Under the pieces are notes generated by a model. It was given only the letters and a program-made list of their open reading frames with translations, did no database searches and had not been told where the DNA came from. The translations under genes were made by a program, and so were the position numbers. From Acidobacteriota bacterium (GTDB lineage: Bacteria > Acidobacteriota > Vicinamibacteria > Vicinamibacterales > 2-12-FULL-66-21): 33,472 bases of DNA. The DNA is taken from NCBI GenBank assembly GCA_003222675.1, contig QHWT01000096.1, positions 1 to 33,472 of the forward strand, in the 5' to 3' direction. Positions 1 through 33,472 of this stretch are shown here, piece after piece (the stretch's first letter is position 1; each line of letters begins with the position of its first letter).

Positions 1-154
1 CCAGTTCCGGCCGACCGTGGGCGACACCTACTGGGTGCAGCGCACGGGTGCGCCGGTCACGGCCGCGGGCACAGCGGTCACGATCAGGTCCACCTACGGC
101 GCGACGATGCCCGACCGGTGGAACCTGGCCGTGGTCGAAATCCGCCGGCCGTAA
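1..154 (+). CDS. C-terminal end of a secreted beta-sandwich-type protein (5' truncated by window edge)
   Basis: Reading from base 2 gives about 50 residues, starting QFRPTVGDTYWVQ and ending WNLAVVEIRRP before a TAA stop at 152-154. The pattern (VGDTYWVQ, alternating Thr/Val strands, then DRWNLAVVEI just before the stop) resembles the C-terminal ends of large extracellular Ig/fibronectin-like proteins in Acidobacteriota and other soil bacteria; this is recognition of style, not a named domain. Two hairpins follow directly, the second with a UUCG loop and T-run, which supports a real gene end. The N-terminus and function lie outside the window. Confidence 0.7.
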   Translation, partial: QFRPTVGDTYWVQRTGAPVTAAGTAVTIRSTYGATMPDRWNLAVVEIRRP

Positions 155-164
155 CCTCACAACG

Positions 165-192
165 CCGGTCCCGATCTTCCGATCGGGGCCGG
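165..192 (+). other. Hairpin 1 of a two-hairpin 3' element
   Basis: Bases 165-176 pair with 181-192 (12 bp with one G-U pair) around a TTCC loop. It lies 10 bp after the stop of the preceding gene. A hairpin with the same core (GGTCCCGAYC, a TT-starting tetraloop, then the complement) recurs at 11669-11692 after a LamG remnant, again followed by a GCCG-rich terminator. The role may be 3'-end stabilisation or part of termination; this is an inference. Confidence 0.6.
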
Positions 193-209
193 CTCGGGAA
201 ACAAGGGAG

Positions 210-241
210 TCCGCCGGGGCTTTCGAGCTCCGGCGGATTTC
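210..241 (+). terminator. Rho-independent terminator with UUCG tetraloop
   Basis: A stem of 12 bp (210-221 with 226-237, one G-U pair) closes a TTCG loop and is followed by TTT. This is the canonical shape for an intrinsic terminator of the gene ending at 154. A related stem (CCCGCCG / CGGCGGACT, then TTTTT) is found at 11709-11745. Confidence 0.75.
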
Positions 242-361
242 TGGTGGTCTGCTGCCCTGCTGCTGGTTCATCCGATGAGGACGGCGGATGTTTCTCGACG
301 TCATGCTCAATCTGAGCAAGATTCGGTAGCCGCTATGTGGATTGAGCACCGCGGCGCTCCG

Positions 362-589
362 TCACCGCATCTGGCGTTCCGCGCAACGCACGATTGGGTA
401 GAACAGAGGAACGACAATCAAGTCGTCCAGAGTGCCGTAATCGATCCGTCCTTCAGGAGGATAACGGTCGAATACAGCTGCTAAGGTCGGCACTGCGCAC
501 ACGACGCTGAGGAGGCCGATCAAGAAAGACGCCTGTTCCAACCGGTGCACGTCAATTCTTTGTCTTCGACTGCGGCGGCTAGTGCGCAA
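362..589 (-). CDS. Possible small membrane protein overlapping the upstream gene end
   Basis: This short reading frame begins with TTG at 589, inside the last codons of the membrane protein ending at 579, or with GTG at 550. It gives 62-75 residues. It has one hydrophobic stretch (SFLIGLLSVVCAVPTLAAVF) and then a tail with GTLDDLIVVPLFYPIV, faintly reminiscent of the DLIPD...LDDLIVVPL motif of YkvA/DUF1232 proteins. The overlap with the preceding stop would allow translational coupling. No good Shine-Dalgarno sequence is visible and the third codon positions are less GC-rich than in nearby genes. It may be a real small protein, a decayed gene or chance. Confidence 0.35.
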   Translation of the reverse strand: MRTSRRSRRQRIDVHRLEQASFLIGLLSVVCAVPTLAAVFDRYPPEGRIDYGTLDDLIVVPLFYPIVRCAERQMR

Positions 590-1931
590 CGCTGCGAAGG
601 GCCGCTCGGTCCATCAGCGTGAAATTCTGCGGGCTCAAGCCGCGGCTCCAGCATCTCCCGATCTGCGTGTCTGAGATCGCCCACAACCGCGAATGATGAC
701 GATCGATATCGGACGGATCGACGTTCCATCCGTCGTTTGGGTAGCAGAACGCTCCTGTGGCGGCTACCAGCATGGACCACGCAAGCGCGGCCGAACACGC
801 CCTCACTGTGCCTCGTCGAAATCGCGGCTCCATCATCGCGATGGCAGCGAGCGGCACAGTCAGGGGAAGAACGTCGACAAGATATCTCGGCCCATAGGTG
901 TGCCCGCCCCACCAGACCGCGTAGCTGCCATACAGCGCGTACTGCGCCGCAAGCGCCAGCACGCACCAGGGTAGCGGCGACCGCCATCCTTCGGCGAACG
1001 ACCGGCGGATGCCCGCCACCGCAACCAGCAGGACCGGGCTGAAGATTAAAAGACCCCGGTTGGGTGAGATCAACAGCCCGGCGAACCCCTCGAAGCCGAG
1101 ACCGAAGGCAGCGCTCGTCGCGTGCACCCGCGAGTTCACGTCCTGGAGCAGCGGCAAGGCGCCCAGCGGATGGCCGAACCAACGAAAATTCGCCGCGCAC
1201 ATTGCTGCGACGAAGCTGGCAATGATGACGGTTGCCATCACGGCGTGCTGTGGTTTGCTTCGTATCCAGGTTCCGGCGAGCACGACGGCAATCGCTGGTG
1301 CCAGTTGCGGCCGCGCAGCTCCCGCGACGCCGAGACCAACTCCGATGGCAATCGTTCCCAGGCCACTGATGTGTAACCGCGGTGTCGTAAATGGCAGGAG
1401 GGCGAGCGCCAGGCCGAACACGGCCGTTTCCGTCTGCCAGAGCGTCTGGCTGGCCGTACTCCAGAATCCTGTGCCAAGGCCAAGTCCGATAGCCAGGAGG
1501 ATCGCCCGTCGCCGTGGCAGCCGCTGACGCGCACAGAAGAAGGCCAAGATGACGGCCGTTGCCACTAATAGTGACGCCGTGATCTTCGCCATCAGCGCCG
1601 GCGCGCGCGGCGCCCGAATATCGACGACTCGCATCTTCCACAGAGGCCACGTGATGATCGCGCCCGCCACGGAAGGAATCGGAGAATAAATCGAACGGTA
1701 GTTGCCGTCGGCGGCGTAAATGAATCCCCACCGTTCCGCGTACTCCGGTGTCGCACCGACGACGTGGTTCAGACTGAAGGTGCCACGAAGAAGCAGCTCA
1801 CGAGCGGCGAACTTCGTCGATTGCGTGTCGTAGCTGCCAATTTCACGCCCGTTTGCGTTGTATATGAGTACCAGCGCGGCGAAGAGACCCGCGGCCGTCA
1901 ATCGATCACGGCCGCGATCAGTCAGCGCCAT
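579..1931 (-). CDS. Polytopic membrane protein, GT-C glycosyltransferase-like
   Basis: This protein of about 450 residues is dominated by hydrophobic segments, roughly ten or more predicted membrane spans, with short polar loops. The N-terminal loop after the first span carries GREIGSYDTQSTKFAARELL, a place where membrane glycosyltransferases of the GT-C fold have acidic catalytic residues. The C-terminal half contains WWGGHTYGPRYLVDVLP, a motif I associate with acidobacterial GT39/GT87-like membrane proteins. I therefore infer a role in transferring sugars from polyprenyl donors at the inner membrane; the substrate is unknown. The ATG at 1931 has AAAGGTG just upstream and is preferred over the in-frame ATG at 1970. 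The gene stands alone apart from the possible small ORF after it. Confidence 0.72.
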   Translation of the reverse strand: MALTDRGRDRLTAAGLFAALVLIYNANGREIGSYDTQSTKFAARELLLRGTFSLNHVVGATPEYAERWGFIYAADGNYRSIYSPIPSVAGAIITWPLWKMRVVDIRAPRAPALMAKITASLLVATAVILAFFCARQRLPRRRAILLAIGLGLGTGFWSTASQTLWQTETAVFGLALALLPFTTPRLHISGLGTIAIGVGLGVAGAARPQLAPAIAVVLAGTWIRSKPQHAVMATVIIASFVAAMCAANFRWFGHPLGALPLLQDVNSRVHATSAAFGLGFEGFAGLLISPNRGLLIFSPVLLVAVAGIRRSFAEGWRSPLPWCVLALAAQYALYGSYAVWWGGHTYGPRYLVDVLPLTVPLAAIAMMEPRFRRGTVRACSAALAWSMLVAATGAFCYPNDGWNVDPSDIDRHHSRLWAISDTQIGRCWSRGLSPQNFTLMDRAALRSVAH

Positions 1932-2004
1932 AACACCTTTTGAGGAGACGGACCGGTATCTCAAACTCATCGCATTCCGCAGGCACGGCCGACGGCGATC
2001 GCTG

Positions 2005-2024
2005 CCGTCAGCGTGCGCTGACGG
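2005..2024 (-). other. Perfect 9-bp inverted repeat downstream of the FG-GAP fragment
   Basis: CCGTCAGCG and CGCTGACGG flank a 2-base spacer. It sits just after the stop of the fragment at 2031 and before the start of the membrane protein gene. No T-run follows on either strand, so it is at most a weak or factor-assisted terminator. Confidence 0.4.
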
Positions 2025-2030
2025 ATCGCG

Positions 2031-2419
2031 TCACGCTGGACAGCCGGGAGCCTGTCCCGATACCGAGAAGTCGATGCGATATTCGTAACCGCTCGGCAAC
2101 TGCCCGAGATGGTCCGCGACTGCTACGTCCGGATTGCCATCCGTATCGAAGTCGCCGATGACAGTGGACGAGCCGAAAGGTCTGCCGGCATTTCCCAGTC
2201 TGAACGTCGGGGTGCCCGACGCAGGCGGTTCGGTGAGCACCGCATCTGACACGGAAACTGCGTGTGATTGCCCGATGAAGGCTCCGGGATCGGCCTGGGG
2301 CGTCGCTGACGCGAGCAGCACGAAAATCTCGCACACGAGGGCGCAGACTGCACGCCGAGCGAGGCGGATCGCCGGGCAAAAATCTTTCGGACGCCGGTAT
2401 TCATCCGCGGAGACGCCAT
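2031..2419 (-). pseudogene. Broken, truncated FG-GAP/VCBS-repeat secreted protein
   Basis: The readable part (2336-2031) contains AVLTEPPASGTPTFRLG, STVIGDFDTDGNPDVAVAD and YEYRIDFSVSGQAPG. These match almost word for word the intact paralogue at 15036-15821 (AVLTEPPASDSATFRLG, STVIGDFNTDGRPDVAVAD, YEYRIGFSMSGQAPD). The paralogue starts ATGGCGTCT; the same nine bases occur here at 2419, but that frame is shifted by 2 nt relative to the conserved part, so the signal peptide is disconnected. The frame also stops at 2031, where the paralogue continues through further calcium-binding-like DxDxD repeats. It is thus a frameshifted and 3'-truncated copy. A short functional protein from GTG 2336 is less likely. 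Confidence 0.7.
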
Positions 2420-2619
2420 CTCGAGCCGTTTCCGCCGGCTGCGATATCGGACTGCATCCGTCGTTGACGCGGGGGAAATACCACTGGGCCGCCGCATTGG
2501 ATCACGCCGAACCCCGTATGTCAAGCCGGGGTGTCCAGAATGGTGTCGGCAAAATCGCAGAAGGATTGCGAGTGATTTGAGCTGCCAGCCGCGCCCATGG
2601 AGTATTCCGGCTGCTCTGA

Positions 2620-3960
2620 CTAGCGCAGCTTTCGATAGAGTGTTCGACGATTGATGCCCAGGACGCGCGCGGCCTCGGCCTTGTTGCCGCCGCGGCTCTC
2701 GAGGACCCGGCGGACGTAGACGCGCTCGAGTTCGTCGAGTGGAACCGGGGCTTGCGCGCTGTCCGACAGCAGCGCACCGAGATCGTTCGCTTTCGCTGGA
2801 AAATCCAGGTCCTCGGGCAGCAGCGTGTCGTGATCGCAGAGGGCAACCGCGCGTTCGAGGAGGTGCGACAACTCGCGGACATTGCCGGGCCAGGCATACG
2901 CGACGAGCCGCCTCATCGCCGCCGCAGAGACACCGATGACAGCGCGTGACTGCTTATCTGCGACGCGCTCGACCATCATGTCGACCAGCGGAACGATGTC
3001 CTCCTGGCGCTGACGGAGCGGCGGGAGCTCAATCCGGATGACGTTGAGGCGATAGTACAGATCCGGCCGGAACAATCCATCGCGCAACAACCGCTCGAGC
3101 GGGCGATTCGTTGCGGCGATCACCCGCGCGCGAAACGGGATCTCCGACGACGCGCCGAGTGGACGCACGCGCCCACTCTCGAGCGTGTGCAGCAGCTTCG
3201 CCTGCGTCTCGAGGCTCAGCTCCCCGATCTCGTCGAGGAACAACGTGCCGTCCGCCGCGGTGATGAATGCGCCGGGGCGATCCTCACGCGCGTCGGTGAA
3301 CGCGCCCCGGCGAACACCGAACAGCTCGCTCTCGATCAGCGTCGCAGGCAGCGACGCGCAGTTCACGTGTTCGAACGCGCGCCGCGCGCGGGCGCTCGAA
3401 TCGTGAATGAACCGCGCAACGGCCCCCTTGCCGGTTCCGGTCTCTCCCGTGAGGAGCACGCTCAAGTCGAGGTCGGCCACGCGACGTGCCGTCTCGATGA
3501 CGGCACTCATCCGCGGACTCTTGGCCACGAGTTGCCCGGTGTCGGTCGACGGCAGCCTGGCGCGCAACCGGACGATCTCGCGGCGCATCTCCCGGTCGTG
3601 GAACGCGCGATGGATCGCGAACACCAGCGCTTCGATCTTGAACGGCTTGGCGATGAAATCGCACGCGCCTGCCCGGACCGCCGCGACGGCGAGATCGATG
3701 CTCCCGAACGCCGTCATGAGCAGCACGAGTTGCCCCGGCCGAACGCCCAGAATCGCCGGCAGCAGATCCATGCCTCCCATTCCCGGCATCTTGATGTCGC
3801 TGATGACGAGATCGAACGGTTCGCGCTTGATCCGCTCCAGCGCGTCGGCGGGAGACGTCTGGGACTGCACGTCGAACCCGTGTTCGGCCAGAGTCTCCTG
3901 CAGGAAATCCACGACGCCGGGATCGTCGTCGAGAACGAGCAGCTTGTTCGGGGCCGCCAT
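2620..3960 (-). CDS. NtrC-family sigma-54-dependent response regulator
   Basis: This is a 446-residue three-domain regulator. The receiver (about 1-120) has the acidic pocket LDDDP, phospho-acceptor Asp55 in VISDIKMPG and the conserved Lys in AKPFK. The AAA+ domain (about 145-370) has Walker A GETGTGKG at 172-179, a sigma-54 contact loop reading GAFTDA (219-224) instead of the usual GAFTGA, Walker B LFLDEIGEL and the arginine-finger region FRPDLYYRLNV. A Fis-type helix-turn-helix ends the protein (NKAEAARVLGINRRTLYRKL). The ATG at 3960 shares one base with the kinase stop (TGATG), so the pair is translationally coupled; GTG at 3963 is an alternative start. The divergent metal efflux operon is its likely target. 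Confidence 0.93.
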   Translation of the reverse strand: MAAPNKLLVLDDDPGVVDFLQETLAEHGFDVQSQTSPADALERIKREPFDLVISDIKMPGMGGMDLLPAILGVRPGQLVLLMTAFGSIDLAVAAVRAGACDFIAKPFKIEALVFAIHRAFHDREMRREIVRLRARLPSTDTGQLVAKSPRMSAVIETARRVADLDLSVLLTGETGTGKGAVARFIHDSSARARRAFEHVNCASLPATLIESELFGVRRGAFTDAREDRPGAFITAADGTLFLDEIGELSLETQAKLLHTLESGRVRPLGASSEIPFRARVIAATNRPLERLLRDGLFRPDLYYRLNVIRIELPPLRQRQEDIVPLVDMMVERVADKQSRAVIGVSAAAMRRLVAYAWPGNVRELSHLLERAVALCDHDTLLPEDLDFPAKANDLGALLSDSAQAPVPLDELERVYVRRVLESRGGNKAEAARVLGINRRTLYRKLR

Positions 3961-5453
3961 CACGCCACCCTGCCGTCTGAGACGGCAGCGCCAGGCGTTG
4001 GAAACTGCGCGGTGACTCGGGTTCCTTCGCCGGCGCGACTCGCCACCGTGATGGTGCCGCGATGCGCGTCGATGATCGACTTCACGACGGCAAGGCCGAG
4101 GCCCGTCCCGTCGGCCTGTCCGCGCGTCGTGAAGAACGGGTCGAAGATGCGCGGCAGGATCTCGTCCGCTATCCCTTCGCCGGTATCCTCGACGACGAGC
4201 GACACTGATGGCCGCGACTCGCCGCCGGGAATCACAAAGCAGGATGCCTCGAGAGCGACGCGGACATGCCCTCCACGAGGGGTCGCGCGCACGGCGTTGC
4301 TCAACAGGTTCATGACCACCTGCTGCACCTGACTGATATCGGCTCTCGCCGCCGGCAGCGATTCCTCGAACTCGAAATCGAGCCGCACATCATGCCGCCG
4401 CGCTTCAGGACCGAACAGCTCGATGATGTCGCGCACCGGTCCGGCCAGCGCCACGTCGGTCATCGACGGCACCGAGCGCCGTGAAAACATCAGCAGCTGT
4501 TCCACGATGCGAGTAATTCGATCGGACTCCGTCGCGAGGATCTGCGCCGTCCGCCGAACATCCGCGGCGAGGTCGGGTCTTGCGGCCAGCGCACGCGCAC
4601 GCCCGTTGAGGATCTGGAGGGGTGAGCCGATTTCGTGCGCCAGGCCCGCCGAGAGCTGCCCGACCGTGACGAGCTTGTCCGCGCGTTGCAGGCTTGCTTC
4701 CAGTGCTTCTCGCGACTCGGCTTCCGCACTCAGCCGGCGGCGCGCCTCGACGAGATCCTCCACCATCGTGTTGAACTCCGAAACCGCCGCGCCCATTTCA
4801 TCCGCCGCGTGCACTGAGGCCCTGGCTGACAGGTCTCCCGCCCGCACCGCCCGCATCGTCTGCACCAGCGCCTGCAGCGGACGGCGAACGTAGATGGATG
4901 CGAGGAACCAGCCCGCTCCGGCAACACCGGCGATCAGGGTCAGCACCGACAGCACGGTCTCGCGCGTTTCGGAGGCGAGATCCTGTCGCAACGCATCGAT
5001 GGGGCGCACGATCGCCAGCACGCCGAGATTCGTCCCGTCATCGTCGCGAATCGGGAACGCGCCAACGAGGTTCGACAGCCCTCGGGGACCTTCGAAGCGG
5101 ACGACGACTCGATTGGTGGCGCGTGCTTCGCCGGCAAGGTCCCGAGCGAGTTTCTCCGTCGCGGGGCTGCCCCACGACGCGGTCATGACACCCGCCGGAT
5201 CGAACACCATGACGTCCGTCGAGGGATCGCGCAGCTTGACCGCCGTGACGATCTCTCGCATGTCCGCTTGTTGCTTTTCCCGAAGCGCGTTTCCGACGGC
5301 GACGTCGACCGCCGCGCCGAGCAGCCGGAGGTCGCGTTCGGCGGCATCGTGCAAATCGAGATCTTCCTGCCGGAGTTGCTGGGCGCCATAGGCGCCGATG
5401 ATCAGCGTCCCGGTAACGGCGAAACCAAGCGTGAGCTTTGTCCAGACCTGCAC
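3960..5453 (-). CDS. Membrane sensor histidine kinase, partner of the NtrC-type regulator
   Basis: This protein of about 497 residues has a first membrane span (LTLGFAVTGTLIIGAYG), a periplasmic sensor of about 150 residues with a PAS/CACHE-like look (DVMVFDPAGVM, LGVLAIVRPID), a second span (VLSVLTLIAGVAGAGWFLA) and a HAMP linker. The kinase core follows: H-box GLAHEIGSPLQIL, N-box VVMNLLSNAVRATP, G1 VEDTGEGI, F-box DPFFTT and G2 GTGLGL. GTG at 5453 puts the first span at the very N-terminus and leaves the divergent promoter region free. An upstream GTG at 5537 would add a 28-residue extension running through the 5500-5513 palindrome, so I prefer 5453. The ligand cannot be read from sequence; a metal ion is inferred from the neighbouring efflux genes. 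Confidence 0.92.
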   Translation of the reverse strand: MQVWTKLTLGFAVTGTLIIGAYGAQQLRQEDLDLHDAAERDLRLLGAAVDVAVGNALREKQQADMREIVTAVKLRDPSTDVMVFDPAGVMTASWGSPATEKLARDLAGEARATNRVVVRFEGPRGLSNLVGAFPIRDDDGTNLGVLAIVRPIDALRQDLASETRETVLSVLTLIAGVAGAGWFLASIYVRRPLQALVQTMRAVRAGDLSARASVHAADEMGAAVSEFNTMVEDLVEARRRLSAEAESREALEASLQRADKLVTVGQLSAGLAHEIGSPLQILNGRARALAARPDLAADVRRTAQILATESDRITRIVEQLLMFSRRSVPSMTDVALAGPVRDIIELFGPEARRHDVRLDFEFEESLPAARADISQVQQVVMNLLSNAVRATPRGGHVRVALEASCFVIPGGESRPSVSLVVEDTGEGIADEILPRIFDPFFTTRGQADGTGLGLAVVKSIIDAHRGTITVASRAGEGTRVTAQFPTPGAAVSDGRVA

Positions 5454-5499
5454 CGCGCGAGTGTGGCAGAAGTGCACAAGTGCGTCAATCGTGACAACG

Positions 5500-5513
5500 G
5501 GCAGAATTCTGCC
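5500..5513. promoter_or_regulatory. Perfect 14-bp palindrome, candidate operator in the divergent control region
   Basis: GGCAGAATTCTGCC reads the same on both strands. It lies between the kinase/regulator genes and the efflux operon, about 75 bp before the efflux ATG at 5589. Dyads like this are typical binding sites for dimeric regulators such as the Fis-type DNA-binding domain of NtrC-family proteins. I looked for a -24/-12 promoter (GG-N10-GC) between it and 5589 and found no convincing match, so the promoter itself is not located. Confidence 0.45.
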
Positions 5514-5588
5514 GGATTCGACAACCATCGCCGGCACAGTGAGATAGCCGTAACGGGCAGCGAGATCGGTCCTTGCTCCCAGCCCGGC

Positions 5589-6719
5589 ATGCGCCTGAGC
5601 CGATTCGTCTCATCCTTCCTTCTGATTGCCTGCTCCTCTGCGGCATCCGCGGCCCTGTCAGGGTGTTCGGCGCCCGCTACCGCCGCGCAGGAGGAGCGGC
5701 ACCCGCAGCCGGCAGTGGCTGACGGCATGGTGCGGATTGCCGAGGCGTCCCGCCGGTTCATCGTCGTCGATGCGGCGAAGGCAGAAACGACGACGGCGGC
5801 GGTTCGCGCGCCGGCGCGTGTGGAATTCAAGGACGGCGCGGTCGCGCGGCTCGCGGCGCCGCTGAACGGCCGCGTGGTTGCCGTCCACGTGAAGACCGGC
5901 GACAGGGTCAGAGCCGGCGAAACGCTCGTCGCCCTCGATTGCCCGGACGCAGCCGCCGCGCGCAGCGGCGTCGAGTCCGTGACCGCCTCGCTTCGTGAAG
6001 CCAGGGCGGCCCTGCAGCGCGAGCGCCGCATGCTCGAAGAGGGAATCGGGATCGAACGGGAGAGACTTTCCGCGGAAACGCGGGTGGCGGAACTTGAAGC
6101 CGAGCTCGCGCGCGCGCAGGCAGGCGGCGCGTTTGTCGGGCCCGGATCCGGGGCCGCCGTGATTCTGCGGGCGCCATTGAGCGGCACGATCACCAGTCTG
6201 AAAGCGACCGCCGGGATGGCCGTGCAGCAGGGCGGTGATCCGATTGTCGAGATCGGCGACCCGTCTGCGCTCTGGATCGTCGCCGATGTCTTCGAACGGG
6301 ACCTGCCGCTTCTTCATGCGGGCGCGGCGGCACGTGTCGATCTCCCGGCCGCTCACGGAGCGCTCGACGGCCGGGTCGTCTCGATCGGTTCGGTCGTCGC
6401 AAGCGGGCTCCGCACGGCGCCAATCCGCATCGCGCTGTCGTCCGACGTCGGCGCCCTTCGACCCGGAATGTACGGACGCACCGAGATCGCCACCAGCTCG
6501 GTGAATGGTCTGACCTTGCCCGCCGAAGCCGTCCTCGTGAAGGGGAAGGACACCATCGTCTACGTCGAGAAGGATCGCATGACGTTCATGCGGCGATCGG
6601 TTGTCGTCGCGCAACCGATCGACGGCCGCGTCCAGGTGATCTCCGGTCTCGCGCCCGGCGATCGTGTCGTGGTTCGTGGCGCGCTGCTGCTCGACGGAGC
6701 GGCAGACCAACTGATGTAA
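5589..6719 (+). CDS. HME-RND efflux periplasmic adaptor lipoprotein (CzcB/CusB family)
   Basis: This is a 376-residue membrane-fusion protein. The N-terminus has a signal sequence ending in a lipobox-like LSGC, so it is probably lipid-anchored. The barrel-sandwich half-motif RLAAPLNGRVVAVHVKTGDRV is followed by a long charged alpha-hairpin (SLREARAALQRER to ELEAELARAQ), the second half-motif ILRAPLSGTITSLKATAG, a beta-barrel domain and a membrane-proximal domain (GLTLPAEAVLVKGKDTIVYV). It links the inner-membrane pump to the outer-membrane channel. The pump gene starts 15 bp after its stop. The ATG at 5589 is chosen because it begins the signal peptide. I see no His/Met-rich metal-binding N-terminal extension. 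Confidence 0.9.
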   Translation: MRLSRFVSSFLLIACSSAASAALSGCSAPATAAQEERHPQPAVADGMVRIAEASRRFIVVDAAKAETTTAAVRAPARVEFKDGAVARLAAPLNGRVVAVHVKTGDRVRAGETLVALDCPDAAAARSGVESVTASLREARAALQRERRMLEEGIGIERERLSAETRVAELEAELARAQAGGAFVGPGSGAAVILRAPLSGTITSLKATAGMAVQQGGDPIVEIGDPSALWIVADVFERDLPLLHAGAAARVDLPAAHGALDGRVVSIGSVVASGLRTAPIRIALSSDVGALRPGMYGRTEIATSSVNGLTLPAEAVLVKGKDTIVYVEKDRMTFMRRSVVVAQPIDGRVQVISGLAPGDRVVVRGALLLDGAADQLM

Positions 6720-6734
6720 GCCTGAACCACGCAC

Positions 6735-9700
6735 ATGCTGCCATCACTCATTCGATTCTGCGTCAGTCGCCGTCTGCCTGTGCTCGTCGGCACCCTGGCG
6801 ATCGCCGCCTATGGCGTGAGGGCCTACCTCGCGACGCCTGTCGAAGCCTATCCAGACGTGACGAATCTGCAGGTCAGTGTCATCGCGCAACTGCCGGGGC
6901 TGGCGCCGGAGGAGATCGAGCGGCAGGTGACGGTGCCGCTCGAGCGGGTGCTGAACGGCACACCGGGCATGCTGATGATGCGCAGCGAAAGCTTGTTCGG
7001 CTTGTCGCTGATCGCGTTGACGTTCGAAGACGGCGCGGATCCGTTCCGCTCGCGGATGACGGTGAACGAGCGCATCGCGGATGCGGAGCTGTCGAAGGGT
7101 GTGGATGTGTCGCTGGCGCCGGAAGCGACGCCGCTCGGTGAGATCTACCAGTTCCGCGTCGTCAGCGACAGACATACGCTGACCCAGACGCGCGCGGAAC
7201 TGCAGTGGACGGTCTCTCGCGTGCTGCGGCAGGTCCCCGGCGTTGCCGACGTGGTGTGCTTCGGCGGATTTCTGAAGGAGATCCACGTGCAGGTGGATCC
7301 GTCGCGGCTGCTCGCGCACGATCTGACGCTGGCGGACGTTACCGGTGCGCTGGAGCGCTCGAACAGAAACGTCGGCGGCGGATTTCTGCGGCACGGCGAC
7401 CAGGAGCTCACGATCCGCGGCGTGGGTTACCTGACAGATGCGCAGGACGTGCAGGCAATCGTGCTGTCGAGCCGTGAAGGGACGCCGGTTCGCATCGGCG
7501 ATGTTGCGCGCGTGGTCGCGTCGCATACCCCCAGCCGAGGAACGGTCGGCTACAACCTCGACACCAATGTCGCAGAAGGCTTCGCGCTGCTCCGGCGCGG
7601 GGAGAACCCGAGCACCGTCCTCGACGGCATCCATGCGAAGGTCGAGGAGCTGAACGCGACCATTCTGCCGAAGGGCATGCGTATCGAGCCGTTCTACGAC
7701 CGGACGACGCTCGTGAGCGAGACGCTCTCGACCGTCCATCACAATCTCCTCTTCGGCGCGCTCCTTGTGATCGCGGTCGTCTGGCTCTTCCTGCGCAGCG
7801 TGCGCTGCTCGCTGATCGTGGCGTCGGTGATCCCGCTCGCGCTGCTGACGGCGTTCATCGGACTGCGCCTGATCGGCCTGCCGGCCAATCTCATTTCGAT
7901 GGGGGCCATCGACTTCGGCATCCTCGTCGATGGCGCGGTGGTGCTCGTCGAGAATGTGCTGCACCAGACCGCTGCGCGCAGGCCGGAGCGACGCCGCGAT
8001 CTGCTGCGCGTCATCGCCGGAAGCGCACTTGACGTGGCGCGGCCGACGTTCTTCGCCATGGCGATCATCATCGCGGCGCTCATCCCGATTTTCACGCTGG
8101 AGCGCGTCGAGGGGCGCATCTTCAGGCCGCTCGCCCTCACCTACAGCTTTGCGCTCGTCGGCGCGCTCGTGTTTGCGCTGACGGTGATTCCAGCGTTGTG
8201 CGCGCTCGTATTCCGCCCCAAAGACGGCGACGTCCGCGAACCCGAGCTGATCGCCCGCGGGCGCGAGTCGTACGGACGGCTCGTGAGCTGGTTGCTCGAT
8301 CGAAAACTGGCGGCGGCCGCGGGCCTCGCCGTGCTCGCTATCGTGAGCGGTCTCGTCGCCGCAAGGCTCGGGAGCGAGTTCCTGCCGCAGCTCGACGAAG
8401 GAGACCTCGTGATCTTCGTCGAGATGCCGCCGAGCATCTCGCTGGAAAAGGGGACGGAGCTTCTGCGCGAAGTGAGACGACGGATCCTCGCGTTCCCGGA
8501 AGTGGAGAGCACGTTGAGCGAGCAGGGACGGCCGGAGGACGGGACCGACGACGAAGGCGTCAACATGAGCGAGACGTTCGTGCGTCTGCTGCCAAAGGAG
8601 AAGTGGCGGTCCGGATGGGACAAGGACCGGCTGAACGACGCAATGCGCGCGTCGCTGACCGAAATGCCCGGCATCAGCTTCAACTTCTCCCAACCGATCA
8701 AGGACAACGTCGAGGAAGCGCTGAGCGGCGTCCGCGGCCAGGTCGTGCTGAAGATTTTCGGCACCGACCTCGACGGCATGAAGGCCACGCTGGAGAAGTG
8801 TGTGTCGGCGTTGAAACCGGTGCCGGGGATTGTCGATCTGGGCGTGTACCGCGAGTCGACCATCCCGCAGCTCCAGGTCATTCTCGATCGCGCTCGGCTC
8901 GCCCGCGCCGGTATCACGGTGGATGCCGCGCAGGATGTCATCGAGACCGCGCTGAGCGGTCACGTTGCGACGGAGCTCTGGGAGAACGAGCGTCCCGTTC
9001 CGGTCCGCGTCATCCTGCCGTTCGACGCGCGCGAAGACGAAGGGCGCATCGGCGACATTCTCGTGCCCGCCGTGGACGGCGCTCGCGTGCCCATGCGCGA
9101 AATCGCGCGGATCGAGCGCGCCGACGGGCGGGCGTGCATCAACCGCGAAGCCAACAGCCGCGTGCTGTCCCTGAAATTCAACGTCCAGGGACGGGATATG
9201 GGCTCGGTCATCGCGGACGCCCAGGCGGCCGTCGGCCGGGAGGTGAAGGTGCCCGAGGGCAGCTTCCTCGCGTGGTCGGGCGAATTCGAGAACCAGCGCC
9301 GCGCGATGGGTCGCCTGTCAGTGATCGTGCCGCTGTCGTTCCTCGTCGTCTTTGCGCTGCTCTATACGGCGCTCGGATCGATGCCGAGCGCCTGCGCGGT
9401 GCTTGCCGTGGCGCCGTTTGCCATGAGTGGAGGCGTGTTCGCGCTCGCGTTCACCGGCATCCCGCTTTCGGTCAGTGCCGCCGTGGGATTCATCGCCTTG
9501 CTCGGCCAGGTATGCCTCGCGTCGTTGCTCGTCGTCAGCACGATCGATGACCGGCGTCGTGGCGGAGAGGCGTTGATGCCCGCGGTTGTCGCGGGCGCCG
9601 CCAGCCGGTTGCGCGTCGTGTTGATGACCGCGCTTCTCGCGATTCTGGGGCTGATGCCGGCGGCGCTCTCGAGCGGGGTCGGGAGTGAGACGCAGCGTCC

Positions 9701-9854
9701 CTTCGCTGTCGTCATCATCGGCGGCCTCGTGACCGCGGTCGCGGTCACACTGCTGGAGCTGCCTGCCGTGTATGCCTTCATCGTGCGCAAGGCGCCCGTG
9801 CGGGCGTCGGACGAGGACCCGGTGTGGGAAGCGGGGGAGGCGACGGCATCGTGA
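6735..9854 (+). CDS. czcA: Heavy-metal RND efflux pump, inner-membrane subunit (CzcA family)
   Basis: This 1039-residue proton-driven antiporter has the full RND layout: one N-terminal span, a large periplasmic domain, six spans, a second periplasmic domain and six more spans. Transmembrane segment 4 carries DFGILVDGAVVLVEN (from Asp393; second Asp at 399). This fits the DFG-x3-DGA-x3-VEN signature described for HME1 pumps exporting Zn, Co and Cd, and does not resemble the copper/silver (HME4) signature. Divalent-cation efflux is therefore the family-based prediction. Its stop overlaps the start of the outer-membrane channel gene by 4 bp (GTGA). Large antisense frames here are shadows of the GC-rich code. 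Confidence 0.93.
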   Translation: MLPSLIRFCVSRRLPVLVGTLAIAAYGVRAYLATPVEAYPDVTNLQVSVIAQLPGLAPEEIERQVTVPLERVLNGTPGMLMMRSESLFGLSLIALTFEDGADPFRSRMTVNERIADAELSKGVDVSLAPEATPLGEIYQFRVVSDRHTLTQTRAELQWTVSRVLRQVPGVADVVCFGGFLKEIHVQVDPSRLLAHDLTLADVTGALERSNRNVGGGFLRHGDQELTIRGVGYLTDAQDVQAIVLSSREGTPVRIGDVARVVASHTPSRGTVGYNLDTNVAEGFALLRRGENPSTVLDGIHAKVEELNATILPKGMRIEPFYDRTTLVSETLSTVHHNLLFGALLVIAVVWLFLRSVRCSLIVASVIPLALLTAFIGLRLIGLPANLISMGAIDFGILVDGAVVLVENVLHQTAARRPERRRDLLRVIAGSALDVARPTFFAMAIIIAALIPIFTLERVEGRIFRPLALTYSFALVGALVFALTVIPALCALVFRPKDGDVREPELIARGRESYGRLVSWLLDRKLAAAAGLAVLAIVSGLVAARLGSEFLPQLDEGDLVIFVEMPPSISLEKGTELLREVRRRILAFPEVESTLSEQGRPEDGTDDEGVNMSETFVRLLPKEKWRSGWDKDRLNDAMRASLTEMPGISFNFSQPIKDNVEEALSGVRGQVVLKIFGTDLDGMKATLEKCVSALKPVPGIVDLGVYRESTIPQLQVILDRARLARAGITVDAAQDVIETALSGHVATELWENERPVPVRVILPFDAREDEGRIGDILVPAVDGARVPMREIARIERADGRACINREANSRVLSLKFNVQGRDMGSVIADAQAAVGREVKVPEGSFLAWSGEFENQRRAMGRLSVIVPLSFLVVFALLYTALGSMPSACAVLAVAPFAMSGGVFALAFTGIPLSVSAAVGFIALLGQVCLASLLVVSTIDDRRRGGEALMPAVVAGAASRLRVVLMTALLAILGLMPAALSSGVGSETQRPFAVVIIGGLVTAVAVTLLELPAVYAFIVRKAPVRASDEDPVWEAGEATAS

Positions 9855-11116
9855 GGCGCAACGCTGTTGCTGTCGTCGCAGCCGTCTGTCTCATCGCGAG
9901 CTGCGGCGCCGCGGCCGCGGGTCAGGCCGCGCCGCTTCCCGCGCGCGCGACGCTCGAGCAGGTCCTGAAAATTCTCGACGAGCGCAGCCCGCGCACCGCG
10001 GCAGAGCGCGCCACGATCGACGTCACCGCGGCGGATCGCATCACGGCGGACACGCTGCCCAATCCGTCCCTGACCTACGGAGGCTCGCGGCTGGTGTCGG
10101 GTGCGAGCACTGGCGCCATCACGCAGCACCAGTTCGTGGTTGATCAGCCGCTGTTGCTGTTCGGGCAGCGACAGACGCGCCGCGAGCTCGCCAATCTGAA
10201 CGTCTCAGCCGAACGCGCTCGCGTCGCGACGACACTCGCCGGCCGACGTCTCGAAGTACGGCAGGCGTTTGCAACACTTGTCGCGCGCCAGGAGGAACTG
10301 CGGATTCTGCAGGACAGCCAGGCGGAGTTGCAGCGGATCGCGCACGTCGTTCGAGGCCGCGCGGAAGCGGGCGACAGCAGTCAGTACGATGTGCTGCGCA
10401 TCGACATCGAGAGCCGAACGCTGCAGGTAGAGGTGATGAACGCGGCAACGGACGTCGAGGATGCGTCAGGGCACCTCGCGTCGCTGCTCGGGTTTCCGGA
10501 ATGGCTGCCGCGGGCGGACGGAACACTGGCGCCCGGGAACGTTCCCACGGAATTGAGTGTGCTCTGGGATACGGCGCAGCAGAGGCGTCCGCGACTCGCC
10601 GCCATCCGGCAGCGCCAGAGCGCCTCGCGTGGAGCGCTCGCGCTCGCCCGGCGTGCGCGCCTGCCGGTGCCGGACGTGAGTGCGGGAGCCCTCATGACGC
10701 GTGAAGTGGCAGGGGCGTCCGCGTTCGTCGGCCTTTCAATTCCCTTGGCGCTGTTCGACCGCAATCGTGGACCCATCGCGCGCGCCGCCGCAGAAGTCGA
10801 GGCGCAGATGCTGGAGGCTGGCGCCGAAGTCGCCGAAGCGCGCGCGGAGATCGAACGCACACAGAAGACGCTTCTGGGCAGGCGCAAGACCCTCCTCACG
10901 CTCGAAGGCGAGGTCGTCGAGCGAGTGCCCGACTTGCGACGGATGGCCGAGGCGGCGTACCGCGAAGGGCGCGGTGGCATTCTCGAGCTGCTCGATGCGT
11001 CGAGATCGCTGAAGGAGATCCAGCTCCTGCACGTCCGACAGCTGGAGACGACCAAGCTGGCCGAAGAGGACCTGATCTCCGCGGCGGGCCTCGATGTGAC
11101 CGAGCCGTTGCAATGA
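9851..11116 (+). CDS. Outer-membrane efflux channel (TolC/CzcC family)
   Basis: This 421-residue protein has a signal peptide (VAVVAAVCLIASCGAAAAGQ) and two homologous halves rich in long amphipathic helices, as in TolC-like channels. Typical motifs are LPNPSLTYGGSR near the start of the first strand region, FVVDQPLLLFGQR, and LSIPLALFDRNRGPIARAAAEVEA in the second half. It forms the trimeric exit duct for the RND pump. The GTG start at 9851 overlaps the pump stop (GTGA), and its own stop overlaps the next ATG (ATGA at 11113), so translation is coupled across the operon. A Cys in ASCG could make it a lipoprotein, as in many CzcC proteins, but the lipobox is weak. Confidence 0.9.
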   Translation: MRRNAVAVVAAVCLIASCGAAAAGQAAPLPARATLEQVLKILDERSPRTAAERATIDVTAADRITADTLPNPSLTYGGSRLVSGASTGAITQHQFVVDQPLLLFGQRQTRRELANLNVSAERARVATTLAGRRLEVRQAFATLVARQEELRILQDSQAELQRIAHVVRGRAEAGDSSQYDVLRIDIESRTLQVEVMNAATDVEDASGHLASLLGFPEWLPRADGTLAPGNVPTELSVLWDTAQQRRPRLAAIRQRQSASRGALALARRARLPVPDVSAGALMTREVAGASAFVGLSIPLALFDRNRGPIARAAAEVEAQMLEAGAEVAEARAEIERTQKTLLGRRKTLLTLEGEVVERVPDLRRMAEAAYREGRGGILELLDASRSLKEIQLLHVRQLETTKLAEEDLISAAGLDVTEPLQ

Positions 11117-11472
11117 ATACGTCGACGGCGGACCACCCCAAGTGCTTCACGCGACGCGTCGTCGCCGCAGCGTTCACGGTTCTGATGTCAGCAACCGCCG
11201 CGTGCGTTCGTGGGGCGCCGTCCCAGGCGCCGCACGTATGGCTGTTGCGGGGTGCCGTGGTCGCCGTTCAGGATTCGAGCGTACGAGTGCGTCACAAATC
11301 CGGGCAGGTAGTGGTGCTGATGCTCGACGAAAGGACGACGTATTTCGTGCACAAGAAACCTGCGCCGTCAGGTCTGCTGAAGGTCGGTGCTCGCGTCATG
11401 GTGGATGTTCAGCGAGCAGGTGGCATCGATCGCGCCGTTCGCGTGCAGATTTCCGAGACACGCTCGCCCTGA
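11113..11472 (+). CDS. Small exported protein at the end of the efflux operon (DUF5666-like)
   Basis: This 119-residue protein has an N-terminal hydrophobic export signal (VVAAAFTVLMSATAACVRG) with a possible but weak lipobox at the Cys. The mature part is a compact beta-rich domain (LRGAVVAVQDSSVRVRHKSG, VVVLMLDERTTYFVHKK, LKVGARVMVDVQR). Its alternating strands and a VxVGxRVxV-type turn resemble OB-like DUF5666 domains often seen next to metal or copper genes. The 4-bp ATGA overlap with the channel gene ties it to the operon. A periplasmic metal-handling role is an inference from position only. There are few His, Met or Cys residues to bind metal. Confidence 0.65.
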   Translation: MNTSTADHPKCFTRRVVAAAFTVLMSATAACVRGAPSQAPHVWLLRGAVVAVQDSSVRVRHKSGQVVVLMLDERTTYFVHKKPAPSGLLKVGARVMVDVQRAGGIDRAVRVQISETRSP

Positions 11473-11520
11473 ATCGGTGAATCGGCACTGCGCGACAGGA
11501 AATATTCTCAGGGCACGCGC

Positions 11521-11655
11521 GGGAACGCGTGGACTCCCATTCTCGCCTCATCCACGGGCCAGTTCTTCGAGGGTCTCATCGACGAAGTGCGCGTCTACAG
11601 CCGCGCACTCTCGGCGGCCGAGATCGTCACTGACATGAACACCCAATCGTGCGCT
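11521..11655 (+). pseudogene. Remnant of a LamG-domain surface protein gene (C-terminal end only)
   Basis: Translation from 11521 gives GNAWTPILASSTGQFFEG and then LIDEVRVYSRALSAAEIVTDMN. This matches the C-terminus of the intact LamG protein at 30788-32845 (ASSTGEFFNGLIDEVRVYNRALSVGEITTDMN). No start codon, signal peptide or the rest of the domain precedes it; the operon gene stops at 11472. The frame also runs past the expected end, so the original stop was probably lost by a small indel near TAG at 11654. The two-hairpin tail follows immediately. Confidence 0.75.
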
Positions 11656-11668
11656 AGTCAGCCTCATC

Positions 11669-11692
11669 GGTCCCGACCTTCGGGTCGGGACT
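11669..11692 (+). other. Hairpin 1 of the second two-hairpin 3' element
   Basis: A 10-bp stem (11669-11678 with 11683-11692, one G-U pair) closes a TTCG loop. Its stem core is nearly the same as in the hairpin at 165-192, and it holds the same position after the end of a secreted-protein reading frame. Confidence 0.6.
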
Positions 11693-11708
11693 GGTTCCGT
11701 AATGCACA

Positions 11709-11745
11709 AGCCCGCCGTAGCGCCCGGGGCCCGGCGGACTTTTTG
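11709..11745 (+). terminator. GC-rich stem with T-run, second hairpin of the repeated 3' element
   Basis: AGCCCGCCG (from 11709) pairs with CGGCGGACT (to 11740) with one mismatch, and TTTTT follows. The loop can also pair internally (GCCCGGGGC). It probably terminates the efflux operon, having been inherited from the LamG gene whose remnant precedes it. Confidence 0.65.
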
Positions 11746-11785
11746 CTATGTGGCGGATATCGTCAAAATCGAGAGGTGAAATTCC

Positions 11786-12430
11786 ATGAACGATGTGCGC
11801 CTTCGTACCATCTTCGCGGCCGTCTGCGCCGCAGCAGTCTGCCTGGCCTTCAGCCCCGCACCGAATGCCGCGACTTCGTCACCGATCATCGCGCATTTCG
11901 CCGCCAAGGCGCCGTACGTGGGCGACCCGGGGGCTCCGGCGCAGATAGACATCATGATCGAGCGGTGGTCGACGGATAAGCAGCTGGACGCCTTGCGGGG
12001 CGCGCTGGCCAAGGATGGCAGCCAAGGGCTGCTTCCCGTTCTCCAGGGCATGATACGCCGCGCGGGCGTCGTGTTGATTCCCGGAGTCCAGGCGTCAGGC
12101 GCGCGCGCGCGTCTCCGTCACCCGTTCAATGTTTATTTCGCGCGACAGATCGAGACACCGAAAGGCCGCCAGGTAATCCTTGGCGCCGACCATTACCTCG
12201 CGTTCGGTCAGCCCACGGCGGATTGGCCCGCAGATTTCGAATTCTCGCTGCTCGATATCCGCATCGGGCCGGATGGACGCGGCGTCGGCAAGATGGCGCG
12301 AGCGGGGAATGTCACCTACAACAAGGACGCGAAGACCATCGAAGTGGCGGACTACGGCAAGGTGCCGGCGCAGTTGACCGAGGTCAGACTCGATATGCCT
12401 GCCGGTCGCATCTTTGGCGCGAAACAGTAG
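11786..12430 (+). CDS. Exported protein of unknown function
   Basis: This 214-residue protein has a clear signal peptide (IFAAVCAAAVCLAFSPAPNA). A strong ribosome site, GAGGTGA, lies 6 bases before the ATG. The mature domain is mixed alpha/beta: an early YVGDPGAPAQIDIMIERWS, a helix about DALRGALAKDGSQGLL, then beta strands including RQVILGADHYLAFGQP and LLDIRIGPDGRGVGKM. I do not recognise a named family, although similar secreted proteins occur in Acidobacteriota. No catalytic motif, metal site or membrane anchor is evident. It follows the terminator at 11745 and appears to be a single-gene unit. Confidence 0.75.
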   Translation: MNDVRLRTIFAAVCAAAVCLAFSPAPNAATSSPIIAHFAAKAPYVGDPGAPAQIDIMIERWSTDKQLDALRGALAKDGSQGLLPVLQGMIRRAGVVLIPGVQASGARARLRHPFNVYFARQIETPKGRQVILGADHYLAFGQPTADWPADFEFSLLDIRIGPDGRGVGKMARAGNVTYNKDAKTIEVADYGKVPAQLTEVRLDMPAGRIFGAKQ

Positions 12431-12458
12431 ACAAAAGTCTCCGGAGCGGCGGACATCG

Positions 12459-12480
12459 CAGGCTGCTGAACCGCAGCCTG
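12459..12480 (+). other. Perfect 8-bp hairpin after the unknown exported gene
   Basis: CAGGCTGC and GCAGCCTG flank a 6-base loop, 29 bp after the stop at 12430. There is no T-run, so termination would need help; it may instead mark the 3' end of the transcript. I see nothing else supportable in the stretch 12431-12625. Confidence 0.4.
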
Positions 12481-12625
12481 AATGCCGAACGTCAAGTGGG
12501 CGGATGCCAAATTTCAATCAGTTTCGGCCTAAAGCATTCAGCATCGGGCATTGACCCATTCTTGTTTCAAGCAAGCCGTTATAGCCGGGCCGCCCCCGGC
12601 CGGGGTATGATGGCGCGGATCGCCC

Positions 12626-13152
12626 ATGTTCGGCCGCGCCACTCTTGCTCTGCTGTTTGCCGTCAGTCTCGCTGCGCCCGTCCGCCAGACGCTGCAGGTC
12701 GTGCCGCTGATTCGTGACGGCGAGGTCCTCATCTCGTTCAAGCTGGATGAGGCGATGACCGACGATCTCAGGGCGGCGATCCACAGCGGGCTCACGATCA
12801 AGCTGGTTTACACCGTCGATCTGCGCAGGACCGCCGCGATCTGGTTCGACCGCACGCTCGCGTCCGCCGTCGTTGCCGCAACGGTTCGGTACGACACCTT
12901 GACGCGGCGTTATCATGTGTCTCGCTCGCTCGATTGGACTGGGCCGAGATCATGTCGAGCGAAGAAGCGGCCTGGAACGCGCTCACGAGCGACTTCGCGC
13001 GGTTGTCGCTGTTCCGCGGGCTCGCGCTCGAACCGAACGCGGAGTATTACCTGCGGGTGCGTGCCCACTCCACCCCTCGCAACAGCACGTTCGTCTGGCC
13101 CTGGCAGGGGGACGACGCGGTGGGTCTGGCGAAGTTCACATTCATTCGATAG
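12626..13152 (+). pseudogene. DUF4390 exported protein, split by a frameshift at a CTCG repeat
   Basis: The first part (ATG 12626) has a signal peptide and reads VLISFKLDEAMTDDLRAAIH, VYTVDLRRTAAIWFDRTLAS and VRYDTLTRRYHVSRS, the hallmark strands of DUF4390. The second part continues one frame over: LDWAEIMSSEEAAWNALTSD, LALEPNAEYYLRVRAHS and GDDAVGLAKFTFIR, stop 13152. The break falls on (CTCG)3 at 12921-12932. Adding one CTCG unit would restore a single frame (VSRSLARLDWAEIM), so loss of one unit is the simplest cause. The serine-hydrolase-like gene starts 2 bp after the DUF4390 stop. A sequencing or assembly error, or reversible slippage, are alternatives. Confidence 0.8.
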
Positions 13153-13154
13153 CC

Positions 13155-14246
13155 ATGCGAGCGACACGCACACGCGTCGCGGTGTCTCTCCTGGTCCTGC
13201 TGACCTCGATCTCCGTGCTGACCGCACAGGGACCGCTGCTCCCTCCGGGCGGTGCGCTCTCGGTGCTCGAAACATACCTGGAGTCGATGCGGCAGCAGGC
13301 CGGGATACCCGGGATGTCCGCTGCGGTCCTCAGAGACGAAGAGATCGTCTGGGAGCGTGGCTTCGGCTTCCAGAATCTCGAGACGCGCGTGCGCGCGACG
13401 CCCGATACGCCGTATCTGGTCGGCGACATCACGAGCACGCTCGCTGCTGTACTGCTCCTCCAGTGCGTTGAGCAGCGTCACCTCGATCTCGACGAGCCGT
13501 TCAGGCGATACGGGCTCTCGCAGCCGGAGCCGGACGCGACGCTGCGTCAGGTGTTGAGCCATACGGCGCCAGACGGTGCGAAGCAGTTCGTCTACAGTCC
13601 TGAACGCTTCGACAAGCTCACCGCCGTCATGGAACGGTGCGCACCGCAGCCGTTCCGGAAAAGCATCGCGCACCGGATTCTGAAGCCGCTCTCGATGCTC
13701 GACTCGGTCCCGGGTCTAGACCTCAGGGATCCGCAACTCTCGTTGCCCGACGACCTGTTCAATCCGCAGGATCTCGAGCGATATCGCCACGTGCTCGATC
13801 GGATGGCCGCACCGTATAGAGTTGGCAGCCGAAGCCGCCCGGAACGAACCGAGATTCCAGCGATGTCGCTCACCGCATCGAACGGTCTCGTCACGACGGT
13901 CCGCGACCTCGCGCGCTTCGATAAGGCGCTCGATGCCGGCAGTTCCGGCGGGCTGCTGCTGGATGAAACGCTCGATCTCGCGTGGACACCTGTCGTGGGA
14001 CCGGGGGGCGACATTCTTCCGACAGGCCTCGGATGGTTCGTGCAGTCGTACAAGGGAGAGCGGGTCGTCTGGCATTTCGGATACATTCCCAACGCCTATT
14101 CATCGTTGTTCCTGAAGGTGCCCGACCGTCATCTGACCTTCATCCTTCTCGCGAACAGCGACGGACTCAGTGCGCCGTTCCACCTCGACGACGGCGACGT
14201 CACGCGATCGCTGTTTGCCACATTGTTCCTGCGCCTCGTAAAATAA
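13155..14246 (+). CDS. Secreted serine beta-lactamase/PBP-fold protein lacking the catalytic motifs
   Basis: This 363-residue protein has a signal peptide (VAVSLLVLLTSISVLTAQ) and the fold pattern of class C beta-lactamase-related hydrolases: IPGMSAAVLRDEEIVWERGF, LQCVEQRHLDLDEPFRRYG, TLRQVLSHTAPDG and a late GLGWFVQ...WHFGYIPNAYSS. At the site where active members have Ser-x-x-Lys (as in GSVTKT) it reads GDITST (Asp91, Ser94). The Tyr-x-Asn motif reads YSP (147-149). The nucleophile and both general-base positions thus appear absent, suggesting a binding or regulatory pseudoenzyme. A 2-bp gap from the DUF4390 gene suggests co-transcription. The assignment of fold is firm; loss of activity is inferred from my own alignment by eye. 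Confidence 0.85.
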   Translation: MRATRTRVAVSLLVLLTSISVLTAQGPLLPPGGALSVLETYLESMRQQAGIPGMSAAVLRDEEIVWERGFGFQNLETRVRATPDTPYLVGDITSTLAAVLLLQCVEQRHLDLDEPFRRYGLSQPEPDATLRQVLSHTAPDGAKQFVYSPERFDKLTAVMERCAPQPFRKSIAHRILKPLSMLDSVPGLDLRDPQLSLPDDLFNPQDLERYRHVLDRMAAPYRVGSRSRPERTEIPAMSLTASNGLVTTVRDLARFDKALDAGSSGGLLLDETLDLAWTPVVGPGGDILPTGLGWFVQSYKGERVVWHFGYIPNAYSSLFLKVPDRHLTFILLANSDGLSAPFHLDDGDVTRSLFATLFLRLVK

Positions 14247-14264
14247 GCGCCTGCGCTGCAAGCT

Positions 14265-14864
14265 ATGAGGCGACTGCTTGGGTTCGGCTGTTTGTGTCTT
14301 CTTGCATGGCCCCGCGCGGCTGCCGCGGAATGGCACCTGACGCCGACGGTCGGTCTTACCTTCGCAAGCAACACGAGCCTCGTCGATCTCGATCAGGGCA
14401 CGGAGAGAGTTCACCCGAATTTCGGCGGCACTGTCAGTTTCCTCGGCGGCGGCGTGCTCGGTGTGGAGGGCCTCGTTGTCATCACACCGGGCTTCTACAA
14501 GGGAACCGAGATACTGATTGAGAGCAGCCGCTCGATCGTCGTGATGGGAAACGTGATGCTGACGGCGCCGCGCCGCTGGACGGAGTACAATCTGCGCCCC
14601 TTCGTGTCGGGCGGCATCGGGTTGCTTCAGGCGTCCTACCAGGAGAGGTTTGAAGGGCTTCCTCCGCAGAGCGTGAAGAGGCCCGGCTTCAACATCGGCG
14701 GGGGCGCCATCGGATTTTTCTCTCCGCGGACGGGGGTGCGGTTCGATCTCCGGTATTACAGCAACCTGCCGGGACAGCGAACCAACGGCCTGATCCCACT
14801 GACCAGCGATAGAGTCCACCTCAGATACATGACCGCGTCGGTCGGCCTCGTGCTGCGCCGGTAA
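14265..14864 (+). CDS. Small outer-membrane beta-barrel protein
   Basis: This 199-residue protein has a signal peptide (LLGFGCLCLLAWPRAAAA) and then alternating hydrophobic/polar strands separated by short turns: WHLTPTVGLTFASNTSL, NFGGTVSFLGGGVLGVEGLV, LRPFVSGGIGLLQASY, FNIGGGAIGFFSPRTGVRFD. The C-terminal strand ends YMTASVGLVLRR. The glycine- and aromatic-rich strand pattern, with eight to ten strands, fits the OmpA-like/OMP_b-brl barrels of the outer membrane. Substrate or binding role is unknown. It follows the pseudoenzyme gene by 18 bp, so the two may share a transcript. Confidence 0.75.
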   Translation: MRRLLGFGCLCLLAWPRAAAAEWHLTPTVGLTFASNTSLVDLDQGTERVHPNFGGTVSFLGGGVLGVEGLVVITPGFYKGTEILIESSRSIVVMGNVMLTAPRRWTEYNLRPFVSGGIGLLQASYQERFEGLPPQSVKRPGFNIGGGAIGFFSPRTGVRFDLRYYSNLPGQRTNGLIPLTSDRVHLRYMTASVGLVLRR

Positions 14865-15035
14865 CCTGTAGGAGTGACATTTGTCTCCGCGATCGCGACA
14901 TTCTCGCGGGTGACCGATGGTCGCGTTCGCCCCTACCGGTAGAGTCCGTCGGCATCAATGTTGCGGAGTCCCCTCCGCCGACACAGGTGCGGCGTCGAGT
15001 CCAAAGAAACTTGCGACCCCCGCAGAAGCGGAGAG

Positions 15036-15821
15036 ATGGCGTCTCTGCACATAACCAGCGTTGTTCGAAATGCCCTCCGTGGCGCGACGCGCCTGGCGCC
15101 GCGTTTACTGTGCGCGTGTGTGTCCGCTCTGTTCGGCCTGCTCGCATCGGTCGAGTCTCAAGCGGATCCCGGATCGTTCGTACAACGACCGCCAGCAGTG
15201 TCGCGGTCGCATGCGGTGCTCACGGAGCCGCCTGCATCTGACAGCGCAACATTCAGATTGGGAAATGCTGCGAAGCCTTTCGGCTGGTCCACCGTCATCG
15301 GCGACTTCAACACTGACGGCAGGCCGGACGTTGCAGTCGCGGACCACATCTGGCGCGGAGCGAGCCGCTACGAATATCGCATCGGCTTCTCGATGTCGGG
15401 ACAGGCGCCGGACGCTGTCACGTTCGAGTCTACCCACGATGCGGTCACGATCACCGCCTCTGACGTCGATCGCGATCGCGATCTCGACATCATCGTCGCT
15501 CTCCCCATTTCCGGCGAGACCGTCGGTGTGTGGCTGAACGACGGCCACGGGCACTTTACCTGCGTCAACGCACGAACATTCGCAAAGGGGCTCCAGGCAC
15601 ATCAGTCGATTGGAAGAACAGGGCCATTTCTCGATCTCGAGCCGTTCGACGTCTCACGGCAGCGTCGGGACTTCGGCCTTGCGGTGACATTCCGTCCCGC
15701 ATCCGCAATTTCTCGCTACGCCTCATCCTCCTCCCGCGGGCATCGCCTGCGGTCTTCGTTCGCTCTGCTTCGAACTGCTCCCCGCGCGCCTCCGATCCCT
15801 TCCCGCGGTTTCCTGTCGTAA
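15036..15821 (+). CDS. Secreted FG-GAP/VCBS-repeat protein
   Basis: This 261-residue protein has a signal region (LAPRLLCACVSALFGLLAS) and two or three FG-GAP-like repeats with calcium-loop patterns: STVIGDFNTDGRPDVAVAD and ASDVDRDRDLDIIVALP, then VGVWLNDGHGHFT. Such repeats build beta-propeller blades in secreted or surface proteins. Start ATG 15036 is preferred to 14958 because it directly precedes the signal peptide and the ATGGCGTCT start is also found in the broken paralogue at 2419. With only a few repeats it is shorter than a full propeller, and the last 45 or so residues are Arg/Ser/Pro-rich and low in predicted structure, so the 3' end may itself be altered. Confidence 0.68.
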   Translation: MASLHITSVVRNALRGATRLAPRLLCACVSALFGLLASVESQADPGSFVQRPPAVSRSHAVLTEPPASDSATFRLGNAAKPFGWSTVIGDFNTDGRPDVAVADHIWRGASRYEYRIGFSMSGQAPDAVTFESTHDAVTITASDVDRDRDLDIIVALPISGETVGVWLNDGHGHFTCVNARTFAKGLQAHQSIGRTGPFLDLEPFDVSRQRRDFGLAVTFRPASAISRYASSSSRGHRLRSSFALLRTAPRAPPIPSRGFLS

Positions 15822-16231
15822 CCCTCTCGGGCGTCGCCGGTCTCATCGCCGGTCGTTCGACACGTCCGGAGTGCCGCGTCCGCGCGTCCGCGTGAACGAC
15901 ACGATTGAGTGCGTCGCACGAGTCAGTAGCCGCTGACTCGCGATCGACGACTCCGTGGTCGTCACGAACAGGAGCGTCGGACTCTGGCCTCGGTTGGCTC
16001 GAGGGGCTCAGGTCGTCCCACGCAACAGCAGGCGAAGGGGAATGAGCATGATTCAATCATTTATGATCACGTCGCGGCCGCATTCAGCAGGATTGATTCC
16101 CTCGGTCACCCGTTTGGCTGGTCCCAAGCGGCTCCGAGTGAGTTGGATGTTCTGGCGGGTGTTTTATTATTACTAGCGCATAATCGGTTCAGCTTGACGA
16201 TCTCGTGTGCAGAGAGTGAACTGCTGGTGTA
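15822..16231. other. Intergenic region with an AT-richer stretch; no gene seen
   Basis: The first half (to about 16020) is GC-rich and has no frame I can support; the minus-strand frame here is Arg/Ser-rich and looks like a shadow. From about 16040 the sequence becomes clearly AT-richer than anything nearby (TTTTATTATTACTAG near 16163, a dyad-like TGATTCAATCATTTATGATCA near 16051). It most likely holds the promoter of the DUF4115 gene at 16232, although I cannot assign -35/-10 boxes with confidence. Confidence 0.4.
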
Positions 16232-17002
16232 ATGCGAACTGACGAAGCCCATTCCGCGCCATTCGACGAGAAGGCCGCGCTCGAGGAGCTGGAGCGTCTT
16301 CGCGACGCGATCGAGGAATCGCGGCGGCGGCGCAGTCAAAGGTCGGATGAATTCGAAGCGTTCATCCGCTCGTTTCGCACCGGTGCGGCGCCAGCGCACG
16401 GAATAGATGTCGTTGAGCGCCCGCAGGACAAAGATCTCCAGCCGCCATCGCCGGTTGAACAGCGCATAGCGATTGATCAGGGCTTACCGGCGGAACAACC
16501 GGCCCAGCCGCCGACCGTACAATCGGCACCTCCGCCGAAGCGCCGCACGCGCGCGATCGTGCCACGCGCACTCGGAGGCGCGGCCATCCTGATCGCTTCC
16601 GTCGTTCTGCTGATGCGGCCATGGAGAGCAGTGCGGTCGGAAACAACCGCATCGCCATCGACTGGCGCCGCAGCGACAACCGCGTCTGCGCCGCCAACGA
16701 TCGCCCCTGATCCGGCCGCTGCTCCCGCGTCGCCGCCAGCGGCGCCGGCCGCGGACGCTCACGCGCTGCAGGGCGAGTTGAAGATTCAGCGGCGCGTCTG
16801 GGTCCGCGTGCTTCTCGACGGACAGCGCGCGGTCGAACGCGAGCTGGCGGCGGGCACGCGCATTCCCCTGCAGGCCGATCGAGCGATTGTGATCCGCGCC
16901 GGCGACGCGGGTGCGCTGCGCCTCACGATTAATGGTGTCGATCGAGGGCCCCTCGGGAAAGATGCGGAGATCATCACGCGGACGTTCACCGCGCCGCGAT
17001 AG
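16232..17002 (+). CDS. Single-span membrane protein with a RodZ-like DUF4115 C-terminal domain
   Basis: This 256-residue protein has a cytoplasmic N-terminal helix rich in Glu and Arg (LEELERLRDAIEESRRRRSQ), a Pro/Gln-rich linker, one membrane span (ALGGAAILIASVVLLM, about 110-125) and a low-complexity Ala/Pro/Thr linker. The C-terminal domain is QRRVWVRVLLDGQRAVEREL ... VIRAGDAGALRLTINGVDRG PLGKD, which fits DUF4115, the periplasmic domain of the morphogenesis protein RodZ. Unlike RodZ it lacks the N-terminal Xre helix-turn-helix that binds MreB. It may be a RodZ-derived envelope sensor or scaffold. It stands alone, with AT-rich sequence before it. Confidence 0.75.
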   Translation: MRTDEAHSAPFDEKAALEELERLRDAIEESRRRRSQRSDEFEAFIRSFRTGAAPAHGIDVVERPQDKDLQPPSPVEQRIAIDQGLPAEQPAQPPTVQSAPPPKRRTRAIVPRALGGAAILIASVVLLMRPWRAVRSETTASPSTGAAATTASAPPTIAPDPAAAPASPPAAPAADAHALQGELKIQRRVWVRVLLDGQRAVERELAAGTRIPLQADRAIVIRAGDAGALRLTINGVDRGPLGKDAEIITRTFTAPR

Positions 17003-17094
17003 CGGGCAACCGTTCCGCTACTCGCCACGCATTTCCTTCAATCGCCTTTTCTCTCTGAGCGGCGACGTGTCGCAGCGGATCTTGGGAGGATGTG

Positions 17095-17808
17095 ATGATC
17101 ATGCAGGCGCTGCTGTCGATCATGGCCGTGATGCTGTTGCTACAGGCCTCGCCGGCTGAACAGGCGGTCGTTCCCACGCGCGTCATGCCGCTGTTCAACG
17201 GCCGCGACCTCACCGGATGGAAGGCAGACGTTCCTGAAAAGGACACGAACCCGTCGGCGCCCGACAGCTTCATCGTTCGTAACGGCATGCTCGTCAGCCT
17301 GGGCACGCCAGGCGGTCACCTGCTGACCGAAAAGGCGTATCGCAACTACCGGCTCGAAGTCGAATATCGATTTGCCGGCAAGCCTGGCAACTGCGGCGTA
17401 CTCGTGCATGCGTCGCGCCTGCGCGCGCTGTACAAGATGTTTCCGCAGTCGATCGAAGTCCAGATGGAGCACGAGAACGCGGGCGACTTCTGGTGCATCC
17501 AGGAGAACATCGAGGTTCCCGACATGGAGAAGCGTCGCCCACGCAAGGAAGGGGAGAAGTGGGGAGGGAGCGAGGGCGATGCGCGGCGCATTCTCAACCT
17601 GACCGACGGTTCAGAGAAGCCGGTCGGCGAGTGGAACACGCTGATCATCGAAGCGCGCGACCGCGCGATCAAAGTCTGGGTGAACGGCGACCTGGTGAAC
17701 GAAGGCTTCAGGTGCACCGCCGACCGCGGAAAGATCGCGCTTCAGGCCGAGGGATCCGAGGTCGAATTCCGCCGCGTCGATATCGGGCCGCTATCGGTGC
17801 CGAAATAG
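17095..17808 (+). CDS. Secreted DUF1080 protein (3-keto-disaccharide hydrolase family)
   Basis: This protein of about 237 residues has a short signal (MQALLSIMAVMLLLQASPA) and the DUF1080 jelly-roll: MPLFNGRDLTGWKAD, SFIVRNGMLVSLGTPGGHLL, YRLEVEYRFAGKPGNCGVLV, QSIEVQMEHENAGDFWCI, GEWNTLIIEARDRAIKVWVNG and VEFRRVDIGPL. The family cleaves glycosidic bonds of 3-keto-sugars in the periplasm, often beside Gfo/Idh oxidoreductases, and one lies at 19423-20700. GGGAGGA ends 4 bases before the ATG at 17095; GTG 17092 and ATG 17101 are alternatives. The last nine codons and the stop lie inside the 136-bp tandem repeat, so its 3' end has been duplicated. Confidence 0.88.
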   Translation: MIMQALLSIMAVMLLLQASPAEQAVVPTRVMPLFNGRDLTGWKADVPEKDTNPSAPDSFIVRNGMLVSLGTPGGHLLTEKAYRNYRLEVEYRFAGKPGNCGVLVHASRLRALYKMFPQSIEVQMEHENAGDFWCIQENIEVPDMEKRRPRKEGEKWGGSEGDARRILNLTDGSEKPVGEWNTLIIEARDRAIKVWVNGDLVNEGFRCTADRGKIALQAEGSEVEFRRVDIGPLSVPK

Positions 17809-18064
17809 CAGCGAACGAGCATCGCGAGTGAGCCACGCGAGCGGCGCGGGGCCTGGGGCCCCGCTAGCGAGCGTGTAGGGGGGTCCGGCGGGGCGAAGCC
17901 CCCCGGAAGAAACCGATATCGGGCCGCTATCGGTGCCGAAATAGCAGCGAACGAGCATCGCGAGTGAGCCACGCGAGCGGCGCGGGGCCTGGGGCCCCGC
18001 TAGCGAGCGTGTAGGGGGGTCCGGCGGGGCGAAGCCCCCCGGAAGAAACCGATATCGGGCCGCT
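17778..18064. repeat. 136-bp direct tandem repeat, two copies plus a 14-bp third start
   Basis: The sequence beginning GATATCGGGCCGCT at 17779 recurs at 17915 and 18051, exactly 136 bp apart each time, and the two full copies look identical. Each unit contains the last codons of the DUF1080 gene, a palindrome (GCGGGGCC-TG-GGCCCCGC-like, ahead of TAGCGAGCG) and a second GC-rich hairpin (GGGGC-GAA-GCCCC type). The unit's inner part resembles dispersed REP-like palindromic repeats of high-GC genomes. The duplication lies between two convergent genes, and the reverse frame through copy 2 supplies the C-terminal tail of ApbE. Confidence 0.92.
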
Positions 18065-19072
18065 GCCACCCGCGACGAAGTAACGCCACGTCGGCGACGT
18101 CACGGTTCGGATCTCGTCTCCGTTGGCAACCGAGATCCTCGCCGCTGTACCGCGCGCCCGCGTGACGAGCGCAATCCCGTCCATGATGCCGAGCACCGAC
18201 ACAGCCGTCGCAAGGCCGTCCGACAGCGTCCCTCTGGGTGCGATGACGGTGACGCTGCGCCGGCCGGTCAGCGGCGCGCCGGTCCGCGGATCGATGATGT
18301 GCGAGTAGCGAACGCCGGCGATCTCCATCCATTGTTCCGCGTCCCCTGACGTCGACACCGCGGCGTCGCGAAGAACCACGCGAGGAGCAGCGCCGTGCGA
18401 CCGTAGATCCGCGACATCGATAGTCCAGCCACGTGAGCCGGGCGGAGCGCCTGCCGCGACGATGTCGCCGCCAAGCGCGACGAGCGCGCTGCGATAGCTC
18501 AGGCCTTTCAGAACGGCGGCCGCTTCGTCCGCCGCGTATCCCTTGCCGATCGCCCCGAGATCAACCTGCATCCCCGCGGCACGCAGATCGGCGGTGTGGT
18601 CGTGCGCGTTCAAGATCAGCTTGGTGGCGCCGGTCAGGGCGAGGGCAGCACGAATCTCAGCTTCATCCGGCCGCTCGCCGCGGCGCCGCGCGCGCCGCCA
18701 CAGATGCGTCAGCGGGCCGACGGTGACGTCGAACGCGCCGCGGCTGTCGCGCGCCAGCCGCTCCGAGGCGTCGAGCACGCGAAACAGATCGTCGCTGATC
18801 GGAACGGGACCGCTGCCGGCACGACGGCAGAGGCGCATCAGTTCGCTGTCCTCTCGATAGTCGCTCATGACGGCATCGAGCGCTGCGACGCGCGCAAACG
18901 CACGTGACGCAGCGTCGCGCGCTGCGTCTTCGCTTGCCGCGAACAGCACGATGCGCGCTTCGGTGCCCATCTGTCGCGAGGAGAATTCGTAGCGGGTGAG
19001 CGGGTGTGCGGGTGAGGCTGCGGCGGCGCCGACGAGCAGCGCCGCTGCAAGGACTGCCCGACGTTGTGGCAT
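17927..19072 (-). CDS. apbE: ApbE-family FMN transferase with a repeat-encoded C-terminal tail
   Basis: This 381-residue exported flavin transferase attaches FMN covalently to Thr of periplasmic or membrane redox proteins. It has a signal peptide (AVLAAALLVGAAAASPAHP). Conserved segments are SSRQMGTEARIVLF, MSDYREDSELMRL, GAFDVTVGPL, MQVDLGAIGKGYAADEA, YSHIIDPRTGAPL and SDGLATAVSVLG (the Mg/FAD-binding Asp and Thr region). ATG 19072 has GGAAAG 6 bases upstream. The natural domain ends near RYFVAGG (about residue 335). The last 45 residues are translated from the 136-bp repeat and match no part of the family, so the original stop has been lost. No flavin-accepting partner gene is visible nearby. 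Confidence 0.9.
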   Translation of the reverse strand: MPQRRAVLAAALLVGAAAASPAHPLTRYEFSSRQMGTEARIVLFAASEDAARDAASRAFARVAALDAVMSDYREDSELMRLCRRAGSGPVPISDDLFRVLDASERLARDSRGAFDVTVGPLTHLWRRARRRGERPDEAEIRAALALTGATKLILNAHDHTADLRAAGMQVDLGAIGKGYAADEAAAVLKGLSYRSALVALGGDIVAAGAPPGSRGWTIDVADLRSHGAAPRVVLRDAAVSTSGDAEQWMEIAGVRYSHIIDPRTGAPLTGRRSVTVIAPRGTLSDGLATAVSVLGIMDGIALVTRARGTAARISVANGDEIRTVTSPTWRYFVAGGSGPISVSSGGLRPAGPPYTLASGAPGPAPLAWLTRDARSLLFRHR

Positions 19073-19162
19073 CGACTGCTTTCCGAGCAACGAGCTAATC
19101 CGTGCTGCTTGTCACGTACGAATCACGCCGAGCGCGCAGAGCCCGCGGAGAAAATGCCTGCC

Positions 19163-19189
19163 ACGGATGACGCGGATGGCGCGGATGAC
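19163..19189. repeat. Three tandem 9-bp units (RCGGATGRC)
   Basis: ACGGATGAC, GCGGATGGC and GCGGATGAC follow each other without a gap. Repeats of this CGGATG type occur in dispersed intergenic elements of several soil phyla; that link is from memory and needs a genome-wide count. Confidence 0.6.
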
Positions 19190-19237
19190 AGCAGATCACG
19201 CGTGCGGAGAAGACAATTGAATAAGCGGCTGCGAAAC

Positions 19238-19256
19238 GGCGCTCCGGCGGAGCGCC
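19238..19256 (-). other. Perfect 8-bp hairpin downstream of the Gfo/Idh gene
   Basis: GGCGCTCC and GGAGCGCC flank a 3-base loop. It lies about 170 bp after the minus-strand stop at 19423 and lacks a T-run. It could be a 3'-end structure of the oxidoreductase transcript or part of the intergenic repeat. Confidence 0.4.
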
Positions 19257-19422
19257 CTCCGGCAACCCTTCTCGGCGCGCTCAGCGGCTTCGTGGCATTT
19301 CTCTCCATGAAATCGTCTTCTCCGCACATCACCGCCAGTAGCAGCGGACAACGCCCGAGCTCGGATGCGTGAATCTCATTTCCTGTCAGCGCGCACCGTG
19401 CTGACGATCGGTACACTCTGCA

Positions 19423-20700
19423 TCAGGTCAGCTTCGTGCGGCCCGGCATCGCCACGGGCGGAACCTCCATCGGCCCGAACGTCAGGTTCGCAGGCATCAG
19501 CGATTCGGAGGAGTTGAGCGCCTGATCCCACGAGACGGGCTGGCCCGTGTAGGCGGCCATCCGGCCCATGATGGCGGTCAGCGTGCTCTCGGCGACAGTC
19601 TTCAGCTCGTTCAGCGGCTTCCCGCCGCGCAGGCTCGCGATGAAGTCCGTGTGCTCCTGCACGTAGGGTGCGTTGTCCTTGCCCTCGAACTTCCACGCCT
19701 TCGCACCCGTAATCGCGTACCTGTCGACCTGACACTGGCCACGATCGCCGACGAGCGCTTCGGAGACGCTGCCCTCGCAGCCCTGAATCTGTCGTGCCTG
19801 GCTGTGAAGGTGCACGTCGCCGGGGTACTCGTAGTCGATCGAGAAGTGATCGAAGATGTGGCCCCACTCAGGCCCGGTGCGCACCTGCCGTCCGCCCATG
19901 CCGTGCGCGAGCACCGGGTGCGTGCCCATCGCCCAGTTGACGACGTCGATGTTGTGCACGTGCTGTTCGACGATGTGATCGCCGGAGAGCCATGTGAAGT
20001 ACAGCCAGTTGCGCAGCTGCCACTCGACATCGCTCCACTGCGGTTCACGATCCTTCTTCCAGAGGGACCCCTGGTTCCACGCGCAGCGCGCGGCGACGAT
20101 CTTGCCAATCGCGCCATCCTGGACGCGCTTCAGCGTTTCTAGGTATCCCGTCTGATGACGCCGCTGCGTTCCGGCGGCGACGCCGAGTCCCTTCGACTTC
20201 GCCTCGTCAGCCAGCGCGAACACCTTGCGGATACCAGGACCATCGACCGCGACGGGCTTTTCCGTGAAGACGTTCTTGCCCGCGGCAATCGCGGCCGCGA
20301 GATGAATCGGCCGGAAGCCGGGAGGCGTCGCGAGGATGATGTAGTTCGCGTCAGTCGCGAGCACCTGCGTGTATGCGTCGAATCCGGTAAACTGGCGATC
20401 CTTCGGCACCTCGACCTGCGCCGCGTGGTCCTTGCTGATCTCCTCCAGCGACGAGGCAAGCCGATCGGCGAAGGCATCTCCCATCGCGACGAGCTTTATG
20501 CCCTCTGCCCCGTCGAAAGCATTGAGCACGGCCCCCGTGCCGCGGCCGCCGCAGCCGATCAGGCCGATCCTGATCGCGTCGGTGCCCGCGGCGTGCGCGC
20601 CGGGAACCATCGGTCCGAGCGAGAGTCCAACCGTCGCAGCCGTCGTGGTCCTGATGAAATCCCGGCGCGACGGTCCCACGCTGTTCTGATCAGCGCACAT
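19423..20700 (-). CDS. Tat-exported Gfo/Idh/MocA oxidoreductase
   Basis: This 425-residue NAD(P)-dependent sugar oxidoreductase carries a twin-arginine signal (SRRDFIRTTTAATVGLSLG), so it is exported folded with its cofactor. The Rossmann motif IGLIGCGGRGTG (about 45-56), the TPPGFRPIHLAAA segment and FTEKPVAVD mark the nucleotide-binding half. The C-terminal half has the conserved HIVEQHVHNIDVVNWAMG with the catalytic-type His. Proteins of this type typically oxidise or reduce sugar hydroxyls (3-keto-glycosides, inositols). AAAGGAGGT precedes the ATG. It starts 24 bp after the SUMF1-domain gene, forming an operon, and the DUF1080 hydrolase nearby fits a 3-keto-sugar pathway; the exact substrate is not shown. 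Confidence 0.92.
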   Translation of the reverse strand: MCADQNSVGPSRRDFIRTTTAATVGLSLGPMVPGAHAAGTDAIRIGLIGCGGRGTGAVLNAFDGAEGIKLVAMGDAFADRLASSLEEISKDHAAQVEVPKDRQFTGFDAYTQVLATDANYIILATPPGFRPIHLAAAIAAGKNVFTEKPVAVDGPGIRKVFALADEAKSKGLGVAAGTQRRHQTGYLETLKRVQDGAIGKIVAARCAWNQGSLWKKDREPQWSDVEWQLRNWLYFTWLSGDHIVEQHVHNIDVVNWAMGTHPVLAHGMGGRQVRTGPEWGHIFDHFSIDYEYPGDVHLHSQARQIQGCEGSVSEALVGDRGQCQVDRYAITGAKAWKFEGKDNAPYVQEHTDFIASLRGGKPLNELKTVAESTLTAIMGRMAAYTGQPVSWDQALNSSESLMPANLTFGPMEVPPVAMPGRTKLT

Positions 20701-20724
20701 CCCAACCTCCTTTAGAGAGCCGCA

Positions 20725-21705
20725 TCACTGCGGGCTGTCTCTCGTGATCGTTGAATGGAAGCCTTTCAGGTTGTCCTGCTCCGCAACGGCGCGCACGACG
20801 CGAAACCCGGCGAAGGTCGCGTCGGTATGCCACCAGATGCTCTTCGGGCTCTGCGGATCGCGGCGGCTCCACTCCGGCGTCGAGCCGCGCCGCGCCGCGC
20901 TGCGCGCGAGCTTCGCATCATCGTCCCACGATCCGCCGCGCGAGACGTGCGGGAACCGATGGTTGCCCGGCAGCAGCACCGGTCCAACCGTCATCGGCTT
21001 CACGCCACGGTAGTACGCCGGATCGTATTGATCGAGGATCCACTCGGCGACATTGCCGTGCATATCGTACAGCCCCCAGGCGTTCGGCTTCTTCGACGCG
21101 ACCGGGTGCGGACGCTCTCCGGAGTTCTCGCGCGTCCACGCGTAGTCGCCGAGCGCGCGTGGATCGTCTCCGAATGAATAGGCGGTCTTCGTGCCGGCGC
21201 GCGCCGCGTACTCCCACTCGGCTTCCGTCGCCAGCCGATAGAGCTTGCCCGTCTTCGCGGAGAGCCAGCGGCAGTATTCCATCGCCGCATGCCACGTCAT
21301 GTTGATCGCCGGCTGCTTCCCTTTGCCGTAGCCGAACGACTCGTCACCGTACGGCGGCGTGGGTCTCGTGATCGCATCAGCGCCGGTCGGAGTCGCGGGA
21401 CGAGGCTGGGCGGACGAGGGGCGCTCGAGGTCCATGCCGAAGGCGAACAGGTCGTATTCGTCCCACGTGACCTCGGTCTTACCGATCCAGAACGGACCGA
21501 CCTCCACCTCGTGCTCCGGCCCTTCATCAGGAGCTCGGCCCTTTTCGTTGTCAGGACTGCCCATCGTGAAACGGCCGCCGGGTACCGCGACCATTTCGAA
21601 GCTGACTTTCGTCCCGGGGACGGTTTCGGTGTACGACGCTGGCGGCTGTGAGTGTGCGGCGATGGCGGCGAGGCCGCACAGCGCGAACAGAAAAGCGTTG
21701 CGCAT
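20725..21705 (-). CDS. Exported SUMF1-domain (formylglycine-generating-enzyme-like) protein without active-site Cys
   Basis: This 326-residue protein has a signal peptide (NAFLFALCGLAAIAAHS) and the full SUMF1 fold: FEMVAVPGGRFTMGSPDNE, FWIGKTEVTWDEYDLFA, PAINMTWHAAMEYCRWLSA, YRLATEAEWEYAARAG, WGLYDMHGNVAEWILDQYD, HVSRGGSWDDD and a final FAGFRVVR. True FGE enzymes bind copper through two Cys near the C-terminus; here the equivalent stretch (GGSWDDDAKLARSAARRG) has none, so it is probably a binding or structural SUMF1 paralogue, not a sulfatase activator. No sulfatase gene is in the window. ATG 21705 begins the signal peptide; longer frames would run back through a terminator. It heads the operon with the Gfo/Idh gene. 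Confidence 0.9.
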   Translation of the reverse strand: MRNAFLFALCGLAAIAAHSQPPASYTETVPGTKVSFEMVAVPGGRFTMGSPDNEKGRAPDEGPEHEVEVGPFWIGKTEVTWDEYDLFAFGMDLERPSSAQPRPATPTGADAITRPTPPYGDESFGYGKGKQPAINMTWHAAMEYCRWLSAKTGKLYRLATEAEWEYAARAGTKTAYSFGDDPRALGDYAWTRENSGERPHPVASKKPNAWGLYDMHGNVAEWILDQYDPAYYRGVKPMTVGPVLLPGNHRFPHVSRGGSWDDDAKLARSAARRGSTPEWSRRDPQSPKSIWWHTDATFAGFRVVRAVAEQDNLKGFHSTITRDSPQ

Positions 21706-21777
21706 GATCGGCAACACGTTACTCCAGTTCCGCGCGACTCGCGAGGCCTCACGGGTCCCGACCTCAGGCCTCACGGC

Positions 21778-21807
21778 AAAAAAAACGGCCGGCGTTTCCG
21801 CCGGCCG
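21778..21807 (-). terminator. Strong rho-independent terminator with GAAA loop, orphan of a known gene
   Basis: On the minus strand a perfect 9-bp stem (CGGCCGGCG / CGCCGGCCG) closes a GAAA loop and is followed by eight T. It lies 73 bp before the SUMF1-domain gene start and no protein gene precedes it on this strand until 22902. It is either an attenuator in the leader of that operon or the end of a small RNA/peptide gene. Confidence 0.85.
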
Positions 21808-21833
21808 CTTCCTTGTTACGGATGGGAGCAGTT

Positions 21834-21881
21834 CTAGCGACTGCACCCCGTAGTGTCTGCCATGTATGCACCTCCCGGCCG
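21834..21881 (-). promoter_or_regulatory. Candidate leader: 9-codon ORF with Shine-Dalgarno, and a competing pairing arm
   Basis: On the minus strand GGGAGGTG lies 5 bases before ATG 21863, which opens a frame MADTTGCSR ending at 21834. The bases just before the ribosome site (CGGCCGG, 21881-21875) repeat the first seven bases of the terminator's 5' arm and could pair with its 3' arm (CCGGCCG) instead. This is the geometry of an antiterminator/terminator switch. The peptide is too short to judge as coding. Both the leader and its switch are hypotheses. Confidence 0.3.
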
Positions 21882-22361
21882 CGACCAATTTTTGTGGCTG
21901 CCGCCGCTCGCGCCACGAGAACTCCGGATCGATGGTGATCCGTGGAATCCTGGCGGAGGGTCCGTGGCTGGTGGTCGCTAAGAGCCTTTTTTTGACGTCG
22001 CGCGGGTGCGACGATCAGCACGATCAGAATAACACGAGTGCTGGCTCATCAGAATCGTCCAGGCACCGCGAATCGTGTATTTCCGCACACTGGTGACTGA
22101 AAAGGTACCGCCAGCATTCCACGGCTGCCCTGCACCTCGACCAAGCGAACCTCCCTGTAGTCAGTGCGATGCGCACGGACTCGAGCTCACGACGGCTCAG
22201 GTCGGCGCCGTTGCCTCAAGGGGTCAGAGAGATCGGTACGTGCGTACCGGGGGACCTCCGGCTCCGGTGAGAACCCTATATCGGGAAAGTGTCGTGCGGA
22301 CCCTTTAGGCGCAAGCAGACATTCAGGGTAGGCGGACCTACTCAGGAGAGGAATAGTGTCG
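21882..22361. other. Upstream region between divergent units; no gene seen
   Basis: This stretch separates the minus-strand leader from the plus-strand lipoprotein gene. I found no reliable ORF, tRNA or known riboswitch core. It holds a T7 run on the plus strand at about 21987, read as A7 on the minus strand, an inverted repeat at 22234-22249, and the lipoprotein ribosome site AGGAGAGG at about 22344. Promoters for both directions are expected here but could not be assigned. Confidence 0.4.
22234..22249 (+). other. Perfect 7-bp inverted repeat upstream of the lipoprotein gene
   Basis: CGGTACG and CGTACCG flank a 2-base spacer, about 115 bp before the gene at 22362. The tight spacing fits a protein-binding dyad better than an RNA hairpin. 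No bound regulator can be named. Confidence 0.4.
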
Positions 22362-22895
22362 ATGAAAGTACAGAAGTTGGTTGCGACGGTCGTGTGCGCG
22401 TCGGCTTGGTTGCTCGTTGCCGCATGCGGCGATCGCTCCATGCCCACCAGTCCGGACTCCCGGTTCGACTCCAATGGCATCACGGTGATGCACGATGGCG
22501 GCACGACGAGCGGCGCGTCCAGTTCGGGATCCACGAGCGCGACAACGATGAATCCGGCGTGGACATCATCGTCATCATCGTCGGGAGGAACGGTCAAGGA
22601 GACTCTCACCGGACCCGCCATCAATGGCGTTACGCCTCGGGGCCTCGCGACCGCCGATGAATCGAATTTTTCGAGCGGCGGTTCGACGATCCTGACCGTG
22701 CAAGTCAGGGACGTCAATCTGCGCGACGGAACCGTTCTGGGCGTGACGCTGGACTTCACGCCAGTCGGATCGATTACGCTGGCGGGCCGCCAAGGCACGA
22801 TGACCGCCAATCTCGGGCACTTCGGGGTATCGCGCGATCAGGTCCGGGTCAAGAACGGCGACGCCCAGATCCTGATCGGCGGCTTCTTCCAGTGA
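22362..22895 (+). CDS. Lipoprotein with Ser/Thr-rich linker and beta-rich domain, function unknown
   Basis: This 177-residue protein has a type II signal (KLVATVVCASAWLLVAAC, lipidated Cys22) and a low-complexity stretch rich in Ser, Thr and Gly (about 45-80). The C-terminal beta-rich domain contains TGPAINGVTPRGLATADES, STILTVQVRDVNLRDGTVLG and GSITLAGRQGTMTANLG. I do not recognise the family. The start is ATG 22362, with AGGAGAGG about 10 bases upstream; GTG 22356 is an alternative. It ends 6 bp from the stop of the convergent SCO-cytochrome gene, so the two transcripts must overlap at their 3' ends. Surface anchoring is likely. Confidence 0.78.
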   Translation: MKVQKLVATVVCASAWLLVAACGDRSMPTSPDSRFDSNGITVMHDGGTTSGASSSGSTSATTMNPAWTSSSSSSGGTVKETLTGPAINGVTPRGLATADESNFSSGGSTILTVQVRDVNLRDGTVLGVTLDFTPVGSITLAGRQGTMTANLGHFGVSRDQVRVKNGDAQILIGGFFQ

Positions 22896-22901
22896 CGGGT
22901 G

Positions 22902-24221
22902 TTATCTAACGGAATCGGGCTGGCTGTTGGTGATGCGGCCGCACTCGAGCATTGTCTTACCGTAGTAGGGGTTGTGTATTGCCGTGCCCGTTTGCAGCCA
23001 GTACTTGCGCAGCATCGGGCAGTACGCGACGTTCACACCGTCGCCGAGCGCGTTCCTCGCGTAGCTGATGATCGCATCACTGAGTGTGCCGAATGCGGCG
23101 CGTGCCGATGTCAGATCGGCCGCACGCTGCAGGTCGCCGGCGGCAGATCGAATCGAGTCCGCGCTCGTACCGAGCTTCGCCGCTTCCACCGCGATGGTGC
23201 GCGCGGCGTCCGTGATGCCGGTGCGCGTGTCGGCGCTCAACGCCTCTTGAATCCGAAGGTAGGGATTGACAATCGGCAGTACCAGTGCTGGTGCTGCAGC
23301 ATTGGGGGTGACGGCCGCATCTTGCCTCGCGAGATATTCAACGACCGCAGCGACTTCGGCGCTCGAGAGCGCAAGATTCGGCATGCGCACGTTCTTGTAC
23401 TTGTCGAATAGTTCCGTCGCGATTGGATCGCCATCGGCGAGCAGCTTGTCGGGCGCGAAAATGAATCGCGCGAGCCACGTGCGATCGCGTGTCTTCGTGA
23501 CACCGAGCAGGTCTGGTCCGATATGTTCCCCCCGCCCCAACGTGTGGCACGCGGCACAGTGACTCTTGAACATGTACTCGCCGTAATCGAGCGTCAGCGG
23601 CGTCGCATCCGCGTACGACTTGAGCTCGCGCTTCGGACCCCGCCAGCTCGCCAGCCAGTCGCCGATAGTCCGCGCGAGAAACTTCGGGTTGTCCAGTGCG
23701 GAGTTCCGCATCCACTGTCCCGTGACTTCATTGCCCACGACCAGATTGGGTACGTGTCCATCGGGATCCGACGGGTTCGGCGGCGTATCCATGCCAAGTT
23801 TTCTGCTAATCAGATCGATGTCCGCTTGTGAACCCGTCAGGAACAGCCAGCCGGGACCGGCGTGAAACTTCTCCGCGTAGGCCTTGAGCACCGCTGGGGT
23901 GTCGTGCGCGGGATCGATCGTGATCGAATAAAAGAATACGTCGCGGCCCATTCGATCGCCGAGCACCGTCTGCACTTGCGCGAGACGCGCCGTCTCGAGC
24001 GGGCATGCATACTTGCACGTCGTGTAGATCAAATTGACAGCGACGATCTTTCCCTTGATCAGATCATCGTAGAAATGGACGGGCGTGCCGTCCTGTGTAA
24101 TCAACGTCACATTTGGAAAGTAATTGGCACCCCACCGGCTGTTCTGGGCAGCCGAAGGGATCGCCGCGGCCCACCACAGCGTGGCGACCGCGGCGATCAC
24201 TGCCAGGGCTCTCGAGCGCAT
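22902..24221 (-). CDS. SCO1/SenC - cytochrome c - DUF3347 fusion protein, copy 1
   Basis: This 439-residue exported protein has three fused domains. After the signal peptide (ending SAAQ) the thioredoxin-like SCO domain has the copper site Cys69-x3-Cys73 (TTCKYACPLE) and a candidate His156. Next a class I cytochrome c has CAACH at 222-226 and axial Met280 (NVRMPNLAL). Last comes a DUF3347 domain (about 318-430) with NPYLRIQEALSADT, AYCPMLRKYWLQ and NPYYGKTMLECG. SCO proteins deliver copper to oxidases; DUF3347 has Cys/Met positions suited to copper. ATG 24221 is preceded by GGAGG and lies 22 bp after the multicopper oxidase stop. Longer frames upstream are spurious. Confidence 0.9.
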   Translation of the reverse strand: MRSRALAVIAAVATLWWAAAIPSAAQNSRWGANYFPNVTLITQDGTPVHFYDDLIKGKIVAVNLIYTTCKYACPLETARLAQVQTVLGDRMGRDVFFYSITIDPAHDTPAVLKAYAEKFHAGPGWLFLTGSQADIDLISRKLGMDTPPNPSDPDGHVPNLVVGNEVTGQWMRNSALDNPKFLARTIGDWLASWRGPKRELKSYADATPLTLDYGEYMFKSHCAACHTLGRGEHIGPDLLGVTKTRDRTWLARFIFAPDKLLADGDPIATELFDKYKNVRMPNLALSSAEVAAVVEYLARQDAAVTPNAAAPALVLPIVNPYLRIQEALSADTRTGITDAARTIAVEAAKLGTSADSIRSAAGDLQRAADLTSARAAFGTLSDAIISYARNALGDGVNVAYCPMLRKYWLQTGTAIHNPYYGKTMLECGRITNSQPDSVR

Positions 24222-24243
24222 GGTCTGCTCGCCTCCGGTGGCC

Positions 24244-26445
<2,202 letters not shown>

Positions 26446-27092
26446 AGATGCCTCGCCTCCTCGAGGTTATGAGTGCCGCCGCCGCTACATAGCAGGTGTC
26501 CACGAGCGCCCGCGTGCATCGAGAATGTCGCGCGGGAATTTCTGCTCACGTCGCTCGCGATACACACCTGAATGCAATCGCGACAGTCCTGTCGCGTGCG
26601 CGCAGGCGGCAATGCGATCCGCAACCACGTTTCACCGATGGCAGACGCGGCTGCCCTGAGCCCGCTGGATGACGTTCGGTCGTCCAGCTTGGCGTCCATG
26701 TCTACGAGGGTCGGTAGTACACGCAGGAGCACGCGTCTCGCGCGGGTCATTGCTGACCAAACGAACGCTCTCCTGCGTGACGTCACGAGAGCGTCGGTCC
26801 GTGTGCCGGGCGGCACCGGGACGACGCAATGTCGATCGCAGCAGTCAACGCGTCCCGGACCGCGAGGGAGGACGCGCCGAAATCGACGTAGTCACCCATG
26901 AAGGCGACTTCTGGCAGAACGGAATGAGCTACCGGTCGGACGGTCGTCTGTCGCGACTCGCCACGTCCGACTACGGGGTGGCGCCGGTGCCCGCCAGCGT
27001 CGGCGAATCGAGCAACAACGATGCCGACGCGTGCGCACGCGCGACACGCCGCGGCGACCTGGCGCTGCGAAAGATTGAAGGAAAGGGGCGGA
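26446..27092. other. Intergenic region between the two oxidase modules; no gene supported
   Basis: These 647 bp separate the end of module 2 from the start of module 1. A minus-strand frame of 124 codons ends at 26442 with an ATGA overlap onto the oxidase start, but its sequence is Arg/Ser-rich with moderate third-position GC, and the ribosome-site region it crosses is conserved with the other copy, so I do not call it. The 35 bp before each oxidase ATG are alike (ATAACCT-CGAGGAGG here, CACAACCTGAGTGAGGAG at the other copy), which marks the edge of the duplicated unit. The promoter of module 1 is probably here. Confidence 0.5.
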
Positions 27093-28460
27093 TTATTTGC
27101 TGAGGTCGGGCAAGCCCGTGTTGATGCGGCCGCACTCGAGCATCGCCTTGCCGTAGTACGGGTTCTGGATTGTCGTAGCTCTCTGGAGCCAGTATTTGCG
27201 CGCCATCGGGCAGTACGCGACCTTGACGCCGCTTCCGATGCTGACATTCGACGTTCTCGCGTAGGTGATGATGGCGTCACCCAGGCGGCCGAACGCGGCG
27301 CGGGCGGATTTCAGATCGCCACTCTGCTGGAACTCGCCGGCTGCCGTCTGGATCGGTGCCGCGCTCGAGCCGAGCTTCGCTGCTTCGGAAACGATGGTGC
27401 GCGCGGCGTCCTTGATGCCCGTCAGCGTATCGGCGCTCAACGCCTCTTGAATGCGCAGGTATGGTTCGACAATCGGCGCGGCCGCTGCGGCCGCGGGCGT
27501 CGAAGCACTCGGCGCCGCCGGAGCTGCACTCGGCGTGGGGGCGGCATCCTGTTTCGCGAGATAGTCGACGAGCACGGCGACGTCCTCGTGCGACAGCGCG
27601 AGATTCGGCATCCGCACGTTCTTGTACTGCTGGAACAGTTCCTTAGCGATCGGGTCGCCCTCGGCGAGCAACTTGTCGGGCGCGAGAATGAACCGCGTGA
27701 GCCATCCGCGATCGCGCGTGTTCGTCACACCGCGGAGGTCGGGCCCGATGAGCGGACCTTTCCCGACGGTGTGGCAGGCTGCGCAGTGATTCTTGAAGGT
27801 GTACTCGCCGCGATCCAGCGTGATGGGTGGCGCCTCGGCGTACGACTTGAGGTCTTTTCTCGGGTTCTGCCAGCTGTTCAACCAGTCGCCGATCGTGCGG
27901 GCGAGAAACTTCGGGTTGTCCACGCCGGAGTTCCGCATCCACTGACCGGTGACCTCATTGCCCACCAGCAGGTTTGGCGTGTGTCCGTCCGGATTCGCTG
28001 GATTGGGCGCCGAGTACAAACCGATCTTCTTGCTGATCAGATCGATGTCGGCCTGTTTGCCCGTGAGGAACAGCCATCCCGGCCCGGCATGGAACTTCGC
28101 GGCGTAGTCCTTGAGCACCGCCGCCGTGTCGTGTTCCGGATCGATCGTGATCGAATAGAAGAACACGTCGCGGCCCATTCGATCGCCGAGCAAGCGCTGG
28201 ACCTGCGCCAGACGAGCGGTCTCGAGCGGACAGGCGAACGTGCACGTCGTGTAGATCAAATTGATCGCGACGATCTTGCCCTTGATCAAATCGTCGTAGA
28301 AATGGACGGTCGCCCCGTCCTGGGTCGTCAACGTGACGTTGGGAAAATAATTGGCGCCCCAGTGGCTGTTCTGGGCAGCCGCAGGGGAAGCCGCGGTCAG
28401 CCACAACGTGGCGACCGCGGCAATCCGTGCGAGGACCAGCGAGCGTATCGTGCGCTGCAT
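27093..28460 (-). CDS. SCO1/SenC - cytochrome c - DUF3347 fusion protein, copy 2
   Basis: This 455-residue paralogue of the protein at 22902-24221 has the same three domains in the same order. The signal peptide ends SPAAAQ. The SCO domain has Cys73-x3-Cys77 (TTCTFACPLE) and candidate His160, the cytochrome c has CAACH at 226-230 and Met284, and the DUF3347 domain (about 332-445) has AYCPMARKYWLQ (Cys417, Met419) and NPYYGKAMLECG (Met440, Cys443). An Ala/Pro/Ser linker (about 305-330) longer than in copy 1 joins the last two domains. ATG 28460 lies 2 bp after the oxidase stop; an in-frame TTG at 28466 overlaps that stop. Translational coupling to the oxidase is likely. Confidence 0.9.
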   Translation of the reverse strand: MQRTIRSLVLARIAAVATLWLTAASPAAAQNSHWGANYFPNVTLTTQDGATVHFYDDLIKGKIVAINLIYTTCTFACPLETARLAQVQRLLGDRMGRDVFFYSITIDPEHDTAAVLKDYAAKFHAGPGWLFLTGKQADIDLISKKIGLYSAPNPANPDGHTPNLLVGNEVTGQWMRNSGVDNPKFLARTIGDWLNSWQNPRKDLKSYAEAPPITLDRGEYTFKNHCAACHTVGKGPLIGPDLRGVTNTRDRGWLTRFILAPDKLLAEGDPIAKELFQQYKNVRMPNLALSHEDVAVLVDYLAKQDAAPTPSAAPAAPSASTPAAAAAAPIVEPYLRIQEALSADTLTGIKDAARTIVSEAAKLGSSAAPIQTAAGEFQQSGDLKSARAAFGRLGDAIITYARTSNVSIGSGVKVAYCPMARKYWLQRATTIQNPYYGKAMLECGRINTGLPDLSK

Positions 28461-28462
28461 CG

Positions 28463-30688
28463 TCAACGCGCCGTCGGCAGATCGTACGGATCCTCGAACT
28501 TGACACCTTGCGGCGTCGGCACCGGCGTGGGCAGCGGACGGAGGAACGGTTCCCCGCCGCCGTTGATCTCCCAGCGCAGCAGCATCGCGTTGTCTTCGTG
28601 CATCGTGTTGTGGCAGTGCTCCATGAACATGCCGCCCCAGTCACGGAACTGCATCGTGATCGTGATGCTGCCGTGCGGCCTGAGGCGGTAGACGTCCTTG
28701 CGGCCGCGCTCCCATGCGGGAACGTTTGCGAAGCTGCCGTCACGCGCGAGCACTTGTCCTTCTTCGAAGTGGATGTGGATCGGGTGATCCCATCCGCCGC
28801 CGTCGTTGACGAGATGCCAGACTTCGCGCGAACCGAACTTCGGCGCCGCTGATACGCGGCCATAATCCGCATCCAGGGTCTGACCGCCATCCGTCGCGAT
28901 TCCCCACGGCCCGATGAAAGCGGTATTGGGGCTCGTGCCCGGCTGGCTTCCATCGCGTCCGAACACGAACGTCCGCTCGCGCGCGACCTGGATGGCCGAG
29001 AGATCCGGGTTCGGAATCAGCGTGAAGGGCACCTGGCTCTGGTCAGGCACCGCCGGATCGCGAACCACGCGGAACTCGAGGAAGCGGCCCACGCACGGAT
29101 CGAGCGACGTGCCCGAGAGTGCGGCCGCCATGCTCAGCATCGTGACCGGCTTGGCGCCGTTCAGTGCGGCGGCCAGGGGATCCGAATGATCGGCGAGGTT
29201 CACGAGGTGGAGCTTGTCGTTGAGGTTGTAGCTTGAAAAATCGATCACGATGTCGTAGCGCTCCGCAATGCCGATCTCGTCGAGCGCACCGAGGAAGACC
29301 GGTTGCGGCAGGAGGTTGCCGTCGTTGGCAATCTGCTGGATCAGCTGCGTCTGACCGGACGCGTTCGCGAGCGCGATCTTGAAGAACCTGGAGACGCTCG
29401 CATTCAGGATCCGGAATCGATACTTCCTGCGCTCCACTTCGAAGTAAGGATGCTCGACGAGGTTCACCGTCATCGTGTCGCCGAGGAATCCGTCGAACTG
29501 GAACAGATCGAAGAACAGCTGCCCGTCCTGGTCGAACGCCTTGTCGGCGAGCATCAGGTTCACGTCGTACTCGAGATTGCCCCAGCTCTTGCCCGTGCCG
29601 CTCGGCAGCCGCAGGTTGACGCCGTCCTCGATCTCTTCGTTCCCGCGATCGAGGCCGCTGTAAATGTTGAACATCGCGGCGTTGCCTTTGTACACGTTCT
29701 GCGCCGTGAAGCTGAACATGTGGTCGTGGAACCAGTGCGTGCTCATCGTCTCGTGCCAGTCGCCCGGGACGTTCATCAACTTGCCGTCATCGGTAGGACT
29801 GCTGGCCATCGGATCGGTCGCGCCGGTGTTGATGCTGAAATGCCCTGCGAGTACGACTGGCCAGTGATAGTCGTAGTACTGATTCGGGAAGAAGAACGCG
29901 CCGGTGAAGCCGTCGTTTTCCGCGCCGTGATGGCCGTTGTGCTCGTGTGTTGAAATCGTATGACGGCCGAACCCGCCGTTCTGCGTCACATCCGGCGAGA
30001 GCCCGTTGTGGTGGCGGAACAGCAGCGGTTCGCCGTAGCGTGCCTGCACCAGCTTCGGCGGAATCGTGCCGTTGAACGTCCAGACCGAGGTCGGGTTCTG
30101 CGTCGGCCAGTGCGGGTGGAAGCGCAATGGCAGTCCTTGCCTCGCATCGATCCCGCTGTTCAGCATCGATGACACGCCGGGGTTGTATATGTAGTTCGTC
30201 GTCGCGGGCGCCTGCGTCATCTCGACGGCGACTTTCGGGTAGAACTCATTGAACCTCTGGTGCGCCCACACCGCACCTGGAGGCCGTCCTTCGATCGGCC
30301 CCGTGCCCCCGCCAAGTCGAGGATCGACGGGCTGCTGCGTCTGGTTCGCTTCGGCCATTGGTGACGGGCTCAGGCACGACAGGGGATTGCGCGCCATGAC
30401 GTCGAAGCGCACCATCGGCTGGGTGAACTTGTCACAGCCAAACCGCGGGCTCGGCGGCGCCCCGGTGGGCCCCAGCGCCTGCGCCTTCACGCTCGCGACG
30501 AACGGGTTGAGCCCGCCGATCGGCGCCAGCATGCCGGCGCCGGTGAGGAGGCCCCACTTGAAGAGATCGCGTCGCGAGATGCGGCCCCAGGACAGCTCCC
30601 GCACGATTTCGGCGCGATTCCTTCTTGCATGTTCGGCGTCTCTGAGACGCGCCTTCGACGCGTTCCATGGCAAGTAGATGCGACTCAT
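28463..30688 (-). CDS. Tat-exported multicopper oxidase, copy 2
   Basis: This 741-residue paralogue of the oxidase at 24244-26445 has a twin-arginine signal at about 38-60 (ISRRDLFKWGLLTGAGMLAP). Ligand motifs are His248-Glu-His250 (THEHNGHHG), HWFHDH at 318-323, HPIHIH at 635-640 and HCHNTMHEDNAM with Cys692, His697 and axial Met702. The type 1 and trinuclear copper sites are therefore complete. ATG 30688 has GAGGAG about 10 bases upstream and is preferred over a longer frame to 30706. The loop between strands near 530-545 carries an insertion (SDPLAAALNGAKP) absent from copy 1, a possible difference in substrate access. The SCO-cytochrome-DUF3347 gene follows almost without a gap. Confidence 0.93.
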   Translation of the reverse strand: MSRIYLPWNASKARLRDAEHARRNRAEIVRELSWGRISRRDLFKWGLLTGAGMLAPIGGLNPFVASVKAQALGPTGAPPSPRFGCDKFTQPMVRFDVMARNPLSCLSPSPMAEANQTQQPVDPRLGGGTGPIEGRPPGAVWAHQRFNEFYPKVAVEMTQAPATTNYIYNPGVSSMLNSGIDARQGLPLRFHPHWPTQNPTSVWTFNGTIPPKLVQARYGEPLLFRHHNGLSPDVTQNGGFGRHTISTHEHNGHHGAENDGFTGAFFFPNQYYDYHWPVVLAGHFSINTGATDPMASSPTDDGKLMNVPGDWHETMSTHWFHDHMFSFTAQNVYKGNAAMFNIYSGLDRGNEEIEDGVNLRLPSGTGKSWGNLEYDVNLMLADKAFDQDGQLFFDLFQFDGFLGDTMTVNLVEHPYFEVERRKYRFRILNASVSRFFKIALANASGQTQLIQQIANDGNLLPQPVFLGALDEIGIAERYDIVIDFSSYNLNDKLHLVNLADHSDPLAAALNGAKPVTMLSMAAALSGTSLDPCVGRFLEFRVVRDPAVPDQSQVPFTLIPNPDLSAIQVARERTFVFGRDGSQPGTSPNTAFIGPWGIATDGGQTLDADYGRVSAAPKFGSREVWHLVNDGGGWDHPIHIHFEEGQVLARDGSFANVPAWERGRKDVYRLRPHGSITITMQFRDWGGMFMEHCHNTMHEDNAMLLRWEINGGGEPFLRPLPTPVPTPQGVKFEDPYDLPTAR

Positions 30689-30728
30689 GGGCGTTCTTCT
30701 CCTCACTCAGGTTGTGAATCCCGCCACA

Positions 30729-30752
30729 TGCCGGGGCGCTCGGGCCCCGGCA
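30729..30752 (-). other. Strong hairpin between the PASTA/LamG gene and the oxidase operon
   Basis: TGCCGGGGC and GCCCCGGCA form a perfect 9-bp stem with a 6-base loop. It lies 36 bp after the stop of the upstream gene and 41 bp before the oxidase ATG. No T-run follows, so it may act as a partial terminator, a processing site that sets different expression, or a factor-assisted stop. Confidence 0.5.
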
Positions 30753-30787
30753 CGAGGAAAGCCGTCGAAACGGCCGGTCACGGTTCG

Positions 30788-32845
30788 CTACCGCACCACG
30801 GCCGTGTTCATGTCAGTCGTTATCTCACCCACCGAGAGCGCGCGGTTGTAGACGCGCACCTCGTCGATGAGACCGTTGAAGAACTCGCCGGTCGACGAGG
30901 CGTCGCCGCCGATGCGGAGCGCGCCGTTGCTCTGGACGATCGTGTTCAGCGACGGCGCCACGATCGGATTCGCCGTTCCAACCAGCACGCCGTTGACGTA
31001 GAACTTCTGCACGATGCCGTCATAGGTCGTGGCGATGTGCGTCCAGGTATTCAGCGGCAGCTTCGTCGTGCCGCGGACGGCCTTGTCGCTCGTCAGCGTG
31101 GCGTTGTTCAGCCGCACGTAACCAGCCGGAACCGCCTGGCCGAGCGCCAGCGGCGCGCCATCGTGCGCATACAGGGCGTAGGAGAGAAGCCCTTCGCCGA
31201 CGATCCCACGCTCCTTCATCAGCACGCATTCCCAGCCACTCATGGACGATGGATTCACCCATGCCTCGAGCGTCATGCCCGTGGACAGATCGAGCGGGCT
31301 CGCGGTCGTGTCCGTGACCGTCACCCAGTCGTCGAAGCCGTCGAACTTCAGCGCGCCACCGAACCTGCCGGGGACACGGACCGCCTGACGAATCGCGCCG
31401 TTCTTCGCCGACGCCGATGAATCGATCGCGACCGTGCCGGACGCTTCGTCGAAGCCGAGCGCCAGCACCAGACCATTCGCCGGCGGTGCGCTCACGGGTC
31501 CGAGCGAAACCGTAAATCCGATGCTGCTACCGAGGAGTGCACTCGTGCCCGCAGTCGGGTTCTGACTGATCACGAGGCCGGCAGCAACCGTTGCGCTGTT
31601 CGCGCTCGCGATAGCACCGACGGCGAATCCTGCGCCGGTGATCGCTGACTGCGCGGCAGCCTGCGTCTTGCCGACGACATCAGGCACCGCCGCGCTGGCA
31701 GGTCCGAGCGAAAGGACGAACCCGACGGCGCTGCCGACGACTGCGCTCGTGCCTGCGGTCGGACTCTGACTGATGACGGAGCCTGCCGCGACGGTCGCGC
31801 TATTCGCGCTCGTCACCACGCCGACACTGAATCCGGCGGCGGTGATCGCTGATTGAGCGGCCGCCTGCGTCAGAGCGACGATCCCGGGGACAGCCGCCAT
31901 GGCGGGGCCCGTTGATACGACCAGAGCCACGGCACTGCCGGACACGACGCTCACACCGCCAGTCGGGTTCTGGCTGATCACTTGACCTGCCGGAACGGTG
32001 GTGCTGGAGCTGGACGTCACCGTGCCGACCGTGAGACTGGCCGCTGTGATCGCCGTCTGCGCGGCCGCCTGGGTCAAGTTGACCACTGAAGGTACAGAGA
32101 CCGTAGGAGCGGTGTTGATGACGTGCACGCCAACAGCGGGGGACGCTCCCGGGTTGCCCGCGGCGTCACGCGCGAGAGCGCTCACCGTGTGAAGACCATC
32201 TGCAACCGTCCGCGTGTCCCAGGAGATGCTGAAGGGCGCCACGATGTCGTTGCCGATCTCGATGTCGTCGACGAAGAACTGGACGCGGGTGACGCCGACG
32301 TTGTCGGACGCGGCCGCCTCGATCGTGACGATTCCCGATACGGTGCTGTCCGCGGCGGGCGCAGAGATGTTGACCGAGGGATTGACGATGTCAGGGATCA
32401 CGCCGACCTTCACGATCCCGACCGCGGTCTGTCCGAGCGTGTCGCGGATTTCATATGTGAAGACGTCGCTCGTTGCGGCCGTCGCCGGAGGCGGAGGCGG
32501 AGGCGGAGGCGTATACGTGTACGGGTCCGAACCGGTGATCGTGCCGCCCGCGGAGCTCGTCGTCGCGACGCGCGCGATGCTCAGGTTCGTTCCCCTGTCA
32601 TTGGCCAGGAGGAAAGCCCCGGCGAAGGTCGTAGGACCGGCGACGTTTTCCAGCGAGTCAGGGCCCGCCTGCGGCCACGTGTCGTTCGCCTGTGGCGTCG
32701 GGGGAACCGCGCACACCGGTCCCAGGAATGTCTGCGTCTGCGCCTGCATCGGCATCACGATCGTCAGCACGCCGAGTAGAAGCGATGCAGCAAGCTTTAC
32801 GATTCCGCGCGCTGAAGGCTCAATAGGACGACGGTTAAGAGACAT
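30788..32845 (-). CDS. Secreted multidomain surface protein: Ig/cadherin-like, three PASTA, LamG
   Basis: This 685-residue protein has a signal peptide (KLAASLLLGVLTIVMPMQAQ), a cadherin-like domain interrupted by eight prolines (about 40-145), and an Ig-like domain (PSVNISAPAADSTVSG ... VRVQFFVDD-type strands, about 155-245). Three PASTA domains of about 66 residues follow (VPSVVNLTQAAAQTAIT, VPGIVALTQAAAQSAIT, VPDVVGKTQAAAQSAIT). The C-terminal concanavalin-like LamG domain has WVNPSSMSGWECVLMKERG and NGLIDEVRVYNRALS. PASTA domains usually bind peptidoglycan; LamG binds glycans. ATG 32845 has GAGGAG upstream. It may be co-transcribed with the oxidase genes 100 bp downstream. A remnant of a related LamG gene is at 11521-11655. 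Confidence 0.88.
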   Translation of the reverse strand: MSLNRRPIEPSARGIVKLAASLLLGVLTIVMPMQAQTQTFLGPVCAVPPTPQANDTWPQAGPDSLENVAGPTTFAGAFLLANDRGTNLSIARVATTSSAGGTITGSDPYTYTPPPPPPPPATAATSDVFTYEIRDTLGQTAVGIVKVGVIPDIVNPSVNISAPAADSTVSGIVTIEAAASDNVGVTRVQFFVDDIEIGNDIVAPFSISWDTRTVADGLHTVSALARDAAGNPGASPAVGVHVINTAPTVSVPSVVNLTQAAAQTAITAASLTVGTVTSSSSTTVPAGQVISQNPTGGVSVVSGSAVALVVSTGPAMAAVPGIVALTQAAAQSAITAAGFSVGVVTSANSATVAAGSVISQSPTAGTSAVVGSAVGFVLSLGPASAAVPDVVGKTQAAAQSAITGAGFAVGAIASANSATVAAGLVISQNPTAGTSALLGSSIGFTVSLGPVSAPPANGLVLALGFDEASGTVAIDSSASAKNGAIRQAVRVPGRFGGALKFDGFDDWVTVTDTTASPLDLSTGMTLEAWVNPSSMSGWECVLMKERGIVGEGLLSYALYAHDGAPLALGQAVPAGYVRLNNATLTSDKAVRGTTKLPLNTWTHIATTYDGIVQKFYVNGVLVGTANPIVAPSLNTIVQSNGALRIGGDASSTGEFFNGLIDEVRVYNRALSVGEITTDMNTAVVR
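32486..32509 (-). repeat. (CGGAGG)4 simple repeat encoding polyproline
   Basis: Four perfect 6-bp units inside the surface protein gene code for the eight-proline run in its first domain. Gain or loss of units would keep the frame and change only the length of the proline rod. Confidence 0.85.
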
Positions 32846-32979
32846 TCTCCGCTCCTCGATTTGATCAAAATCGCTGCGCGTATGCCGCGAACGCCAGAAC
32901 GCGTGCCTGGGGGGTGTCGCGAGTAAACCCGATTCACGGGCAATTGCAAATGGCACGGAGGTGGGGGTTCGCCATTGAT

Positions 32980-33472
32980 TCAGACCTGGGGCAGGATCCC
33001 GCCGTCCTGGATCATGACGAGCCCGTCCTGCAGCATCACCAGGCCGTGCGTGAATGCGAACACTGCGAGCTCGAGACGCGATGACACGCCAACCTTGTCG
33101 AACACGCTCGACAGGTGATGCTTGACCGTGTCCTCGCTGACGCGAAAGCGCTCGGCGATCCCTTTGTTGGTTTCGCCGTCGGCAACGGCGGCCACGACCT
33201 GCATCTCGCGTTGCGTCAGACGGAACTTGCGCGCGGGCCGCGGCGCCTGCTTTGCGGGCCGCTCGGGCACCGACTCGAGAAGCTGTCCGTCGAGCCAGTA
33301 ATTGCCGCCCATGACGCCGCGAATCGCCTGGACGAAGTGCGGCATCGACGCGCCCTTTTCGATGACGCCGCGCGCGCCGGCGCGCATCGCCGCCGCCTGG
33401 ACGTCGGGCTGCACCGGATCCATCAACAGGAGCGAGCGCACTGGACTGGGCAGCGTCGCGAGCGCCTTGACG
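32980..33472 (-). CDS. LuxR/NarL-type response regulator (N-terminus beyond window edge)
   Basis: About 163 residues are visible; the frame is open to the right edge, so the phospho-acceptor part of the receiver is missing. What remains is the end of a receiver domain (AAAMRAGARGVIEKGASMPHF, with the conserved Lys), a basic linker (PAKQAPRPARKF) and a LuxR helix-turn-helix (LTQREMQVVAAVADGETNKG, RFRVSEDTVKHHLSSVFDKV, GVSSRLELAVFAF). The last 20 residues hold a small internal duplication (GLVMLQD/GLVMIQD). It lies 134 bp upstream of the PASTA/LamG gene, on the same strand. Whether it controls that gene is unknown. Confidence 0.9.
   Translation of the reverse strand, partial: VKALATLPSPVRSLLLMDPVQPDVQAAAMRAGARGVIEKGASMPHFVQAIRGVMGGNYWLDGQLLESVPERPAKQAPRPARKFRLTQREMQVVAAVADGETNKGIAERFRVSEDTVKHHLSSVFDKVGVSSRLELAVFAFTHGLVMLQDGLVMIQDGGILPQV

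Follow-up and report, generated by a model that had tools for sequence, protein, structure and literature searches.

The region between a DUF1080 gene and a convergent apbE gene in an acidobacterial contig carries a tandem repeat into which the apbE frame runs, and this raises the question of which event gave ApbE its present C-terminus. In the window (the whole stretch of DNA that was analysed, 33,472 nucleotides), Tandem Repeats Finder places at 17778-18064 a repeat of period 136 with 2.1 copies and 100% matches (Table). A reading made from the letters alone (the sequence-only reading) had put this repeat between the two convergent genes, with the DUF1080 stop inside the unit; gene calls and Pfam bear out both points, the current stop lying in unit 1. 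The same reading was right about two identical 136-bp units and short by one nucleotide on the start of a third, which it gave as 14 bp and which extends to 15 nt (18050-18064) in the repeat search. A tandem, fully identical 136-mer is far beyond chance expectation. The 0 differences over 136 bp make a recent duplication plausible, with no date attached. The third copy of the 15-bp direct repeat appears to be the ungapped counterpart of a relative's DUF1080 end, and the repeat search reports no inverted pair in the repeat at its thresholds. Farther along, the interval from apbE to the next gene (19222-19290) contains many palindromes as judged by eye, the next gene looking Gfo/Idh-like on the same inspection.

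Table. Features of the DUF1080/apbE region, numbered from the first letter of the window
Feature	Position	Strand	Basis
DUF1080 gene (3-keto-disaccharide hydrolase family), now ends PLSVPK in unit 1	17092-17808	+	PF06439, E 2.6e-36
apbE gene, stop 17927-17929 in unit 2	17927-19090	-	PF02424, E 2.2e-77
Repeat unit 1, 136 bp	17778-17913	+	Tandem Repeats Finder and repeat search
Repeat unit 2, 136 bp, 100% identical to unit 1	17914-18049	+	Tandem Repeats Finder and repeat search
15-bp direct repeat, copy 1, within the DUF1080 codons for VDIGPL	17778-17792	+	Repeat search
15-bp direct repeat, copy 2	17914-17928	+	Repeat search
15-bp direct repeat, copy 3, start of third unit, CGATATCGGGCCGCT	18050-18064	+	Repeat search; relative comparison
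Element core, copy 1, about 97 bp	17811-17907	+	Best genome matches cover unit positions 34-130
Element core, copy 2	17947-18043	+	Best genome matches cover unit positions 34-130
Left hairpin, copies 1 and 2	17834-17875, 17970-18011	+	Alignment A1 columns 28-74, mapped by counting gaps
Right hairpin, copies 1 and 2	17885-17906, 18021-18042	+	Alignment A1 columns 85-106, mapped by counting gaps
DNA for the 40 new ApbE C-terminal residues, antisense through the element	17930-18049	-	In-silico unit removal
Most likely relic of the ancestral DUF1080 end; joined flanks read ...DIGPLPPATK stop	18050-18083	+	Relative comparison

Removal of units in silico separates the effect of the duplication from that of the insert. 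With two units ApbE has 387 aa and DUF1080 238 aa, and both are unchanged with one; without any unit the lengths become 358 aa for ApbE (tail SGPISTRRNSTSDPSA) and 239 aa for DUF1080. The two ORFs overlap by 70 bp without a unit and by 18 bp with one, and a gap of 118 bp parts them with two. Because ApbE is the same with one unit and altered only without both, it was the insertion that rewrote its tail, putting 40 residues in place of 11; the duplication merely moved the two ORFs apart and altered no residue. The sequence-only reading had attributed the new end of ApbE to the duplication itself, a view that draws on the position of the ApbE stop in unit 2 and that the identical one-unit ORF leaves with next to no probability. 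Its other claim on this point, that the apbE frame enters the repeat and gains about 45 residues, agrees with the 45 repeat-encoded residues past FVAGG, 40 of them unlike those inferred for the ancestral protein.

The ancestral state is indicated by a relative and by the flanks themselves. When the window's flanks are joined at the 15-mer, DUF1080 ends VDIGPLPPATK. Among the 60 genomes searched (the window's own included), the best apbE outside that genome is found in the same genus (genome G001, 69% identity), where a DUF1080 gene (locus L052, 83% identity) is convergent to apbE and the element is absent between them. The two genes overlap there, DUF1080 ending VDIGPLPAAAK and ApbE ending SGPMSTFRNSTSAPSA, a different and shorter tail with no insert; alignment with this relative thus bears on the ancestral stop, as had been proposed, and agrees with a repeat-derived tail in the window. 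A locus on an Acidobacteria MAG contig (L111), the only one of 80 DUF1080 loci with apbE beside DUF1080 in flanks of up to 4 kb, gives the same empty reading as L052, and the joined flanks of the window match it at 72.5% over 160 bp, position by position. Among eight DUF1080 homologue ends listed, four have the form IGPLP..K (L111, L112, L114, and L115), that of L113 is PLPPASR, near the PLPPATK of the joined flanks, and three (L116, L117, and L133) are not of the PLP..K form. The match with L052/L111 together with the joined flanks make 18050-18083 most likely the old DUF1080 end, the ancestral state resting on one outgroup, the single relative with the DUF1080-apbE pair, and on the DUF1080 homologues.

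The filled and the empty site and their effect on the two ORFs being established, the course of events that very probably links them is insertion of an element into the DUF1080/apbE overlap and then one tandem duplication via the 15-bp repeat. A two-hairpin element of ~98 bp, REP- or MITE-like and probably selfish, would have entered the 70-bp overlap with some adjoining DNA and given DUF1080 a new stop, with PLSVPK in place of PLPPATK. The apbE frame would from then on have crossed the element antisense and ended at a new stop, the 40 residues that replaced 11 being presumably tolerated rather than useful. The 15-bp direct repeat bordering the insert could then have permitted a single 136-bp tandem duplication (insert plus repeat) by slippage or unequal exchange, slippage being the presumed mechanism, and this would have parted the two ORFs with neither protein altered. 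That the insertion came before the duplication is likewise presumed. One part of the insert is not accounted for by simple insertion, namely its left 17 bp (ATCGGTGCCGAAATAGC), which are not element and are themselves like a DUF1080 end. Another reading is that recombination with a diverged DUF1080 allele brought in a segment composed of an alternative DUF1080 3′ end and the element; the 15-mer would then represent shared homology and not a product of insertion. The insert's left part reads LSVPK stop, like the IGPLP..K end of close relatives, and lies outside the matches found elsewhere in the genome; the likeness is nevertheless short and may be due to chance. Moreover, the genome has no close DUF1080 paralogue (the others show 30-39% identity over parts), and a genome-wide search that allowed up to 3 mismatches placed a 24-mer spanning the left end of the insert in the two units and nowhere else. 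Protein and 24-mer searches thus provide no paralogue in this genome as donor of the left end, and recombination from another allele seems unlikely. As for the duplication, the second unit could be an assembly error, the true genome having one unit or a variable number, as the 100% identity of the units and the draft state of the genome (152 contigs) would allow. The same assembly, however, resolves an array of five 114-bp units, and the usual assembly error for identical tandem repeats is collapse, not expansion, which makes such an error quite improbable here.

The core of the unit, judged from its sequence, is a dispersed two-hairpin element of ~98 bp. Against its own genome the unit has at least 58 matches at E ≤ 0.01, the two units included, which is a lower bound because 40 of 86 candidates were scored in this 152-contig draft. 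Matches outside the window cover the element part (unit positions 34-130). In the loci read from the window's genome, a profile has matches of 76 or more model positions at 31 places, and 8 others that are shorter (E ≤ 1e-4). Counting across the genome hence upholds the earlier suspicion that the inner palindrome is a dispersed element. DNA matches (E ≤ 0.001) occur in at least 22 of 60 genomes, own included, with at most 15 candidates scored per genome, so that these too are lower bounds. When 162 genomes of the order were searched with a profile of the peptide that the element encodes, 7 had matches (E ≤ 1e-6), namely the window's own genome, five more from its family, and G013. The copies of one locus (L033, G000:C22:122000-136000) cluster within a few kb, and this cluster shares stretches of about 75-92% identity with a cluster on contig C20 of genome G007, the contig that holds all 5 counted DNA matches of that genome. 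Three loci (L022, L023, and L024) carry a variant with the right half of the element and a different left half (CGGCGGGGCGCGCCC...GGCGCGCC).

The pairing of the two hairpins is conserved among copies. Over 32 copies from several genomes, RNAalifold gives 27 pairs, of which 11 show one or more double changes; covariation contributes little to the energy (-0.77 of -41.65 kcal/mol). For the 22 of these pairs that form the two hairpins (a small left-most hairpin was left out), 96.8% of cells are paired and changes on both sides occur in 9 pairs and 31 cells, whereas slid versions of the structure are 33-61% paired, with 2-3 pairs and 4-5 cells changed on both sides. None of 500 shuffles equals the observed pairing, both-side changes, or covariation score, and 14 of 500 equal the number of further pair types; because the alignment tested also supplied the structure, and its copies are related, these figures are not probabilities. 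Such compensatory changes bear out the REP-like palindromes that had been seen in the unit, in the sense of two hairpins. Folded as single-stranded DNA, one unit has a z of -2.5. Rfam shows no match to a known structured RNA up to E 1 (4227 models, 17500-18400). Selection for open frames is not supported, since on average 4.56 of the 6 frames of the element are open, below the 4.77 of dinucleotide shuffles, and a GC content of about 77% makes this openness no more than composition gives.

The element is also found inside proteins, where it encodes a peptide of ~34 residues of the form ANERxRVSHASGAGPGAPASERVGGxGGAKPPG. In TypA/BipA it lies in frame at the same place in the window's genome (L243, G000:C126) and in G008 (L244, G008:C36), that is, in 2 of 30 loci read, the other 28 being empty. 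As the same-genus G001 is among the empty ones, this distribution implies loss, transfer, or repeated insertion. Between the two genera the insert differs at 5, 7, and 5 nucleotides over the three codon positions (one sequence pair), whereas its flanks show 8, 1, and 37 and 10, 5, and 44 differences per 100 codons. The lack of codon-position bias in the insert, set against the bias of the flanks, suggests that the peptide is probably only tolerated, not selected. A Gluconate_2-dh3 protein of the window's genome, a gluconate dehydrogenase subunit, has a Pfam domain that spans the insert, and its orthologues are empty in G001, G006, G020, G021, and G025. In a DUF7133 protein of G003 the element is read antisense; each of the 11 further loci retrieved is about 29-42 residues shorter in the alignment, junctions compared in six loci (the window's genome and G001 included) contain no element, and some distant paralogues with 38-44% identity align straight across. 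Finally, an MFS_1 domain spans the insert in a POT transporter of G003, this span being the support for it. Of these four proteins, TypA, Gluconate_2-dh3, and POT share a common sense frame and DUF7133 has the antisense reading.

An automatic coding-frame test was applied to 64 distinct copies, 5 of which lie too near a locus end. Among the 59 scored, 4 are in the same frame and open (L105, L017, L228, and L221), 2 are in the same frame with a stop (L206 and L240), and 5 are on the same strand in another frame, counts that are a lower bound because the test missed L005, which has domain and orthologue support. Copies in L009, L011, L015, and L024 lie within long ORFs, and in L010 the end of an ORF with no Pfam match extends a few codons into a copy. 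Two sets of in-frame candidates were discarded: L045, where a Tat-like start opens with an ATG 13 nt beyond the element, and L294-L297, which are partial copies near ORF ends. The idea that the palindrome repeatedly supplies C-terminal tails does not agree with the copies inspected, which gave one clear tail (ApbE) beside in-frame internal inserts and many intergenic copies.

Tandem arrays bearing the element recur, with periods of 114 (5 units), 228, and 175 elsewhere in the window's genome and of 138 (G001) and 101 (G003) in relatives. Arrays of period 125 and 213 in the window's genome have weak or partial element matches only, and five more (period 72-123) among the loci examined have no element copies. 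The longest shared flank word of 52 copies averages 6.56, against a null mean of 5.24 and a null maximum of 6.46, and by simple arithmetic it falls to 5.2 without four tandem loci (36, 32, 12, and 11 nt). Target-site duplication as a general rule is not supported, there being no excess once these loci are set aside.

Copies often lie at gene ends. When genes were predicted with a simple codon score, the copy came within 16 bp of a gene boundary, or overlapped one by 1 bp, in 17 of 33 loci. Of 57 distinct copies, 25 have an ATG within a 14-nt window that opens 6 nt beyond the last GCCCC, and windows starting at 20, 34, 48, 62, 90, and 120 nt have one in 9, 10, 11, 2, 6, and 5 copies; at least three anchors (L110, L217, and L233) are inside the element, and some copies are orthologous or intragenic, so that the 25 cases are not all independent. 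In the near window CAT occurs in 4 of 57 copies, and an ATG-started ORF of at least 60 aa in the region past GCCCC in 19 of 57. Before purM the element occupies the same intergenic place in two genera (L235 in G003 and L222 in G008). One could read these data, together with the compensatory changes that maintain the structure, as signs that the element is kept for a function, for example as bidirectional terminator or 3′-end stabiliser of convergent genes, its doubling being selected. The near boundaries, the 25 ATG cases compared with 2-11 in the windows from 20 nt outward, and the shared place at purM would all fit, but survival bias alone would leave copies in intergenic gaps, and selection for such a function appears doubtful. 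Two genera also have copies at neighbouring places of a cytochrome oxidase operon (L083 in G007 and L085 in G008).

Among the closest described systems are the Rickettsia palindromic elements (RPEs), accounts of which describe dispersed hairpin-forming elements of 105-146 bp, found between genes and in frame in conserved proteins (PMC2229807, PMC10969869). The likeness is one of description: a short hairpin element that occurs between genes and also in frame within conserved proteins, the orthologues being empty for TypA, Gluconate_2-dh3, and DUF7133. It differs from the RPEs in its GC content, in having in-frame copies in both orientations, and in its lineage, whose nearest named records include Acidobacteria MAGs. 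Intragenic REPs and RPEs and C-terminal extension by a palindromic element are already known. A tentative view is that the present element is a mobile cassette harmless both ways, intergenic or read through in genes. It would then be a palindrome like the RPEs but independent of them, which remodels proteins in free-living bacteria and is still active, as the tandem arrays and the ApbE tail would suggest. If so, an intergenic cassette would sit just past a stop, and its CCGGA end would precede the next ATG by a Shine-Dalgarno distance; within genes the cassette would form a loop of ~34 residues in a favoured frame. The filled and empty sites (gene overlap, TypA) make it testable whether proteins are shaped by such inserts or just tolerate them. 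The local event is well explained and opens a view on what appears to be an undescribed family of elements in this lineage; no paper among the literature matches listed, a scope mostly outside subscription papers, deals with the element there.

Comparison with the other palindromic elements gives a mixed picture. REPs are described in part as palindromes near gene ends, with tandem reiteration together with flanking DNA and occasional intragenic copies (PMC3733652). Like REPs of the GTAG class, the element is a palindrome dispersed in many copies that often lie at gene ends, but its unit of about 98 bp exceeds the 20-40 bp of REPs, and GTAG, although present in the window's copies, is found in only 13 of 32 aligned copies, unlike in GTAG/CGTC-tagged REPs. 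Unlike MITEs it has no terminal inverted repeats, the consensus forming separate hairpins whose ends are not paired together; as for their target-site duplication, the window has the 15-bp repeat, and flank words show the pattern given above. QMITE2 of Coxiella is described as a palindromic element with 7-11-nt repeats that adds 33 C-terminal residues to EnhC (PMC5896051). ApbE likewise receives C-terminal residues from a palindromic element, but reads it antisense and in a former gene overlap, and direct repeats are not in excess beside single copies of the present element. No enzyme that would mobilise it was identified. The window's genome has 2 RAYT-type transposases, and 7 of 9 relatives have 15 matches between them; within up to 1.5 kb on each side a copy was found near 1 of 17 Y1_Tnp loci, about 1.2 kb away, and near neither of the two in the window's genome; the neighbourhood hence gives no support to RAYT as mobiliser, and the copies do not flank RAYT genes as RAYT-linked REPs do. 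As the GTAG tag, RAYT flanking, and terminal inverted repeats are not found as those families have them, the element is not filed among REPs or MITEs; it works like REPs, MITEs, or RPEs and is an apparently undescribed family of a known kind. Near the two RAYT-like Y1_Tnp genes of the window's genome (L031 and L032), other short repeats of GTGAGTGTCACC type and GGGGTCAGACCCC type are seen by eye.
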